From Roseibacillus persicicus (GTDB lineage: Bacteria; Verrucomicrobiota; Verrucomicrobiia; Verrucomicrobiales; Akkermansiaceae), in contig NZ_BMXI01000003.1 of NCBI RefSeq assembly GCF_014651675.1, forward strand, positions 319,604 to 383,603: a stretch of DNA of 64,000 nt, written 5' to 3'. Under the pieces are notes generated by a model. It did not search any database. It was not told the origin of the DNA and saw only the letters and a program-made list of their open reading frames with translations. Shown here in pieces: positions 1 to 64,000 of this stretch. The number at the start of each line of letters is the position of its first letter. The stretch's first letter is position 1. Both the position numbers and the translations under genes were made by a program.

Positions 1-73
1 GCGCAATCTCAGGCGAGCCCAAAAACTAACAGGCTTAACCAGATAATCAATTGCTCTAAATAAAAAACAGGGT

Positions 74-928
74 ATGATATCCCTGCCCCCGCTCGTGTTT
101 CCCTTGTTGCTACGATATTCCTACTTGTCGGTCTTCCTGTCACTCGCGCCCGCCCTCCAAGCGGCCGTAGTTTTCATGGAAGACTATGAATCTTTGACCG
201 CTGGTGAACTCAACGGACAAAGCGGCACTCTTGGGATCTCTGGGAATTGGCAATCGAATGAAGCAATCACCGAAGTCGTTTCCGCACCCGCGAATCTGGA
301 GGTCACCCTGCCTACCGGAGAAGTCATCTCGGGCGGCAACCAGGCCCTCCAACTGACCGGAAACAGCAACACAGCCATCTCCGCCAGCCTCTCAAGCCCC
401 CAGAGCGGCACCTTCTTCGTTTCCTTTCTGATTCAGTTGCAAGCCGGTAGTATCCAAACCAACGACTTCGCCACCCTTTGGTTTGGCGAAGGGACCCATA
501 TCGGAGCGCCTGCCATCGGCATCAAAGCCGAGTTGGGAGTTGGCAATACGGACTTGATGGGTCGCATCTCCGGCAACCAGGAAGCCTACGCTCCGGAACA
601 ATTGGTGGTGGGAGAAAGCTACTACCTCGTTGCAAAGGTTTCCAAGACGGGCTCTTCCAACACCTACAACCAAGTCGAGTTCTGGGTCAATCCCGGCTCG
701 GGTGATGAGAGCACCCCGGAAGCCGTCTCCACCGGTTCCATTTCCTTTTCAGAATTTCAAGACATTGGAATCCGGTCAGCCAACCTGGATTCGGACGACG
801 TGGTCCTCATCGACAATCTCTCAGTCGCAACCGACTGGGATGACCTATTCGTCCCCGAGCCCAGCTCATCAATGCTCTTGGGCCTATCACTTTTAGGCCT
901 GTTCACCTACCGGCGGCGGCTCCAATAG
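74..928 (+). CDS. PEP-CTERM sorting-domain protein
   Basis: This 284-residue protein is probably exported and sorted to the cell surface. The N-terminus has a hydrophobic signal segment (about residues 5-30, ending near ALQA). The C-terminus holds a typical PEP-CTERM signal: VPEPSSS, a hydrophobic run of about 15 residues, then RRR. The middle is rich in Gly, Ser and Asp and looks like a beta-sandwich of the concanavalin/LamG type, but I cannot assign a ligand. PEP-CTERM proteins are known to be processed by exosortase, which is not encoded here. The start is the first ATG of the frame; the ribosome site is weak. A terminator follows at 949-995, so the gene is probably monocistronic or last in its operon. 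Confidence 0.85.
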   Translation: MISLPPLVFPLLLRYSYLSVFLSLAPALQAAVVFMEDYESLTAGELNGQSGTLGISGNWQSNEAITEVVSAPANLEVTLPTGEVISGGNQALQLTGNSNTAISASLSSPQSGTFFVSFLIQLQAGSIQTNDFATLWFGEGTHIGAPAIGIKAELGVGNTDLMGRISGNQEAYAPEQLVVGESYYLVAKVSKTGSSNTYNQVEFWVNPGSGDESTPEAVSTGSISFSEFQDIGIRSANLDSDDVVLIDNLSVATDWDDLFVPEPSSSMLLGLSLLGLFTYRRRLQ

Positions 929-948
929 AGCGTCTTATCCGACAAGGG

Positions 949-995
949 GCTCACTGCCCTTTTGGCGGGCTGGCGACCCAGTGAGCTTTCTGTTT
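949..995 (+). terminator. Rho-independent terminator after the first PEP-CTERM gene
   Basis: Perfect 8-bp arms GCTCACTG (949-956) and CAGTGAGC (979-986) enclose a 22-nt loop with further internal pairing, followed by TTTCTGTTT. It lies 20 bp after the stop codon at 928. The rest of 929-1171 shows no convincing gene. Confidence 0.6.
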
Positions 996-1140
996 CCCGT
1001 TTCGCATCACGAGCTCGAACTCTTGCCCAAGCACAGCGCCCGCCTCCCAGCTGACCCTGCGGAGCCTTACGCGAAAGAGCAACTCGACGCACGATAACAC
1101 TTATCCCGGCAGAAAAAGCCAAGATAAAGGTCTGGAAAAG

Positions 1141-1162
1141 TTAGTTAAACTACATTAACTAA
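1141..1162. promoter_or_regulatory. Perfect dyad just upstream of the helicase pair
   Basis: TTAGTTAA (1141-1148) and TTAACTAA (1155-1162) form a perfect 8-bp inverted repeat with a 6-nt spacer, ending 9 nt before the start codon at 1172. The size, symmetry and AT-richness fit a repressor operator over the promoter or ribosome site. No obvious DNA-binding regulator is adjacent. Function is inferred from position and symmetry only. Confidence 0.45.
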
Positions 1163-1171
1163 TATCTTTTC

Positions 1172-2911
1172 ATGACCGCCCCTTCATCATCTAACAGATT
1201 CCTGACCACTCTTCGCGAGGACACGCTGCGCGAGATTGCGGCCAGTAAGGCGGCCTTGGTTGAGATTTGGAGCCTATCCCTGGCCCAGCGGGTGGAGAAG
1301 GGTCATGCCTTGGGACCGTTGAGAGTGGTGTCCCAAAAAGGCGCCATCGTGACCCTGGCCCATGAGACCAGTTTGTCGCAGGAATCTTTTTCGCGTATCC
1401 GGGAGGGAGACCTCCTGCGGATGACTCGCAACGAACCACTCGCAAACGGGCCCTCCTGTTTTTTCCTGCACGACGATGGCGAACTCGTTGTGGTGCAGAT
1501 GCTTTCGGATGCTCCCCTGCCCTTTGACGAGCCTCTCAGCGGCCTCACCCTCGACCCCGATTTCTTCGATCCCACTGATCGCTTTCTTGCCGCACTGGAT
1601 GCCTTGCGAACGACGGTCCATGGCACGGATGTGGTGCTTCCCATTCTGATGGGTGAAGGCGACAGCGGGTCGGATTCAGAAACCTTCGACGAAGTGCTGG
1701 ACCAGTTGGAAGACCTCCCCACAGAGGAAGCCTTTCACCCCGCCCAGAACGATGCCATCGCCCTGAGCCTGGCGGCCTCGCGCTTTCATCTGGTACAAGG
1801 TCCTCCCGGAACGGGGAAGACCCATGTCTTGGCCGAGATTGCCTGCCGTCTGATCGAAAAAGGACATCGCGTCCTTCTAACAGGGCCCACCCATCGCGCC
1901 ATTGATCATGCCCTCCGGTCCTGTCGCAAGCGTCTCCCTGCTGGAGTTCGAGTGGTCAAGATTAGCCGGGCTCGCTTCGATTCCGACTCTCCGGTGGAAC
2001 ACTTCGACCACCTCGGAGATGCCGAACTCAGTTTCGACGAACCCTTTCTCCTGGGCTCCACCACCTTGAACCTTTGGTCGAACAGCAGCGGCCTCGTCGA
2101 CCAATCGTTCGACACCGTCTTGCTCGACGAGTCTTCGCAGCTCACCCTGATGCTCGCGACCCTGGCCATGCTGCGCGCGGAGAAGTTTCTCTTCTTCGGC
2201 GACCATTGCCAGCTCCCTCCAGTGCGACTGGCTCCGAATCCCGACAGCACCCTCGACGACTCCATCTTCAACAAGCTGCGCAAGTCCTCCTCCACCACCA
2301 TGCTCACAGAATCGTGGCGCTTGAATGCCGACCTTGCGGAATGGCCGTCGGCGACTTTCTACGGCAACCAGCTGACCGCTCGACACGATCGAGTCCTTTC
2401 CCTCGCACCCGCTTCCAGTCTCCCCGCTCTGCAAGCACGCCCGGGATTCGTCTCCATCCAGCATGATGATCGTCAGTCCTCGACGCGTTCTCCGGAAGAA
2501 GCAGAGAGAGTTCTGGAGCTCATTCTCGACCTCCTTCGGGGCGGCTTGGCTCCCTCTGATATTGCGGTGGTCACTCCCTTCCGCGCCCAAGCGGCTTTGA
2601 TTCGTCGCTCCCTGCGGAATCGCGAAGAGTTTACCCCTTGGCCAGTCGAAGAGCTTCTGGCCGACACCGTGGAACGCCTGCAGGGGCAGGAAAGAGAGGT
2701 CATTCTGGTTTCCATGGCGGCCTCGCGGGATGAATTCATCATGCGTCTCGAAGACTTCCTCTTCGAGCCCCGCCGCCTCAATGTCGCCATCACCCGGGCC
2801 CGGCGAAAGACCATCTTGCTCCATTCCAAAACCCTTCTCAAGGTCGCGCAATCTTTAGCCGACTCCGGTAGCGCCGGAGCCACCACCTTCTGCTCACTAC
2901 TAGAATCCTAG
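1172..2911 (+). CDS. UPF1/DNA2-like superfamily 1 helicase
   Basis: This 579-residue protein carries the motif set of SF1 helicases of the DNA2/NAM7 (UPF1-like) group: Walker A GPPGTGKT at 210-217, Walker B LLDESS at about 317-322, motif III GDHCQLPP at 343-350, a GQE-type motif (RLQGQEREVILVS) near 500, and motif VI NVAITRAR near 537. About 200 N-terminal residues precede the motor and probably form a beta-barrel-like accessory domain. It should unwind or translocate on nucleic acid using ATP. No nuclease motif is visible. A second SF1 helicase starts 37 bp downstream on the same strand, so the two are probably co-transcribed behind the dyad at 1141-1162. Whether it acts on RNA, on DNA or in defence cannot be told from sequence. 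Confidence 0.85.
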   Translation: MTAPSSSNRFLTTLREDTLREIAASKAALVEIWSLSLAQRVEKGHALGPLRVVSQKGAIVTLAHETSLSQESFSRIREGDLLRMTRNEPLANGPSCFFLHDDGELVVVQMLSDAPLPFDEPLSGLTLDPDFFDPTDRFLAALDALRTTVHGTDVVLPILMGEGDSGSDSETFDEVLDQLEDLPTEEAFHPAQNDAIALSLAASRFHLVQGPPGTGKTHVLAEIACRLIEKGHRVLLTGPTHRAIDHALRSCRKRLPAGVRVVKISRARFDSDSPVEHFDHLGDAELSFDEPFLLGSTTLNLWSNSSGLVDQSFDTVLLDESSQLTLMLATLAMLRAEKFLFFGDHCQLPPVRLAPNPDSTLDDSIFNKLRKSSSTTMLTESWRLNADLAEWPSATFYGNQLTARHDRVLSLAPASSLPALQARPGFVSIQHDDRQSSTRSPEEAERVLELILDLLRGGLAPSDIAVVTPFRAQAALIRRSLRNREEFTPWPVEELLADTVERLQGQEREVILVSMAASRDEFIMRLEDFLFEPRRLNVAITRARRKTILLHSKTLLKVAQSLADSGSAGATTFCSLLES

Positions 2912-2948
2912 TAATCTTCAGTCTCCCGCGAAACAACAACCATCGTCC

Positions 2949-4994
2949 ATGTCCATTCTTATTCCAGAAAAGCCAAGCGGCCAGAGCACCCCAGCCATCC
3001 TTCGTCTCTTTCGCATCCTAAAGAAACTTCCGGATGACTACACTGTCTGGCACAACTTCAGTTCAGCCAAACCGCATTTTCTCGTCGTCTCCCCAACACG
3101 AAACGCGTTTCTGATTCATGTCGCTGAGACGACTGAGGAATTGGCCCAGTCCGCGATTCAGCTCGACCTGTTAAATGGTTCGCAAGCTCTCACTCCTGAC
3201 ACGGTGGCTGCTGACGAACTGGCGTTGCTCGATCAATTCCCGCTCTCCTCCGACGCTCAGGTCCGTCGCCTGCTAGTCTTTCCCAACGCTTCGCAAGGCA
3301 CTCTCGACCAGATTGTTTTACAGCGTTCGCAAGAAACCCAGGTCAATTTTTTGAGCCTCAAGCAGTCCACGCCGGAGAACTTTTTATCACTGTTAGAGAA
3401 CTTGGCAGGGACTCCTCTTCCCGAACCGGCACTTTATACCCTACGGGCGGACTTCACTCCCGAAACCGTCATTCCCTCATCCCATCGTCCTACGCTCATT
3501 GAACAGGCGAAAGACGGCTGCGACATTCCCGCCTTTCTCGATCTGGACCAAGAGCGTCTCTTCAAACAAGATCTCCTCGCCCCTCCTCCGGGAGAACAGC
3601 TCTCCGCGACTTCCCGCTTGGTCACTGGTCCGGCCGGCTCGGGCAAGTCCCTCGTGCTTCTTCATCGGGCCATCCTCGCAGCCCAACTCCACACCGGAGC
3701 CCGTCTGCTGGTCCTCACCCACAACCGACCGATCAGCACCCAGTTGCAACAGAGATTTCAAGAGATTGCACCTAAAAACTCGACCGTCAATTGGAAGACT
3801 TTTTTCGCTTGGGCTACCAGCTATCTTCGTCCTGACGAAGACATCATCAGCGACCACGTGGTGAGACGTCGCATTGCGTCCCTCCAAGCCCAGAGTCCCC
3901 GTTTGGCGGACTTTCAACCGGACTTTCTCACTGACGAGATCGACTACCTGCGCGACCTCGGCATCTCCAGTTTGGAGGAGTATCTGGAACTCGAGCGTAC
4001 GGGTCGGCTCACCGCCTTGCGGGGGGAAGCCCGCGAGGCCATCTGGCAGCTTCTCCTCGATTACCGGGCGGAACTCGCCCGCGAAAAGCTCCTCGACTGG
4101 CACGAAGTGGCGCTGCGCTTTGATGAGTTTGCGGGAGAGAAACCGGGCAGCTTTCACCCCGGCTATGACTTCATCTTCATTGATGAAGCCCAATTCTTCG
4201 CCAAGATTTGGTTCGCGCCCGTGCTCACCGCGCTCAAGCCAACCGGACAGCTCTTCCTCTCCGCCGATCACACCCAAGGCTTCTTGAAGCGTCGCCAGTC
4301 TTGGCGCGATTTGGGCATCGATGTGGTCGGGCGAGCGACTCGCTTGGCGCGCGTCTATCGTTCCACTCAGGAGGTCGCCCGCTGTGCCCGCAACTTTTTC
4401 CTAACCAGGCAGGCCAGCGATAGGGTCAATGATTTTTCAACGCTACCCGACCTGCTTCCCAGCGAAAACTTGAAGAGCCTCCCATCCGGAGAACCCGTCC
4501 ACATCCTCCAGATCGGTTCCCCCAACAGACTGCATCAATACACCGCAGAGCTGGTGACGCGGCACCTTGAGGTCTCCCCACACCTGCGTGGCCACATTCT
4601 CGTGATTGAAGCCGACCCAGCCAAAGCTTACAACCTCCGGGAAAACCTCGAAAAACATCTCGGCCCCAACACGGTCCGCAACCTCAAACCAAAGCCCGGA
4701 GAACGACAACCGAAGGAGCCCCTTTGTCAGGTGGCCTCGCTGCATGCCGCGACCGGACTGGAGGCCACCAGCGTGATCTTGCTCGGACTGGACTCGTTGT
4801 TAGAAAAGGAAAAGGACCCGACCTTGAGCCCCGAATCGGCGGACGAACTTCGGGCCGCCCAGACCCGGCTCATTTATGTTGCCCTCACCCGCGCTATCGC
4901 CCGTCTAACCTTGGTGACTACGAACAAGGAACAGTGGAAGGACCTCCTCGGGGTTCAGGACGAGTCTGAGGTCGAGGTCGAAACCGTAGCCTAG
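2949..4994 (+). CDS. UvrD/Rep-like helicase with NERD-like N-terminus
   Basis: This 681-residue protein has a UvrD-family motor: Walker A GPAGSGKS at 227-234, Walker B FIFIDEAQ with D412/E413, motif III LFLSADHTQ, motif IV VYRSTQEVAR, a motif V-like HAATGLEATSV stretch, and motif VI YVALTRAIARL near the C-terminus. Residues about 15-60 (LPDDYTVWHNF, then FLVVSPTRNAFLIHV) resemble the nuclease-related NERD domain often fused to such helicases. The acidic and lysine positions expected in the NERD E-x-K motif are not evident (IHVAE instead), so nuclease activity is doubtful. It follows the UPF1-like gene by 37 bp. It ends 11 bp before a convergent SDR gene. Confidence 0.8.
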   Translation: MSILIPEKPSGQSTPAILRLFRILKKLPDDYTVWHNFSSAKPHFLVVSPTRNAFLIHVAETTEELAQSAIQLDLLNGSQALTPDTVAADELALLDQFPLSSDAQVRRLLVFPNASQGTLDQIVLQRSQETQVNFLSLKQSTPENFLSLLENLAGTPLPEPALYTLRADFTPETVIPSSHRPTLIEQAKDGCDIPAFLDLDQERLFKQDLLAPPPGEQLSATSRLVTGPAGSGKSLVLLHRAILAAQLHTGARLLVLTHNRPISTQLQQRFQEIAPKNSTVNWKTFFAWATSYLRPDEDIISDHVVRRRIASLQAQSPRLADFQPDFLTDEIDYLRDLGISSLEEYLELERTGRLTALRGEAREAIWQLLLDYRAELAREKLLDWHEVALRFDEFAGEKPGSFHPGYDFIFIDEAQFFAKIWFAPVLTALKPTGQLFLSADHTQGFLKRRQSWRDLGIDVVGRATRLARVYRSTQEVARCARNFFLTRQASDRVNDFSTLPDLLPSENLKSLPSGEPVHILQIGSPNRLHQYTAELVTRHLEVSPHLRGHILVIEADPAKAYNLRENLEKHLGPNTVRNLKPKPGERQPKEPLCQVASLHAATGLEATSVILLGLDSLLEKEKDPTLSPESADELRAAQTRLIYVALTRAIARLTLVTTNKEQWKDLLGVQDESEVEVETVA

Positions 4995-5005
4995 CCGCGA
5001 CGGGT

Positions 5006-5785
5006 TCAATAGTCTTCTAACATCTGTTCGATGGTCTTAACCAAGCGGGCATTTTTCTTGGCGTCCAAGGCATCGGGGTGAGGCTGGGAAAAACGTCCAA
5101 TGTCATTGTCGAAGTAGAGACCCGTCGCGCCCGCAAATTCGTCAGAAAGAGCCGCGCGGACGAGGATATCTGCCCCAATACTCAGGTCACTGCCATCGAC
5201 CCCGTAGGCGTCCTTCACCATTTTACTACCCAAAAACGATTTTGGATTCACCGCGACAATGACCGGTCCATCCGGCCCCAACTTGTCGGCCAAATGTCGG
5301 GACCACATCGTCAGGGCCAGTTTGCTCTGGGCGTAAGCTTCACTATCCGAGAGTTCCCCTTCTCCCTGCAAAGCCCGCAAATTGACCGGTGCTTGCGCAG
5401 CCGAAGAGAGGTTCACTACTCGTCCATCCTTGGCCAGAACGGGCAAAAGACTACGCGTCAGGAGATAGGGTGCGAGGGTATTGACCACGAAGCGCGCATC
5501 GAGACCCGACTCCGTTCTGGCATCAGCCATGCGAAGAACTCCCGCATTGTTGATCAAGATATCCAGCGGCCCGTGGGCAATCACGGAGTCTGCCAAGGAG
5601 CGCACGTCCTCGAACTTGGAAAGATCCGCCACGAAGCCCACGAGCCCCAACTCGCTCTTTAACTTCTCCAACTTGTTCGGATTTCGACCATGGAGGAGAA
5701 CCTCGTGTCCTTCTTGCTGCAATTGGCGGGCGGTGGCCAGCCCGATGCCATCGGTCGAGCCGGTGATGAGAATTGTTTTTTTCAT
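5006..5785 (-). CDS. Short-chain dehydrogenase/reductase (SDR)
   Basis: This 259-residue Rossmann-fold oxidoreductase has the classical SDR signatures: the cofactor loop TGSTDGIG at residues 8-15, NNAG near 85, and the YxxxK active site (YAQSK) near 151. HGR after beta-2 suggests NADP(H) preference. The substrate is unknown; retinol or daunorubicin-dehydrogenase-like names are common for relatives. Its ATG overlaps the TGA of the upstream LLM gene (ATGA), which implies translational coupling. It is the last gene of a three-gene minus-strand operon. Confidence 0.85.
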   Translation of the reverse strand: MKKTILITGSTDGIGLATARQLQQEGHEVLLHGRNPNKLEKLKSELGLVGFVADLSKFEDVRSLADSVIAHGPLDILINNAGVLRMADARTESGLDARFVVNTLAPYLLTRSLLPVLAKDGRVVNLSSAAQAPVNLRALQGEGELSDSEAYAQSKLALTMWSRHLADKLGPDGPVIVAVNPKSFLGSKMVKDAYGVDGSDLSIGADILVRAALSDEFAGATGLYFDNDIGRFSQPHPDALDAKKNARLVKTIEQMLEDY

Positions 5786-6771
5786 TGTTTGATTTGGGGG
5801 TTTGTAAATTCGGGCAGGATCTCATCTGCGATTCTTCGCATGGTATCCTCTGTATCGTTTTGATTGAATCTCAAGTTTAGAGCCACGTGATTGACCCCGA
5901 TGGACTGCACGGTCTGGAGATAGTCCCGCAGGTGGTTCATCCCGAGCCGGAAGCCGAGGTGAATCGGACGAGGGCCTTCCTTCGGGTCATCGGCGAGGTC
6001 GATATGAAAGGGTTGGGTGACCGGCTTCTCCGCCAGACCGGCCTCGCGCGAGCGCTTGCGATAGTGCTCGATGGCCTGTGACTGGATGGTGAAGTTGCGG
6101 GGATAGGTCAGCCAGCCATCGCCATTGTCCGCCACCCAGTTCATGTCCTGTTGGCTCCCTCCGGTGATGAGCAAGGGGAGTCCCTGGCCGAAGGGTTTGG
6201 GCAAAAGATCCATCTGCCCGTCGAGCTGACCGTGGGAGTTCTCGAAGCGCGGGAAGCTTTCGCTCATGCGTCGAATGTATTGAAAGCTCTCGCGAAAGCG
6301 CGCTCCCCGGTCCTCGAAGCTCATCTTCATCGCGGGATATTCATCGGGCCGGTCTCCCGAGGCGATGCCCAGGAGAAGTCGGCCGCCCGACAGGACATCC
6401 GCAGTCGCGGCAGCTTTGGCGACATGGGCGGGGTGCCGCAAGGGCAGCACCATGCTTGCCACGCCGAGGGCAATCTCGCTCGTCGCCCCCGCTAACAACC
6501 CCAAATAGACAAAAGGATCGAAGGTCTGCCCCGCGTCCCCGAAACTGGGGACATTGAAAGGCACATCGCGAATCCAAACCGCCGCGAATCCCAGTTCCTC
6601 CGCCAGCTGCACGCGCTCCAGATGCCGATTCATGGTCGGCACGGGAGACTGGGAATATTCTTCCAAGGGCACCACCAGCCCCAGACTCATCCGGTTCGGT
6701 TGGAACACGGAGTTGTAAGCCCGGTTGATTGTGGGAAAGGAAGTCGCGGGGACTGACGGTTTCGGATTCAT
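5782..6771 (-). CDS. LLM-class flavin-dependent oxidoreductase
   Basis: A 329-residue luciferase-like monooxygenase fold protein. The sequence LAEELGFAAVWIRDVPF near 45 and the TATSEIALGVASMVLPLRHPAHVAKAAATADVLSGGRLLLGI-type stretch near 95-135 are typical of the family, which uses FMN (or F420) on varied substrates. The reading frame is open upstream to 7062, but that part is Arg-rich and non-protein-like and overlaps the neighbour; the ATG at 6771 (MNPKPSV) leaves a 35-bp gap to the upstream MDR gene and a 4-bp overlap with the downstream SDR gene. The operon suggests a role in reducing reactive carbonyl or quinone compounds. Confidence 0.82.
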   Translation of the reverse strand: MNPKPSVPATSFPTINRAYNSVFQPNRMSLGLVVPLEEYSQSPVPTMNRHLERVQLAEELGFAAVWIRDVPFNVPSFGDAGQTFDPFVYLGLLAGATSEIALGVASMVLPLRHPAHVAKAAATADVLSGGRLLLGIASGDRPDEYPAMKMSFEDRGARFRESFQYIRRMSESFPRFENSHGQLDGQMDLLPKPFGQGLPLLITGGSQQDMNWVADNGDGWLTYPRNFTIQSQAIEHYRKRSREAGLAEKPVTQPFHIDLADDPKEGPRPIHLGFRLGMNHLRDYLQTVQSIGVNHVALNLRFNQNDTEDTMRRIADEILPEFTNPQIKQ

Positions 6772-6806
6772 GGAATGCGCTACGGTTCGGCGGTTAATCC
6801 GCGTTG

Positions 6807-7796
6807 TTATTCGTGGTCGATGACAACCTTGCCCATACCCTGACCGCTCTCCAGCCGGGCGTGGGCTTCTCCCGCTTGCTCCAGGGAATAGCGGTTTTCG
6901 TCGAGAACCACTTTGAAGCCACCGGCTTCGGCGATGGTGGCGAGGTCGCTCAGAATCGCGTGATGCTGACCACGCTGATAGTTGTGCAACATCGGAATCA
7001 ACATGAAGACGACATGCAGCGAGAGCCCCTTGAAGTGCGCTCCGCTGAGGTCCAATTCGCACAGAGTCACCGTCGTCGCGACGTTGCCATTGAGCGCGGC
7101 CGCTTCAAAGGACTTCAGCAAATTCTGCCCGCCTACGGAATCGAACACGATGTCGAATCCCGCACCGCCGGTGTGCGCTGCCACATAATCTTCCACCGCT
7201 TCGGTCTTGTAGTTGATCGCCTGCGCTCCGAGTTCGTTGATGAGTGCCAGCTGCTTCTCACCTCCACCAGTGGCCACGACCTCCGCGCCCCAGTATTTGG
7301 CCAGTTGCACAGCCACGTGTCCCACCCCACCGGAACCACCGTGGACGAGCACTTTCTGCCCTGCGGAGATACCTGCTCGCTTAAGCCCCTCGTAGGCGGT
7401 GATGGCCACCAGAGGGAGCGCCGCCGCTTCGCGCATGCTGAGGTTGGAAGGCTTTTTCGCCATCAACTGGGCATCGGCGACAATGTATTCGGTGAGGGTT
7501 CCCGGCAAGTCCGCCAGACCACCAGCGCAACCGTAGACCTCGTCCCCGACGGCATAGCCATCGACCCCTTCTCCGACCTCTTCCACGGTGCCGGCAAAGT
7601 CCATGCCCAGAAGGGCGGGAGTTTCGGGCGAGAGCGGCAACTCTTTCCCCATATTGCGAATCATAGTGTCGACGGTGTTGACACTGGAGGCCGCGATCTT
7701 GACCAGCACGTGGCCAGCCTTCACCGCTGGCTTGGCTACCTCGGCAGCTTCGAATTTCGCGTCTTCACCATAGGCTTGAATGAGCATTGCTTTCAT
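6807..7796 (-). CDS. Zinc-independent MDR / quinone oxidoreductase-like protein
   Basis: A 329-residue medium-chain dehydrogenase/reductase. The catalytic GroES-like part has the GMDFAGTVEEVG pattern near 65, and the nucleotide-binding site is VLVHGGSGGVGHVAVQLAK near 150. The zinc-ligand cysteines of alcohol dehydrogenases are not seen, so this fits the NADPH:quinone oxidoreductase (QOR) branch. It is first in the operon with the LLM and SDR genes. The 246-bp intergenic region to the divergent ccoG (7797-8042) must hold both promoters; I could not place convincing -35/-10 boxes in it. Confidence 0.85.
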   Translation of the reverse strand: MKAMLIQAYGEDAKFEAAEVAKPAVKAGHVLVKIAASSVNTVDTMIRNMGKELPLSPETPALLGMDFAGTVEEVGEGVDGYAVGDEVYGCAGGLADLPGTLTEYIVADAQLMAKKPSNLSMREAAALPLVAITAYEGLKRAGISAGQKVLVHGGSGGVGHVAVQLAKYWGAEVVATGGGEKQLALINELGAQAINYKTEAVEDYVAAHTGGAGFDIVFDSVGGQNLLKSFEAAALNGNVATTVTLCELDLSGAHFKGLSLHVVFMLIPMLHNYQRGQHHAILSDLATIAEAGGFKVVLDENRYSLEQAGEAHARLESGQGMGKVVIDHE

Positions 7797-8042
7797 AATC
7801 GTCTTTCGTTTTTGGGTTGTGTTGAGGATGCGGCTTTCACCGACTTGCGATCAGATTACCTCAAGGCCAACTATTTCGGAAATTGATTGTTGAAATCGAA
7901 CCCATGAGTAAATCGAATCGACTAAAAATTGGAGAAGCGCGACTCGCGACGGATTTGACCCTTCTTTCGCAACCCATGCGCACCGAACGCGACGATATGC
8001 GGGGCGAATATTCCTGCTTAGGCATATAGTCTCCGCACGCTC

Positions 8043-9443
8043 ATGGCCAATCCTTCCAAAAAGTCCCCGAACCTCGAGACCGTCACCACCATCAACGACG
8101 ATGGCTCGCACTACGTCCTCCATCCGGCCGATGTCCGGGGCAAGTTCACCGTGATGCGCCGCCTGGTGGCTGCGGTGATGCTCTTTGTGTATGTCGCTTT
8201 GCCCTGGATTCAGATCAACGGCAATCCGGCGGTCTTCCTCGATGTCGCCCACCGCCGCTTCCACCTCTTCGGCCTCACCTTGGCTCCCCAGGACTTGTGG
8301 GTGCTCTTCTTCCTCATCTCCGGATTGGGGTTCACGCTCTTCTTTGTGACCTCGCTGTTAGGTCGTCTCTGGTGTGGATGGGCCTGTCCCTACACCATCT
8401 TTCTGGAGCACATCTTTCGTCGGGTGGAAAGACTCATCGATGGCGACGCACCCGCTCGTCGCAAGCTGGCGGCGGCTCCCTGGAACTTTGAAAAAATCTG
8501 GAAGCGGGTGCTCAAGCACGGGATCTACATTCTCTCGGCCTTCCTCATCGCACACATCTTTCTCTCCTACTTTGTCTCGCTGAAAAGCCTCTACGGATAT
8601 ATGCGCGAGAACCCTCTGGCCCACTTCACGCCCTTTGCCGTGGCGGCCTTTCTAACTGTGGTCCTCTACGGATGCTTCGCCTTTTTCCGCGAACAATTCT
8701 GCATCATCATGTGCCCCTATGGTCGCATCCAATCTGTTCTAACAGATGACGACACCATGATCATTGGCTACGACGAGAAGCGGGGTGAACCCCGGGGCGC
8801 CAAGGGCAAGGTCGAGGGCGATTGCATCGACTGCCGCCGCTGCGTGAACGTCTGCCCCACCGGAATCGACATCCGCAACGGGCTGCAGATCGAGTGCATT
8901 GGCTGCTCGGCCTGCGTGGATGCCTGCGATGAAATCATGGTCAAAGTGGGCCGCCCGAAAGGCCTCGTGCGCTATGACTCCCTCAATGGTCTGGCCGGGC
9001 TGAAGCGACGCATCCTGCGCCCCCGCATCTTCCTCTATCTCGGTCTTGCCGGACTCGGCACCGCCGCCCTGATTGGGGCCGTGACCCAGCGGGCCCGTCC
9101 CTACACTTGGTCAGTGACCCGGATGCAAGGCCCACCCTACTACACCGATGGCAATGCGGTGCGGAACCACTATCAGGTCCTCCTGATCAACAAGCGCAAC
9201 CAACCCGCCACGGTCACCTTCGACCTTGTCAACCCACCCGCCGGATTCAATCTCTCGGGCGAAAACGAGCCCCTCCCGATGGAGCCCAAAAGCGAGCTGG
9301 AACGTCCCGCCATCATCGTCTGCGATTACGGAAACTTCACTGGACCGGTTGAGCTTCAACTCCGTGCGACAGCCAATCCTGGCAACACGACTTTGCTGCA
9401 GACCATCCGCTTCATCGGCCCGAACCCCAACTCCCTCAAGTAA
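8043..9443 (+). CDS. ccoG: Cytochrome cbb3 oxidase accessory protein CcoG (FixG/RdxA)
   Basis: A 466-residue polyferredoxin-type membrane protein. Hydrophobic segments occur near residues 40-60, 85-115, 160-180, 200-220 and 330-350. GRLWCGWACPYTIFLEH near 110 and FREQFCIIMCPYGRIQS near 220 are characteristic of the CcoG/RdxA family. Two 4Fe-4S ligand clusters follow near 260-300 (CIDCRRCVNVCP and CIGCSACVDACD). The C-terminal 100 residues match the periplasmic Ig-like IG-FixG region. CcoG is implicated in Cu(II) reduction during cbb3 oxidase assembly. ccoNOP are not in this window. Confidence 0.93.
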   Translation: MANPSKKSPNLETVTTINDDGSHYVLHPADVRGKFTVMRRLVAAVMLFVYVALPWIQINGNPAVFLDVAHRRFHLFGLTLAPQDLWVLFFLISGLGFTLFFVTSLLGRLWCGWACPYTIFLEHIFRRVERLIDGDAPARRKLAAAPWNFEKIWKRVLKHGIYILSAFLIAHIFLSYFVSLKSLYGYMRENPLAHFTPFAVAAFLTVVLYGCFAFFREQFCIIMCPYGRIQSVLTDDDTMIIGYDEKRGEPRGAKGKVEGDCIDCRRCVNVCPTGIDIRNGLQIECIGCSACVDACDEIMVKVGRPKGLVRYDSLNGLAGLKRRILRPRIFLYLGLAGLGTAALIGAVTQRARPYTWSVTRMQGPPYYTDGNAVRNHYQVLLINKRNQPATVTFDLVNPPAGFNLSGENEPLPMEPKSELERPAIIVCDYGNFTGPVELQLRATANPGNTTLLQTIRFIGPNPNSLK

Positions 9444-9519
9444 CGCCGCAAAATTCGCTGACTCTCCCGTATTAGGTGCGGAGTCTTTTATCCCCCCATC
9501 CCTCATCCTCTCTCTCGCA

Positions 9520-9666
9520 ATGACCAAAATTCTTATCAAACACCCCTGGCTTCTGCTCGTGCTCTGCTTCGGAATTCTGATCACAGCCTGGAGCTCCCTC
9601 ATCACCATCGCGGTCAAGTTCCGTCCCGAACCTGCCCCCCTGACCCAGCAAAGCGAACACCCGTAG
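9520..9666 (+). CDS. Small single-pass membrane protein, possible minimal FixH/CcoH
   Basis: A 48-residue ORF between ccoG and the SafE-like gene, 9 bp before the latter. It begins MTKILIKHPWLLLVL, has one hydrophobic helix (about residues 9-32) and a short polar tail (FRPEPAPLTQQSEHP). FixH/CcoH proteins start with a similar PWLL-type transmembrane anchor and occupy this position in cco operons, but are normally about 150 residues with a periplasmic domain, absent here. Identity is therefore inference from position; the open frame and tight spacing support translation. Confidence 0.55.
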   Translation: MTKILIKHPWLLLVLCFGILITAWSSLITIAVKFRPEPAPLTQQSEHP

Positions 9667-9675
9667 GTCACCGTC

Positions 9676-10386
9676 ATGGAATCCGTTACCACCATCTCCG
9701 CCGCGCTGGTTGCAGGACTGGTTACCAGTGTGCATTGCGTGGGGATGTGTGGACCGCTGGCCTGCACGGTGTCGTCGATGAAGGGCGGGGAAACCTCGCG
9801 ACTGGTAGGCGCCACCGCCTACCACCTGGGTCGACTGATTTCCTACGGCAGCATCGGGGCGCTGTGCGGATTCCTCGGACAACAGCCCCTGAAGTGGATC
9901 TTCAACAGCCCCGCCGTGCTTCTGCCCTGGTTCATGATTGCGGTCTTTCTGGTGACGGCGCTGGGGCTTTGGAAAAAGCTCCCCCGCCCCAAGTTCATCG
10001 ACCGGCTCTTTGCCCAAGCCCGCATGAAGGCCTTTCGCATGTCCTCCACCCACGGCGGTTTCCTGCTGGGCCTCGCAACGCCCATCTTGCCCTGCGGACC
10101 ACTTTATCTGCTCTTTGCGGCGTGCCTGCTCACTGGCTCACCGATCCGTGGAGCCGAGTTCGCATTGGCCTTCGGGTTGGGAACCATTCCTCTCCTTTGG
10201 GCCGCCCAACAGTCCCTCACCCAGATCAAGAAGGCCCTCCCCGCCGCCACCTTCACCCACCTGCAACGGACCCTCGCTGTCGTGGCCGCCGCCGTGATGA
10301 TCTTCCGCCTGCAAGACACCCTGCCACTCAACAAAGAGGTCGAGATGGCCAAGCCAACGGACGAACTACCAAGCTGCTGCCACTAA
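9676..10386 (+). CDS. SafE/UreH-like (DsbD_2) membrane protein of the cco cluster
   Basis: A 236-residue polytopic protein with about six hydrophobic helices. The motif TSVHCVGMCGPLAC in the first helix and LPCGPLYLLFAACLLTGS in a later one are typical of the UreH-like transmembrane family (relatives annotated sulfite exporter TauE/SafE or cytochrome biogenesis protein). Members are common next to ccoI in cbb3 clusters, where a copper-handling role is proposed. The tail ends in SCCH, a possible metal ligand. The gene lies between the small membrane protein and ccoI. Confidence 0.82.
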   Translation: MESVTTISAALVAGLVTSVHCVGMCGPLACTVSSMKGGETSRLVGATAYHLGRLISYGSIGALCGFLGQQPLKWIFNSPAVLLPWFMIAVFLVTALGLWKKLPRPKFIDRLFAQARMKAFRMSSTHGGFLLGLATPILPCGPLYLLFAACLLTGSPIRGAEFALAFGLGTIPLLWAAQQSLTQIKKALPAATFTHLQRTLAVVAAAVMIFRLQDTLPLNKEVEMAKPTDELPSCCH

Positions 10387-10410
10387 ACCGGAAAGAGAGA
10401 CCGAATGATC

Positions 10411-10505
10411 AAAAACTCAGAAACCAGAGGAAGTTTGCTGCTGTCCCTTCCCCCAAAGGTTGAACTTTGGTTTCTGAGTCTTTGACTATTTAGTCTCTCA
10501 AAGAC
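10411..10505 (+). promoter_or_regulatory. Overlapping inverted repeats in the ccoI leader
   Basis: Three inverted repeats overlap in the 169-bp gap before ccoI. A: 10411-10429 pairs with 10465-10483, with a perfect 11-bp core ACTCAGAAACC/GGTTTCTGAGT. B: CCAAAG (10453-10458) pairs with CTTTGG (10465-10470). C: GTCTTTGA (10478-10485) pairs with TCAAAGAC (10498-10505). The 3' arm of A overlaps both the 3' arm of B and the 5' arm of C, so A is mutually exclusive with B plus C. No U-tract follows. It may be an attenuator-like leader or simply a weak terminator after 10386. Confidence 0.45.
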
Positions 10506-10555
10506 CTGCCAGCAAAACCCACCCCAGCAAAACCAAACAACCCCAAACACCTAAA

Positions 10556-12910
10556 GTGAGCGACTGCCTCCATTGCGGAACACCGAACCCTAACCCAACC
10601 GCGCGCTTTTGCTGCTCGGGCTGCGAGTTCGTATACGAAACTCTCACCGCGGAAGGCTTGGATCGCTTTTATGATTTGAAGGGCAAGGCCACAGGCATCC
10701 CCGTGAAAGACCGCCCCTTCCAACCCCAGGATCTGGATTGGCTGGAAAAGGCTACCGATGGAAAGACCACCCTCGAGGTGGCGGTGAATGGAGTGACCTG
10801 CATTGGCTGCGTCTGGTTGATCGAGAAACTCTTTCTCCAGCTTGAGGGCGCACGGACTTGCGCCCTCTTCCCCGACACCGGTCAGGCCACCTTTTCGTGG
10901 GACGAAGGTACTCATCCCTTACAGACCCTCGCGGAGGAACTCCCGCGCTATGGCTATGCCCTCGGAGCGCTCGACAGCTCGAAGAAGACCGCCAGCGAGT
11001 CCTCCCGCTTGCTCGCCCGCCTCGGCATCACCTCCGCCTTCGCCCTCAATGCCATGGCCTTCACCCTGCCGCGCTATCTGGGGATGGAGCCGACCTTTGC
11101 CTTCGCGCAAATCTTCGAGATCGTCACCCTGCTCTCGGCCACCTTCGCCCTCCTCATCGGCGGCACTTACTTTTTCACCAGAGCCCTCGCGGCTTTGCGG
11201 CAGCGCACCTTGCACATCGATCTGCCGATTTCGCTCGGCTTGCTTCTGGCCTTCGCGGGCTCGCTGATCGGCTACTTCATCGGTGAGGAACGGCTCCTCT
11301 ACTTCGACTTCGTGGCCATCTTCACCACCCTCATGCTCGGGGGACGCTACCTGCACCTGGCGGCTTCGGAAAAGGCCCGCTCCAACCTCACCAGAACCAG
11401 CGCCCTCCCCGAAAACATCACTCTGTTAGAGACCGACGGCACCACCAGCGAGAAGCCCACCCGTTCGCTCTCCTCCGGCGAAGTCTTCCTCCTGCCAACC
11501 GGACAACCTCTTCCCGTCACCGCCATTTTGCAAAAGGACGCGGCTTCCCTTTCGCTCGCCTGGATCAATGGCGAACCCGAGCCCCGCCAGTTCGAGGCCG
11601 GGCAACGGGTGCCTTCCGGCGCGGTCAATCTCGCCAACCAAGCGCTCACCCTGCAAGCGGACGAGGACTTCGCGGACTCTCTGGTGGCCAAGCTCACCCA
11701 GTCCTCCGACCGCACGCAATCCTCGGCTCTCCTGCAAAAGCTTCTCCGAATCTATCTCCTCACCGTCCTCGTTGTGGGAGTCGCGGGTGGCCTCGGTTGG
11801 CTTTTCGTCACGGGCAGTCTGGTGGACGCGTTGCAGGTCTCCATCTCCATCTTCATCGTCTCGTGCCCTTGCGCCCTCGGGGTGGCGATTCCACTGGCGG
11901 ATCGGCGTGCCGCTACCCATTTGCAAACCTACGGAGTTTTTGTGCAAAACTCCGCTCTCTGGCAGCGCCTGATGCAGATCAAGGCGCTGGTCCTCGACAA
12001 GACTGGCACCCTGACGCTGGAGCATCCCACCCTGAAAGACCCCGAACTGTTAGACCTGCTGACCGCCTCGGAACGCGGAGTCCTCCTTCACCTCACCGCC
12101 ACCTCGCTCCACCCTCTCTCGCGGACTTTGCACCAGCATTTGGCCAAGGCCGGCACCACCCTTCCCTTCGATACTGCGGTCGTCGATACGCCGGGCCAAG
12201 GACTGACCACCACGATCGAGGGGGTCGAATACCGACTGGGCAAGCCTGCCCTCTGGGAAGCAGGAAAAGCCACCGGACCCGAGGTCGAGTTCACTCGCGA
12301 CGGCCAGGCCATCGCCCGCTTTCACTTCTCGGAGTCTGCCCGTCCCGACGCCGCGCGCGCCCTGGCCGCTTCGGGTCTTCCGGTGCACATTCTCTCGGGT
12401 GACGAGGGCCAGCGGGTCCGCGACCTTGCCCGCTCCTTGCAACTGGACCCCGCGCTCGCGCATGGTGACCTCTCCCCGGAGGACAAGGCCACCCACATCC
12501 ACGAGCTCAATCCCGCCCTCTTCTTGGGCGACGGGGCGAACGACTCCCTGGCCTTTGATGCCGCCCTCGCCACCGGCAGCCCGGTCGCGGATCGCTCCCT
12601 GTTGGATACCAAAGCCGACTTCCTCTTCACCCAACCCGGGTTGGGCTTCCTCCCCCATCTCCTCGCGACCTCCCGTTGGCGTCATCGTATTGTTCGGCGG
12701 GTTCTGATCTTTGCCATCGTCTACAACAGCATCGCCATCACCATTTGCCTGATGGGACACATGAATCCCCTGCTCGCCGCCATCTTGATGCCGCTCTCCA
12801 GCCTCGCCTCCCTCGCGCTCGCTTCAGCCCGTTTGGGCAAGACCCGTTCCTCAAGCAGCAAACCAGCCCCGACCTCGATCAAAGCTCTCACCCTTCCCGT
12901 CCAATCCTAG
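10556..12910 (+). CDS. ccoI: Copper-translocating P1B-type ATPase CcoI/FixI
   Basis: A 784-residue P-type ATPase. The N-terminal Cys-rich zinc-ribbon-like part (C4, C7, C19, C20, C23) and an HMA-like metal site GVTCIGC (C82, C85) precede eight predicted helices. The membrane metal site is CPC at 437-439, the phosphorylation site is D481 in DKTGTLT, and the hinge motif is GDGAND with D659. This is the CcoI/FixI architecture, delivering copper for cbb3 oxidase assembly rather than general detoxification. Translation appears to start at GTG 10556, because the Cys cluster begins right after it. The upstream leader holds overlapping hairpins. ccoS is not seen downstream. Confidence 0.9.
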   Translation: MSDCLHCGTPNPNPTARFCCSGCEFVYETLTAEGLDRFYDLKGKATGIPVKDRPFQPQDLDWLEKATDGKTTLEVAVNGVTCIGCVWLIEKLFLQLEGARTCALFPDTGQATFSWDEGTHPLQTLAEELPRYGYALGALDSSKKTASESSRLLARLGITSAFALNAMAFTLPRYLGMEPTFAFAQIFEIVTLLSATFALLIGGTYFFTRALAALRQRTLHIDLPISLGLLLAFAGSLIGYFIGEERLLYFDFVAIFTTLMLGGRYLHLAASEKARSNLTRTSALPENITLLETDGTTSEKPTRSLSSGEVFLLPTGQPLPVTAILQKDAASLSLAWINGEPEPRQFEAGQRVPSGAVNLANQALTLQADEDFADSLVAKLTQSSDRTQSSALLQKLLRIYLLTVLVVGVAGGLGWLFVTGSLVDALQVSISIFIVSCPCALGVAIPLADRRAATHLQTYGVFVQNSALWQRLMQIKALVLDKTGTLTLEHPTLKDPELLDLLTASERGVLLHLTATSLHPLSRTLHQHLAKAGTTLPFDTAVVDTPGQGLTTTIEGVEYRLGKPALWEAGKATGPEVEFTRDGQAIARFHFSESARPDAARALAASGLPVHILSGDEGQRVRDLARSLQLDPALAHGDLSPEDKATHIHELNPALFLGDGANDSLAFDAALATGSPVADRSLLDTKADFLFTQPGLGFLPHLLATSRWRHRIVRRVLIFAIVYNSIAITICLMGHMNPLLAAILMPLSSLASLALASARLGKTRSSSSKPAPTSIKALTLPVQS

Positions 12911-13045
12911 CAACTCCTCCAAGCCTATCTCTCCTCTTTCCGTGACGATCAAACACCTCCCTCCTCTCGTGAAAGCGCTGTTCTCCAGCGAGGAATCCCC
13001 CGCTGTCCCGTTTGTTAGAAAACCCAATTTCCCACCGTATTGAAC

Positions 13046-13984
13046 ATGACGATGGCTTCTCCCGAAACTTCGAGCGCCCTGAAATTGCCGAGCTTTGAAC
13101 AAGCTCTGTTTTTGCGTTTGCAGGAGTCCGATCTCTTCAAGGGATATTGCGATGCCTTTCGTATGGCCACCGGGCTTCCGTTGAGGTTTATGCGGGCGGA
13201 TGAGGAATGGTGCCTCAACGAGCATCGCCAGAATCAATCGCCCTTCTGCGAAATGCTCCATCATTGCAGCGTAGCCTGTCACGATTGCAAAACCATCAAC
13301 CATCGCCTGATGAAAGAGGCCGAGGTCAAGGGGCCTGCGTCGTGCGGATGCTTCGCGGGCCTTTGCGCAACTGCCGTGCCGATCCGAATGGGGGCGACGA
13401 CGATTGGGTATCTCAAGACCGGACAGGTCTTCCACCGTCAGCCAACCGAACAACAGTTTCAAATTCTGTCGGAAAAGCTTTCCTCCAACGGAGTGAAAAG
13501 CAAGGAATTGAAGGACCTCAAAACCGCATACTTCGAGACCCAAACCGTTGATCCCAAACGCTACGACTCGATGATCTCGCTGCTGGATTCCTTTTCAAAA
13601 CAACTCTCCCAGCACGCCGAGGAGCTCGCAATGGTCGAGGAGGGAAAGGAACCTGCCGCCATTCTCAAGGCCCGGACCTTCATCCACCAGCATCTCGACG
13701 AACCGCTCCCCCTGGGAATCGTCGCTCGCCAGGCAGGACTCTCCGAAAGCCACTTTTGCCGGGTCTTCAAGGAGATCACGGGCCTCACTCTCACAGACTA
13801 CGTCACTCGGGCGCGCATCGCATGGGCACGCAAGGAGTTGCTGAGACCAGCAACCCGGGTCTCTGAGATCGCCTTTCAGGTCGGCTTCCAATCCCTATCC
13901 CAATTCAACCGCTCCTTTGCCAAGATCAACGGTTGCTCCCCCTCGGCATGGCGGGAACAGCAGCTGGAAAAGTTGAGCGCCTGA
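13046..13984 (+). CDS. AraC-family regulator with PocR-type sensor domain
   Basis: A 312-residue regulator. The first 180 residues match the PocR ligand-binding domain (relative of PAS), with its cysteine-rich pattern: FCEMLHHCSVACHDC near 70-85 and SCGCFAGLCATAVPI near 108-120. The C-terminal 100 residues are an AraC/XylS double HTH (AGLSESHFCRVFKEITGL, then SEIAFQVGFQSLSQFNRSF). I chose the ATG at 13046 over the in-frame TTG at 13040. The likely target is unknown; the next gene downstream is a Tat-exported Gfo/Idh oxidoreductase on the same strand. Confidence 0.87.
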   Translation: MTMASPETSSALKLPSFEQALFLRLQESDLFKGYCDAFRMATGLPLRFMRADEEWCLNEHRQNQSPFCEMLHHCSVACHDCKTINHRLMKEAEVKGPASCGCFAGLCATAVPIRMGATTIGYLKTGQVFHRQPTEQQFQILSEKLSSNGVKSKELKDLKTAYFETQTVDPKRYDSMISLLDSFSKQLSQHAEELAMVEEGKEPAAILKARTFIHQHLDEPLPLGIVARQAGLSESHFCRVFKEITGLTLTDYVTRARIAWARKELLRPATRVSEIAFQVGFQSLSQFNRSFAKINGCSPSAWREQQLEKLSA

Positions 13985-14060
13985 TTCCTCACCACTATCT
14001 GGTTCAATTGACTGCGGAGGAAGTTTGCGGTCCAAACGATTTTCCGCTAGGGAAGAGAGA

Positions 14061-15344
14061 ATGAATCTTTCCGATCACTCGCTCTCGCGTCGTCGTTCCA
14101 TCAAGAGCCTCGCGGCGATGGCAACTGTCTCCTTCACTCCCCGCCACCTTTTGGCGGCATCAACCGCGCCGAGCAATCAGTTGACGCGGGCCATCATTGG
14201 TTGTGGTGGAATTAGCGCCGCCCATCTGAACATGCCGGGCAAGCTGCTGGCTCTCTGTGATGTGGACTCCAAGCATTTGGCCAATCGCATGAAGCAGGTC
14301 AAAGACGGCGGCAATCCGGATGTGAAAGGCTATCATGATTTCCGTGAAGTTATTGCCCGCAATGACATTGATATCATTCACATTGCCACCCCTCCCCACT
14401 GGCACGCCTATATGGCAATTGAGGCAGCCAAAGCAGGCAAGGCCATCTGGGGTGAGAAGCCAATGACCCGGACCATCGGGGAAGGCATCGCGATGAAGAA
14501 AGCCATCGCCGACGCTGAGGTGGCCTACCGGGTCAACACCTGGTTCCGCTTTAAAGACAATTTCTACGGAATGGGCACCTCGGCGCGTCGAGTTCGCAAG
14601 GCAGTCATGGGTGGTCTGTTAGGCGATGGCCCCTACAAGGTCACCCTGAGCGGGGTTACGGGCTTCAATTGGAAGTTCCACTGGGTGGGCCGCACCGACC
14701 TAACAGAAGAAAAAATTCCTTCCCACTTCGACTACGATTTCTGGTTGGGGCCGGCTCCCTACAAGCCCTATCACCCACACCGCACTCACGGTACCTTTCG
14801 TGGCTATTGGGACTATGATGGCGGAGGGCTCGGCGACATGGGGCAGCACTATCTGGATCCAGTACAATACATTCTTGGGAAAGATGAGGAGCTCCCTGTC
14901 TCGGTGGAAATCGATGCCGACAAGCAAGACGACGACGCCGTCGGAACGTGGCGCCGCATTACCTATACCTACGCCGACGGAAGCCAGATCATACTGGATG
15001 GGGAAAACAAAGACAAAGACGCCGCCTTCATCGAAGGTTCCGAAGGAAAGATCTTCAAAGGCTTCAAGTCGGACATCACGGGCTTTGCAAAAAAAGTCGA
15101 CTCTCTTCCCGAGCCTCCCGCGCAAGTGACTGACTTTCATCTGGCAATCAAAGAGAAGAAGAAATTCGCCTTAAACGAGGAAAACGGATTCAACTCTTGC
15201 TGCCTCGTCAATCTTGGCAAAATCGCCCATCGCCTCAACAGTAATCTGGAATTCGATCCCGAGACGATGAAAGTGACGAACAATGAAGCGGCCAACCAAC
15301 TGATCCATCAGAAGGATAGAGCGGAGTGGCAGCTAACAAGCTGA
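14061..15344 (+). CDS. Tat-exported Gfo/Idh/MocA-family oxidoreductase
   Basis: A 427-residue NAD(P)-dependent oxidoreductase fold. The N-terminus carries a twin-arginine signal (SRRRSIKSLAAMATVSF), so it should be exported folded. The Rossmann motif appears as IIGCGGISAAH; EKP (GEKPMT) near 130 is the family lysine motif. Such secreted Gfo/Idh proteins are numerous in Planctomycetes and Verrucomicrobia and are thought to act on sugars or glycosides. ATG 14061 has a good purine-rich ribosome site (GGAAGAGAG) and gives a clean Tat signal; the longer TTG-started frame from 14025 is less likely. Confidence 0.85.
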   Translation: MNLSDHSLSRRRSIKSLAAMATVSFTPRHLLAASTAPSNQLTRAIIGCGGISAAHLNMPGKLLALCDVDSKHLANRMKQVKDGGNPDVKGYHDFREVIARNDIDIIHIATPPHWHAYMAIEAAKAGKAIWGEKPMTRTIGEGIAMKKAIADAEVAYRVNTWFRFKDNFYGMGTSARRVRKAVMGGLLGDGPYKVTLSGVTGFNWKFHWVGRTDLTEEKIPSHFDYDFWLGPAPYKPYHPHRTHGTFRGYWDYDGGGLGDMGQHYLDPVQYILGKDEELPVSVEIDADKQDDDAVGTWRRITYTYADGSQIILDGENKDKDAAFIEGSEGKIFKGFKSDITGFAKKVDSLPEPPAQVTDFHLAIKEKKKFALNEENGFNSCCLVNLGKIAHRLNSNLEFDPETMKVTNNEAANQLIHQKDRAEWQLTS

Positions 15345-15587
15345 AGTCGCCAATTGTCTCAACAGCGCCCAAGGTGCTGAATCTTTCCTTCAGGATAGCC
15401 GGCCTGGGGAGCTCCTTACGCGCCCACTTGCCACGAACATCCTTCTGAATGCAGGCTGCAAGATTTGCGTTTGCAAAGAGCTCAAGTTGCACTCTTTCCA
15501 TTTAGAGGAGGCGTCCTTATTCTCGTCTATCCCTGCAACGGCGGGGAAAAGCTGCTCTGGCACCGCTTCTGCAAAGTAAAGGGTGCT

Positions 15588-16127
15588 ATGAATACACAAG
15601 AAACCAAATACCAGCAAAACGGGTCTCAAAATTCGAAGGTGGAGCTTGGAACTCCTCTCCCCCACGACACCTCGGACTTCACTCCCCACTACATTCCACA
15701 AGATGAAAGTCAGGTTGAGGAAGCCGGCAACAAAGGCACGGCAGTAGTCGACAAGGTAAAGGACACTGTTAAGGAGCGCGGACAGGAATTGATGGAAAAG
15801 ACCGGCACCCGCGTCAAGGACGAGGCAGACCGTGGTCTTCACGCGGCATCTTCCCAAGTTCGCAATCTTCAACGTGCTGTGGACTCTGCGGGGAACCGGC
15901 TCAATGAACAACAGCCCGAATCGCTGAAAACTGGAACCAGCACCCTTTCCGATGGATTGGAAAAAGTTGCCAGCTATCTGGAGAGCAAGGACTCCGAAGA
16001 GTTGCTGGAAGATGTTCGAGGTGTGGTCCGGGACCACCCTGCCATGGTCGCCGGTGGACTGGTTCTCACCGGATTCCTGATGGGACGCATTCTCCGCGTC
16101 GGCGAAAGCTCACGCACTGCGGCTTAA
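15588..16127 (+). CDS. DUF883/YqjD-like membrane-anchored helical protein
   Basis: A 179-residue, mostly alpha-helical, highly charged protein. Residues about 50-140 are amphipathic helix (KVKDTVKERGQELMEKTG) and the last 30 contain one hydrophobic helix preceded by VVRDHPAMVAGGLVLTG, the arrangement of DUF883/ElaB/YqjD proteins. The frame is open upstream to 15465, but ATG 15588 gives the natural N-terminus. It heads a three-gene run with a YqjE-like protein and a DUF3618-like protein. E. coli YqjD is an inner-membrane protein linked to ribosomes in stationary phase; the same role here is inference. Confidence 0.7.
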   Translation: MNTQETKYQQNGSQNSKVELGTPLPHDTSDFTPHYIPQDESQVEEAGNKGTAVVDKVKDTVKERGQELMEKTGTRVKDEADRGLHAASSQVRNLQRAVDSAGNRLNEQQPESLKTGTSTLSDGLEKVASYLESKDSEELLEDVRGVVRDHPAMVAGGLVLTGFLMGRILRVGESSRTAA

Positions 16128-16148
16128 TCAATCTATTCCGGTAAAGCT

Positions 16149-16568
16149 ATGGTCACACTCAACAACACCGCGAGTCCCGCTCAGCAGCGAGCGACTTCAA
16201 AGAATCCCCTCGCCAGCTTGCTGGGAGACCTCACTGCTGACGCCTCCCACCTCTTTCGACAGGAAGTTGCCTTAGCAAAGGCCGAGGTGGGGGAGAAGGT
16301 CTCACAAGCCGCGCGACATGTGGCGATTCTCTTCGCCGGAATTTTCATTCTGTGCAACGGAATCATCATTGCGATGGCAGGTCTTTCCTACGGAATTGCC
16401 CAGCTCTTTCTCCTTTTGGGGGTTGGACGCTTGTTAGCCAACTCAATGGGATTCCTCTTTTTTGGAGCACTGATTATGGCGAGCGGGATAGCCGCGTCAC
16501 TTTACGCAAAGAACAAACTGATGGACGGAAGCCTCATGCCCACGAGAACCGTCAATCAATTCAAATAA
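16149..16568 (+). CDS. Phage-holin superfamily III / YqjE-like membrane protein
   Basis: A 139-residue protein with an amphipathic N-terminal part (LLGDLTADASHLFRQEVALAKAEV) and two transmembrane helices (about 60-85 and 90-120). This is the pattern of the DUF1469/YqjE family, which despite the holin label is usually chromosomal and not lytic. It begins 21 bp after the DUF883-like gene and ends 29 bp before the DUF3618-like gene, so the three are probably one operon. Confidence 0.75.
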   Translation: MVTLNNTASPAQQRATSKNPLASLLGDLTADASHLFRQEVALAKAEVGEKVSQAARHVAILFAGIFILCNGIIIAMAGLSYGIAQLFLLLGVGRLLANSMGFLFFGALIMASGIAASLYAKNKLMDGSLMPTRTVNQFK

Positions 16569-16597
16569 CTCAAACGGTGGGCCTACAAATTAAAATT

Positions 16598-17449
16598 ATG
16601 AACTCTACAAATACAAACACGACCGAATCGGATTATCATTCCGAAGCCATTGAACAGGATATTGCAACCACTCGTAACCGGATGGATGAAACCTGGCAGA
16701 AGCTGACTGAAAAGGCCGAACCCAACGAACTCTTCGGAAGTCTCTATGACTGGATGAAGGACAAGCTCGATCACCTCGATCACACCGCAACTGCCGATCA
16801 TCTCAAAGAAGCCGGCAACCGGGCGGGCCGCATCATTCGCGACAATCCCGTGCCTGTAGCGCTGGGAGTCGCCGCATTAGGTAGTACCCTGCTCCCTTCC
16901 TCGTCAGATCGACATGATGCGTCTTCGCCAGTGAATGATGACCACTCGAACCGTTTCGCCAACCTCAGGGAAACAAGCCAAGAGAGGCTGGAACAAGGTC
17001 GGGAAAAACTCTCCGGCACTGCAGAGCAGGCGAAGACTGTTGCTTCAGAAAAGGCCGCCCAAGTCCGGGAGTCTGCCGATAAAGCCCTTGGAAAAGTTCA
17101 AGAGGCCACTCATCAAACAGGCGAACACGTGAACGAAATTGCACAGAAAACCGCCGAGAAGGTGGGCGCGACCACACGCACCAACCCATTGGCCATCTGT
17201 GCGGGAGCTCTTGTTTCCGGTTTTGCCTTGGGACTTCTTTTCCCGAAATCCGAGCAGGAGGAAAAGCTTTATGGCCGCGCCGCCAACAAGGTGAAAACCA
17301 AGGCAACCACCGCGTGCCGCAAGGCGCTCGAAAACACCCGCGAGCAGATCCGGGAAAAGCAATTGGACGCCCAAGGGCTTGAGCACCGAGCCGAAACCGC
17401 GATCAACAATGGCGCGGATCAACTGGAAGAATCCATCGCCGCCAGCTAA
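16598..17449 (+). CDS. DUF3618-like membrane/coiled-coil protein
   Basis: A 283-residue protein. The first 45 residues (IEQDIATTRNRMDETWQKLTEK) match the DUF3618 start, followed by a hydrophobic stretch near 90-105. A long Ala/Glu/Lys/Gln-rich helix with heptad-like repeats (AEQAKTVASEKAAQVRESADKA) runs from 120 to 190, a second hydrophobic segment (NPLAICAGALVSGFALGLLF) follows near 190-210, and the tail is again charged and helical. ATG 16598 is preferred to the longer frame from 16352, which overlaps the YqjE-like gene. A strong terminator follows at 17477. Confidence 0.7.
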   Translation: MNSTNTNTTESDYHSEAIEQDIATTRNRMDETWQKLTEKAEPNELFGSLYDWMKDKLDHLDHTATADHLKEAGNRAGRIIRDNPVPVALGVAALGSTLLPSSSDRHDASSPVNDDHSNRFANLRETSQERLEQGREKLSGTAEQAKTVASEKAAQVRESADKALGKVQEATHQTGEHVNEIAQKTAEKVGATTRTNPLAICAGALVSGFALGLLFPKSEQEEKLYGRAANKVKTKATTACRKALENTREQIREKQLDAQGLEHRAETAINNGADQLEESIAAS

Positions 17450-17476
17450 CTGATATGCAAAAAATTTCCCTCCGAC

Positions 17477-17511
17477 ACTCCTCGTTCCCGCAGTGGGCAC
17501 GGGGAGTTTTT
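17477..17511 (+). terminator. Rho-independent terminator of the yqjDE-like operon
   Basis: Arms ACTCC (17477-17481) and GGAGT (17503-17507) extend inward with near-complementary G/C-rich pairing (CGTTCCCGC against GTGGGCACG) and are followed by TTTTT. It starts 28 bp after the DUF3618-like stop codon. Confidence 0.75.
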
Positions 17512-17632
17512 CTATACAAGGTGAGTCAAGCCTCACAAAGACAGAAAGATACGCACAAAAGCGAAATGGTTAAGCTTTATTAATTATTTGATTGTTAGAC
17601 GCGATGTTTGGGTTTAAAGATTCAGTCCTCTT

Positions 17633-18265
17633 ATGCAACGTCCTCAAACATCAATTCTCTTGGCGGCCCTTTCGCTTGGCTGCGCCCAGACCACACTTGG
17701 CCAAGAATCCGTAATTGAGCGTTTCGAGGCTACCAACGGAGCGATCACATTTGGTGAATACGAAACTCCTGATGCTGGCACGGTTGCCTATTACGTCGAC
17801 ATCATCAGTGACGTCAGCATCTTCGCCGCCGCTTTCTCCTTTCAACACAACCCAGCCGCACCTTCCTTCGGGGGATTCAGCTTGGTGGACGGTGGTTTTT
17901 CGTGGAGCGCCACCATTATTGACGCCGACACTTGGGACACCACGGGTTCCTTCGCAATGAACGGCCTGACCTATTTCACCAATGGCTTCGGGACCTTTGA
18001 TTCACTCTTCGGTGCAGTCGACGACATGGTGATCATCTTTAGCAGCGATGGCGGCTCTCCACTAACGGACAGCAATGACATCGACGAGGTCAATTGGGAT
18101 ACCGAGCGTGCCTCCAGCTTCATCCGAATCGGTGGCGAGCCCGCCACCAACGGTATTTTCATTGATGACAAGGGGAATGTGGTTGCCGCCTCCATTCCCG
18201 AGCCTTCCTCCGCCCTTTTGGTTTCTTTGGCAGGACTCTTCCTCGTCCGTCGCCGCCGCGCCTAA
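17633..18265 (+). CDS. PEP-CTERM sorting-domain protein
   Basis: A 210-residue secreted protein with a signal peptide (about 1-24, ending TTLGQE) and a C-terminal PEP-CTERM signal (IPEPSSALL, hydrophobic run, VRRRRA). The body is Asp/Gly/Thr/Phe-rich with no recognised catalytic motif. The upstream region 17537-17632 is AT-rich. It converges on nth with only 7 bp between stop codons. Confidence 0.85.
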   Translation: MQRPQTSILLAALSLGCAQTTLGQESVIERFEATNGAITFGEYETPDAGTVAYYVDIISDVSIFAAAFSFQHNPAAPSFGGFSLVDGGFSWSATIIDADTWDTTGSFAMNGLTYFTNGFGTFDSLFGAVDDMVIIFSSDGGSPLTDSNDIDEVNWDTERASSFIRIGGEPATNGIFIDDKGNVVAASIPEPSSALLVSLAGLFLVRRRRA

Positions 18266-18272
18266 GCCCGGC

Positions 18273-18926
18273 TCACGACTTCTTGGTTTCAATACCCTTT
18301 TTCCTTTTCGGAAAAAGGGTGCGGCAGATTTCACATACGGTCCCGTCGCACCCTCGTGCGGTGCAGGCATCCCGACCGTAGAAAATGATCTGCAGGTGCA
18401 GCTTGTTCCAGCTCTCCCTCGGAAAGAGCTTTTTCAGGTCCCGCTCGGTTTCGACCACGTTCTTCCCCGAGGTCAGCTTCCAACGCTGGGCCAGCCGATG
18501 AATATGGGTATCGACCGGAAAGGCGGGTTCGCCAAAAGCCTGCGCCACAACCACCGAGGCAGTCTTGTGACCGACCCCGGGTAGCGTTTCCAATTCCGCC
18601 AGTGTTCTCGGCACTTGGCCATCGAACTTTTCCATCAGGATGTGGGAAAGGCCGCTGATGGCCTTTGCCTTTTTGGGAGCGAGTCCACAGGACTTGATTG
18701 CCTCCTGAATCACCGGCACCTCCAACTGCGACATCGCCTGAGGCTCATCCGCCAGAGCAAAAAGACGGGGAGTCACCAGATTGACCCGGGCGTCGGTGCA
18801 CTGCGCTGAGAGCAGAACCGCGACGAGGAGGGTGAAGGGACTGGTATGATCCAAAGGAACAGGCGTCTCGGGATACAATTCCTCGAGACGCCTGAGAATG
18901 AAGTCGGCCCGTTCCTGCTTGAGCAT
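18273..18926 (-). CDS. nth: Endonuclease III (DNA glycosylase/AP lyase)
   Basis: A 217-residue base-excision-repair enzyme that removes oxidised pyrimidines. The helix-hairpin-helix LPGVGHKTASVV (about 111-122) holds the catalytic lysine and VDTH near 137 the catalytic aspartate. Four C-terminal cysteines (CTARGCDGTVCEIC) should bind a 4Fe-4S cluster, but their spacing C-x4-C-x4-C-x2-C differs from the usual C-x6-C-x2-C-x5-C. Length is normal for the family. It lies 21 bp downstream of the 3D-domain lipoprotein gene and may be co-transcribed with it. Confidence 0.93.
   Translation of the reverse strand: MLKQERADFILRRLEELYPETPVPLDHTSPFTLLVAVLLSAQCTDARVNLVTPRLFALADEPQAMSQLEVPVIQEAIKSCGLAPKKAKAISGLSHILMEKFDGQVPRTLAELETLPGVGHKTASVVVAQAFGEPAFPVDTHIHRLAQRWKLTSGKNVVETERDLKKLFPRESWNKLHLQIIFYGRDACTARGCDGTVCEICRTLFPKRKKGIETKKS
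18294..18320. repeat. Perfect 11-bp inverted repeat at the 3' end of nth
   Basis: ACCCTTTTTCC (18294-18304) and GGAAAAAGGGT (18310-18320) flank a 5-nt loop. It lies inside the last codons of nth, 29 bp past the stop of the convergent PEP-CTERM gene. It could terminate plus-strand transcription, although no separate T-tract follows. Confidence 0.45.
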
Positions 18927-18947
18927 CAGGGAGCGACTAAAAAGTGA

Positions 18948-19622
18948 TTAACCCTGGGTGTTGCGACCCGGAGTGCTGTAGCCAGCAACTGCTTGACCAT
19001 TGTCGATCTTCTTCTTGGCGGCGAAATACATGTCGCGGGTGTGCCAGTAGCCCTGGCGGCCTTTGAGCAGAGCGAGGGTGCGCTCCCAAGAACCCCACTG
19101 CACGATGTCAATCTCGATGGTGCGAAGGCCCCACTTCTTGATTCCGCCGAGGGTGGGGTGGAAAATGTCGATGGTGTTGGTGCCGGTCAACGCAGAACCG
19201 TAGTCGTCAACAACGTAGAGGTAAGGAAGTCCCTTGATGCGGAACTTGGTGCCGACAGGATACTTCGACCAATCAGCAGCCGCGCTGCGGACTTGGCCAT
19301 ACTTGAGGATACCGCCAGCGGCATTCATGCGACCGGGGGCGCCGGGCTCGTTCTGCATGTGCGAGTAGGCAGTGGCACGGACAACACGGTGGGTCTGGTC
19401 GTCGGTGTAGCTGGGAAAGCCATGTTTGTCCTTGGGGAGATGGGCCACTTCGTTGAGAAGAGCGACGTTGGCTTCAGCGGGCAGATTGTTGCCAACGGTT
19501 TGGGTCCATGCGGACGAAGCGGGTGCTTTTGCTTCCTTCTGGGCAACACCCGTGGAGGAACAACTTGAGAGCAAAACGACGGTGAGTCCGGCAAGAGCGG
19601 ACGCGGTTTGGAGGATTCTCAT
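18948..19622 (-). CDS. 3D-domain lipoprotein (MltA/RlpA-like double-psi barrel)
   Basis: A 224-residue predicted lipoprotein: a signal peptide with lipobox-like LLSSC at about 18-22, then a linker. Residues about 80-170 match the 3D (Asp-Asp-Asp) domain with VVRATAYS, the KYPVGTKFRIKG stretch, YVVDDYGSAL and NTIDIFHPT; the aspartates are the signature. 3D domains occur in lytic transglycosylase MltA and cell-wall muramidases, so a peptidoglycan-related role is likely. The last 45 residues are basic and unassigned. Confidence 0.82.
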   Translation of the reverse strand: MRILQTASALAGLTVVLLSSCSSTGVAQKEAKAPASSAWTQTVGNNLPAEANVALLNEVAHLPKDKHGFPSYTDDQTHRVVRATAYSHMQNEPGAPGRMNAAGGILKYGQVRSAAADWSKYPVGTKFRIKGLPYLYVVDDYGSALTGTNTIDIFHPTLGGIKKWGLRTIEIDIVQWGSWERTLALLKGRQGYWHTRDMYFAAKKKIDNGQAVAGYSTPGRNTQG

Positions 19623-19649
19623 AGATGATTTTGTTCGTGGAACACTTTA

Positions 19650-19663
19650 TTAACTTTCGTTAA
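19650..19663. promoter_or_regulatory. Dyad upstream of the 3D lipoprotein gene
   Basis: TTAAC (19650-19654) and GTTAA (19659-19663) form a 5-bp dyad with a 4-nt spacer, 28 bp before the start codon at 19622, in an AT-rich stretch. The remaining intergenic sequence up to 19778 has A/T-rich tracts but no recognised element. Confidence 0.25.
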
Positions 19664-19778
19664 TCAAGCGAACCAGGGGCAAAACTGAGGGAATTTCGCG
19701 CCCTGTAAACTCTTTTTTGCCACGGATTTCTCAATCTTTCAGAAAATGTCACATTTTTCTGAGCCTTTTCATAACCCT

Positions 19779-21440
19779 CTAATCAAGGCCCAGTAAGGCC
19801 CGAACCTCCGCATCCAGAAAGCTCGGCTCGGTCGATTCAGCCGCGGCCAAATTCATCTGATGACGCAAAATTTCGGGGTCGATGGGGGGAAGGTAGCCGG
19901 TCAAAGCACCCCGAAGAGCCTCATCGGGGGCGAGTGACTTGGCCTTCACTCCGCGAAAAACCTTCACCGCGATCGCCTCGGCCGCACCCGGAGTGAGCAG
20001 GTTGGGGATGATCGGCTCCAAGGACGGGAAGGTGTCTTTTTCGATCTTCACCCCACGCGAACCACAGAGGGCCCGTAGCAAAGCAAAGCCCTCTGCGGGA
20101 TTGGTGCTGGGGAAAAGAGGGATTTTCACATCAACCCGCCCTGGACGCTTGAGGTCCACCTCGATGAGGTCGGGGCGGCTGGAAGCCAGAACCCAGACAA
20201 TCTTCCCGCGATTGCGGGTATCGGACATCTCGGCAGCCATCATGGAATAGACCCGGCTGGAAACCCCGCTGTCACCGCTTCCACCCTCGCGCTTGCCGAG
20301 AGCCTGATCGGCTTCGTCGACAAAGACCAGGCAGCGCCCGAGGGCGTGGAGGAGGGCGAAAATCTTCTCGAGGTTGGCCTCGGTGCTACCCACCCACTTG
20401 TCGCGAAAGTTGCGCAAGACCACCATCGGCACCCCGGCCTCTCCCGCCAGACACTCCGCGAGGTAGGTCTTTCCCGTGCCAACGGGACCGCAGAACAGGT
20501 AGCCCATCGGCATGGCTTCCAACTCACCACGACGCCAAAGCGCGAGGTCGTCACGCAACCATGCCTTCGCCGCTTCCAGCCCGATGACTTTGGAAAGATC
20601 GCGGTCGGGCTCGATGAATTCGATGAGCCCCTCACAATCTTTTTCGACCAATTCCCGCTTCAATCGGCCTACGTCTTCTTCCTCCAATGCGAGACGGTCG
20701 AACTGACGGCGGCGCACCAGGGTCTCGACCGAACCCAGGGTTGTGCCCCGCAGTGCCATGCCGAGCTCGGGCAACCGGCCTTCGAAGTTTTTAAGCGCAA
20801 TGGGAGCCTCCGGCTGCAGTGCCGCCAGGGCCCGCCCCACTTCATCTCCATCGGGGAGCGGAATTTCCAGCACCCTGATAGAAGTCTCCCTTAATAATAG
20901 GGGATGCAAATTGGCCGAACGATCGGCGACGAGAAACACCGCTTGATCATTTTCCTGCAACAATCCGCCAGTCGCCCAACCCCGCAACAGACTGGCCAAG
21001 GCATTAAGCTCATAGTTGAGCGCATTGGGGAGAGATGGACAGACCAGATGCGCTTCCCGAACCACAAAGGCCACGCGCGGACTTTTCCCCGTCAAGGCCC
21101 GGGTATTCCGCTGATAGCGAAGGAACTTCCCCACATAGCGCATGGTCGCAAGGGGCTGGCTCGGCACTTCGCGATCACCAGCCCACTCCTCGAACTTCTC
21201 ATCACCGCGCTGAACCCGCAGACCTTCCCCGAGGTCGTAGGTGAGCACGATCTCGAAGCGAGGCAAAAGGACTTCGCCTAAAAAGTCACGCAACGAACCC
21301 AGTTGCTCGCCCTCGGGAAAGCTCTCTCCCCCCGGCATCAACAACCGATCACCAGTATTGCCGTGCAGGAGAAAACACCCCGCCACTCCACTCTCATATC
21401 CACTAATGACCTCACTGGCCCAATTCGGTAAATCGCTCAT
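19779..21440 (-). CDS. Tandem AAA-type ATPase, N-terminal copy degenerate
   Basis: A 553-residue protein. The C-terminal half is a full AAA module: FCGPVGTGKTYLAECLAGE (Walker A), CLVFVDEADQALG (Walker B), WVLASSRPDLIEVDLKRPGRVD (sensor 1 and arginine finger). The N-terminal half has an AAA-like layout (VAGCFLLHGNTGDRL, VAFVVREAHLV) but lacks a usable Walker A lysine, so it is probably structural. The start is ATG 21440 with AAAGG ahead of it; the frame extends to 21509 but would overlap the upstream gene. It is the last gene of the MoxR/VWA operon, 52 bp after the VWA gene, and probably remodels a protein complex. Confidence 0.75.
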   Translation of the reverse strand: MSDLPNWASEVISGYESGVAGCFLLHGNTGDRLLMPGGESFPEGEQLGSLRDFLGEVLLPRFEIVLTYDLGEGLRVQRGDEKFEEWAGDREVPSQPLATMRYVGKFLRYQRNTRALTGKSPRVAFVVREAHLVCPSLPNALNYELNALASLLRGWATGGLLQENDQAVFLVADRSANLHPLLLRETSIRVLEIPLPDGDEVGRALAALQPEAPIALKNFEGRLPELGMALRGTTLGSVETLVRRRQFDRLALEEEDVGRLKRELVEKDCEGLIEFIEPDRDLSKVIGLEAAKAWLRDDLALWRRGELEAMPMGYLFCGPVGTGKTYLAECLAGEAGVPMVVLRNFRDKWVGSTEANLEKIFALLHALGRCLVFVDEADQALGKREGGSGDSGVSSRVYSMMAAEMSDTRNRGKIVWVLASSRPDLIEVDLKRPGRVDVKIPLFPSTNPAEGFALLRALCGSRGVKIEKDTFPSLEPIIPNLLTPGAAEAIAVKVFRGVKAKSLAPDEALRGALTGYLPPIDPEILRHQMNLAAAESTEPSFLDAEVRALLGLD

Positions 21441-21492
21441 CGCCTTTGGCAGACTACCGGAATTGTTGCAAATTGGTAGCGCGCAGTTCTCC

Positions 21493-23889
21493 TCAAGGCA
21501 GCCCCGCACCCCTTCGCAGAATCCACTCGGCGCTCAAGATTGCGAACAGCAGCAGCAGCACAGGCCACTGACTCCAGAGCGAGGTTTCGCGAACTTCCTC
21601 CCGCTCTCCTTCGTCGCGGCGAAAGAGCGAGGCCAAGGAGTCTATCTCGGTCGAACTGACCACTTCACCTCCGGAAAGATCCGCGAGGGTTTGTAGCAGC
21701 GGAAGGTTCAAGGTGGTGTCCGCAAGTTCGATTGGTCCACGCGAACCGACGACCCGAAATCCAGTTGTGATCTGTTCTTCCGGAGAAAGGCGCGCAAGCT
21801 CAGAGCCCCGCAATCGCACTTGATAAAGACCCGGTTGGCTAAACGGACCGGACACACCCTCATGCAACCCGTTGGAATCTTTGAAAGGAGAAAGGTCGAC
21901 CGTGGCGACTACCGAGCCACCACGCAACACCTCGGCCCTCAGGCTTTCATCCCATACGGGGGCCAAATCCTTCTCGCGCAATCGGGCCTGCAGACGCACG
22001 GGGTCATCGGGAGTGTAGGTCAGTTGGTCCGTCCCCAGACGAACCTGGGGGCTGCCCGAACGCAGAATCGGTCCCGCTCCCCAGCGCACGAGATTCCCCC
22101 AAAAGCGGTGGTGATAGACATCGCCCGACCCTTCGCGCAGCCGCCAGGTCCGATCAGTCAGAAGCAGAGCAACCTTACCCCGCCCCGTCTGGCGAGTGAC
22201 CAGCAGGGCGGACTCCGCTTCCTTTTGTCTCCGGTTGGCCAAATCCCGCAGAGCATCCCGCAACCCCTCGGCACTCGCCTGTCGAGCGGTATCGCCCTCC
22301 TCCGCCACCAGCAAGACCTCCGCGCCTTCCTTCAGCGAGCGAACCGAATGGCGCCATCTCATCTCAGGGAAACTTCGCCACATCGCGCCATCATCCACCG
22401 CGCCCTGCGACTGCTTCACAACCGGATGGCCTACCCCGGATGAACCCAGCCCAATGCGGAATGGCTGACTACGAGTGCCATAGTAGGTGGCATTCCCCCA
22501 CTCCATCTCCACAGGCACCAGCTGCCGGGCTTCCGGCGACAGCGCATGCGGCATCGACTCGGGGCCAGCGACCAGCACCAGCATGGCAGCCCGCTCGCTC
22601 ACACACCGATTGATAATCGCCCAAGTCTCCCCATCCAAATCCGCAGCCGAAAGATCGCCCAAGATGATGACATCAAACTTGCGCCACTCCTCCTCGTTAA
22701 CCGGCAGCGAGGTGGCCTGAGCTTCTCCAAAGGGTCGTGCCGCGGAGGCGGGGACTTTCTCCGGTTCCTCCCCCTCAATGCGATCGGGATTCAAGAGAAG
22801 CCATTGGAGATGGACCGACTTGTCGCGACCATAGAACAGATTACGCAGGTAACGAAATTCCCACCGCGGATGACGATCGATGAGCAAGACATTGGTGCGC
22901 GCATCGGTAATGGAAGTCTCAAAATCCCACCCATTGTTATCACTGAAACGTTCCCCCTCGAGAGGAGCAATTTCGATCCGGAAGTCGCCAACCCCGCCCG
23001 CCTCGGGGGTCAGGACGAAGCGGACTTCCTCCCGATGATTTTTCTGGGGAACGGAGATCTCCCGCTCCTCCAACAGCTCACCGGCCCGCGTGAGCAAGAC
23101 CTTCGCCTTTTGCCCCGAATAGCCATCGAATTTCAACCCGGCACTCACCCGCATGCGGTCCCCCAAATGAATTGCCTCCGGGGCACTCACTCGCAAGACC
23201 GCGGCATCCTTGGGAGGTTCAGCCCGCCCGATCGCCACGCTTCCTATAGGTGCATCCAAAATCCCGAATCGTCGCGCCGTCTCCTCGACTTGGGCAGGAC
23301 GGTTGTGGCGGCCATCACTTAACAAAACCACTCCCCCAAGCTCATCCGGCGGCACTTGCTCCAACACACTCCCCAGAGCTGCCGCGAGGTCCGTCGCTTG
23401 CTTCCAGCCATCTTCCCTCTTGGCATTGTGCGCCAATACGCTTCGCGCGGCCCGGACCTGCCTGACCCGAAAGTTCTCCTCTAACTTTTCCATCAAGCCG
23501 CTATCCGCCAAAACCTTTTCAGCGATTTCGCCACGGGTGAGTTCCTCGCCCTCATCCTGCAAATCCATCGAAGCCGAGTCATCCAGGACCACGACGATCT
23601 CTTGCTCGCGGTCGCGCGTCACTGTGCGAACCCAGGTCGGTTCGACCAGGATCCAGACCAAAACCGCCAAGGCCGCAAAGCGAAGACTGATCAGAGTCCG
23701 CGAACGCCCGGGAGCCACCGCAGACCGCTCGTAACGATACAGACCAAGAATCGCCTCCACACTCAAGGAAACCCCGACCGCCACCGTCCAGATCGGCCAG
23801 TCCGGTGCCAGACGAACAAACTGCGCCAGCCCCGCAAGAACAGCCCAAACAAGGCAAAAGACCAAAACGAACCGCAAGATCACCTTCAT
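21493..23889 (-). CDS. Membrane VWA / glutamine-amidotransferase-like protein
   Basis: A 798-residue protein with two N-terminal transmembrane helices (about 1-55), a third near 70-85, then a von Willebrand A domain starting IVVVLDDSASMDL (MIDAS DxSxS). The central part (about 330-440) has FDVIILGDLSAADLDGETW and resembles the class-I amidotransferase-like fold found in these proteins, without a visible catalytic Cys. One hydrophobic helix closes the C-terminus. The start at 23889 overlaps the stop of the upstream gene by 4 bp (ATGA). Such proteins follow MoxR and DUF58 genes in Bacteroidetes and PVC bacteria. Confidence 0.8.
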   Translation of the reverse strand: MKVILRFVLVFCLVWAVLAGLAQFVRLAPDWPIWTVAVGVSLSVEAILGLYRYERSAVAPGRSRTLISLRFAALAVLVWILVEPTWVRTVTRDREQEIVVVLDDSASMDLQDEGEELTRGEIAEKVLADSGLMEKLEENFRVRQVRAARSVLAHNAKREDGWKQATDLAAALGSVLEQVPPDELGGVVLLSDGRHNRPAQVEETARRFGILDAPIGSVAIGRAEPPKDAAVLRVSAPEAIHLGDRMRVSAGLKFDGYSGQKAKVLLTRAGELLEEREISVPQKNHREEVRFVLTPEAGGVGDFRIEIAPLEGERFSDNNGWDFETSITDARTNVLLIDRHPRWEFRYLRNLFYGRDKSVHLQWLLLNPDRIEGEEPEKVPASAARPFGEAQATSLPVNEEEWRKFDVIILGDLSAADLDGETWAIINRCVSERAAMLVLVAGPESMPHALSPEARQLVPVEMEWGNATYYGTRSQPFRIGLGSSGVGHPVVKQSQGAVDDGAMWRSFPEMRWRHSVRSLKEGAEVLLVAEEGDTARQASAEGLRDALRDLANRRQKEAESALLVTRQTGRGKVALLLTDRTWRLREGSGDVYHHRFWGNLVRWGAGPILRSGSPQVRLGTDQLTYTPDDPVRLQARLREKDLAPVWDESLRAEVLRGGSVVATVDLSPFKDSNGLHEGVSGPFSQPGLYQVRLRGSELARLSPEEQITTGFRVVGSRGPIELADTTLNLPLLQTLADLSGGEVVSSTEIDSLASLFRRDEGEREEVRETSLWSQWPVLLLLFAILSAEWILRRGAGLP

Positions 23890-26681
23890 CGCCCGCCCTC
23901 CTTCCACGCCGGACTCTCTCCAAACTCAACCCGAACCTCTTCCCCTGCCCGGCGCGACTTGGAAACCCAACGCGCGAGAGCACTTTCTAAAAGAAAAAAG
24001 AGAAACGCCGCAATCGCCAACCAGCGCCAGATCCCCCGTCCAAATCCTTTGCCCTGCAGCACGGCCAGAGTATCAGCGGAAGAGGGAGGAAGAACGACGT
24101 CGGTATGCGCCCGCATCAAGCGGAAGTCATCTTTTTCAAAAGGAACGAAAGCACTCTCTTCCGGGTCGGCCGTCACAGCCACGGGTAGACTGGTGCCCTC
24201 CCAACCCGGAAACCACTTTTCCCCCCATTCATCCACCTCCACCTGATAGAGACCCGGAACGGCCGAACCCTGGATGGCTAGTTCTTGACCCTTGGAACTG
24301 GTGTGGACGGTTCCCAGGCGAGCTTTTCCCCGTGGGTCAACTGCCCCCAGCTCTTCCCCGTTCGAAGCAATGTTATTCCGAAAGGCCGAGGCCGGAATGA
24401 TTTGCTCCTCCCCCCCCGGCGGCGTCCAGTATAGTCGCAGGAAGGCCTCTCCCCCATCTTCGCCATATTCGATCAGGATCGGTGTGCGCTCGCCAGCCAC
24501 CAATTCGCACTCACCGAGCTGGCGCGCGCCGGTCGTTGATTGAGCTCGAAAGTTCCTACCGATTTGCAAGCGCAGGTCATCATCCACCTCGCATCGCAAG
24601 CGGTATTTTCCCGAACGAGGAGCCACAATCTCTCCCTCCCACCGCACCTTGAATTGGTCTCCCGGCAGGGTCTGATCGGGGGATCCACTCCCCCAGTCGA
24701 AATCGATCACAGGGTCCACCCGGGTCATCACCGCTTCACTATCGCTCCGGCGAAAATACCTGCCCTTCAAACCTCCGCTTGCAGGAGCCAGGCGAAAGCG
24801 AGGACTCCACGAAGCCTCCACGTTCAAATCGGCGCCCGACCCACCCAACCAAGTCACCAATTCGTGAACGAGGGGAACGAAGCTACTTTTCGCCGGCAAG
24901 TTCCCCGCCCTCGAATCGAAAAGAGTCGTCACCAGGAGGCAGCGCCCCTGGCCCAGACTTTGCGATATTAGCCACGGTTCCCCATTGGCAAGCGAGGCCC
25001 CGAGGACAGCCCGATCCCCAAGCTCACCCACCTCACACCAGCGATGGAAGACTGATTTGGATAGATCGCCTTGTTCGCGAAAGTGCTGGAGCGACTCGTG
25101 GGCAAAGGTTGCGGGCGCTGGAGAGACCCCCTGCAAATCTCCCTGCCCCTCTTCTAACAGCGCAGGGAGAACTGCTTCCTCACCACTCCTCCAACTATTG
25201 TAGAAGGCGCTCTCGGAACGCGGACCGGCAACAACCATCAATCCCGTTCCCGCATTGACCGCATTGGCCAGCGCATCAGCAATGGGACCCGGCAAGCGGG
25301 CAACATCCGCGAGAATGATCACATCTCGATCAGCGACGGAATCAGCGAGCAATCGGGTAATGGGAATGACCTCGGGGTCCATCAAGTTGCGGTCTTTCGA
25401 CGGAGCCAAAGCCAGAGCCAAATATCCCCCCGCACGCTCGAAAAATCCCGCCGAGGGATTGCCGTCCACAATTAGGACTCTCACTCCTTTGCGAACAATC
25501 AGCACTCTGGACAAACGGTTGTCCTCCAATAGGTCATCGGCCGCATCGAGACTGGCCTCCACGCTAATCGGACCTGAACTGGCGAAGCGATGTGAGAAAT
25601 CGAATCGCTCGCGCTGCCCAGGCATGAGCAAGCCCACCGAGCGCTCCGCAATCGCCCTTCCTCCGACCTTCAGCTTGAGCCGTCCCGGAGTCACCGGTTC
25701 GCTGCCCCGGTTGGCAACGGTGTGCGAGATCGTCACCGGCCGGTCGGTCCCGACCAAAGCCCGCGAGAACGAAAGCTCCTCCACCGCAACATTGTGATAA
25801 GCTTTAGGATGGGCCAGATTGCGCACAATGAGCTTGGGTGGTGCAGGCAATGCCTCCCAAGCATCGGCAAGGCTCTTCCAAGCATTGGGGTTTTCCAGCC
25901 GCCAGCCATGACGCTGATCGTCAGTCCACACGATGATCTCCTTGCGCCCGTTCCGCCCCTCCGCCAGCGCAAGGGTGGCCATTCCCAGGGCCTCGTGCGC
26001 ACGGAAGCTTCCTCCCACGACCGCCAATTTGTCGAGAACCCCCAGGACATCTGCCCGATGGGTGAGCGGCTCAGCGGTGACCGCCTCCGGGGCCGGACCT
26101 CCCAGCACCACAGTGAAGGCAGTCCCCCGGGGAGCCTCCCGCACCACTTCGCGTGCCTCCTCTACCGCCCGCTCAAAGGACGTCACTCCCTTTTCCCGCA
26201 AGGCCATGGAAGTGGAGGCATCAATAATCAGCGCCACGTCACGACGTTCGCTCGCCTGGAAGCGCTTGAGATTGAAAACATTCTCCATCCAGACCAGAGC
26301 CCCTGCCACAACTAGCAAAGCGATACCCATCAAACGAAGAAGCCAACGCCACTTGGGTCGCAGCACCACAAATGAGCCTCCAAAGAGGGCCACCCCCAGC
26401 AAAAGCAAGGGCAAAACAAAGAGCCAAGGCACTTGGGAATCCGGGGGCAAAAAGGGCATGGCAATGGCCAGCGCAATGAGGGCCAGCAAAAGACAACGGC
26501 AGGCCATGAGCAGCCAGTCTTCCCACTCAATGCGGCGTCGGCGCACGGCAACCGTATCGAAGAGAAAGCGCATCGCGCCCCACTCAATCGGCTTGGCCGC
26601 CTGTTGCCGCGCCAGATGGATCAGGATCGGAATTCCCACTCCCAGCAATCCGAACAATAACCATGGACTTAAAAAAAGCAT
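23886..26681 (-). CDS. BatA-like membrane VWA protein with PA14-like insert
   Basis: A 931-residue protein. The first 75 residues are the BatA-type N-terminal double-transmembrane domain (FLSPWLLFGLLGVGIPILIHL), with further helices to about 135. A VWA domain follows (DVALIIDASTSMAL). Residues about 630-770 resemble a PA14 carbohydrate-binding domain (GKYRLRCEVDDDLRLQIG, then LRLYWTPPGG), unusual in this family. A C-terminal helix near 890-910 anchors the end. It lies 9 bp after DUF58 and overlaps the next VWA gene by 4 bp. Confidence 0.82.
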   Translation of the reverse strand: MLFLSPWLLFGLLGVGIPILIHLARQQAAKPIEWGAMRFLFDTVAVRRRRIEWEDWLLMACRCLLLALIALAIAMPFLPPDSQVPWLFVLPLLLLGVALFGGSFVVLRPKWRWLLRLMGIALLVVAGALVWMENVFNLKRFQASERRDVALIIDASTSMALREKGVTSFERAVEEAREVVREAPRGTAFTVVLGGPAPEAVTAEPLTHRADVLGVLDKLAVVGGSFRAHEALGMATLALAEGRNGRKEIIVWTDDQRHGWRLENPNAWKSLADAWEALPAPPKLIVRNLAHPKAYHNVAVEELSFSRALVGTDRPVTISHTVANRGSEPVTPGRLKLKVGGRAIAERSVGLLMPGQRERFDFSHRFASSGPISVEASLDAADDLLEDNRLSRVLIVRKGVRVLIVDGNPSAGFFERAGGYLALALAPSKDRNLMDPEVIPITRLLADSVADRDVIILADVARLPGPIADALANAVNAGTGLMVVAGPRSESAFYNSWRSGEEAVLPALLEEGQGDLQGVSPAPATFAHESLQHFREQGDLSKSVFHRWCEVGELGDRAVLGASLANGEPWLISQSLGQGRCLLVTTLFDSRAGNLPAKSSFVPLVHELVTWLGGSGADLNVEASWSPRFRLAPASGGLKGRYFRRSDSEAVMTRVDPVIDFDWGSGSPDQTLPGDQFKVRWEGEIVAPRSGKYRLRCEVDDDLRLQIGRNFRAQSTTGARQLGECELVAGERTPILIEYGEDGGEAFLRLYWTPPGGEEQIIPASAFRNNIASNGEELGAVDPRGKARLGTVHTSSKGQELAIQGSAVPGLYQVEVDEWGEKWFPGWEGTSLPVAVTADPEESAFVPFEKDDFRLMRAHTDVVLPPSSADTLAVLQGKGFGRGIWRWLAIAAFLFFLLESALARWVSKSRRAGEEVRVEFGESPAWKEGGR

Positions 26682-26690
26682 TACCAGTTT

Positions 26691-27602
26691 CTATCGCCGT
26701 CCTCCAAAGTATTCCAACAGGGTATCACGCACCGGGGTCTTGGTATTGACCGCGACATAGTCGGCCCGCATTTTCCCGCAAGCACTCTCAATGCGTTTCA
26801 CAAAAGCTCGCAATCGCTCAAGATAAGCAGCCCGGACGGCCTGGGGATCGATGCGAAGCATTTCTTCCACTCCTTCCAAATCTTTAAAACGCTGAAACTT
26901 CTTAAACGGAAAGGTGAGCTCTTCTTCAGCTAACAAATGGAAGACTACCAACTCGTGCTGCCGATAGTCGAAGTGATGGAGCGCCTCTACAATTTTATCA
27001 GGCTCATCGAAGAGATCGCTCACCAGCACCACCAGTCCGCGTCGGGGAATTCGCTCGGCCACCTCATGCAAGACCCCACCCAGATCCGTGTCACTTCCAG
27101 CCTCTGCGGGGTAGAGCTCTTCCAGAATCTGGCGCACCTGACTGGGACGACTGCCTGAACGCAGAAAGGTCTTCACCGAGGAATCGAAAGTTACCAGCCC
27201 GGCGCCATCCCCCTGCTTGACAAAAATGTAGGCCAGGGCGGCGGCTAGCTGTTTGGCGTAGTCGACTTTGGAGAGTTCCGCCTGGTCGCCCTGGTAGCCC
27301 ATTGAGCCGGAGAGATCGACTGCTAGAGTCGCGCGCAAATTGGTCTCCTCGATGTATTGGCGAATGACATTTCGGTCGCTCTTGGCCATCACCCGCCAAT
27401 CGAGATTACGGGTATCATCACCGGGCGCGTATTCGCGGTGTTCCGCGAACTCCACGGAAGCTCCCTTGTCGGGCGAGGAGTGGCGGCCGGTTAGAGTGCC
27501 CTGCTTTCGTTTGCGTGCCTGCCACTCGATGCGACGCAAAGCTCCCATGGTCTCTTCGGAAAGAAGAGAAAGGCAGTCGGGAAGCTTGAGGTCGTCACTC
27601 AT
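26691..27602 (-). CDS. DUF58 domain protein
   Basis: A 303-residue soluble protein of the DUF58 family, usually paired with MoxR. HREYAPGDDTRNLDWRVMAK near 56-75 is the family signature; AVDLSGSMG near 95 is a VWA-type MIDAS motif. DUF58 proteins are thought to be clients or adaptors of MoxR ATPases in envelope-complex assembly. It begins 6 bp after moxR and ends 9 bp before the BatA-like gene. Confidence 0.92.
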   Translation of the reverse strand: MSDDLKLPDCLSLLSEETMGALRRIEWQARKRKQGTLTGRHSSPDKGASVEFAEHREYAPGDDTRNLDWRVMAKSDRNVIRQYIEETNLRATLAVDLSGSMGYQGDQAELSKVDYAKQLAAALAYIFVKQGDGAGLVTFDSSVKTFLRSGSRPSQVRQILEELYPAEAGSDTDLGGVLHEVAERIPRRGLVVLVSDLFDEPDKIVEALHHFDYRQHELVVFHLLAEEELTFPFKKFQRFKDLEGVEEMLRIDPQAVRAAYLERLRAFVKRIESACGKMRADYVAVNTKTPVRDTLLEYFGGRR

Positions 27603-27608
27603 CGCGGA

Positions 27609-28616
27609 TTAGAGCGCGATTTCCTCCTTGGGCGCGAGATTTTGGATCAACCGCGTAATGATTTCATCACTATTCACGCCCGCCGCCTCGGCATTGAAGG
27701 TAGTGAGCACGCGATGGCGCAAGACCGGCTTGGCAATGGCGGCAACATCGCCGGTGGTGGCATGGAATCGTCCCCGCAGCACGGCATGGGCCTTGGCCGC
27801 CGCAATCAGGCTGATGCCGGCACGCGGTCCGGCCCCCCAGCCCACCATCTCCTTCACAAAGTCCGGTGCCTCGGCACTATCAGGTCGAGTGGCCCTCGCG
27901 AGATTGGCGGCAAAGTCGATGACGTGGTCACCCACCGGCACGCGGCGCACGACATCCTGAATCCGCAGAATGTCGTCCCCCGTCATCAGGGGCTCCACCA
28001 GGGCCCCACTGGGGTTGGTCACCCGACGGATGATTTCGCGTTCCTCTTCGGCAGACGGGTATCCCACGACTATATTAAAGAGAAAGCGGTCGAGTTGAGC
28101 CTCCGGCAAAGGATAGGTCCCCTCCTGCTCAATCGGGTTCTGGGTTGCGAGAACGAAGAAGGGCTTGGGCAAATCCATGGTGCGCTCCCCCACCGTCACA
28201 TGATGCTCCTGCATCGCTTCCAAAAGAGCAGCCTGAGTCTTGGGAGGTGTGCGGTTGATCTCGTCGGCGAGTACCAGGTTGGAAAAAAGCGGGCCATGAA
28301 CGAAGCGAAAGCCGCGGCGACCCGTCTCGGGATCCACTTCCAAAATGTCTGTTCCCGTGATGTCGGCAGGCATCAGGTCGGGCGTGAACTGAATGCGTTT
28401 GTAACCCAGGTCCAAGGATTTCGCCAAAGTAGACACGAGCAAAGTCTTCGCCAGCCCCGGCACTCCGACCAGAAGGGCGTGTCCCCGGCAGAAAATTGCC
28501 ATGAGGGTCTGCTCCACCACCTCCTCCTGTCCAACGATCACCTTCCCCACTCCAGCCTTCATCTGCTGGTAGGTCTCATGAAGCCTCTCGACTGCCTGTT
28601 TGTCGTTCTCACTCAT
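27609..28616 (-). CDS. MoxR-family AAA ATPase
   Basis: A 335-residue MoxR ATPase. Walker A is GVPGLAKTLLV near 55, Walker B LVLADEINRTPPKTQAAL near 115, and the family block EAMQEHHVTVG follows; sensor 1 is FFVLATQNPIEQEGTYPLPEAQ-like near 155. It is a chaperone-like ATPase and the first gene of the operon with DUF58, two VWA membrane proteins and a tandem AAA protein. A 12-bp palindrome sits immediately upstream of its start codon. Confidence 0.93.
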   Translation of the reverse strand: MSENDKQAVERLHETYQQMKAGVGKVIVGQEEVVEQTLMAIFCRGHALLVGVPGLAKTLLVSTLAKSLDLGYKRIQFTPDLMPADITGTDILEVDPETGRRGFRFVHGPLFSNLVLADEINRTPPKTQAALLEAMQEHHVTVGERTMDLPKPFFVLATQNPIEQEGTYPLPEAQLDRFLFNIVVGYPSAEEEREIIRRVTNPSGALVEPLMTGDDILRIQDVVRRVPVGDHVIDFAANLARATRPDSAEAPDFVKEMVGWGAGPRAGISLIAAAKAHAVLRGRFHATTGDVAAIAKPVLRHRVLTTFNAEAAGVNSDEIITRLIQNLAPKEEIAL

Positions 28617-28620
28617 AGTT

Positions 28621-28632
28621 CGAAAATTTTCG
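28621..28632. promoter_or_regulatory. 12-bp perfect palindrome before the moxR start
   Basis: CGAAAATTTTCG lies 4 bp upstream of the moxR start codon on the minus strand, where it would overlap the ribosome-binding region. It could be an operator or an RNA hairpin hiding the ribosome site. Position and symmetry are the only evidence. Confidence 0.3.
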
Positions 28633-28715
28633 CCAGATTTCTACCCTGCAGGCACTCGAATTGCTACGCCCCCAAAACAGATAGCCTTGCACGGCACTCA
28701 GCCAAATCTGCATCA

Positions 28716-28750
28716 GAAGGTCTCGCCGCTCGGCTATAGCCCGGCGCTAC
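28716..28750. repeat. REP-like intergenic element
   Basis: A GC-rich stretch with CTCGCCGCTCGGCTATAGCC at its core; GGCTATAGCC (28732-28741) is a perfect 10-bp palindrome. Parts of it (CTCGCCGCTC and CGGCTATA) recur at 60590-60612 between two other genes, suggesting a dispersed intergenic element. Confidence 0.35.
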
Positions 28751-29189
28751 AACTACCACCTCCCCCTTTTCATTAACCGCAAAAAGTCTTGGAAATGCCC
28801 CACAAAGACAAAAACAAAATCGAGCCATCTCTCCCCACGGGTGGGAAAAGGGACGATTCTTTGGTGATTGTTGCGTGCGGCCCATCCCTCGATTCCATCT
28901 CATGGCTTCCCACCTCAGATCTCCAAAAATCCAACAAGGGAGGGGCTTCAGAGACTCATCCTCACCTTCCTTCTTTTCAAAATTGAGGTAACACGATTGA
29001 GAATTTCGACCTGTTTACAGAAATCTCATCCTCAGAGATAAGAGAGGCATCCTTTTATCACCGGACGCCGACCTTGACACCTTTGTATTTACAAACGATA
29101 TTCTTTGAGTTCACTTGCTGCCAACAAAAGCAGTAATTCAACGATTTGCATTTTCTCCCCACACTTTGGACACCAAAACCACCACTCTC

Positions 29190-32100
29190 ATGAAACGCTT
29201 CTTAGAAAAAAAGAAAAGAAACGGTTTTTCACTGATCGCGACTATCACGATGATGGTCCTCCTGTCACTGATTGCGGTAGGGCTTCTTTCCCTGTCCGCC
29301 ACCGTGCTGCGCTCGAGTTCAGCCGACCTGGCCCAACTTGAGGCCCGCGCCAATGCCCGACTTGCCCTGCAACTGGCAATCGGCCAACTTCAGGAAGCGG
29401 CGGGACCGGACCAGCGCATTACAGCCCCAGCCAACCTGAGAAATCCGGGAGATTCGCCCGCACTCACCGGAGTCTGGGAGTCCCTCAAGCTGGACCCCAA
29501 CGGTGGACAGAATTTGGATAGCATCAAGAATCGTTCCCAAGGCGGAACGAGTCCTGACGGGGAATTCGTCACTTGGCTGAACTCCGATTCCTACGGACAA
29601 AGCCCAACCCCCGATAGTCCCACGGATCGAAGCGACTCCCAGCAAGTCAGACTACTCCACACCCCGGGTTCGGCCGCGCCGGAAGAAGTGACTGCCCGCG
29701 TTCTCTCAGTGAACAATGGCGAGGGAGGCGTAGCCTGGATGACCATCGACGAATCCGTAAAAGCTCGTTTCAACCTCCCGGAAACCTCAGACTTAGCCAA
29801 CCAGGGAGATAGCGAGGCGAATGTGAAACGCGACCGGCTGCGCAACCCGGAACGCACAAGCACTGAGACCATCTCCGTGGTTGGCCGGGTTCCGACAGAG
29901 CGGGAAGCGGGTAAGATTGCCTCATTTGAGCAAGGTTCTCTCTTCACGGGCCAAAGCTCCCAGCGTTTTCGCGAATTCTACCACGACCTGACCTCCTGGT
30001 CTCTGGGCGTCCTCTCCAACCCAGTGGATGGCGGATTGAAGAAGGACCTCACAGTCGCTTTCGAAAGTGAGAATGACCCCACTTCCGGCAGCTTCGTCTA
30101 CACGCAGACCAGCGAGCCTCTGGCCGAAGGGGAACCCTACATGTCGACCTTGCGGGAATACTATCGTCTCTACCGGACGAATTCCGAGCCAACCACTCCT
30201 CTTGGCCTTTCCATTCCTGACGGTTACAGCCCCTTCATCAGAGACCGTCGCACACGCGAATACGTTCCCGATCCAGTGCCAGTAGACGGAGTGGTGATCG
30301 CCCCGGTCGTCTCCCGCGTCAATGTGGTCTTTTCCCTGGTGGGGCGTCAGGCCCACGATCACTGGGCAACAACTATCCCCAATCAAACCGGAGACCCCCG
30401 CCGCAACCAGATGGTCTACCTCATCTACACCCCCGTGGTGACGCTCTACAATCCCTACACCAAGCCGATCACGGTTCAGAACCTGCAAGTTTCTTTCAAA
30501 CACCTTCCTCTGGCTTTCCGCTTTTTCAGGAATGGCTCTCCTCAGAACGTGAGGCCCGCTCTCTTGTCGCAGATGCATATTCCGTCCCAAAGCCGGACGG
30601 ATTGGGAGGACTCCTTCCAATGCACCCTCTCCGAAACAGCCGGAGGCTCCGCGGCTTCCGCCGTTACTCTCTCTCCCGGCGAATCCCGGGTCTTTGGCCT
30701 GAATCATCCTGCCGGCACCCGATGGGGTGAAATGTCAAATTACCTCTGGACCGAAGGCTCGCTCAGCCAAAGCAAGACCCTCGATATCACCACTGGCCAA
30801 GGCTATAATCAGAACTCTGGATTTGTCGTAGACTGGTTGGTCCCCGCCGGTGCGGGCCAAGCTCCGGATGCCAAGACTGGCACCTTCGGAGTCCGCACCA
30901 CGGACGCCATCAACGTGGAGTTCACCCCCAAGGTCCCGACCGATAGCTCTGGGAAAGCGATGACCAACTTCAGCATCAATATTGCCGCCTCCATCAATGG
31001 CTCGCGCCGTCCCCAGCAGATCGGAGCGTATCGCTACACCTACGGAAGCGAACAGCGCTTGAAGGAAGCTTTTGAAGAAGGAGAACATCCGGAACTCGGA
31101 GGGATCACCTTCCCCTACGCCCGGGAGAAGGCCTGGCGCTACAACGAGCTCTTCCAACCCAATGTGGAAAGTGCGGCGGTGGAGGACTGGACCGGACCCA
31201 AGCAGTTCGCGGTCTTCACGATGGCGACCCGCACTTCCCATGATTCTCTCTACCCCGCGCGTCCCGGCCTTGAGACTTCTTTTGTTCACAACGTTTTGGA
31301 TATGGACATCACTTCCGCGCACCCCGCACAGATGCCGATGGAGATCTCTTTCCTTCCGACACTTTCCTCCGCTGGCTCCACGAATAATGTGGGCTCGGTA
31401 GAGGTTTGGTCCAAGGACGACCCCCGCACCTTCTTCTTCTCCGGTTGGACCGTGGACAAGGGTTTCACCAACTATCCCAGCATCGAGATTCCCCGCACTC
31501 CGGTCACGAACCTGACACAGTTCCGCAATGCCCACCTCGCATCCTCCGGTCATCTCCCCATGCCTGCGCAGACCGTGGGTGATTCCCACGCCCACCCGCT
31601 CATTCCCAGCGGCCAGGCCGTGGGCACGAATTCTAGCTTCGACTACTCCACCCTGGACCATGCTTGGTTGGCCAACAATGCCCTCTACGATCGCTTCTTC
31701 CTCTCAGGTATGCGCGAGAGTGACGAATTCGTAAATTTTCTCAACGGACAAGACATCCCCTACAACTCGCGCTCCGAAGCCTACATGCCTGTCAGCCAGG
31801 ACTTGGACTCGGCGGTAGACCTTTATCAGGATCGAGACCAGGGATGGGCCTCTACGGCCGCGTTCCAACTCGTGAAGGGAGCCTTCAACGTCAATTCTAC
31901 TTCCGTTGAGGCGTGGAAAGCTCTTCTCCGCGCCAATGTGGGAGCCGACATTCCGCTTCTCAACCCGGCGAGCCTCCAGACCGATGTTGTCAAAAGTGCC
32001 GATGCGGCGTTCCCACGAGTGCTCGACGGTCCTTCAGGTGCGATTCACGCCGACGAAGCCTTCATCGAAAATCAAACCCGCTGGACAGGCTTCCGCGAAC

Positions 32101-32678
32101 TCAGCGAAAGCGAGATTGAAAGCCTCGCCGAATCGATTGTGGAAAATGTGCGCTTGCGTGGTCCCTTCACTTCCCTTTCGGAATTCGTAAACCGACGCCT
32201 CGAGACCGGCTCAACCAGCATGAGCCTGCGCGGCACCCTGCAACAGGCGATCGAGGAAGCCGGATTGAACTCACAGCTAGTCTCCGACCGCTACGTTTCC
32301 GAGGATGAGGCCAGCGACTTCGAGTATGCCAATCCGGATGCCGCAGTGGGAGATACCGAGGCCGCATCGGCAGCCTTTCTCACCCAATCGGATCTCCTTG
32401 GAGCAATCGGCAATGCCCTCACCGTGCGCGGAGACACCTTCGTCGTTCGAGCCTACGGGGACTCCAAGAACAAGTCCGGTCAAATTGTCGCCCGTGCCAC
32501 CTGCGAGGCCGTGGTCCAGCGCCTCCCCGACTACGTCGATCCTCAGGACTCGCTCTACGCCAAGCCCAAGGACTTTGCGCAAAGCGAAAAGGAATCAATG
32601 AAGAGCGACATCAACGAGAAGTTTGGCCGCCGCTTTGTCGTCCGCTCCTTCCGCTGGCTTTCGGAAGAGGAAGTTTGA
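29190..32678 (+). CDS. Verru_Chthon cassette protein A-like, pilin-type N-terminus
   Basis: A 1162-residue protein. It starts with a basic tail and a type IV pilin/PilX-like prepilin sequence (KKKRNGFSLIATITMMVLLS) and one hydrophobic helix (about 14-40). The remainder is a long extracytoplasmic region with Ser/Thr/Asp/Gly-rich beta content and a C-terminal helical part (about 950-1050, SEFVNRRLETGSTSMSL). Length, prepilin start and this C-terminal block resemble Verru_Chthon cassette protein A, known from Verrucomicrobia. I recognised this by eye, not by search. ATG 29190 begins the prepilin; the longer TTG-started frame from 29115 adds nothing protein-like. A secreted protein gene follows after 34 bp. 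Confidence 0.72.
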   Translation: MKRFLEKKKRNGFSLIATITMMVLLSLIAVGLLSLSATVLRSSSADLAQLEARANARLALQLAIGQLQEAAGPDQRITAPANLRNPGDSPALTGVWESLKLDPNGGQNLDSIKNRSQGGTSPDGEFVTWLNSDSYGQSPTPDSPTDRSDSQQVRLLHTPGSAAPEEVTARVLSVNNGEGGVAWMTIDESVKARFNLPETSDLANQGDSEANVKRDRLRNPERTSTETISVVGRVPTEREAGKIASFEQGSLFTGQSSQRFREFYHDLTSWSLGVLSNPVDGGLKKDLTVAFESENDPTSGSFVYTQTSEPLAEGEPYMSTLREYYRLYRTNSEPTTPLGLSIPDGYSPFIRDRRTREYVPDPVPVDGVVIAPVVSRVNVVFSLVGRQAHDHWATTIPNQTGDPRRNQMVYLIYTPVVTLYNPYTKPITVQNLQVSFKHLPLAFRFFRNGSPQNVRPALLSQMHIPSQSRTDWEDSFQCTLSETAGGSAASAVTLSPGESRVFGLNHPAGTRWGEMSNYLWTEGSLSQSKTLDITTGQGYNQNSGFVVDWLVPAGAGQAPDAKTGTFGVRTTDAINVEFTPKVPTDSSGKAMTNFSINIAASINGSRRPQQIGAYRYTYGSEQRLKEAFEEGEHPELGGITFPYAREKAWRYNELFQPNVESAAVEDWTGPKQFAVFTMATRTSHDSLYPARPGLETSFVHNVLDMDITSAHPAQMPMEISFLPTLSSAGSTNNVGSVEVWSKDDPRTFFFSGWTVDKGFTNYPSIEIPRTPVTNLTQFRNAHLASSGHLPMPAQTVGDSHAHPLIPSGQAVGTNSSFDYSTLDHAWLANNALYDRFFLSGMRESDEFVNFLNGQDIPYNSRSEAYMPVSQDLDSAVDLYQDRDQGWASTAAFQLVKGAFNVNSTSVEAWKALLRANVGADIPLLNPASLQTDVVKSADAAFPRVLDGPSGAIHADEAFIENQTRWTGFRELSESEIESLAESIVENVRLRGPFTSLSEFVNRRLETGSTSMSLRGTLQQAIEEAGLNSQLVSDRYVSEDEASDFEYANPDAAVGDTEAASAAFLTQSDLLGAIGNALTVRGDTFVVRAYGDSKNKSGQIVARATCEAVVQRLPDYVDPQDSLYAKPKDFAQSEKESMKSDINEKFGRRFVVRSFRWLSEEEV

Positions 32679-32712
32679 CCCTCCTTCACAAGCCCATCAC
32701 CCTATCTCCCCT

Positions 32713-33429
32713 ATGCGAGCTCTCACTTTTCTCTTAATTCTGGCCGGATGGCTTCCAGCCCAAGACCTACGGCAAATCTCTCTCCGCACCCTCTGCTTCA
32801 AGCGCGTTGGCGACGTGAAGGAGGTCATGCTCATGGGCGGAACCAAGGAAAAGCCGGTCCCGACCCCGGTCCCCTTGTATCAGTCCATCTACTCGGACCA
32901 GATCGAAGCCGAGGTGTCCGGCGACAAGCTCACCTTTTCCCTCCCTGTCACGAGCAAGACCGGAGAAACCGTTTACAAACCAGTCGGCGAAGGTGCCCTT
33001 CCTTCAGGGAATCGTCTGGCGGCCATCTTCATTCCCTCGGGCGATGCCGACAAGCCCTACCAAATCCTGGTGCTGGATGAGACCGAAAAGGCCTTTCCTC
33101 TGGGCTCCACCATCTTGGTCAATCTTGCCCCCGAACCGACCCGCATCACCTTGGGCGAACATGATATGACCATTCCTCCGGGCAAAATGGAGAAGATCCC
33201 CATGGCCACCAATGTCAACGACCTGAAGCAGGCTACCGTACGCATCTTCGTCCCCATGGAAGGACCCCGCAAATGGCGTCCGGTCTCCTCCACCACTTGG
33301 AGAATCCTGCCCGAATTACGCAATCTCGCCATCGCCTACCAGAATCCCAAGAATGGCCGCACCTCGGTGAACTGCTATCAGGAAGTTCCGCCCTGGCGCC
33401 TGCCTCAGTTCGAGGAACCCAAGTCCTAG
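32713..33429 (+). CDS. Secreted protein of unknown function, partner of the pilin-like gene
   Basis: A 238-residue protein with a clear signal peptide (MRALTFLLILAGWLPAQ, cleavage near 17). The mature part is beta-rich, with two repeated sandwich-like halves (KEVMLMGG.., then ARITLGEHDMTIPPGK-like segments), and no Cys pair or catalytic motif. It follows the Verru_Chthon-like gene by 34 bp and is probably co-transcribed, so it may act in the same surface apparatus. I do not recognise the family. Confidence 0.65.
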   Translation: MRALTFLLILAGWLPAQDLRQISLRTLCFKRVGDVKEVMLMGGTKEKPVPTPVPLYQSIYSDQIEAEVSGDKLTFSLPVTSKTGETVYKPVGEGALPSGNRLAAIFIPSGDADKPYQILVLDETEKAFPLGSTILVNLAPEPTRITLGEHDMTIPPGKMEKIPMATNVNDLKQATVRIFVPMEGPRKWRPVSSTTWRILPELRNLAIAYQNPKNGRTSVNCYQEVPPWRLPQFEEPKS

Positions 33430-33430
33430 T

Positions 33431-33622
33431 TCACTCATCGCGGGCAAACTCCCCCACAGGCCAAGTCTCCGGCGGTGGTTGCCGGACATTGCCCCATTCC
33501 ACGGACGGCAAGTCGGCCTTGGCGCGTTTGCGAAAAAGCGACAGCTCGCCCACCAGGACATTCCGGGAGCTGGGCAAAGACCAACCCAGGCTTTTTCGCC
33601 CAAAATTCGAGAGCGCGCACAT
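33431..33622 (-). CDS. Possible small protein, convergent with its neighbour
   Basis: A 63-codon frame whose stop lies 1 bp from the stop of the plus-strand gene ending at 33429. The last 40 residues (from GELSLFRKRAKADLPSVEWG on) look protein-like, and in that part most third positions are G or C, as in real genes here. The first 20 residues are less convincing; an in-frame GTG before GELSL is an alternative start giving about 40 residues. It may also be the remnant of a longer gene. Confidence 0.3.
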   Translation of the reverse strand: MCALSNFGRKSLGWSLPSSRNVLVGELSLFRKRAKADLPSVEWGNVRQPPPETWPVGEFARDE

Positions 33623-33714
33623 CTCAGCTCATCTGCAACCGCGTTCTTTCTCTTCCGTCGGACTTATCGGAATAAAATTCTCGATTTTTTCCCCATCCCA
33701 CGGCTATTCCAATC

Positions 33715-33744
33715 GGCACCCCACCCGGTGCCCCACCCGGTGCC
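33715..33744 (+). repeat. Short tandem repeat with dyad
   Basis: Two direct copies of the 12-mer CCACCCGGTGCC (33721-33732 and 33733-33744) preceded by GGCACC (33715-33720), which can pair with either GGTGCC. The shared CACCCGGTG also occurs in the terminator at 34691. The rest of 33623-33830 holds no gene that I can support. Confidence 0.5.
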
Positions 33745-33831
33745 CGAGCTCGAATCCCGCCCGATTTTTGAGGCCAAGGAGAACAATTTTAAAAACTTTT
33801 GAACAAAGATTCGGAAATGTTAAAAATTTAT

Positions 33832-33860
33832 TTGACCGTATAAAATACTTCTGTCATAAC
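33832..33860 (+). promoter_or_regulatory. Candidate sigma-70-type promoter of the LysM gene
   Basis: TTGACC (33832-33837) and CATAAC (33855-33860) are separated by 17 bp, matching -35/-10 spacing with 5 of 6 and 4 of 6 consensus bases. Initiation would fall only a few bases before the ATG at 33871, so the mRNA would be nearly leaderless. The surrounding stretch (33780-33860) is strongly AT-rich. Confidence 0.35.
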
Positions 33861-33870
33861 CTTCCACGTC

Positions 33871-34650
33871 ATGAACGCCTTGCCAAAGCTTCTCAAAATC
33901 GCCCTGCTGCCTCTTCTGGCAGTCTCCCTCAACGCCGCGAGCACCTACAAGGTTCAATCAGGCGACACTCTCTCGTCCATCGCTCGCAAGAACGGGACGA
34001 CCCCCAGCAAGTTGATGTCCGACAACGGCATTACCAATCCCAACATGTTGATGGTGGGACAAGTTCTCAAGATTGGTTCCGGCTCGACCCCCAAGGCCAA
34101 GCCCACCAGCACCAAGCCCGCCCGCACTTCTTCTTCATCCGGCAATTACACGGTGAAAGCTGGTGAGACCCTTTACTCTATCGCCCGCCGTCATGGCATG
34201 TCGGTTTCGCAGCTCACCGGCCTCAATCCCGGTCTCGATCCTGCCAAGCTCAAGGTCGGCCAGAAGATTGTGACCTCTGGATCCGCTCCCAAGCCCAAGG
34301 CCAAGACTCCTGCACCCGCACCGAAGCCCGTGATTGCCAAGACCCCGGCTCCTGCCCCCAAGGTCAGCAAGCCGGCTCCGACCCCCTCTCCCGCCCTCGC
34401 TTCGACCCAACCCGCTCCCAAAGCAGCACCTACCCCGGCGCCTCAACCCAAGCCCCTGATGATTGCGGAAAAGCGGCCGGAAACCCCCGCGACCATCTCT
34501 TCCGTGATGGTGAGCAAAGAAATCTCCTTCGGTGCCTTGGCCAGCCAGCACCGCACCTCAACCAAGCAGCTCAACGAGCTCAATGGTTGGTCGCTTAAGC
34601 CCACCACCATTTTGGCGAAGGGTTCGGAAATTTACGTTCCCGGTAGCTAA
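33871..34650 (+). CDS. LysM-repeat secreted protein
   Basis: A 259-residue exported protein: signal peptide (about 1-23, ending LNAAS), LysM domain 1 (about 25-68, YKVQSGDTLSSIARKNG), LysM domain 2 (about 91-134, YTVKAGETLYSIARRHG), a Pro/Ala/Lys-rich linker (about 138-205), and a third, diverged LysM-like segment at the C-terminus (FGALASQHRTSTKQLNELNG). LysM domains bind N-acetylglucosamine in peptidoglycan. No enzymatic domain is attached, so it is probably a structural or adaptor wall protein. A strong terminator follows. Confidence 0.9.
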   Translation: MNALPKLLKIALLPLLAVSLNAASTYKVQSGDTLSSIARKNGTTPSKLMSDNGITNPNMLMVGQVLKIGSGSTPKAKPTSTKPARTSSSSGNYTVKAGETLYSIARRHGMSVSQLTGLNPGLDPAKLKVGQKIVTSGSAPKPKAKTPAPAPKPVIAKTPAPAPKVSKPAPTPSPALASTQPAPKAAPTPAPQPKPLMIAEKRPETPATISSVMVSKEISFGALASQHRTSTKQLNELNGWSLKPTTILAKGSEIYVPGS

Positions 34651-34690
34651 GCGCACGGAACACAACATTCTCTAACGGCAAGGCAGAGAT

Positions 34691-34734
34691 GGCACCCGGT
34701 GGGATCTTCGGATTCTCCGGGTGCCTTTAATTTT
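34691..34734 (+). terminator. Rho-independent terminator after the LysM gene
   Basis: GGCACCCGG (34691-34699) and CCGGGTGCC (34717-34725) form a perfect 9-bp stem; the loop contains a TTCG closed by GGATC/GATTC-like pairing. TTTAATTTT follows. Confidence 0.85.
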
Positions 34735-34786
34735 GGGCCTAGGGATTTGCCTTTGCCGCAAACCGTGGCACAAGAGCCCTTCGCTG

Positions 34787-35833
34787 ATGCAGGAAATTGA
34801 AACCATTGCCCTCCCTTACCCGCTGGAGGAATTCTCCAGCATCGTCGACGTACGCACCCCGTTGGAATTCGCGGAAGATCATTTGCCCGGCGCAATCAAC
34901 TTGCCCGTGCTCTCCAACGAGCAACGGGTGGAAGTCGGCACCCTCTACAAGCAGGACCCCTTTGCCGCCCGCATTCTGGGTGCCCGCTACCTTTCCATCA
35001 ACGTAGCAGATCACCTCATCACGCTGGAAAAGACGTGGGACCGCAAAGAGCAACCCCTCCTCTACTGCTGGCGTGGCGGACTGCGCTCCCGCTCTTTCGC
35101 GCATATTCTCCGCTCGGTGGGTTGGCGCGCCCGGCTGGTCGACGGAGGTTACAAGAGCTACCGGAAATTTGTCCTCAACGATCTCAAGGCCCAACTCGCG
35201 GAGCCCCTCCCCCCCTTTCACGTCATCTGCGGCTTGACGGGAACCGGAAAAACCCGCCTCCTCCACCATCTGCGCGAAGCTGGGGCCCAAGTCCTCGATT
35301 TGGAAGAACTCGCCAACCACCGCGGCTCTCTCTTGGGCAATGTCGGCCCCCAGCCAGCCCAAAAACTGTTCGAGAATCGCATCCATCAAGCCATCAGCCG
35401 CTTCCAACCCGGCAAGCCCGTCTTTGTCGAAGCAGAATCCAATCGCATCGGCGCGCTGAGCCTGCCTGCCCCTCTTTGGAAAAAGCTCTCCACTGCCACC
35501 GTCACCGAGGTTCAACTCCCTCTCCCTAGCCGCGCCCAGCTCCTCTTGGAAGATTACCCTCGATTCCTCGACGAGCCCGCAGACCTGTGCGCGCTCTTGG
35601 ATCGGCTCCGCTCCCTCCGCGGGCATCAGCAGGTCGACGCCTGGCACGAGCAAATTCATGCCGGAGACTGGGCGAACTTCCTGCAATCCATCCTCCGCGA
35701 TCACTACGACCTCTGCTACCGCCCGGCTGGAAGCGAAAAGTCGAATTATCAAAAGCCAAGCGCCCAATTCCACCTCCCCTCTCATCACCAGGCTGATTTT
35801 GAGAAAGCCGTGAAGCAACTGCTCAATCCCTAA
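34787..35833 (+). CDS. selU: tRNA 2-selenouridine synthase (rhodanese + P-loop)
   Basis: A 348-residue protein (SelU/MnmH/YbbB) that replaces sulfur by selenium in the wobble 2-thiouridine of some tRNAs, and can geranylate it. The N-terminal rhodanese domain has DVRTPLEFAEDHLPGAINLPV near 20-40 and the catalytic Cys94 in LLYCWRGGLRSR. The C-terminal P-loop is GLTGTGKT at 149-156. ATG 34787 is preferred to the GTG-started frame from 34721, which overlaps the preceding terminator. selD is not in this window. A TatD gene follows after 8 bp. Confidence 0.93.
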   Translation: MQEIETIALPYPLEEFSSIVDVRTPLEFAEDHLPGAINLPVLSNEQRVEVGTLYKQDPFAARILGARYLSINVADHLITLEKTWDRKEQPLLYCWRGGLRSRSFAHILRSVGWRARLVDGGYKSYRKFVLNDLKAQLAEPLPPFHVICGLTGTGKTRLLHHLREAGAQVLDLEELANHRGSLLGNVGPQPAQKLFENRIHQAISRFQPGKPVFVEAESNRIGALSLPAPLWKKLSTATVTEVQLPLPSRAQLLLEDYPRFLDEPADLCALLDRLRSLRGHQQVDAWHEQIHAGDWANFLQSILRDHYDLCYRPAGSEKSNYQKPSAQFHLPSHHQADFEKAVKQLLNP

Positions 35834-35841
35834 AGCGCCCC

Positions 35842-36627
35842 ATGATCGACGCGCACAATCACCTCCATCAACTCGCGAATCCCGGGCAAGTTCTAAAAGA
35901 GTGCGAAGGCTCCGGCGTGCGGCACATGCTGGTCAACGGCACTCACGAGAACGATTGGGCTACGGTCGAGGGTCTTTGCAACAAACACCCCGAGTCCCTG
36001 ATTCCTTCCTTTGGCCTCCATCCCTGGTTGGTCGGGGACCGCTCCCCTCAATGGCTTGAGAGACTGCGCTCCCACCTGACGGCCAATCCGCGAGCAGCCG
36101 TCGGGGAATGCGGCTTGGACCGATGGAAAAAGCCCTACGATTTCCCCGCCCAACTCTCCTGCCTGCAAGCCCAACTCGACCTCGCCAATGAGCTCGACCG
36201 CCCCCTAACCATTCATTGCCTGCAGGCTTGGGGACATCTGTTGGAGTTTCTGCAAAAGCAGACACAGCTGCCTCGCTTCCTCGTGCACGCCTTTTCCGGC
36301 AGCACCGAGATGATGCACCGCCTCGCCCAACTCGGCGCCTACTTCTCCTTCAACGGCTATTTTCTTCATGAGCGAAAGACCGCTGTTCGAGAGACCTACC
36401 AGGCGGTTCCAAGCGAGAGACTGCTGATCGAGAGCGATGCCCCCGCCATGCTGCCCCCACCAGAATTCTTGGAATACCCCTTGCCCGACGAGCAGAATCA
36501 CCCCGCCAATCTCGCTCGATGCCTCCCCGCCCTTGCCGAAATCCGCGCGCTCCCGGTGGCCGATTTGGAGCAACTTCTCGCGCAAAATACCCACACTTTT
36601 CTCGGCCGCCTAAGAATCGCTCCTTAG
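35842..36627 (+). CDS. TatD-family metal-dependent hydrolase
   Basis: A 261-residue TIM-barrel hydrolase of the TatD family (DNase/RNase activities in characterised members). The HxH metal motif is at H5/H7 (DAHNHLH). IPSFGLHPW near 55, AVGECGLDRW near 87, TIHCLQAW near 120, HAFSGS near 144 and LLIESDAP near 195 are the remaining family blocks; GLD and ESDAP carry metal ligands. It starts 8 bp after selU and is surely co-transcribed. Confidence 0.9.
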   Translation: MIDAHNHLHQLANPGQVLKECEGSGVRHMLVNGTHENDWATVEGLCNKHPESLIPSFGLHPWLVGDRSPQWLERLRSHLTANPRAAVGECGLDRWKKPYDFPAQLSCLQAQLDLANELDRPLTIHCLQAWGHLLEFLQKQTQLPRFLVHAFSGSTEMMHRLAQLGAYFSFNGYFLHERKTAVRETYQAVPSERLLIESDAPAMLPPPEFLEYPLPDEQNHPANLARCLPALAEIRALPVADLEQLLAQNTHTFLGRLRIAP

Positions 36628-36724
36628 GCCCGGAGAAGCGGCATGGATCAGAAAGCATGCGTTCGCCAACAAGCGGGGGCAATTTTCGATAGATAATCCC
36701 GTAAAGACCTGTAGATTCTGCCAA

Positions 36725-39010
36725 GTGAAAGCTATTTTTCTCACCACCAGCCTCCTCGCCGCCCCCCTCCTCGCACAGCAAGGGAATCGGGACGGCCACG
36801 ACAACATGAATCCCGTGGTTCCGGAGGATCTGATTCCCCCCGCGCCCGTTCTCACGGTTGAGAAAGCGCTCAAGACCTTCACCTTAGCCGACGGCTTCGT
36901 GATCGAACCTGTCGCTGCCGAGCCCTTGGTCGAAAAGCCCGTCGCGCTCAGCTTTGACGAGAATGGCAATATGTGGGTGGTGGAAATGCGCGGTTATATG
37001 CCCGACTTGGACGGAAATGATGAAGACAAGCCGCAGGGTCGCATCTCCGTTCTCCAGGACACCGACAACGACGGGCAGGTCGACAAGCGGACCGTCTTTT
37101 GGGACAACATCCTCCTCCCCCGCAGTGTCGCGCTGGTCGATGGCGGTGCCCTCATCGCGGATCACACCCGACTTTTCTTCGTTCCCCGCAACGGCATCGA
37201 ACGCACGGGTGAACCCCGGGTCATCGACGAACAATACGCCCCCTCCGGCAACGTCGAGCACCGCACCAACGGCATGATGCGCCATCTCAACAACTGGTTC
37301 TACAATGCCAAGTCCGACACGCGCTACTACTGGGAAAATGGTCAGCTGACCAAGGACACGACCCAGTTCCGAGGTCAATGGGGCATCACCATGGACGACT
37401 TTGGCCGTCTTTATCACAACAACAACTCCACCATCCTGCGTGGGGACCGCCTCCTGCCTGATATCCTCGACGCCTTTTCAAGCGCCAAGTTCAAGCCCGA
37501 CAGCTCGACCCAACTGGGCTCTAACAGAGTCTACCCCACCCGCGTCACGCCCGGGGTGAACCGGGGATATATTTCCAAAGCCAATGGCTACGATCAGGAC
37601 ACCATCGATCCCAAGACTCACAAGCTCATCAACACCACCGCCGCTGCCGGCCCCGCCATCTATCGCGGCGACAACTTTCCCGAAAGCTATCGGGGAGTCG
37701 GTTTCACCACCGAGTCCGTGGTCAATCTTGTGAAAGCCACCCGCGTTGAAGCCACCGGTCTGGATCTCAAAGGCGAACATCTTCTCAAGGACACCGAATT
37801 TCTCGCTTCCACCGACGAACGCTTCCGCCCCGTCAACATCTACACCGCCCCCGACGGCTGCCTCTATCTGGTCGACTACTACCACGGTATCATTCAGCAC
37901 AAGACCTACATGACGTCCTACCTCCGCGCGCAATATGAGTCGCGTGGTTTGCAGGCTCCATCCTATGAGCTCGGTCGTATCTATCGCATCCGTCACACCG
38001 ACACTCCCCGCGGGCCGCAGCCCAAACTTGCGGAGGCGAGCTCCCAGGAGCTCCTCCGAACCCTCGCCCACCCCAACGGTTGGTGGCGCGACACCGCCCA
38101 ACGTCTCCTCATCGAACGCGCCGATCCCGAAACCTTCGATGCCCTCAAGAACGGCTTGGCCAAACACGAGAACGAGATCGCCCGCATCCACATTCTCTGG
38201 ACCTTGTCCGGCCTCCGTCAATTGGAGACCACCGACCTTCTACCCCTCTTGCAAAAAGGAGTGAGCGCCGATTTGCAAAGCCACGCTCTCGCTGCCGCCC
38301 TCACCCTGCCGGCAGTCAACCGCACGGAGCTCGCCCAAGCGGCATCCCATTTGGTTGGCCCAGACTTGGCAACCAGCCCCTACGCCCTGCGCCTGCTCAG
38401 CTCCCTGCCTGCCAAGCAATATCCTTTGCTCGTTGAATCCTTGAAAAAGGCTGGCAAAGCCCGCTTCGCTACCGAGGCCGTTACCACCGGCCTGCTCAAG
38501 CAAAGCGTCACCACCTTCCCCAAGACGAAGACCAAGGTGGACAGCTACTTGGCCACCTTTGCCAAGAACTCAAAAAACATCCCTGCTGAAAAGCGTCTCC
38601 ATGGCGAGCACCTCGCCTCTTTCCTTCGCGGGAAAGAACTCTATTTGGGTGAAGCGGCTTGTGTGGGCTGCCACGGAGCCGATGGTCAGGGTCTTCCCAA
38701 CTTGGGACCTCCCTTGGATGAATCCGAGTGGGTCACAGCTGACTCCGAGCGTCTCGCCAAGATTCTCCTACACGGTCTTCAGGGTCCCATCACCGTCAAT
38801 GGCAAGAAATACACTCCCCTCGCCGCAATGCCGGGCCTCGGGATGAACCCCACCATCGACGACAAGAAGATCGCCGATATCATGACCTACCTCCGGGCCG
38901 AGTGGTCCAACTCTGCTCCTCTCGTTCTGGAAAAAACAGTGAGCGAAATCCGCGCCCAGACCAAAGACCGCAATGGTCGGGTCTACACTGCGGACGAACT
39001 CGGACAGTAG
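36725..39010 (+). CDS. PVC-type dehydrogenase with C-terminal cytochrome c
   Basis: A 761-residue secreted protein. Signal peptide about 1-17 (IFLTTSLLAAPLLAQQ). Residues about 40-440 form a beta-propeller of the glucose/sorbosone-dehydrogenase-like membrane-bound dehydrogenase type (LADGFVIEPVAAEPLV, then ALSFDENGNMWVVEMRGY). A helical HEAT-like middle follows (about 440-620). The C-terminal cytochrome c has CVGCH at 646-650 and a later methionine as the possible sixth ligand. Start is GTG 36725, because it leads directly into the signal peptide; the next ATG would lose it. Substrate unknown. Confidence 0.85.
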   Translation: MKAIFLTTSLLAAPLLAQQGNRDGHDNMNPVVPEDLIPPAPVLTVEKALKTFTLADGFVIEPVAAEPLVEKPVALSFDENGNMWVVEMRGYMPDLDGNDEDKPQGRISVLQDTDNDGQVDKRTVFWDNILLPRSVALVDGGALIADHTRLFFVPRNGIERTGEPRVIDEQYAPSGNVEHRTNGMMRHLNNWFYNAKSDTRYYWENGQLTKDTTQFRGQWGITMDDFGRLYHNNNSTILRGDRLLPDILDAFSSAKFKPDSSTQLGSNRVYPTRVTPGVNRGYISKANGYDQDTIDPKTHKLINTTAAAGPAIYRGDNFPESYRGVGFTTESVVNLVKATRVEATGLDLKGEHLLKDTEFLASTDERFRPVNIYTAPDGCLYLVDYYHGIIQHKTYMTSYLRAQYESRGLQAPSYELGRIYRIRHTDTPRGPQPKLAEASSQELLRTLAHPNGWWRDTAQRLLIERADPETFDALKNGLAKHENEIARIHILWTLSGLRQLETTDLLPLLQKGVSADLQSHALAAALTLPAVNRTELAQAASHLVGPDLATSPYALRLLSSLPAKQYPLLVESLKKAGKARFATEAVTTGLLKQSVTTFPKTKTKVDSYLATFAKNSKNIPAEKRLHGEHLASFLRGKELYLGEAACVGCHGADGQGLPNLGPPLDESEWVTADSERLAKILLHGLQGPITVNGKKYTPLAAMPGLGMNPTIDDKKIADIMTYLRAEWSNSAPLVLEKTVSEIRAQTKDRNGRVYTADELGQ

Positions 39011-39036
39011 ACCCCCACTCCGAACCCCGCACCGTG

Positions 39037-39288
39037 ATGGAAGGCTTTTGGAACAGGGTCTTCCCTCGCAACTACTCCACCAAGCTCACGGTGGCGGGGA
39101 AAGAACTACGCTGGAAGGGAGACAAGATGAGCGCCGCAACCTTGCGGGAGATTCAAGAGGTCCTCGCCAGTAGCGCCTGTGAAAAAGGCTCCATCGTCAT
39201 CAAGAAAGATGGCTCGGTCTCTTTCTCGCAGGCCATTCCAAAGGGTGACCATCAGCGCATCCGCAACCTGATTCGCCTGCGGTCCTGA
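39037..39288 (+). CDS. Small DUF3634-like protein of unknown function
   Basis: An 83-residue basic protein starting 26 bp after the cytochrome gene. The C-terminus (SFSQAIPKGDHQRIRNLIRL) resembles the end of the DUF3634 family, and KGSIVIKKDGSVSF precedes it; this is a recollection, not a search. No signal peptide or membrane helix. It ends 5 bp before a convergent porin gene. ATG 39037 lies within a longer open frame from 38902 that overlaps the cytochrome gene. Confidence 0.5.
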   Translation: MEGFWNRVFPRNYSTKLTVAGKELRWKGDKMSAATLREIQEVLASSACEKGSIVIKKDGSVSFSQAIPKGDHQRIRNLIRLRS

Positions 39289-39293
39289 ACGAA

Positions 39294-40616
39294 TCAGAAC
39301 GATCGGGTCACCCCGACTCCTATGCTATATACGGTTAGGTCCACCGAGCTGTTCGAGTATTCCGCCGCACGGTAACCACTCGTTCCGACCTTTTGCTTGG
39401 AGCCAAACTCGACTGCGTAACTGGCATCGATGCGCCAGTCTTCCCGCTGCCAGCCAAGGCCCAGGGTCACCGCGTGCTCATTGATGGAAGCATTGAGCGG
39501 AGTCACCAGATTGCTCGGAATCGGAGAGGCCCCATAGCGCCAGCCTCCGCGCAACAGCCATTGCTCGTTAAGACGATACTCCGCACCAAAGGCCACCACA
39601 ATGCGGTCCTCCCACTCCAGCGGAACCCCGTCGTCGGGGGAGTCGGTCCCAATGGCGCCGTTGATCTCGTCATTGCTGCCATCGGATAGCGCAACCGCAA
39701 ACTCATTGAAGGAATCTTTCCAATGGAACCATTCCCCCCAGCCACCCACGCGCAAGCGCTCGGTGGCTTGCCAGGAAAAGCCAACTCCTACCATCAGGGG
39801 CAGCACGTTTCTACTAGAAGCATCGTAGTTGTTGAACGGGTCGGTGAGCCCGGGCGCCTGCGCTGAAAAGTCAGCGTAGGCTGAACCCTCGTTATCCAGC
39901 TCCACCTCAGGCCGAAGCCGCAGGCCAAAGGACAAGCTCTCAGTCGGCTCATAGAGCACCCCAACATCCCAGCTGAGTGCCCAGCCATCAGTCTCCAGGT
40001 CCAGGTCCACCTTGGCCCCCGCCAATGCAGGATTGGTTTGGAAGATAAAGGGAGCATCGAAGTCGACCCGACTGTAGACCGCCCCCAAACTGGCACCCAC
40101 CGACCACTGGGAATTGATTTTCCAAGCCAAAGCCGCATTCGTCTTGAGGGCGAGAAAGCCACTCTCGTGCCCCACCGCGCCATAGCTCACCCCACTGCCT
40201 TCGGCCGGGATATCCAGATAGTTCCACTCGGCCTGGAGCGCGGAAGTGGGAGCAAAGGAAACACCGAACCACAAGGGCTGCTCGGGCAAGCGCCAGACGA
40301 TGGCAGCCTCCGGAAAAGCGCCCAGGCTGCGGTCCAGGGAACTGCCGCCCGCGCTCCTCTCGAAGTCTCCTTGTCCAATGAGAGCCCGCCCCGTCAAGGA
40401 CCACTCCGATGATTGCAAGCTCGTCAAAGCCGCCGGATTCAACTGCATGGTCGAAAGAGAATCTCCTCCCGTTCCGCCAAAAACCCCTGCCGCTCCAGAA
40501 TCCGCCGCGCCGAATCCCCACCGCAAGACTCCATTGCCGGAGACAGTGAGGACCCCCAACCCAAAGGCCCAGGTCCCCAGCACCATAGCTCTTGGGATAG
40601 AGGAAACTGAAATCAT
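39294..40616 (-). CDS. FadL/OmpP1-family outer-membrane porin
   Basis: A 440-residue predicted beta-barrel. After a signal peptide (about 1-30) the sequence AADSGAAGVFGGTGGDSLSTMQLNPAAL resembles the FadL hatch region (NPA motif). Alternating hydrophobic strands with aromatic ends continue to a C-terminal Phe (GVGVTRSF), typical of outer-membrane proteins. FadL homologues take up hydrophobic substrates. The frame runs upstream to 40847, but ATG 40616 gives the signal peptide. It is divergent from a PEP-CTERM gene. Confidence 0.82.
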   Translation of the reverse strand: MISVSSIPRAMVLGTWAFGLGVLTVSGNGVLRWGFGAADSGAAGVFGGTGGDSLSTMQLNPAALTSLQSSEWSLTGRALIGQGDFERSAGGSSLDRSLGAFPEAAIVWRLPEQPLWFGVSFAPTSALQAEWNYLDIPAEGSGVSYGAVGHESGFLALKTNAALAWKINSQWSVGASLGAVYSRVDFDAPFIFQTNPALAGAKVDLDLETDGWALSWDVGVLYEPTESLSFGLRLRPEVELDNEGSAYADFSAQAPGLTDPFNNYDASSRNVLPLMVGVGFSWQATERLRVGGWGEWFHWKDSFNEFAVALSDGSNDEINGAIGTDSPDDGVPLEWEDRIVVAFGAEYRLNEQWLLRGGWRYGASPIPSNLVTPLNASINEHAVTLGLGWQREDWRIDASYAVEFGSKQKVGTSGYRAAEYSNSSVDLTVYSIGVGVTRSF

Positions 40617-40761
40617 GTTTGACTGACTAAAGACATTCCGGGGCAGTGTCGAGAATAGGTGGGGAGGAAAAAATTGAATTTCATGAATCCAATCAAAGGG
40701 GACCCAGCGTTGCTGAAGGAGAGAGACGCAATGTGTTGCGTGTCGCCAACCTTCGAAAGCC

Positions 40762-41265
40762 ATGAAACGAACCCCAACCCGACCATTGCGAATTGCACTC
40801 CTCGCGACCCTGCTCGCTGTCCCCCACTCTTTCGCGACCACCATCATCGCTGATCTGTTCTACACCGACCAAGGCGATGGCACGTATCTTTACGAGCTCA
40901 CGATTACTAACAACTGCCCCGAGGATCTCTTCACCTTCGACTTCGTCGACGCTCCCACAGACGATTCCCTGCTCGGACCTTCGCTGACGATTCGGCCTGG
41001 GTTCGACGGAGACTACGATGCCAGTGCACCCGCGCTCGGCTTCTTTGGAGATACGGAAGTCTTTGCCGCAGGGCAAAGTTACGACGGATTCAGCTTCGTC
41101 AGTTCAGCTGCCCCCGGCACCGCTTTCACCCTTTTTGAGGGACTCACTGATACGGACTTCGCTACGGGGTCAGTCAATCAGGTTGCGATTCCCGAGCCGA
41201 CTGCCGCCCTTCTTTCCATCCTCTCTCTTGGCCTCTTCGGTCTTCGCCGTCGCCGCCAAGCCTAA
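40762..41265 (+). CDS. PEP-CTERM sorting-domain protein
   Basis: A 167-residue secreted protein. Signal peptide about 1-29 (LRIALLATLLAVPHSFA). C-terminal sorting signal IPEPTAALL, hydrophobic run, LRRRRQA. The mature part is short and Asp/Phe/Gly-rich. It is only 20 bp before the DUF4331 gene, with no terminator between, so they are likely co-expressed. Confidence 0.85.
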   Translation: MKRTPTRPLRIALLATLLAVPHSFATTIIADLFYTDQGDGTYLYELTITNNCPEDLFTFDFVDAPTDDSLLGPSLTIRPGFDGDYDASAPALGFFGDTEVFAAGQSYDGFSFVSSAAPGTAFTLFEGLTDTDFATGSVNQVAIPEPTAALLSILSLGLFGLRRRRQA

Positions 41266-41285
41266 CCTCAAAAAACCAATCCATC

Positions 41286-42869
41286 ATGAAATATCGATCC
41301 ACCGCAGTTGCTTCCGCAGCTCTCATCCTCAGCTCCGGCGTCACCTTCGCCTCCAGCCACAGTGACGCCCCCCTCATCAAACAAGACCCCCAGGCCAACC
41401 TGACAGACGTCTACGCATTCGTGGGGACGAAGTATGATGATCCCAATCAAAATGTCCTCAACGTTCTCGTGAGTGTCCGCCCCTTTTCCGAGCCCGGCGA
41501 CGGCGTGATCTACGAACGCTTCGCAGACGACGCGCAATACAGCATCCACATCACCAACCCCGTCACTGGGAGCGTTATCGACAGCTACGACTTCGAGTTT
41601 TCTGACGTCACTGCCGTTAAGAATCCCAACACGATTCTCTCCTACGGTCTCGGCACCGCCGCTGGTCTCATTGAGATGATTGGAGACAGCCAGCAGAACT
41701 TCACCCAAACCTATACTGTTAGGAAAAACGGAATCGTAATCGGAAGTGATCTTCCGGTGCCGCCTCCCAATGCTGGCGCGCGAACGACCCCGGGCTACAA
41801 TGATGCCAATGGTTTTGCGATCTCGGGCGCGGCAGACTTCGCCAGTCTCGACCCTCTCACCGCACAAGGCATCTCGCCCCTTCCCTCCGGCGTGGTCGCT
41901 TGGGCAGGTCCACGTGAAGACGGCTTCTACGCGGATACCCCGGGAATCTTCGACTTCCTCAATCCCCGCATTCTCGACAATGACGATGATCTCGAAGACG
42001 GCTTCGGCCAGGATGGCAATGGCATTGATGGCTTTAAGGGATTCAATGTCCTGACTTACGCCCTTCAGATTCCCATCAATACCCTTCCCGCCTCAGGTTT
42101 CAGCAATCCTCTTCTTGGAGCGCAAACCGGAGTCGGCGTCTATGCCTCGGTGAGTCGCCAGCGATACACTTTGCGTTCAACAGGTAGAAAGCCTCGGGGC
42201 TCGGGTCCTTGGATTCAGGTCAATCGCTTGGGTAACCCTCTCTTCAACGAGGTGCTCGTTCACAACAAGGACAAGGACAACTACAACTTGAAGTCCCCCT
42301 CTGGAGATGCCGCTTTCTCGACCTATGCCGAGAATTCACACCTCGCATTTCTCATCAACGTCGTCGTCTTTGGCGATGCGGAAGGAGACGGTCCCTTGCC
42401 GACAACTGGGCGCGCCGACTTGGCTGCCATTTTCATCCCTGATGTTGTTCGGGTTGATACCACCACGGGCCCCGTCCCTCTCCCCGGACAAGAAGGCTTC
42501 AATCGCCTGAGCGTGGTGGGTGGTGACGCTGCGGGTTGGCCCAACGGTCGCCGCATCGGTGATGACGTCGTCGACATCGCCCTGTCCGCGATTGCCAGCG
42601 GTCCGACTTTCGAGACCATCACCCTCGTTGGTGACAATGTTGCGAACAACGATCAGGCTTACAACACGGTATTCCCTTATCTGGGAACCCCTCATGCAGG
42701 CACCACGGTGAGCCAGCGCCAAGCAGCTCTTTCCTCCCCCCCACCGGCCCGAAGTGCTGCGGCTCCTGAAGATGAAGCTTCATCGACCGAGCCAGCCCCC
42801 GCGGCCACCCCCGAGCGTTCTCCAGCTAAACAAAACGCCCGCACCAAAAGAGCGACTCGTTCTCGCTAG
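41286..42869 (+). CDS. DUF4331 secreted protein
   Basis: A 527-residue exported protein of the DUF4331 family. Signal peptide about 1-22 (TVASAALILSSGVTFAS-like). The family start SSHSDAPLIKQDPQANLTDVYAF is at about 23-46; further blocks are IHITNPVTGSVIDSYDF and the VALSAIASGP region near 435. The last 50 residues are Pro/Ala/Glu-rich and low-complexity. The biochemical function is unknown. A strong terminator separates it from the TPR gene. Confidence 0.87.
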   Translation: MKYRSTAVASAALILSSGVTFASSHSDAPLIKQDPQANLTDVYAFVGTKYDDPNQNVLNVLVSVRPFSEPGDGVIYERFADDAQYSIHITNPVTGSVIDSYDFEFSDVTAVKNPNTILSYGLGTAAGLIEMIGDSQQNFTQTYTVRKNGIVIGSDLPVPPPNAGARTTPGYNDANGFAISGAADFASLDPLTAQGISPLPSGVVAWAGPREDGFYADTPGIFDFLNPRILDNDDDLEDGFGQDGNGIDGFKGFNVLTYALQIPINTLPASGFSNPLLGAQTGVGVYASVSRQRYTLRSTGRKPRGSGPWIQVNRLGNPLFNEVLVHNKDKDNYNLKSPSGDAAFSTYAENSHLAFLINVVVFGDAEGDGPLPTTGRADLAAIFIPDVVRVDTTTGPVPLPGQEGFNRLSVVGGDAAGWPNGRRIGDDVVDIALSAIASGPTFETITLVGDNVANNDQAYNTVFPYLGTPHAGTTVSQRQAALSSPPPARSAAAPEDEASSTEPAPAATPERSPAKQNARTKRATRSR

Positions 42870-42890
42870 GAGAGCATTCGGGAGACCCAA

Positions 42891-42950
42891 CCAACCGGAG
42901 AGTCACCTCCCCCTCATCTTGAGGTCACTCTTCGGTTGGCTTTCTTTTTT
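42891..42950 (+). terminator. Long Rho-independent terminator after DUF4331
   Basis: A 19-nt 5' arm (42891-42909) pairs with 42921-42939 with one mismatch and one G-U; the outer part is CCAACCG/CGGTTGG. The loop is 11 nt, and CTTTCTTTTTT follows. It lies 21 bp after the stop codon, so the downstream TPR/sigma unit probably has its own promoter or depends on read-through. Confidence 0.9.
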
Positions 42951-42981
42951 CAACTACCCCAACCCCATCCTTCTTTCCACC

Positions 42982-44238
42982 ATGACCACACGTTCCCTCA
43001 TTGTCCCAACGGTTGCCGCGATCGCAGTTTGGGCTCTCAATCAAGCCTCTGCGCAACCCCAACAATCCCTTTCCGCCCGTGACCTCATTCGCCAAGGCGA
43101 TGCCTTGATGCAGGAAGCGCGCAATACCCTGAGCCACGATTTCGATGCCGCCGAGGAGGCCTATCGCCGGGCTCTTGCCATAGATGAAAAGAACCCCGAG
43201 GCCCTCGTGGGCATGGCGTGGGTATCGAACTCCAATCACGATTTTCCTGCGGGAAAAGTCTGGGCGCAAAAAGCCCTCGCCGAAGACCCGCGCGCCTTGG
43301 AAGCCTATGCCCTGATGGGCGATGGAGCAGTTGAGCTGGGTGACTACGAAGAAGCCTTCGACCATTTTCAGGCTGCTCTCGACATTCGCGGCGACCTTTC
43401 CACCTACAGCCGCGCCGCCCACCTTCTTTGGCTCAATGGCGATGATGACCAAGCCCACACGCTAATGCGGCAAGCCATCAAATCCGGGGGACCTCACCTC
43501 GAGAATGTCGCGTGGTGCCGAGCTGAATTGGCCATGATGCTCCTGAAGGTGAATGACCTGCCCCACGCCCGCAGGGAGGCCGAAGCCGCCGTCAAACTCG
43601 CCCCCCAGAATCCCCGGGCTCTCATCGCAAGAGGTCGCGTCTATCAAGCTGACGAAAAGTATGAAAAAGCGATCGAGAGCTTTCAGCAATCCGCTGCCAT
43701 CACCCCCACCCACGATGCGCTGGCCCCCTTGGCTGAACTGTTTCTACAAACCGGAGAAACCGAAAAAGCCAAAGCCCAAATCGAAGGCGTGGTCAAATTC
43801 CATCTCCCCGGCGCGCATCATCACGGCCACGAAGGCGGGCATCACCATCATCATCACGACCACGGTCATCATCACGAGGCCAGCAGTCAGCTGGCCCTCT
43901 TCCTGGCCGACCACCAACAAAGCTTGAACCTCGCAACCGAGCAGGGCGAGGCGGCCTACAAAGCTTTCCCCAACCTGCACGCGGCTGATTCTCTCGCTTG
44001 GTGCTATTTTCAACAAGGAAAGCTTTCCGAAGCCCAGCGTTACTCGCAATTGGCCTTGCGACTCGGCACCTCCGAGCCTCTCTTCCACTTTCACGCCGGC
44101 ATGATTGAAAAAGGACTCGGTAACGAGGCTGCCGCCCGCAAGCACCTCTCCCACGCCCTGACTCTCAGTCCTTCCTTTCACCCCCGCCACGCTCCCGCCG
44201 CGCGAGTCATCCTTTCCAAGATGGCTTCGAAGTCGTAA
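42982..44238 (+). CDS. Secreted TPR protein with histidine-rich insert
   Basis: A 418-residue protein. Signal peptide about 1-25 (VPTVAAIAVWALNQASA). Tetratricopeptide repeats cover about 30-270 and 300-410 (AEEAYRRALAIDEKNPEALVG, YEEAFDHFQAALDI). Residues about 278-299 form a His cluster (HHHGHEGGHHHHHHDHGHHH) that should bind Zn, Cu or Ni. It is 21 bp ahead of the ECF sigma gene, so envelope stress or metal sensing is a possible theme. ATG 42982 is chosen because it begins the signal peptide. Confidence 0.82.
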   Translation: MTTRSLIVPTVAAIAVWALNQASAQPQQSLSARDLIRQGDALMQEARNTLSHDFDAAEEAYRRALAIDEKNPEALVGMAWVSNSNHDFPAGKVWAQKALAEDPRALEAYALMGDGAVELGDYEEAFDHFQAALDIRGDLSTYSRAAHLLWLNGDDDQAHTLMRQAIKSGGPHLENVAWCRAELAMMLLKVNDLPHARREAEAAVKLAPQNPRALIARGRVYQADEKYEKAIESFQQSAAITPTHDALAPLAELFLQTGETEKAKAQIEGVVKFHLPGAHHHGHEGGHHHHHHDHGHHHEASSQLALFLADHQQSLNLATEQGEAAYKAFPNLHAADSLAWCYFQQGKLSEAQRYSQLALRLGTSEPLFHFHAGMIEKGLGNEAAARKHLSHALTLSPSFHPRHAPAARVILSKMASKS

Positions 44239-44259
44239 ACTTCCACCGCCCCATCACCG

Positions 44260-44835
44260 ATGAGCAACCCATCCACGCCCGAAGACCTCCTTGCTGCCGT
44301 TGCAGGGGGCTCGACCGAGGCCTTCTCCCAGCTCTATGACGAGTTCTCGAGCGCCCTTCTGGGAATCACTCTCGGTATCCTGAAAAATCGGGCTGAGGCT
44401 GAAGAAGCCCTCCAAGACATCTTCGTGACGATTTGGAAAAGCGCGGACAAATATCGTCCCGAACTGGGCAAAGCGAGCACCTGGCTCATCAGCCTCACCC
44501 GCAACCGCGCCATCGATCGGCTGCGAAGCCGGAAACGACGCGACAAGCTGGTGGAAGCAGTCAGTGAGGAAGGCTTTAAGAACATCGATGAGGAATCCCC
44601 CGAGACCCCTCTCATCGCAGCCGAATTGAGCGAGCGGGTTCGCCAAAGCCTGAAAACCCTCCCTGAAGACATGCGCACCGTACTGGAGCTCGCCTTCTTC
44701 CACAGTCTCACCCAGAGCGAAATCTCCGAATACCTGAACCAACCCCTCGGCACGGTCAAATCGCGCATCCGCCGGGCGATGGAACGGGTTCGCACCACTT
44801 TAACCGATATCTCCGATTACCGCACCGAAGCCTAA
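44260..44835 (+). CDS. ECF sigma factor (RpoE/SigK-like, ChrR-linked group)
   Basis: A 191-residue sigma-70 family factor with region 2 (FSQLYDEFSSALLGITLGI, EEALQDIFVTIWKSADKY) and region 4 (LPEDMRTVLELAFF, SQSEISEYLN-like HTH, GTVKSRIRRAMERVR). The downstream ChrR-like gene starts 7 bp later, the arrangement of the ECF11 group whose members respond to singlet oxygen or oxidised lipids. Upstream is the His-rich TPR gene, likely co-regulated. Confidence 0.92.
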   Translation: MSNPSTPEDLLAAVAGGSTEAFSQLYDEFSSALLGITLGILKNRAEAEEALQDIFVTIWKSADKYRPELGKASTWLISLTRNRAIDRLRSRKRRDKLVEAVSEEGFKNIDEESPETPLIAAELSERVRQSLKTLPEDMRTVLELAFFHSLTQSEISEYLNQPLGTVKSRIRRAMERVRTTLTDISDYRTEA

Positions 44836-44842
44836 CAATCTG

Positions 44843-45526
44843 ATGAGCACAAACGAAACAAACCCCACCCCCCCAAGCGATCACGCCGCAGAGCTCTCTG
44901 CGCTGACCGGGCTCAATGCCCTCGATGGGACCGACTCCGCAGCGTTGGCGAATTGCCATCAATGCCCCCTCGGCCAGGCCATCCTCGCTTCGCAAGGTTT
45001 CGATGAATGCGTAGCTACTATGACTGCAACCTACTACCCCCCCGTTCAACCCTCCCCCAGTCTTAAGAGTCAAATCTTTGCCGCCATCGGCGAACAAGAA
45101 CCCGGCACCGAACCCGAAGCGCCCAAGAAGCAGGAAGGCGGCGGCTATCACTTCATTGGCAACGAAGAAGGCGAATGGAAAACCCTCCCGGGTGGCAAGA
45201 TTCGTCTCAAGACCCTCTCCGACCTCCCCGAGGCCAGCCACACTACCATTCTGTTAGAAGCCGATCCCGGCGCCGTCTTTCTCCCCCACGCCCACGAAGG
45301 GATGGAGGAAATCGTGCTGCTGAGTGGCGACTTGGATACTCTGGGACGCCGGCTGGTAGCAGGAGATTATCTGCGCCACGACCCCAACACCCTCCACGCC
45401 AAAGCAGTGTCGGAAAACGGTTGCCGAGCGCTTCTCATCACCGCGCGCGAAAATCATCCCCGCCGCGCCATCAGCGCCTACAACGAGTTGAAGAACCTCG
45501 TGAAAGGCCTCACTCAAAAGAGCTGA
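44843..45526 (+). CDS. ChrR-like cupin anti-sigma factor
   Basis: A 227-residue protein. The N-terminal part (about 1-80) holds a short Cys pair (ANCHQC) instead of the usual H-x3-C-x2-C zinc anti-sigma motif. The C-terminal ChrR-type cupin (about 90-215) has LPHAHEGMEEIVLLSG with the metal-binding His and Glu. Together with the adjacent ECF sigma gene it forms a regulatory pair, the cupin sensing an oxidant or ligand and releasing sigma. A hairpin follows at 45541-45564. Confidence 0.82.
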   Translation: MSTNETNPTPPSDHAAELSALTGLNALDGTDSAALANCHQCPLGQAILASQGFDECVATMTATYYPPVQPSPSLKSQIFAAIGEQEPGTEPEAPKKQEGGGYHFIGNEEGEWKTLPGGKIRLKTLSDLPEASHTTILLEADPGAVFLPHAHEGMEEIVLLSGDLDTLGRRLVAGDYLRHDPNTLHAKAVSENGCRALLITARENHPRRAISAYNELKNLVKGLTQKS

Positions 45527-45540
45527 GGGAAGGCCAAGGC

Positions 45541-45564
45541 GAGAGAGCTTTCGCAAGCTCTCTG
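45541..45564. terminator. Hairpin between convergent chrR-like and pckG genes
   Basis: AGAGAGCTT (45542-45550) and AAGCTCTCT (45555-45563) form a perfect 9-bp stem with TCGC loop. It lies midway between the two stop codons, as expected of a shared terminator, but no long T-tract follows on either strand. Confidence 0.5.
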
Positions 45565-45586
45565 CGCTCCGGAACTTTGCCTCCAA

Positions 45587-47413
45587 TTACGCCAAACGCG
45601 CGGTGGCCAACTCCTTCTGGAAGACGAGTTCTTTCGGGAGGTGATCGTAGAGATTGAGGTAGTGCTCCGCCTGGGAAGCGAGTTCCGATTTCCACTCTTC
45701 CGAGTCGTAGCGCATCACGGCCTCAAATTGTTCCTCGGAGAAACCATCGAGGTCTTCGGTATTGAAATCCGCAAAGCGAGGAGTCCACCCAATCTGGGTC
45801 TCGTGGCCTGGGATGCGACCGTGGCAACGCTCCGTAATCCACTCCAGGACCCGCATGTTTTCACCAAACCCGGGCCAAAGGAAATTGCCCTCGTCATCGA
45901 GACGGAACCAGTTGACGTGGAAGAGGCGGGGAACATTTTTCATCTGTCCGCGCATGTCGAGCCAGTGATGGAGATACTCCCCGGCGTTGTAACCGATGAA
46001 AGGAAGCATCGCCATCGGGTCGCGGCGCACCTGCTTTTTCAGGCCAATGGCTGCTGCGGTGGTTTCCGATCCCATGGTGGCGCCGAGATAGACGCCGTGC
46101 GACCAGTTGAAGGCTTGGAAAACGAGCGGCATGGTCGAGGGACGGCGGCCACCGAAGATGATGGCGGAAACCGGAACCCCATCCGGATCCTGCCACTTGG
46201 GATCAATGGTGGGACATTGCTCGGCGGGGGCGGTGAAACGTGAGTTCGGGTGGGCGGCCGGAGTTTCGCTCTCGGGCGTCCAGTCATTGCCTTTCCAGTC
46301 GATGAGATGCGCCGGCTTCTCCTTGGTCAACCCTTCCCACCAGACGTCACCGTCATCAGTGAGCGCCACGTTGGTAAAGATGCAGTTCTCCTTCATCGAG
46401 TCCATCGCGATGGGATTCGTTTGATAGGAAGTGCCGGGGGCCACGCCGAAGTACCCGGTCTCGGGATTGATGGCATGCAAGGAACCGTCCTCATGCGGCC
46501 AAAGCCAGGCAATGTCGTCGCCCACGATGGTGGTCTTCCAACCCTTCTTGGCGTAACTTTCGGGTGGAACGAGCATGGCCAAATTGGTCTTTCCGCAGGC
46601 ACTTGGGAAAGCACCCGTGACATAAGTCTTTTCTCCCTCGGGAGACTCCAGTCCCAGAATCAACATGTGCTCGGCCATCCAGTTGTGCTCCTGCGCGATG
46701 ACTGAAGCAATGCGAAGCGCGAGGCACTTTTTCCCTAACAGCGCATTCCCGCCATAGCCTGAACCATAAGACCAAATCTCGCGGGTTTCGGGGAAGTGAC
46801 AGATGTATTTGTCGTCGTTGCAGGGCCAGGGAATGTCCTCCACGCCCTCGGTCAGCGGCATCCCACTGGAGTGTGCACAGGGGATGAACATGCCATGCCC
46901 GTGACGAACTTCCGGAGCGGTGCCGGCCTTTTCATCCTCCAACTGCTTCAGGATATGGCTGCCCATATGGGTCATGATGCGCATGTTGGTCACCACGTAA
47001 GGCGAGTCGGTCACCTGCACTCCAATCTTGGCGAGGGGCGAGCTCGGTGGACCCATGCAAAACGGAATCACATACATGGTGCGCCCTTCCATGCTGCCCG
47101 CGAACTTTTCATGCATCTTGGCCAGCATCTCCCGGGACTCCGCCCAGTTGTTCGTAGGTCCTGCCTGCACCGGACGACGCGTGCAGATGAAGGTCCGGTC
47201 CTCGACCCGGGCAACGTCACCGGGACTGGAACGAGCTAGGAATGAGTTCGGCCGCAACTCGGGATTGAGCCGGGTGAAAGTGCCTTTTTTAACCAAGAGA
47301 TTGGTCAGCCGATCCCACTCTTCCTGCGAGCCATCGCACCACTCGACGTTGGCGGGTTGGCAAAGGTCGGTCATCTTCTGGATCCAATTGGCAAGTGCGG
47401 GGTGTGAAGTCAT
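45587..47413 (-). CDS. pckG: Phosphoenolpyruvate carboxykinase (GTP)
   Basis: A 608-residue GTP-dependent PEPCK, converting oxaloacetate and GTP to phosphoenolpyruvate, the first committed step of gluconeogenesis. [14 protein letters not shown] is the kinase-1 (P-loop) motif with the family cysteine, [13 protein letters not shown] the kinase-2/metal-binding region, and [20 protein letters not shown] is typical of the GTP class. Length matches the family (about 600). A minus-strand small-membrane gene ends 197 bp upstream of it. Confidence 0.96.
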
Positions 47414-47551
47414 AGAGGTGTTCTAACGGGCTAGGGCAGTTTTGGCAAAGAGCCATTCCCACCGTGACGAAATTGACTCTAGCGTCCCCCATGCCAAATG
47501 ACTCCGCACCCCTTGTGGTCGTTGGCTCAGCCTTTGCTCACTATCTATGAC

Positions 47552-47588
47552 AAAGCCGCCCCCCGCGAAGGGGACGGCTTTTGTGTTT
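47552..47588 (+). terminator. Strong hairpin terminator without an obvious plus-strand gene
   Basis: AAAGCCG (47553-47558 region) pairs with CGGCTTTT, with an inner CCCC/GGGG stem around GCGAA; TTTTGTGTTT follows on the plus strand. No plus-strand gene precedes it (pckG begins at 47413 on the minus strand). It could end a short plus-strand RNA from 47430-47550, or serve the minus-strand gene ending at 47611, for which the T-run is weaker. Confidence 0.6.
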
Positions 47589-47610
47589 CATGCAGCAGAA
47601 AGAGTTGAGG

Positions 47611-47829
47611 CTATTGCACTACCGTTTCGGTCTCGGTGGTGCTTTCGCCACCGGACGCTTCGGTCTTGCGGGTTTGGACGACCTTTCCCGCGACTGAAGT
47701 GATGGCGATTCCGGTGGTGATGAGACCGATCACGACTAGCCAGATCTGAGGAACTCCCAGAGCCATTGCTCCATAAAGAATTCCGACGATAACAAGAAGA
47801 GAGCCAATGAGATATGCTGCGATTTTCAT
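47611..47829 (-). CDS. Small two-helix membrane protein
   Basis: A 72-residue protein starting MKIAAYLIGSLLVIVGILYG, with two hydrophobic helices (about 3-23 and 27-45) and a polar Thr/Glu-rich tail. The frame extends to 47895, but ATG 47829 starts the first helix. It may be a small stress or envelope protein; no family recognised. The 210-bp region to 48039 contains nothing I can assign. Confidence 0.55.
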   Translation of the reverse strand: MKIAAYLIGSLLVIVGILYGAMALGVPQIWLVVIGLITTGIAITSVAGKVVQTRKTEASGGESTTETETVVQ

Positions 47830-48039
47830 ATCAACTCTTTTAGCCTGAATAGTGCCAACCCTCGTTCCAAGGCGCGCCAACCCTTGTCGTTTCAACGAAA
47901 ACGGAGGCGAATGGCATCAACCAATCGCTTTCCTCAACCTCCTATAATACCCTCTTACCGTGCGTTCTGAATTCTGCGCCGTGCAAATCACACGCTATCA
48001 GCGGCATCAACGGACTCTCTCGTCCACCGGACGGCAACC

Positions 48040-48642
48040 TTAGTGATTGATCACCGCTTGCACCCCATCACTTCCCTGTTTCGCCAAGAATTGCACCACC
48101 GCTGGCGTTACCAAGGCATCGATGACGAGGTGGACTCGTGAAATGTCGCTGCCATTGAAAACGGAGTGAGGTTCGCTCAGGCGAAGATACCAGCATTCGC
48201 CAGCCTTCATCCTCACGAGAGAACCATTGAGACGGAATTCCACCAACTCGCTGGTGCGAACCGGGATGTGCAACCGGATGGTTCCGTCTTCCAAGGAAAG
48301 GTCATGATCGCAATGCTCCTTAATTTTCGAACCGGGCGAAAGAGACATCAGGCGGACTGCCGAGAGCTCAAAGGGAAACTCCGCGAGCACCGATTGGATG
48401 TAGGGACAAGATGCAAGAAAGGGAGTATCCGCCCAGTCCTCACACGTCGGATCGGAGTAGGCCATCATCACGGGATGCTCCGCATGGGCCGGACCGCGCA
48501 GCGGAAGCACATCCCACGAGCCCTCGTAGTTCTGCGTGACAAAATGGGCGATCCAATCCGAGGCCTCCAACCGCTGCAAATCCTCAAGAAGCTTTGCGGG
48601 CGAAAACTGAAGTTGAAGCTGGAGACGATCAGGTAGAGTCAT
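48040..48642 (-). CDS. Aspartyl/asparaginyl beta-hydroxylase-like dioxygenase
   Basis: A 200-residue protein of the Asp/Asn beta-hydroxylase family (Fe(II)/2-oxoglutarate dioxygenases). The HxD metal motif appears in IKEHCDHDLSLEDGTIRLHIPVR near 105-128, with the distal His in SEPHSVFNGSDISRVHLVID near 160-178. ATG 48642 lies 7 bp after the DUF1501 stop, so it is probably third in an operon with the DUF1501 and PSCyt genes. The reason for this pairing is unclear. Confidence 0.8.
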   Translation of the reverse strand: MTLPDRLQLQLQFSPAKLLEDLQRLEASDWIAHFVTQNYEGSWDVLPLRGPAHAEHPVMMAYSDPTCEDWADTPFLASCPYIQSVLAEFPFELSAVRLMSLSPGSKIKEHCDHDLSLEDGTIRLHIPVRTSELVEFRLNGSLVRMKAGECWYLRLSEPHSVFNGSDISRVHLVIDALVTPAVVQFLAKQGSDGVQAVINH

Positions 48643-48649
48643 GCGACCC

Positions 48650-49981
48650 CTAAGCAAACACCTCGTGCGCCACATTGCCAGCCACATCAGTCAGCCGGAA
48701 GTCGCGACCATTGTGACGATAGGTCAGGCGTTTGTGATCCAGACCGAGTGCATGCAGAATAGTCGCGTGAAAGTCGTGGGTGTGAACATGTCCTTCGATG
48801 ACCTTGCTACCACTCTCGTCAGTGGCCCCATGGACATAGCCGCGCTTGGTTCCACCGCCAGCCAGCCAAGTGGTGAAGGCCTTGCTGTGGTGATTGCGCC
48901 CCTTGCTCCCTTCGGCGCGCGGAGTGCGGCCGAATTCCGAGCACCAAATCACCAGCGTCTCATCTAACAGACCACGCTGCTTTAGATCCTTCAAGAGACC
49001 GGCAATGGGTCGATCGATGGCATTGGCCAAAGGTTGGTGGCTCAGGATATTGCCATGAGCCCCATCCCAGTTGTTGTGGGATCCGGTATCGAAAAGCTCC
49101 ACAAAACGCACCCCCGATTCAACCAGACGCCGCGCGGCGAGGCACTGCCAGGCAAAGGTTTCGGTCGCGGAGTTGGTTAATCCGTAGAGCTCCTTGGTGG
49201 CCTGACTCTCGCGGGCAAAGTCGAAAATAGTGGGAGCCGCCAACTCCATGCTGGCCGCAGTCTCGAAGGATTGTTGCCGGGCCAGCAGATCATTGTCCGG
49301 ACGGGTGGCGGCATGGCTGGCATTGAGACCCGCCAGCATGTTCAACAAGGCCGGTTGGGTCGCCCCCCGGATGGGCTTGAGATTGCGAATAGGCTCCACC
49401 CCGGGGCGGGCATGCACGCCCTGGTGACTGGCGGGCAGAAAGTTGGAGTCCCACGCCAGCGACCCCGCATAGGAAGGCTCCTTCGACAGCACGATGTGCC
49501 CGGGCAAGTTGGGATTGGAGGTCCCCAAGGCATAACTAATCCATGAACCTAAACTCGGCCGAGGCGAAGTCACCGATCCCGTGTGCATCCCGAGGGTCGC
49601 AGCAGTGTGGTTGTTGTGGTCCCCGTGCATGGAACGAATCAAGGTGATATCGTCAATACAATTGGAGACCTCGGGAAACAGGTCGGTGGTGAGGGTGCCG
49701 TTCTTTCCTTTGCGCGAAGCTTCCCAAGGACTCGGCAAATACTTGCCCTCCAACTTGTCCAAGTCGGGCTTGGGATCGAAGGAATCCACATGCGAAACTC
49801 CTCCTGAGAGAAAGATCATAATCACATTCTTCGCCCGGGGCGCAAAGTGCGGAACGAGCTCGGGCTTCGGCCCCATACGCGCGAAGGCATGCCCTCCGAA
49901 ACCCATGGCCGCAGCAGCGGCACCACCGGAACGGAGGAAGGAACGACGGGAAAAGTGAGGACTGGCTTGGAGATGTTTCAT
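48650..49981 (-). CDS. DUF1501 Tat-exported protein
   Basis: A 443-residue DUF1501 protein, a sulfatase-like alkaline-phosphatase-fold family typical of Planctomycetes and Verrucomicrobia. The Tat signal is HFSRRSFLRSGGAAAAAMGF. Family blocks: VIMIFLSGGVSHVDSFDPKP near 52, HTGSVTSPRPSLGSW near 132, VIWCSEFGRTPRAE near 345 and GRNHHSKAFTTWLAGGG. It is 15 bp after the DUF1549/DUF1553 gene, its usual partner. The reaction is not established. Confidence 0.92.
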   Translation of the reverse strand: MKHLQASPHFSRRSFLRSGGAAAAAMGFGGHAFARMGPKPELVPHFAPRAKNVIMIFLSGGVSHVDSFDPKPDLDKLEGKYLPSPWEASRKGKNGTLTTDLFPEVSNCIDDITLIRSMHGDHNNHTAATLGMHTGSVTSPRPSLGSWISYALGTSNPNLPGHIVLSKEPSYAGSLAWDSNFLPASHQGVHARPGVEPIRNLKPIRGATQPALLNMLAGLNASHAATRPDNDLLARQQSFETAASMELAAPTIFDFARESQATKELYGLTNSATETFAWQCLAARRLVESGVRFVELFDTGSHNNWDGAHGNILSHQPLANAIDRPIAGLLKDLKQRGLLDETLVIWCSEFGRTPRAEGSKGRNHHSKAFTTWLAGGGTKRGYVHGATDESGSKVIEGHVHTHDFHATILHALGLDHKRLTYRHNGRDFRLTDVAGNVAHEVFA

Positions 49982-49996
49982 GAGATGAAATTGATT

Positions 49997-52309
49997 TTAT
50001 TCGAGGTAAGCAAACTCGTTACTGAGCAGAAGGGCCTGCGCGACCGTCTGCCACTTTGCGGCTTCACTCTCTCCCTCGAGCTCTTGAAGACTCTTTGTTA
50101 AAAAATTGCGCTCGTCTTCATTCGGGTCGCGCAAATAGGCGAGGCGGTAGGCGGCAGCGACTCGCTCGGAGTCGTTCTCCCCCGCCGCCATGATGCGCTT
50201 CGCAAAGTCATCGGCAAAGCTGTGCATGCGGGGATTATTGAGGAGATAGAGCGCTTGCACTGGCACCGTGCTGGTGCGCCGCATCCCGGTCGATTGAGTG
50301 GGATCAGCAGCATCGAACAAGGAAAGAAATTCCTGCTGCCGGATGCGCGAGGTCATCAGGAAGATACTGCGGAAATTGTGCTCGAAGCTGTCTTCGAATG
50401 GCTTGTGCTGGGTAAAGTTCGCCTCACCTAATTTCGGGAAAGGATGGCGTCCCGGATTCTTGAGGTCCAGCTGGCCAGCGACGGTGAGGGCCGAATCGCG
50501 CAACTCTTCGGCAGTGAGACGACGACGGTCGAAGCGCCACCACAGAGTGTTTGCGGTATCGGTCACCGGCCCCTCTTCATCGGGACGCCATGCCTGTTGG
50601 TAGGTCGCGGATTGCAGAATCATTCGGTTCAGCGCCTTGATCGACCAACCCGACTCAATGAAGACCCCCGTAAGGTAATCCAACAGCTCGGGGTGAGTCG
50701 GCAACGCTCCCGACATCCCGACATTGTTCGGAGTGGCAGCCAGCGCCGGACCAAAGTGCCAGCCCCAGACCCGGTTCACGATCACCCGCGCAGTGAGAGG
50801 ATTTTCGTCGGAAGCAATCCACTCCGCAAGCTGCAAGCGCCCGCTCTCGCCCTCGGGGATTTGCGGTGTTTTTCCTCCAGAAATGACAGTGAGAAAGCCT
50901 CGCGGAACGACCGGTCCCCGGCGCTTGGGATTGCCCTTCAGATGGATTGGCACGTCGTGCCCCTTGCCAGTCTCGCGCACCCCAAAGGCCAGTTCGGCCA
51001 GACTCTCTTGCTCCTTCAGATCCTCCACGATCTCTTTCCCCACCCCCTTGGTCAAACTGATGCGACCCGCTTCCAGAATCCTTTCATACACCGACTTGTT
51101 AATCTCATCAACCCGTTCATTGATCGCGGGGTCGGAAGTCGTCGGGACCAGGTTGAAAGGAACCTGCCGCCCCTCCCGCCCCGCGTAGGGATAGCGGATG
51201 GAGTCGAAGTATCCGTAGAAGCCATAGTAGTCCGAGGCTGGGATAGGATCGAACTTGTGGTTGTGGCACTTGGCGCAGGACATTTGCATCCCGAGAAACG
51301 CCTGCCCCATCGCGTCGATGGTATCCCCAATCACCAGCGGGATATCGTTTTTCAGATCGTCACAAAAGCGCACCGAATTGGCGATGAAGCTCGTGGCGAT
51401 CACCCTCCGCCGATAGAGGTCTTCGTCCTCTCCGGAGTCCATCAAGTCCCCCGCCAACTGCTCTTTGATAAACTCGTCGAAGGGCAGATCCTCATTGAAA
51501 GCCCGAATGACATAATCGCGATAGAGCGACATTTGGGGAATGGGAAAGTCGGCATTGTCTCCCGCGGTATCGGAGTAGCGCGCCACATCCAACCAGTGCC
51601 GTCCCCACTTGCGTCCATACTCGGGCGAGGCCAGATATTGCTCGATGAGTGCGGCCTCTTGATTTTGCTGGCCCAACTCCATCTCAGCCTCAGTTGGAGG
51701 CAGGCCGGTGAGTCCGTAGCTCAGGCGACGCACCAATTCATGCGGCTTCGCTTTCTGTCCCGGATCGACCGAATATTCCTCCAGTTTCGAGGCAATGAAC
51801 CGGTCGATATCAGTGCGGGCCCACTGCTCCCACACCGGTGACTTCAGCTTGGGAACCTCCACTTTGGCAAGGGGCTGATAGGCCCAATGCGAGGCTCCTT
51901 TTTCGGCCTCGCTGAGAGGTTCCGGCGCCGTGCGCGCGCTCTCCGGCCAATGGGCACCATCCGCCACCCACTTGGTGAGATGGGCCACCTCTTCCTTGGA
52001 AAGAGCGGATGAGTCCTTGGGCGGCATCTGCGTCTCCTTGTCCTTGCGGGAGACCGCTTTGATCAGTCCGCTGGCCTTGGGGTCGCCCGGGACAATGGCC
52101 GTGCCACTATCTCCGCCTTTCAAAAGTCCCGCCAGAGAGTCGACCACCAAGCCGCCCTTGGCCTCCTCGCCCACATGCGAGTGGCAATCGTAGCAGGCCG
52201 TTTGCAAGATGGGGGCGATGGTCTCGATAAAGAACTGATCACGGTCCGAAGCCGACCCCAAAACGAAAGAAGCCGACCCCAGAAAAAGAGCAATGGAACG
52301 TTGAATATC
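49997..52309 (-). CDS. Planctomycete-type cytochrome (PSCyt1, DUF1549, DUF1553)
   Basis: A 770-residue exported protein. After a signal peptide (about 1-21) comes the PSCyt1 haem domain with CYDCH, then the DUF1549 domain (WLDVARYSDTAG near 245; DFPIPQMSLYRDYVIRAFN), a CxxCH-like CAKCHNHKFDP site, and DUF1553 (ARVIVNRVWGWHFG, WSIKALNRMILQS, RRLTAEELRDSAL). The frame continues to a TTG at 52354; I prefer the GTG at 52309, which gives a conventional signal peptide. This region also has a short direct repeat (GAAGCCGACCCC twice). It forms an operon with DUF1501. Confidence 0.88.
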   Translation of the reverse strand, partial: DIQRSIALFLGSASFVLGSASDRDQFFIETIAPILQTACYDCHSHVGEEAKGGLVVDSLAGLLKGGDSGTAIVPGDPKASGLIKAVSRKDKETQMPPKDSSALSKEEVAHLTKWVADGAHWPESARTAPEPLSEAEKGASHWAYQPLAKVEVPKLKSPVWEQWARTDIDRFIASKLEEYSVDPGQKAKPHELVRRLSYGLTGLPPTEAEMELGQQNQEAALIEQYLASPEYGRKWGRHWLDVARYSDTAGDNADFPIPQMSLYRDYVIRAFNEDLPFDEFIKEQLAGDLMDSGEDEDLYRRRVIATSFIANSVRFCDDLKNDIPLVIGDTIDAMGQAFLGMQMSCAKCHNHKFDPIPASDYYGFYGYFDSIRYPYAGREGRQVPFNLVPTTSDPAINERVDEINKSVYERILEAGRISLTKGVGKEIVEDLKEQESLAELAFGVRETGKGHDVPIHLKGNPKRRGPVVPRGFLTVISGGKTPQIPEGESGRLQLAEWIASDENPLTARVIVNRVWGWHFGPALAATPNNVGMSGALPTHPELLDYLTGVFIESGWSIKALNRMILQSATYQQAWRPDEEGPVTDTANTLWWRFDRRRLTAEELRDSALTVAGQLDLKNPGRHPFPKLGEANFTQHKPFEDSFEHNFRSIFLMTSRIRQQEFLSLFDAADPTQSTGMRRTSTVPVQALYLLNNPRMHSFADDFAKRIMAAGENDSERVAAAYRLAYLRDPNEDERNFLTKSLQELEGESEAAKWQTVAQALLLSNEFAYLE

Positions 52310-52575
52310 CACGAGCCGATCAAACGAAAAATTAGAGTGGACCCTTTCACCCAAAAAAGCTTCTAATCCCTTTATTCAGAAACGATAGAGAGCAATTCCA
52401 TCGCCTTCGAAACCAGGGTAAAGAGATATACTTCCGCTGAATCGAAATTGGACTGGATATTTCGTATTTGTTGCAAAAAAGGCGAGATTTTCGTCTCTTT
52501 CCTCCCTCAAGTTGTTCCACGACCGAACTGGGTCACAAGACCGCTTGCTCTTCGAAATTTACTCTGACGCCCACA

Positions 52576-53067
52576 ATGATGAACCGACTTCTTTCCCTTC
52601 TCACCATTCTCCTGCTCGCTATCCCGCTTTTTGCCGAAAAAGAAGACCCGCGATTCACTGAGCTCGATGCCTTTTGGGCCAAAGTCTCGCTGGCGGTGAA
52701 GGAGGGGGACTTCGAGAGTTATAGCGAGACCTGTCATCCCGAAGCCGTGCTCGTGAGTGGCACCAAAGAAACAAGTTACCCCCTCGCCCAAGCCCTTGTG
52801 CGCTGGAAAGAGGAGTTCGACAACACCCGGGCAGGCAAGGTGAAGGCCAGTGTGGAGTTCCGCTTCGGCCACCGCTATGGAGACGAAAGCACCGCCCATG
52901 AGTCGGGGATGTTTCTCTACACCTCGCAAAATCCCGGCGAAGAAGCGAAGCACGAGTTCATTCACTTCGAGGGCTTGCTGATTAAAAAAGAGGGTCAGTG
53001 GCTGATGCTGATGGAATACCAAAAATCGCGCGGAACTGAGGCCGAGTGGGACGCTTTGGAACACTAA
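52576..53067 (+). CDS. Secreted NTF2/SnoaL-like protein
   Basis: A 163-residue protein with a signal peptide (about 1-20, LLTILLLAIPLFAEK) and an NTF2-like (DUF4440/SnoaL) cone fold: FTELDAFWAKVSLAVKEGDFESYSETCHPEAVLVSGT, then a beta-rich half ending EGQWLMLMEYQKS. Such domains bind small ligands or act as isomerases; none can be assigned here. ATG 52576 begins the signal peptide. The M24 peptidase gene starts about 20 bp later. The preceding 266 bp to 52309 hold no gene. Confidence 0.7.
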   Translation: MMNRLLSLLTILLLAIPLFAEKEDPRFTELDAFWAKVSLAVKEGDFESYSETCHPEAVLVSGTKETSYPLAQALVRWKEEFDNTRAGKVKASVEFRFGHRYGDESTAHESGMFLYTSQNPGEEAKHEFIHFEGLLIKKEGQWLMLMEYQKSRGTEAEWDALEH

Positions 53068-53088
53068 GTGCAGCGCGCCGCATCCACC

Positions 53089-54204
53089 ATGTCCCACTCC
53101 TCCCCGTTCAGCCCGCAAGAAATGCAGGGCCGTCTTGCACGTATTCGCTCGGAGATGGCCGCCCGCCATCTTGACGCTTACATCGCCACCAATCAGGCCA
53201 ACGTCCGCTACGCCACCGGCTTCCGTGGGGAGCCCCACACTCTCCTTCTAACAGCCAGCGACGCGGTGCTCTACACCTCCTTTCGCACCCTGCCTTGGGC
53301 GACAGAACAAACCGCTAGTCTTCAAACCTCACTCGAGCTCAGCACCCAAGCCCCGCCCTTGGAAAATATCCAGCAACGGCTTGCCGGTCAGTCGCTCACT
53401 ATCGGTGTGGAGCAAGGACTCAGTCACTCGGCCTTTCTCAAGCTCAGCCAACAATTTGCCTCGCACACCCTGCAACCCGCCGATCCAATCGAGCACGCCC
53501 GCAGGGAAAAATCTCCCGCCGAGATCTCACTCTTGGAAGCGTCCCAACGCCTCAACGAAGAAGTTTTCGCCGCCGTCATCCCCCAGATTCAACCGGCCCT
53601 GAGCGAACGAGCGGTGCAGGGACTGATGCTCGCGGAAATGGCCAAGCGAGAAGAGATCGACGGCTACTCCTTCAATCCCATTGTGGCGGTCGATGGCAAT
53701 GCTTGGGAAATCCATCACCTGCCAGACAACACCCGGATTCAGAAGGACTCCATAGTGCTCCTCGATCTCGGCATCGTCTATCAGGGCTACGCCTCCGACA
53801 TGACCCGCACCCTTTGCATGGGAAAGGCCACCGCCCGAATGCGGGAGGTCTACGACACCGTGAGAGAAGCCCAAGACGCAGCCATCGCCCTGATGCAGCC
53901 GGGGGCCCAGACCCACGATATCGATCAAACAGCCCGCGAGGTCATCACCCGCGCCGGTCATGCCCGGGGCTTTACCCACGGACTGGGACACAGCATCGGA
54001 CTGGAGACCCACGACCCGGGCCTCAATCTTTCCCCCTTCACTCCCAACGAAGTTCTTACAGCCGGCATGGCATTCACCGTCGAGCCCGGCATCTATCTGG
54101 AGAACGAATTCGGAGTCCGCACCGAGGACGTCCTCATCATCGGCGAAGAAAGCCCCAAAAACATCACCCGTCAGAGCAAAGACCTGCTCGAGCTCAACTT
54201 CTAA
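53089..54204 (+). CDS. M24-family metallopeptidase (Xaa-Pro dipeptidase-like)
   Basis: A 371-residue creatinase/prolidase-fold protein. All five metal ligands of the pita-bread domain are present: D226 (LLDLG), D237 (SDMTRT), H301 (GLGHSIG), E332 (VEPGIYLE), E346 (VRTEDVL). The N-terminal creatinase-like domain covers about 10-130. This is the Xaa-Pro aminopeptidase/dipeptidase pattern. ATG 53089 is chosen over the GTG at 53068, which abuts the preceding stop codon. The aminotransferase-fold gene starts 9 bp after it. Confidence 0.9.
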   Translation: MSHSSPFSPQEMQGRLARIRSEMAARHLDAYIATNQANVRYATGFRGEPHTLLLTASDAVLYTSFRTLPWATEQTASLQTSLELSTQAPPLENIQQRLAGQSLTIGVEQGLSHSAFLKLSQQFASHTLQPADPIEHARREKSPAEISLLEASQRLNEEVFAAVIPQIQPALSERAVQGLMLAEMAKREEIDGYSFNPIVAVDGNAWEIHHLPDNTRIQKDSIVLLDLGIVYQGYASDMTRTLCMGKATARMREVYDTVREAQDAAIALMQPGAQTHDIDQTAREVITRAGHARGFTHGLGHSIGLETHDPGLNLSPFTPNEVLTAGMAFTVEPGIYLENEFGVRTEDVLIIGEESPKNITRQSKDLLELNF

Positions 54205-54213
54205 CCACACCCC

Positions 54214-55113
54214 ATGCTGCAACAATACAATCCCAAGAACGAAAACCTCATCGTCTTCATCAACGGCAAATTGGTTCACCGCGACGAAGCCGGGGTGAGC
54301 CCTTTCGATTCCTCGGTGCAAAATGGCGACGCCTGCTGGGAAGGCCTGCGCGTCTACAAGGGAAAAATCTTCAAGCTCGAGGAGCATCTCGACCGTCTTT
54401 TCAAGAGCATGGAAATGCTGCGCTATGAGGGCCTGCCCACTCGCGAGGAAATCATTTCCGCCATCAAGGAGACCCTCGCTGCCAACGAGATGTTCGACAA
54501 CGTGCACATCCGCCTTACCGTTTCGCGCGGAGTCAAATACACCTCCGGACTCGATCCCCGAATCAATACCAAGGGCTGCTCCCTCTTCGTCCTCGCCGAA
54601 CACAAGGCGCCGGTCTACGACACCAGCGGACTCTTCCTCGCCACCACCAAACAGCGGCGCCCCTTTGCCGACGTCCTCGATCAACGCATCCACTCGTGCA
54701 ACCAACTGACCTCCATCCTGGCCAAGCTGGAAGCCACCGACGCGGGAGCTGACGACGCGCTGATGCTGGATACGGAAGGCAACCTCGCGGAGACCAACGC
54801 CACCCACGTCTTTCTGGTAAAGGACGGCACCGTCCTCACCTCCACCACCAAGGCCTGCCCCACCGGCATCACCCGCGCCACCGTCTTCAGCCTTTGTGAG
54901 GAAAATGAAATTCCCCTCGATATCCGAGGCATTCCCGAAGCCGAAATCCACACCGCCGACGAGGTCTTCTGCACCGGCACCATGGGTGAAATCGTCGCGG
55001 TCAATCGAATCGACGACACCATCTACAACGAAGGCCAACCCGGCCCCGTCACCCAGCGCCTCGCCGCCCTCTATCAGAATCTAACAGAGACCGAGGGTTA
55101 CCCCATCGTCTAA
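54214..55113 (+). CDS. Class-IV aminotransferase-fold protein lacking the PLP lysine
   Basis: A 299-residue fold-type IV protein related to branched-chain and D-amino-acid aminotransferases. Family blocks are clear: ENLIVFINGKLV, DACWEGLRVYKGKIFKLEEHLDRLF, GNLAETNATHVFLV (E193 conserved), ACPTGITRATV and EVFCTGTMGEI. At the Schiff-base position the sequence is RIHSCNQLTSILAK, with H160 where relatives have Lys (as in DIKSLNLL). PLP-dependent transamination is therefore doubtful unless another Lys substitutes; a lysine lies 9 residues on. It is 9 bp after the M24 peptidase gene and probably co-transcribed. The usual ilvE label would be risky. Confidence 0.8.
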   Translation: MLQQYNPKNENLIVFINGKLVHRDEAGVSPFDSSVQNGDACWEGLRVYKGKIFKLEEHLDRLFKSMEMLRYEGLPTREEIISAIKETLAANEMFDNVHIRLTVSRGVKYTSGLDPRINTKGCSLFVLAEHKAPVYDTSGLFLATTKQRRPFADVLDQRIHSCNQLTSILAKLEATDAGADDALMLDTEGNLAETNATHVFLVKDGTVLTSTTKACPTGITRATVFSLCEENEIPLDIRGIPEAEIHTADEVFCTGTMGEIVAVNRIDDTIYNEGQPGPVTQRLAALYQNLTETEGYPIV

Positions 55114-55204
55114 CAAGCTCCGAATTATGGGACAAAGAAAGTGCGGCGAGGATGAGAATCGCGCCATCTCTCGGGTATTTTGAGTAGCTCTCTTGAGATG
55201 AAGC

Positions 55205-56137
55205 CTATTTCGCTTCGAGGAAAAAGGCCGGGTCGCGGAGAGCGTCTACGGGAGACAGACATTGGAAGTCGGGGTAGAGTTCGCTTCCGCGTAGCGTTTC
55301 GTCGGTGAAGGCCGCCAGTTTGCCGGCGACATAGATCACGTAGTTGATTCCCCATCGCTCTTGGTCGGTCTCCGCTCCCTTCTTGGCGCTCACTTCGTCT
55401 CCGGCCTCGGACTTCATCTTGATGATGTAGGGCGAGGAGTAGTGCTTGTAGACGAGTGGCTCCTCCGGCCAGAACTTTCCAACCAAGTCCAGCATCTCGC
55501 GCTGGGTGAGATGGTTGAAGTCCATCTGCACACAACGGTTCAGGGTTCGGTCATCAGTCAGCGCCAGGGCTGCAAAGCGCCCGATGTCCTCGATCTGATG
55601 GGTGTAGATTGGAAGATCGAGATTCCCGAAAGTAGTCACTTCTTCAAAGAAACGCAGGTTCGGCAGGAGGTAGTCAAAAATACCGCCGTTGTAGAAGAAG
55701 GTCCAACCGATACCGGACTCGAAAATTTTCTCATGAAGGCGCTTTTTGTGGTCAAAAAGCACCCCGTCGCCGTAGGACAGGTTTTGGGTATGAGCCCCAA
55801 ACTCGTTGGGCACAAAGCGCTGCAGCCCTGCCGCCATCGCCGCCTGCAACCAAATTGGCTCCAGCCGCGTGATGACATCCTCGGTGGCCGAAACCGAAGC
55901 AATCAGGGTCTCACTCCCCTCGAGCTCCCGGGCCATGGCCGAAACATCGTCCATCTCGGGACACAGCCGAATCTCCGCGCCCGCCTCCTCGTATTCGGCC
56001 AGTAACTTTTCATTCCGCTCCGAGCGACTCCGCACCAGCGCCCGCACGCGGTGTCCCTCGCGAAGGAGGCTGCGGGTTAGAGGCGTCCCCACTTGTCCAG
56101 TGGCTCCCAAAATGGCGATGTCTTTTGTTTTTTTCAT
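55205..56137 (-). CDS. NmrA-family NAD(P)-binding reductase
   Basis: A 310-residue atypical SDR of the NmrA/isoflavone-reductase type. The Rossmann motif IAILGATGQVGTPL is at about 7-20, RALVRSRSERNEK at 32-44 suggests NADPH, and no YxxxK catalytic site is obvious. NmrA proteins include redox-sensing regulators as well as reductases. ATG 56137 gives the natural N-terminus; the frame is open to 56245. The gene converges on the aminotransferase gene. Confidence 0.8.
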   Translation of the reverse strand: MKKTKDIAILGATGQVGTPLTRSLLREGHRVRALVRSRSERNEKLLAEYEEAGAEIRLCPEMDDVSAMARELEGSETLIASVSATEDVITRLEPIWLQAAMAAGLQRFVPNEFGAHTQNLSYGDGVLFDHKKRLHEKIFESGIGWTFFYNGGIFDYLLPNLRFFEEVTTFGNLDLPIYTHQIEDIGRFAALALTDDRTLNRCVQMDFNHLTQREMLDLVGKFWPEEPLVYKHYSSPYIIKMKSEAGDEVSAKKGAETDQERWGINYVIYVAGKLAAFTDETLRGSELYPDFQCLSPVDALRDPAFFLEAK

Positions 56138-56533
56138 GTGGATTGAGGCGAAGGTTGCGGTCGGCCAGACTTTCTCCGGCAGACTTCTCCACCCTACACT
56201 TTTTTCCCTTTCCGGAAAGGTGACCACCGGACACTCGATGGTCAAAAGCGGACAATTCTTTCAACGAAGGCTTCCCTAACCCCTTTGCCGCCCTCCTCCA
56301 CAGCGCACCCGGCGGGAAAGCTCGTCTGCCAACATCTTTTCATAAAAGTCTGAAAAACGGCCAACCCCGAGGCCACGCTACCAGGCGAATTTCCTTCTAT
56401 AATAGTGGGACAGACCGCCTCTCCGAACAAGACGGCACAGTTTGAGCCTGAATAAGAGAGGTCGTTTACCAAGCTTGACCAGTCGGCGCGGTCCTTTATT
56501 CTCCCCAATCAATCTAACCCTCGGGAGGACGCT
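56138..56533. other. 396-bp divergent intergenic region
   Basis: Between the NmrA gene and accB. Contains the palindrome at 56207-56220 and, toward accB, TATAAT at 56398-56403, a perfect -10 box without a matching -35. Transcription from there would give a leader of about 120 nt. No gene is supported in this stretch. Confidence 0.45.
56207..56220. promoter_or_regulatory. 14-bp perfect palindrome upstream of the NmrA gene
   Basis: CCTTTCCGGAAAGG lies 69 bp before the NmrA start codon on the minus strand. Its length and perfection suit a dimeric regulator site. No adjacent regulator gene. Function inferred. Confidence 0.35.
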
Positions 56534-57001
56534 GTGGACCTGCAAGAAATTCGTAAAATCGTAGAGCTCATGAATGAGCATGGACTGAGTTATTTTCACC
56601 TCGAAGAAGAAGGGGTGAACGTGAAATTGAAGAAAGGACTCGATGCCGAGGCCATTCGCGAAGCCTTTGGCAGCATGCCAAGCGGCGGAGGGGGATACCA
56701 GATGGCAGCACCTGCCCCTGCGGCTCCTGCAGCCGCCCCGGCGGAAAGCGCGGCTCCCGTCTCGGCGGGCGACGAGATCACCTCGCCCATGGTCGGCACC
56801 TTCTACACCAAGCCTTCTCCGGACTCCCCCTCCTTTGTTGAGGTCGGCAGCACCGTCAGCGAAGGCCAGACCCTCTGCATCATCGAGGCCATGAAGGTGA
56901 TGAACGAAATCAAGGCCGAACGCTCCGGCACCATCACCGAAGTTTGCGTCGCGGACGCCAGCCCGGTGCAATATGGAGACGCCCTTTTCCGCATCCAGTA
57001 A
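56534..57001 (+). CDS. accB: Biotin carboxyl carrier protein of acetyl-CoA carboxylase
   Basis: A 155-residue BCCP. The N-terminal helix (DLQEIRKIVELMNEHGLSYFHLEEEG) and Ala/Pro linker (about 60-78) lead to the biotinyl domain, with the biotinylated Lys121 in EAMKVM and the thumb-like SPMVGTFYTKPSPDSPSFVEVG typical of AccB. It carries carboxybiotin for fatty-acid synthesis. Start is GTG 56534, with GGGAGGA correctly spaced upstream. accC begins 14 bp after the stop. Confidence 0.95.
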   Translation: MDLQEIRKIVELMNEHGLSYFHLEEEGVNVKLKKGLDAEAIREAFGSMPSGGGGYQMAAPAPAAPAAAPAESAAPVSAGDEITSPMVGTFYTKPSPDSPSFVEVGSTVSEGQTLCIIEAMKVMNEIKAERSGTITEVCVADASPVQYGDALFRIQ

Positions 57002-57015
57002 TTTAAAAAGCCATC

Positions 57016-58365
57016 ATGTTTTCGAAAGTTCTCGTCGCGAACCGTGGGGAAATCGCGCTCCGCATCATCCGCGCTTGTCGTGAGTTGGGGGTCGCCTCAG
57101 TCGCAGTTTACTCGGAGGCCGACGTGGATTCCATGCACGTCCAGCTCGCCGACGAAGCGGTCTGCATCGGTGGCGCTTCCAGTAAAGACAGCTACCTCAA
57201 GCCCGACCGCATCCTCGCGGCCGCTGAGATCACCGAAGCGGACGCCATTCACCCCGGCTACGGCTTTTTGTCGGAGAATCCTCGCTTTGCCGAGATCTGC
57301 GCCAGCTGCAACGTCAAGTTCATCGGGCCCTCGGCCGACGTCATCCGCCAAATGGGTGACAAGGACACCGCCCGCAACACCGCTCTCGCCAACGGAGTCC
57401 CCGTGACCCCCGGCACCGGACTGCTCGCTACACCGGAAGAAGGATTGGCAGCGGCCAAGAAGATCGGTTTCCCCGTGATGGTCAAGGCCACCGCCGGTGG
57501 AGGAGGTCGCGGCATGCGCCCGGTCTTTAAAGAAGAAGAATTCATCAGCCAGTTCCAAGCGGCCAGCAATGAGGCCGTCGCCTGCTTCGGAAACGGAGCC
57601 TGCTACCTGGAAAAGCTCGTGCTCAATCCCCACCACGTGGAATTCCAGGTGATGGGCGACAGCCACGGCAATTACATCCATCTTGGCGAGCGCGATTGCT
57701 CCATGCAGCGCCGCAACCAGAAGATCATCGAGGAGTGCCCCAGCCCCCTTCTGACCCCCAAATTGCGGGAAAAGATGGGCAAAGCCTCCGTCGATCTCAT
57801 CTCCGCCATCGGTTATGAGAACGCGGGCACCATCGAGTATCTCGTCGATGAGGACGAGAACTTCTACTTCATGGAAATGAACACCCGGATTCAGGTGGAG
57901 CATCCCGTAACCGAGGAAGTGATGGGCTGCGAGCTCATCAAGGAGCAAATCCGCATCGCCGCGGGTGAAGCCCTTTCCGACCATGTCCGCAACGCCGAGC
58001 CCCGTGGCCATTCCATCGAGTGCCGCATCAATGCGGAGGATCCCTACAACGGTTTCCGCCCCAGCCCCGGCACCATCGACTTGTGGTATGCCCCAGGTGG
58101 CAAAGGCGTCCGCGTCGATACCCACGTCTACTCCGGCTACACCGTCCCTCCCCACTATGACTCCATGATTGCCAAGCTGATCGTCACGGGCGCCTCCCGC
58201 ACCGTGGCCATCGCACGCATGAAGCGAGCCTTGGGCGAGTTCATGATCTCCGGAATCAAAACCACGATTCCTTTCCAACAGGAAATCATCGACCACCCCG
58301 ACTTCATCAAGGGCACCTACGACATCGGTTGGGTCGGTCGCTTTTTGGAAGAAAAGGGACTCTAA
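57016..58365 (+). CDS. accC: Biotin carboxylase subunit of acetyl-CoA carboxylase
   Basis: A 449-residue biotin carboxylase, normal length, starting VLVANRGEIALRIIRACRELG. ATP-grasp glycine loop KATAGGGGRGMR near 158, FMEMNTRIQVEHPVTE near 288 with catalytic Glu and Arg, and the closing RMKRALGEFMISGIKTT. It carboxylates AccB using ATP and bicarbonate. thiE begins 3 bp downstream, and the accC stop codon lies inside one copy of the YCTAACAG octamer. Confidence 0.96.
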   Translation: MFSKVLVANRGEIALRIIRACRELGVASVAVYSEADVDSMHVQLADEAVCIGGASSKDSYLKPDRILAAAEITEADAIHPGYGFLSENPRFAEICASCNVKFIGPSADVIRQMGDKDTARNTALANGVPVTPGTGLLATPEEGLAAAKKIGFPVMVKATAGGGGRGMRPVFKEEEFISQFQAASNEAVACFGNGACYLEKLVLNPHHVEFQVMGDSHGNYIHLGERDCSMQRRNQKIIEECPSPLLTPKLREKMGKASVDLISAIGYENAGTIEYLVDEDENFYFMEMNTRIQVEHPVTEEVMGCELIKEQIRIAAGEALSDHVRNAEPRGHSIECRINAEDPYNGFRPSPGTIDLWYAPGGKGVRVDTHVYSGYTVPPHYDSMIAKLIVTGASRTVAIARMKRALGEFMISGIKTTIPFQQEIIDHPDFIKGTYDIGWVGRFLEEKGL

Positions 58366-58368
58366 CAG

Positions 58369-58998
58369 ATGTCAAACAACTGGCTGGAGGCAACCCTCTA
58401 CGGCATCGTCGACCTCGGCTATGCTCCGGAAGACCGCTTGCCGGAAGTCACCCGCGCCCTCATCGCTGGCGGCGCGGGAATCATCCAACTGCGAGCGAAA
58501 GATCGCACCAAGGATGAGATTCTCGCTTGGGCGAAAGAGCTTTTGCCCATCTGTCGCGAAGCGGACGTGCCCTTCATCGTGAACGACTTCATCGACATCG
58601 CGGTCGCGGTCGATGCGGACGGGGTTCACCTCGGGCAGGACGACGGACCGCTCTCCGCCGCCCGCGAACAATTCAACGAACCCAAAATCGTCGGTCGTTC
58701 GACCCACTCCCCCGAGCAAGCGCAAGCCGCCCTGGCAGAAGGGGCGGATTACATCGGTTTCGGCCCGCTCTTTCCCACTCCCACCAAAAAGGGCCGTCCC
58801 GGAATCGGCCTCGAGAACATCGTGGGCGTGCAAGAAACGGTCGGCAGCAAGATCCCAGTCTTCTGCATCGGCGGAATCCGGCGCGACAATTTGCCCGAAG
58901 TCAAAGCCGCCGGAGCCCAACGCGTCGTCGTAGTCTCCGACCTCCTCCTCGCCGAGGACATCGCCACCGCCGGGCAAGCCATCATCAGCCACCTTTGA
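58369..58998 (+). CDS. thiE: Thiamine-phosphate synthase
   Basis: A 209-residue TIM-barrel enzyme joining HMP-PP and thiazole phosphate to thiamine phosphate. Family blocks: IIQLRAKDRTKDE near 45, VNDFIDIAVAVDADGVHLGQDD near 68-89, GADYIGFGPLFPTPTKKG near 125-142, and FCIGGI near 165. It is 3 bp after accC, so it is almost surely translated from the accBC message, an unusual operon combination. No TPP riboswitch is visible ahead of it. Confidence 0.93.
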   Translation: MSNNWLEATLYGIVDLGYAPEDRLPEVTRALIAGGAGIIQLRAKDRTKDEILAWAKELLPICREADVPFIVNDFIDIAVAVDADGVHLGQDDGPLSAAREQFNEPKIVGRSTHSPEQAQAALAEGADYIGFGPLFPTPTKKGRPGIGLENIVGVQETVGSKIPVFCIGGIRRDNLPEVKAAGAQRVVVVSDLLLAEDIATAGQAIISHL

Positions 58999-59138
58999 GC
59001 CGAACAACTCGTTCACTCACTGTTTAAGCCAAGTTCATCCAACCTCGCGGCTGACCGCTGCGGAAAAAAATTTCTGCACAACTGGCAAAGGTGCGCTACG
59101 CTAATGGGTTGTTGTCCCCCGCGTCTTCCCACTCCCCC

Positions 59139-59819
59139 ATGTCAAAGCCACCCTCCCTCACTCGCCGTCGTTGGCTCTGGAACTTGGGACGTTGGTGTGG
59201 TGCGGGTCTGGTTTCGGCGAAAGCTTTGGAAAATTTTGAGCGCGAGGATTTCGACAACAGATTGGCTCAGTTGGAAAAAGGCTGGTCTTCACTGCAGGAG
59301 AACCTTGCCGAACAGGCAGAAGAATTCTCCCCCCAACCGTCTCCGCCACCCCCACCGAGACCGACTCTGCGCGAGCTCCATCCCGAACTCTACGAGGGCG
59401 ACTATGCCCACTTTCTCGCCCAACATTCTTTCCGCTACATCCAAGCCCATGAGGTCATCACTCCTCATCTGCGCACGCGCGGCGGGGTCACCAACGGACT
59501 TCCGCCCTCCTCACTCTGGCACAACCTGCCTGCCACGTTGAAGGTCGCAGACGAGATTCGCCATCGCTTGGGAACACCCCTGAGCTACATCACCTCCGCC
59601 TACCGCACCCCAGCTTACAACTCGATGTGCGGGGGAGCAAGCCGCTCCCATCACACCCGCAACAATGCCCTCGATCTGGTTTACGAAGCCGGACCGGAGG
59701 CCGCGCACAAGGTGGCTATGCAATTGCGCAAAGAAGGCTTCTTCCGGGGGGGAGTGGGCCTCTATTCCGGCTTCATCCACATCGACACCCGAGGCTACAA
59801 CGCCTCGTGGAAAGCTTAA
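59139..59819 (+). CDS. DUF882 / peptidase M15-like D,D-peptidase, Tat-like signal
   Basis: A 226-residue protein. The N-terminus (TRRRWLWNLGRWCGAGLVSA) resembles a twin-arginine signal. A short coiled coil and Pro-rich linker (about 50-85) precede an M15_3/DUF882 domain: SAYRTPAYNSMCGGASRSHHTRNNALDL holds the Ser-x-x-His and Asp zinc ligands, FIHIDTR the last His. Expected to cleave peptidoglycan peptides, as in the D-Ala-D-Ala carboxypeptidase family. ATG 59139 is preferred to the start at 59091. Confidence 0.82.
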   Translation: MSKPPSLTRRRWLWNLGRWCGAGLVSAKALENFEREDFDNRLAQLEKGWSSLQENLAEQAEEFSPQPSPPPPPRPTLRELHPELYEGDYAHFLAQHSFRYIQAHEVITPHLRTRGGVTNGLPPSSLWHNLPATLKVADEIRHRLGTPLSYITSAYRTPAYNSMCGGASRSHHTRNNALDLVYEAGPEAAHKVAMQLRKEGFFRGGVGLYSGFIHIDTRGYNASWKA

Positions 59820-59922
59820 CAGCCATCAACCTTCAGTCCACTGACAGACCTAAGCTTCCGCAGTCACAATAGAGAGTCGCCCAACAAGTTCAGTTCGCTC
59901 AAATATCCGCCTAACGTAATTT

Positions 59923-60588
59923 ATGAAGACGATCCCCCTCCTTCTTCTTTCTTCGGGCGCTCTCCTCGAAGCTCAGAACCTTGTCGACTCTCAAACTCCC
60001 CTATTCAACATCGACATCATCCCGCTTACCAGCACCACGCTGGAACCAGGTGACATCTTTTCCTTTGAGGTCATCACCCGACTTGGTGCCGGCGGAAACA
60101 CCAGTCTGGGGTTTGGAAATATTGATTACAGTTTCGACTTGGGAATCTCGACCATTGCTTTCGAAGGAGTGAACGCGGATGGCTCCTTCTTGCAAGGGCT
60201 GACCAGCACCAACGGCTCGATCTCAGGCTTCATGGTTGATGCCGCTGATGCCGACAACGAGTTCATCCCGTCAACCTCGGATAAAGACTTCGGAATCCTG
60301 CGAGCTGACGATACCCTCGATCGACCCGAAGCAGGCGTCACCACTTGGGATGCCGATTGGGTTTTTCAAATCGACTGGACCGTCCCCTTGGATGCCACCC
60401 CGGGGACCTATGCAGTTACTGGCAGCGAAGAGGTGGACTTCTTCACCCCCACCCAGCAGTTCGCCGATCAAGGAACAGCGACTTTCCCCGGAGCACATAC
60501 CCCTTTCTCCGTCACCATCGTCCCCGAGCCATCGGTCGCCTTGCTCGCCTCCCTTGGAAGTAGCTTCCTGCTCCGCCGCCGTCGCTAG
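59923..60588 (+). CDS. PEP-CTERM sorting-domain protein
   Basis: A 221-residue secreted protein. Signal peptide about 1-17 (IPLLLLSSGALLEAQ). C-terminal VPEPSVALLASLGSSFLLRRRR. The body is Asp/Gly/Phe-rich with a cohesin-like or Ig-like beta layout (FNIDIIPLTSTTLEPGDIFSFEVI), but no catalytic residues are visible. It is followed by a small hairpin and a convergent large gene. Confidence 0.85.
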   Translation: MKTIPLLLLSSGALLEAQNLVDSQTPLFNIDIIPLTSTTLEPGDIFSFEVITRLGAGGNTSLGFGNIDYSFDLGISTIAFEGVNADGSFLQGLTSTNGSISGFMVDAADADNEFIPSTSDKDFGILRADDTLDRPEAGVTTWDADWVFQIDWTVPLDATPGTYAVTGSEEVDFFTPTQQFADQGTATFPGAHTPFSVTIVPEPSVALLASLGSSFLLRRRR

Positions 60589-60592
60589 CTCG

Positions 60593-60608
60593 CCGCTCAG
60601 CAGAGCGG
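60593..60608. repeat. Hairpin / REP-like element between convergent genes
   Basis: CCGCTC (60593-60598) and GAGCGG (60603-60608) form a hairpin with a 4-nt loop; the flanks CTCGCCGCTC and CGGCTATA also occur in the element at 28716-28750. It may act as a weak terminator for the genes ending at 60588 and 60642. Confidence 0.4.
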
Positions 60609-60641
60609 CTATAAGCGAGGGAACGCGTCCACACGCAGATG

Positions 60642-63600
60642 CTAAGGGACAACCTTAAGCCGGATAAACTCTTTACCGAATTCGGCCGCTCCCACTGGCA
60701 GAGCACTGCGATAGGTCACCGTGCTGGTGCCGTCTTCATTGTCGATTTCGGAAACGAGAACCACGTCGGGGGTGCTGGTCCAGTTCTCCAAGTCTTCGGA
60801 GACTTCCGCAATGATGGAAAGAGAATTGACCGAATGAAGATTCCGTCGATAGCTCACCTTCAGATACTGTTCTGTCGCGCCTTCCACCACAAACGGTTCG
60901 ATACTCGCGTCGATGGTGGAGTCGCCCGCAACCGAGTCACTCGAACTGAGCGCGTATTCCAGCAGAGCTGAAAGCCCGTCGCCATCCGCGTCTTCGTTGG
61001 GGTCACCAGCATAGCCGAAGGAATCCACCGCCCCCGGACTGCCTCCCGATTGACTGCTCGCGGCCCAGTTGGACGCCACACTGTGGTCCGGTAGCGTGGT
61101 GGGCGAAATCAAGACCAGCGAGAACCCCGGACCATCCGAAGCCGGAGGCCACGGTAACAAGTCGTCGTAGGTAAAGTCCTGAATCAATCCACCCGAAGCA
61201 TCCTGAATCAGGATCCGCTCGCCCCCGTTGGACAGCTTGCCCCCATACTGACTACTCCCCGCGCTATCGGTTCCGAAGATTGCGCCCCCGTTCAAGCCGC
61301 CATATCTCGCCACGAAGGCCTCTTGATTTTCAACAATGACCATTCTCCCGCCTGCGGGCAGAATGTTGTTAGGCCCGAAGGTGAAGCTAATCCCCTCCGA
61401 AACCGTGACCCCTTCCAGGTCCACCGGCTGACCGCCCACGTTGAGGAACTCCATGAACTCAAACTCATCTCCATCGGCTGCGGCCGCCAACTCTGCCGGA
61501 GTCGCAGGTCCCACCGGATTGTAGTGAAACTCCGAAACCACCAGATTGTCCGCATCCGCCGGAATGGGCTCGGGGGTGAAGAAGGCCATGTTGAGAGCAC
61601 TCCATTCTCCAGTGGCGGAATTGTAAGTGCGCGAAAGCAGCCATCCGGGAAAGGTCACCGGCACAATGGGCGAGGTCGAGCTGCCTCCCATCGGATTCCC
61701 GATCAGCTGGAGGTCAAAGCTGATGTCAGTGCTGGTTGCCGAACGATTGTGGATCTCAGCCGCGATGGTATTGCTCCCGGCCGAAAAGAGAGAAGAGGAC
61801 AAGGTGATGGACCCAAACTGATTGTCAGAGCTAGTAGCCGAAGAGAAATCATCGTGGCCCGCATTCGCCGCCACATTCTGCCGAACCACTTCCTGCCCGT
61901 TGACGTAAATCACGACCCCGTCATCGAAGATGTAGTTGAGGGTGAAGTTCTCAAAGGCCAGGGGATTCGGGATCGAAATGCCGGACTTTCGGAAGTAGGT
62001 GGTGGCATTCTTTTGATTGCCACCCGTCCCCGGATCGGTGTCAACCGACCCCACCACGGTGGCTTCATCCCCATCGCCGTATCCCAGTTGGGAAGGGCCA
62101 CTGCTCCACGAAGCGGCGTTGAACCCCTCCTCCCTCCAAGCGGTTCCCTGGTCGGATCCATCATCCAGATAAGACCAAATATCCCCCGTCGCCACAAAGG
62201 TCACCGGAACACTTCCTTCGCCATCAAAAGTCAATTCCGTGGCCACCGGATTGATGGCACCTCCCGGTAGTCGGGGATCAAGCGAATGGACATAATCATC
62301 CGAATTCGTATCCGCAGAATCAAAAAGGTAATAGACCTTCAGACTCGGGTCGTTCACCGAGAGGGTGGGCCCACCGCCACTCGCCACCACTCCACCGTGC
62401 TCACTATAGACCGGAGCCTCCTGGTTGGGATACATGCCAGCGGACTGAAACTTGCCAATCATGGTAGAGGCCTGGAAGGGCAGGAAGTTTTCAGTGAGAT
62501 TTTCGTGATAAGAAAAGAACGAGGCCGGAGAGCGATATCCCCAACGCGCGCACTCGGTCAAAATTGACAAGGTGGTCTCATCCACCCGACTCTGCAACCG
62601 CTCGATACTTCCATTCGGCGAGAGGGCCCCGTCGTTGAAAAAGTGCCTATGAATCCGGTCCGCCACCAGCATGGCGAAGTCTGGATCGCCCTCCTCGCGA
62701 AGCGCCTTCATCAAGTCCAGCGGACCATCATCGAGCACACTACGCCCGCCCGGATCCCTCAGATATCCATCGGCATCCTTCAGGAAAAACTTAAATGGCA
62801 CCTCTTGGCTGGCCGAGCCTCCGGCGCGAAACTCGCTTTCGCAATTGCCGTTCACATAGAGAAGGATGAAGTCGATCTCGTTGATGATATCGACGTGACT
62901 CCGGACATTTGTAAAGGGCGCGGGGCCTGCCGCCAATGCCGTCGCTTCCGCCCAGAAGTCGCCACTCCCGTCGTAGACCGAGAGGTCTTGCTCGAAGCGG
63001 TCGTTGGCATCCACCGCCTCGTAGTCCTCTTTGCTTCCTCCAAAGTATTCCGAAAACATGGACGCGTCCCAGCCCTCGCGCAGGTGATACTGGCCCCAGT
63101 ATTTTCCGTTCATATAGACATGAACAAAGCGCCCGTGCGGAGCGATCTGCCCCATATCTAACAGGGCATCGTCAGCGTAGCGATTGGAAAGGTAGGCCCC
63201 CCGCTGCTGCATGTCGTGGTTGCCAGCTCGCAGGTCGAAGGAGTTGTATTTCCCTGCAGGCTGAAAGCTCGCGTAGTCCTGATCTGCGAAAAGAGGAAAA
63301 TCCAACTTCCCGGGGCCATACTCGCTGCGGAAGGTAAATCTCATGCTGCGCTTGGCGAAGTTGGTGACATGCCCCCCGAAGCGCTCGACCCCGGCGTCCA
63401 CTTGCTTGTCGCCCGCCTCAAAGTTGATCATCTCCACCGACACCTCCTGCTCGGTATAGTCCAGATCTTCCGCAAAGTTGACCGAAATGCTCGGTACCGA
63501 GGTCAAAGCAGCCTCCATCTGCGAAGCATACTCGGGGGCCTGCGTGATGTCCGTGTCCATCAGCGGATCGCTGATCACATCCGCGGGGAAAATGTAGGTG

Positions 63601-64000
63601 TGCGTGTCCACATTCGTGGGCTGAAAGCCCTCCTTGTAAGCCGCCGCCCGCAGCACGGTGGTTTGCGCAATCGCGATGGGCGCGGAGTAGACCAGACCAG
63701 TGGTCGCGGTCGGTTTCGTGCCATCGAGAGTATAGCGAATCTCAGCATCCGGCGTGAGCGAGGAAATCCCCACCTGAATCGGGGCCGAGTAAAAGCCCCG
63801 GTCGAGAGTAAAGTCCGTATCCGCCACGAAGCCGTCCACCGAAGACCCGTTGCCCGCCCCCGGAGTCGGCGACTGCAGATAGCCCTCGGTCGTCCGGCCC
63901 CCATCATAACCATAGGCCACATCCGTCCGCTGCTCGGGATACGCCGGACTGTATTCGAAGACAACCGACACGCCATCGGGCTTCACCAACGCGAGATACT
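60642..64000 (-). CDS. CotH-kinase/lamin-tail-domain surface protein, 5' end beyond window
   Basis: At least 1118 residues; the start lies outside, because the frame stays open to the window edge and reads YLALVKPDGVSVVFEYSP, mid-domain of a lamin-tail domain. Next a CHB_HEX-type repeat (IRYTLDGTKPT), then a CotH-like kinase domain (FTFRSEYGPGKLDFPLF, GKYWGQYHLREGWDASMFSEYFGG), a beta-sandwich (about 600-790) and a second lamin-tail domain (LVVSEFHYNPVG, FEFMEFLNVGG, GRMVIVENQEAFVARYG). Such multidomain proteins are common secreted proteins of Verrucomicrobia and Planctomycetes. The stop codon is present at 60642. Confidence 0.82.
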   Translation of the reverse strand, partial: YLALVKPDGVSVVFEYSPAYPEQRTDVAYGYDGGRTTEGYLQSPTPGAGNGSSVDGFVADTDFTLDRGFYSAPIQVGISSLTPDAEIRYTLDGTKPTATTGLVYSAPIAIAQTTVLRAAAYKEGFQPTNVDTHTYIFPADVISDPLMDTDITQAPEYASQMEAALTSVPSISVNFAEDLDYTEQEVSVEMINFEAGDKQVDAGVERFGGHVTNFAKRSMRFTFRSEYGPGKLDFPLFADQDYASFQPAGKYNSFDLRAGNHDMQQRGAYLSNRYADDALLDMGQIAPHGRFVHVYMNGKYWGQYHLREGWDASMFSEYFGGSKEDYEAVDANDRFEQDLSVYDGSGDFWAEATALAAGPAPFTNVRSHVDIINEIDFILLYVNGNCESEFRAGGSASQEVPFKFFLKDADGYLRDPGGRSVLDDGPLDLMKALREEGDPDFAMLVADRIHRHFFNDGALSPNGSIERLQSRVDETTLSILTECARWGYRSPASFFSYHENLTENFLPFQASTMIGKFQSAGMYPNQEAPVYSEHGGVVASGGGPTLSVNDPSLKVYYLFDSADTNSDDYVHSLDPRLPGGAINPVATELTFDGEGSVPVTFVATGDIWSYLDDGSDQGTAWREEGFNAASWSSGPSQLGYGDGDEATVVGSVDTDPGTGGNQKNATTYFRKSGISIPNPLAFENFTLNYIFDDGVVIYVNGQEVVRQNVAANAGHDDFSSATSSDNQFGSITLSSSLFSAGSNTIAAEIHNRSATSTDISFDLQLIGNPMGGSSTSPIVPVTFPGWLLSRTYNSATGEWSALNMAFFTPEPIPADADNLVVSEFHYNPVGPATPAELAAAADGDEFEFMEFLNVGGQPVDLEGVTVSEGISFTFGPNNILPAGGRMVIVENQEAFVARYGGLNGGAIFGTDSAGSSQYGGKLSNGGERILIQDASGGLIQDFTYDDLLPWPPASDGPGFSLVLISPTTLPDHSVASNWAASSQSGGSPGAVDSFGYAGDPNEDADGDGLSALLEYALSSSDSVAGDSTIDASIEPFVVEGATEQYLKVSYRRNLHSVNSLSIIAEVSEDLENWTSTPDVVLVSEIDNEDGTSTVTYRSALPVGAAEFGKEFIRLKVVP

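Follow-up and report, generated by a model that had tools for sequence, protein, structure and literature searches.

A family of fold-type IV aminotransferase-like proteins with histidine in place of the Schiff-base lysine, its asparagine-bearing sister group and a sulfotransferase partner

The gene at 54214..55113 on the plus strand of the window, by which we mean the whole stretch of 64,000 nucleotides from Roseibacillus persicicus that was analysed, raises the question of whether an aminotransferase-like protein has truly exchanged its catalytic lysine for histidine and, if so, what kind of protein it has become. The open reading frame encodes 299 residues and matches the Pfam family Aminotran_4 (PF01063) with 144.4 bits, as compared to a gathering cut-off of 28.5. 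The codon CAC at 54691..54693 (+) gives His160, at the place of the lysine that forms the Schiff base with PLP. The best NCBIfam models were PRK08320 for branched-chain aminotransferases (BCATs) and TIGR01122 for IlvE, and the protein stays below the cut-offs of both, 243.3 as compared to 363 and 194.9 as compared to 245.55. In the following, the letter at position 160 names the type of a protein: H-type for His, Asn-type for Asn and Lys-type for Lys. Besides this protein, the window's genome (92 contigs, 5.28 Mb) has two further class IV matches, both Lys-type, with 36% and 25% identity. A 503-residue open reading frame on the minus strand, 53527-55038, overlaps the gene and was taken as a shadow ORF.

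The replacement is real. His160 stands opposite the Schiff-base lysine of the archaeal BCATs 5mqz and 5cm0 in gap-free pairwise alignment near the site, and opposite Lys160 of E. coli IlvE in the multiple alignment, where IlvE has one extra residue two positions later. These three alignments bear out the earlier note, made from the sequence alone, which had placed a histidine at the PLP-lysine position. They also rule out a misalignment of the block, and no different alignment, with another lysine as the Schiff-base residue, is required. Lysine in close orthologues would have spoken against the note, and the orthologues examined carry histidine instead. A sequencing error or an isolated mutation was ruled out, since CAC is two substitutions from any lysine codon, so that a single base error is no explanation, and since histidine stands at 160 in 80 of 80 genome-contig loci (the best 80 of 122; one of the six seed peptides included the histidine). 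The profile surveys were run without a His-containing seed, the profile itself being built from H-type rows. Of its matches that were read, those above about 390 bits were all His and those of 250-320 bits Asn, except the divergent His row L217 (263 bits), with one 255-bit fragment outside, and Lys-type proteins scored about 240 bits or less. The gene is under purifying selection, with Ka/Ks values of 0.104/0.79 against locus L004, 0.133/1.16 against L005 and 0.243/1.55 against L007 (about 0.13, 0.11 and 0.16), which together with 83 columns that do not vary across 32 rows of several phyla rules out a pseudogene.

Columns were counted in 187 sequences, 130 H-type, 22 Asn-type (including the solved structure 7z79) and 35 Lys-type (including IlvE), and identical or contained sequences were collapsed before column, tree and neighbour counts. 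The distant class IV paralogues L140, L142, L144, L146 and L149, with the alignment shifted at 160 (P or S), were left out of the column counts, and so were L139, L002 and the fragment G932 (residues 1-140); L143 and L145, whose shifted position reads H and A, were beyond the E-value limit. The H-type family comprises 130 distinct sequences from several phyla. All of them have Glu193 (codon 54790..54792, +), Gly218, Thr220, Arg221 and Thr256, and 129 have Arg61 (54394..54396, +). The corresponding IlvE residues are E194, G220, T222, R223, T258 and R60, where R60 is described as the binder of the PLP phosphate and E194 as the partner of the pyridine nitrogen (PMC9309667). The window protein thus carries the Glu for the pyridine nitrogen as well as the phosphate cup (Glu193, Arg61, Thr220, Arg221, Thr256) of a catalytic fold-type IV enzyme, and the earlier note was right in regarding Glu193 as intact. 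Arg100, the equivalent of IlvE R98, is likewise found in 130/130.

On the other side of the pocket the H-type has changed. As compared to IlvE, Tyr96 has become His98 and Phe37 has become Trp42 (each 130/130), Ala259 has become Met257 (127/130), Leu218 has become Pro (118/130), Tyr32 is replaced by Gly or Asn, and Tyr165 by Leu, Gln or Met. Gained residues are Glu129 (130/130), Lys108 (54535..54537, +; 129/130) and Lys131 (54604..54606, +; 129/130), the last in an AEHK loop beside IlvE W127. In the description of IlvE, R98 takes acidic side chains, Tyr165 touches the PLP ring and Trp127 touches the substrate (PMC9309667). Judged from these columns, the H-type keeps the cofactor cup, and its substrate side has become more basic. 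Of these residues the Asn-type has His98, Lys108, Glu129 and Trp42 in 22/22 each and Lys131 in 20/22, but with Thr or Ser in place of Glu193 in 22/22 a further component of PLP chemistry is lost there. In the Lys-types position 98 is Tyr (33/35) and position 257 is Ala (32/35), and at 108 and 131 Lys is not the common letter. The most divergent H-type row, L217 (in G910, about 1225-2130, minus strand; 34% identity, motif RSHDNN), keeps His160, Glu193, Thr220, Arg221 and Thr256, but its positions 61, 108 and 131 are occupied by Lys, Gln and Arg.

Because it is the letter at 160 that sorts the sequences into groups, a meaningful test has to come from the tree and from the remaining columns. For the tree, 81 of the 187 sequences were used after deletion of residues 156-168 and 193. 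A single branch sets off each group (H-type 100/99, Asn-type 100/99, Lys-type 100/100), and a long stem with 100/100 support joins the H- and Asn-types to the exclusion of the Lys enzymes; both L217 and IlvE have long branches. Two letter changes suffice on this tree, which implies that the lysine was most simply lost once and that the descendants fixed different letters. The window protein, with His and Glu at 160 and 193, falls outside the Asn-type clade that holds 7z79.

An AlphaFold model of the window protein, built on a 59-row alignment, reached a pLDDT of 91.3 and a pTM of 0.89. Its best matches were 7z79 and 9j32 (Z 38.6-38.7, rmsd 1.7, 295 aligned; 37% identity to 7z79), followed by the BCATs 5e25, 5mqz (titled holoform) and 5cm0 with Z 36.6-37.9. 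The predicted model thus has the fold of catalytic fold-type IV PLP aminotransferases, and the whole of it matches fold-type IV enzymes and not the aspartate-aminotransferase-like fold (fold type I). The closest solved structure, 7z79, is an aminotransferase-like protein from Variovorax paradoxus. Neither it nor the window protein has the lysine, and it shares Arg23, Trp42, His98, Lys108, Glu129, Lys131 and Asn195 with the H-type, but it has Asn at 160 and Ser for Glu193 and belongs to the separate clade (100/99). The entry 9j32 is titled as the N174K mutant of the 7z79 protein, which implies that its depositors had noticed the missing lysine in the Asn-type. Neither 7z79 nor any fold-type IV protein with His for Lys was the subject of a paper found in a search of open-licence PMC text. 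The archaeal and PRK08320-type BCATs (5mqz, 5cm0, 5e25) are like the H-type in fold, length, phosphate cup, Glu193 and Arg100, with 38-39% identity, but have lysine at 160 (5mqz and 5cm0 aligned). By its sequence at this defining residue, the H-type stands outside the catalytic aminotransferases.

In the distribution counts, which include the genomes used as starting points, the H-type was present in 6/60 genomes of the window's GTDB family and in 6/288 sampled genomes of its phylum. In Planctomycetota (the phylum of G337, a Planctomycetaceae MAG), 42/294 genomes matched, 41 with His and one with Asn. Actinomycetota (the phylum of G334, Winogradskya humida) had 23/346 above the threshold, seven H-type and 16 Asn-type genomes, and Chloroflexota (the phylum of G339, Litorilinea) had 6/251, two with His and four with Asn. 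Twenty plasmid records matched at 36-41%, and the four examined were Asn-type, among amino-acid or dicarboxylate transport and CoA-related genes. A further locus, L083, is from a record with the title Cyanobacteria bacterium CYA N2_1. Of the 35 matching genomes in the phylum sample around it, 34 are also in the Planctomycetota sample, which suggests that the title is probably wrong, and this sample was not used for counts.

The neighbouring genes revealed a partner. Choosing open reading frames by length gives shadow ORFs in GC-rich loci, and calls by codon composition do badly where the DNA is AT-rich (L032). Neighbours were therefore counted with tblastn, within 1.1 kb for the H-type. A gene for a PAPS-type sulfotransferase (PF19798) stands beside 86 of the 130 distinct H-type genes. 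It is upstream on the same strand in 80 (the gap being at most 150 bases in 77, two fusions included) and convergent downstream in six; L079, with PF19798 at 2.5 kb, was counted as without. In the two fusions, both in the Planctomycetota sample, the sulfotransferase comes first (L207:2434-4416 (-), 661 residues; L208:1410-3194 (+), 595 residues). The Asn-type loci have it downstream on the same strand in 17/21, always within 150 bases (L157-L172 and L218 among them), and it was not seen in the other four, which are plasmid records. Direct reading showed the sulfotransferase motif WSGPRNxST in 15 of these 21 loci; in two more the match was a chance one. PF19798 was beside none of 35 Lys-type genes, in loci of 2.5-3.9 kb. 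Outside the main counts, L226-L230 (flanks of about 1.5 kb) gave one H-type without PF19798 and four Chloroflexota Asn-types, one with and three without it. The three arrangements and the fusion argue for a functional link rather than the inheritance of one operon.

The predicted model of the sulfotransferase (pLDDT 91.7) matched a tyrosylprotein sulfotransferase with Z 14.2, an olefin-synthase sulfotransferase domain with Z 14.1 and a curacin domain with Z 13.1, all three with rmsd 3.8-4.0 over 208-214 residues, so the partner's fold is, as modelled, that of a PAPS sulfotransferase. The olefin-synthase and curacin domains sulfonate a hydroxyl for subsequent elimination. The combination may extend to plants. 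We take the Arabidopsis proteins called 'branched-chain-amino-acid aminotransferase-like' to consist of PF19798 and PF01063 in the same order as the bacterial fusions, and presumably to carry the IHHNN motif seen in L155, L156, L207 and L208. No paper naming the two Arabidopsis loci (At3g05190 and At5g27410) was found in open-licence PMC text; the protein name together with Arabidopsis occurs in 10 papers. PF19798 was among the nine models searched with in a study of plant sulfotransferases, whose main text makes no mention of aminotransferases (PMC12506393).

At the window itself the two-gene unit is not present, and an M24 gene stands there instead. The search for PF19798 gave no match in the window's genome, while the same search was positive in 9/16 H-type genomes tested, and PF19798 was absent from all six H-type genomes of the window's GTDB family and from one Gemmatimonadota genome tested. 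The main partner is therefore invisible from the window alone. The window's rows are nested among sulfotransferase-linked rows in the tree, being joined with L011 at 95/85, L120 at 100/99 and L010 and L014 at 98/80. It follows that the sulfotransferase was most simply lost and that the M24 gene took its position, and PF19798 would then be the ancestral partner.

The M24 gene, 53068..54204 (+) with a possible start at the ATG at 53089, encodes a hydrolase of the Xaa-Pro dipeptidase-like kind (PF00557 and PF01321) and is a probable operon partner, with 9 bases between its stop and the H-type start. Its metal-site motifs look complete. An M24 gene is upstream in 8/130 distinct H-type loci, of at least three kinds: the window type (L004, L005, L222), that of L006, L008 and L009 (about 28% to the window's M24) and that of L055 (35%). 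The earlier note had read tight linkage to an M24 peptidase and to an NTF2-like gene as a hint of a common pathway. The tight linkage to M24 stands, and the pathway only in part: the repeated pairing hints weakly at a metabolite in common, which such a hydrolase would supply or use. The NTF2-like linkage finds no support beyond the nearest relative, the gene being present in one of 80 loci (L004; the best 80 of 122). That gene, at 52468-53067 (+), encodes a small protein, a stretch of which close to the start resembles a signal peptide, and gave no Pfam or NCBIfam match.

Other window neighbours were not conserved among the same 80 loci (the best of 122), accB and accC homologues being found in one and NmrA-like and thiE genes in none. 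Two large minus-strand open reading frames at 48650-52354, which we presume to be DUF1501-like and planctomycete-cytochrome-like, have similar counterparts in L057 and L008. The nearest relative, L004, has a sulfatase gene (PF00884/PF16347) at 6999-8438 (-), convergent, with its end 0.1 kb beyond the H-type gene. In 11/130 H-type loci, all on contigs titled Gemmatimonadetes, the upstream gene is threonine synthase. Profiles confirmed it in L026 and the homoserine kinase before it in L025, and relatives of this kinase gene were found in 11 loci. L074 and L075 have a 2-hydroxyacid dehydrogenase that comes closest to phosphoglycerate dehydrogenase without reaching the cut-off of that model, and L050, L052, L058 and L066 a hexapeptide acyltransferase below the serine-acetyltransferase cut-offs. 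A single locus has a PdxA-like gene of vitamin B6 synthesis (L201:2397-3278 (-)), above the Pfam and below the NCBIfam cut-off, whose end overlaps the H-type gene start by about a dozen bases. Like the sulfotransferase, these last neighbours, from threonine synthase to PdxA, activate or handle hydroxy acids, which makes an O-activated hydroxy or oxo acid a reasonable guess for the substrate, given that several of them rest on one to four loci and that such genes are common. None of the three tested neighbours, sulfotransferase, threonine synthase and M24, was found in 23/130 H-type loci, and 2/130 are at a contig end.

How could such a protein work? We consider it about an even chance that the H-type is an active enzyme of a lysine-less fold-type IV branch, one that uses PMP, or PLP without an internal aldimine, with His160 as acid/base and an anionic hydroxy or oxo acid as substrate. 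The cofactor would be held non-covalently in the conserved cup of Arg61, Glu193, Thr220, Arg221 and Thr256, and His160, at the place of the lysine amine, would shuttle protons between its C4' and the substrate. The substrate may be a 2-oxo or amino acid that is small and anionic and probably carries a hydroxyl in activated form (as a sulfate, phosphate or acyl ester); it would be gripped by Arg100, the Arg that handles acidic side chains in IlvE, and by His98, Lys108 and Lys131. The PAPS sulfotransferase would be the ancestral partner, and the M24 hydrolase may feed or follow the reaction in this Verrucomicrobiota lineage. Not everything agrees with this. The ring-contact Tyr165 of IlvE is gone in the H-type, and Leu218 has become Pro in most of the family; the 23 H-type loci without the tested neighbours, and three whole lineages without the sulfotransferase, also speak against it. 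Every catalytically active aminotransferase is stated to conserve the lysine absolutely (PMC9309667), so that transamination proper would break a rule. Furthermore, the Asn-type lacks Glu193 and still keeps the pocket residues and, in 17/21 loci, the partner, which suggests that the shared function could need no classical PLP chemistry.

It is conceivable, although somewhat unlikely, that there is no B6 cofactor at all, and that the cup holds another anionic ligand (a nucleotide, PAP or PAPS, or a sulfo- or phospho-metabolite) in a regulator or a non-catalytic partner of the adjacent enzyme. This would agree with the disappearance of the lysine from the whole H- and Asn-type branch and, in the Asn-type, of the partner of the pyridine nitrogen as well, with a partner gene that is adjacent or fused, and with the newly fixed Lys108, Lys131 and His98, which suggest a new anionic ligand. 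The retention of Glu193, Arg61, Thr220 and Thr256 in the H-type argues against it, as Glu193 has no obvious reason to be kept if there is no pyridinium ring. The H-type also persists in the 7/16 tested genomes without a PF19798 match, which implies that its role goes beyond that of a subunit of that enzyme.

A transaminase that is ordinary except for its base, binding PLP normally and using His160 to shift the proton in a slow amino transfer between 2-oxo acids, seems unlikely. The invariant Arg100 would suit it, and SpnQ is described as acting as an aminotransferase if it is given Glu and PLP but no reductase; ColD and E1 are described as lacking such activity under similar conditions (PMC8987622). 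This explanation leaves the sulfotransferase and the pocket of Lys108, Lys131 and His98 unexplained, and the score on TIGR01122 is below the cut-off. Still less likely is a conventional transaminase in which Lys131 or Lys108 makes the Schiff base, since, near-fixed as both are in the H- and Asn-types while not being the common letter in the Lys-types, and close as the Lys131 loop is to the substrate contact Trp127 of IlvE (PMC9309667), L217 has neither lysine and keeps His160, and both are expected on the substrate side, away from the old lysine, judging from the IlvE residues replaced.

For the acid/base role of His160 that we favour there is a known parallel. The nucleotide-sugar 3-dehydratases ColD, E1 and SpnQ are enzymes of fold type I. 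They are described as resembling aspartate-type aminotransferases and as having a His for the catalytic Lys on that scaffold, as the H-type has on its own, and in ColD and E1, with PMP, this His acts as base and acid (PMC8987622). They differ in having sugar-nucleotide substrates and known PMP chemistry, and the likeness to the H-type is one of mechanism only; by this analogy His160 may act on the fold-type IV scaffold as the His does in ColD and E1. More speculatively, and with rather little probability, the H-type could do on fold type IV what ColD does on fold type I, as an eliminase or deoxygenase that depends on PMP, has His as its base and acts on hydroxy-2-oxo acids. The hydroxyl would then be activated beforehand as a leaving group by the fused or adjacent sulfotransferase in many bacteria and perhaps in plants, or, where the sulfotransferase is missing, by a kinase- or acyl-type partner or after release by an M24 hydrolase. 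If true, this would be a sulfate-activated B6 pathway, of which no description was found in open-licence PMC text.

For a member of the family without lysine, the earlier note had offered a different use of PLP, another cofactor or a non-catalytic partner. The conserved phosphate cup, Glu193 and the specific basic pocket make the first the more likely. The finding is larger than that note stated, as it comprises a His-for-Lys family, an Asn-for-Lys sister group and a sulfotransferase partner. A strongly conserved family has replaced its lysine, most simply once, and yet kept the cofactor cup, which poses the question of the work that a B6 enzyme scaffold can do once its lysine is gone. For the substrate, the sulfotransferase partner and the fusion offer a direct lead. 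If the presumed plant homologues hold, the answer would also bear on plant genes of unknown function.
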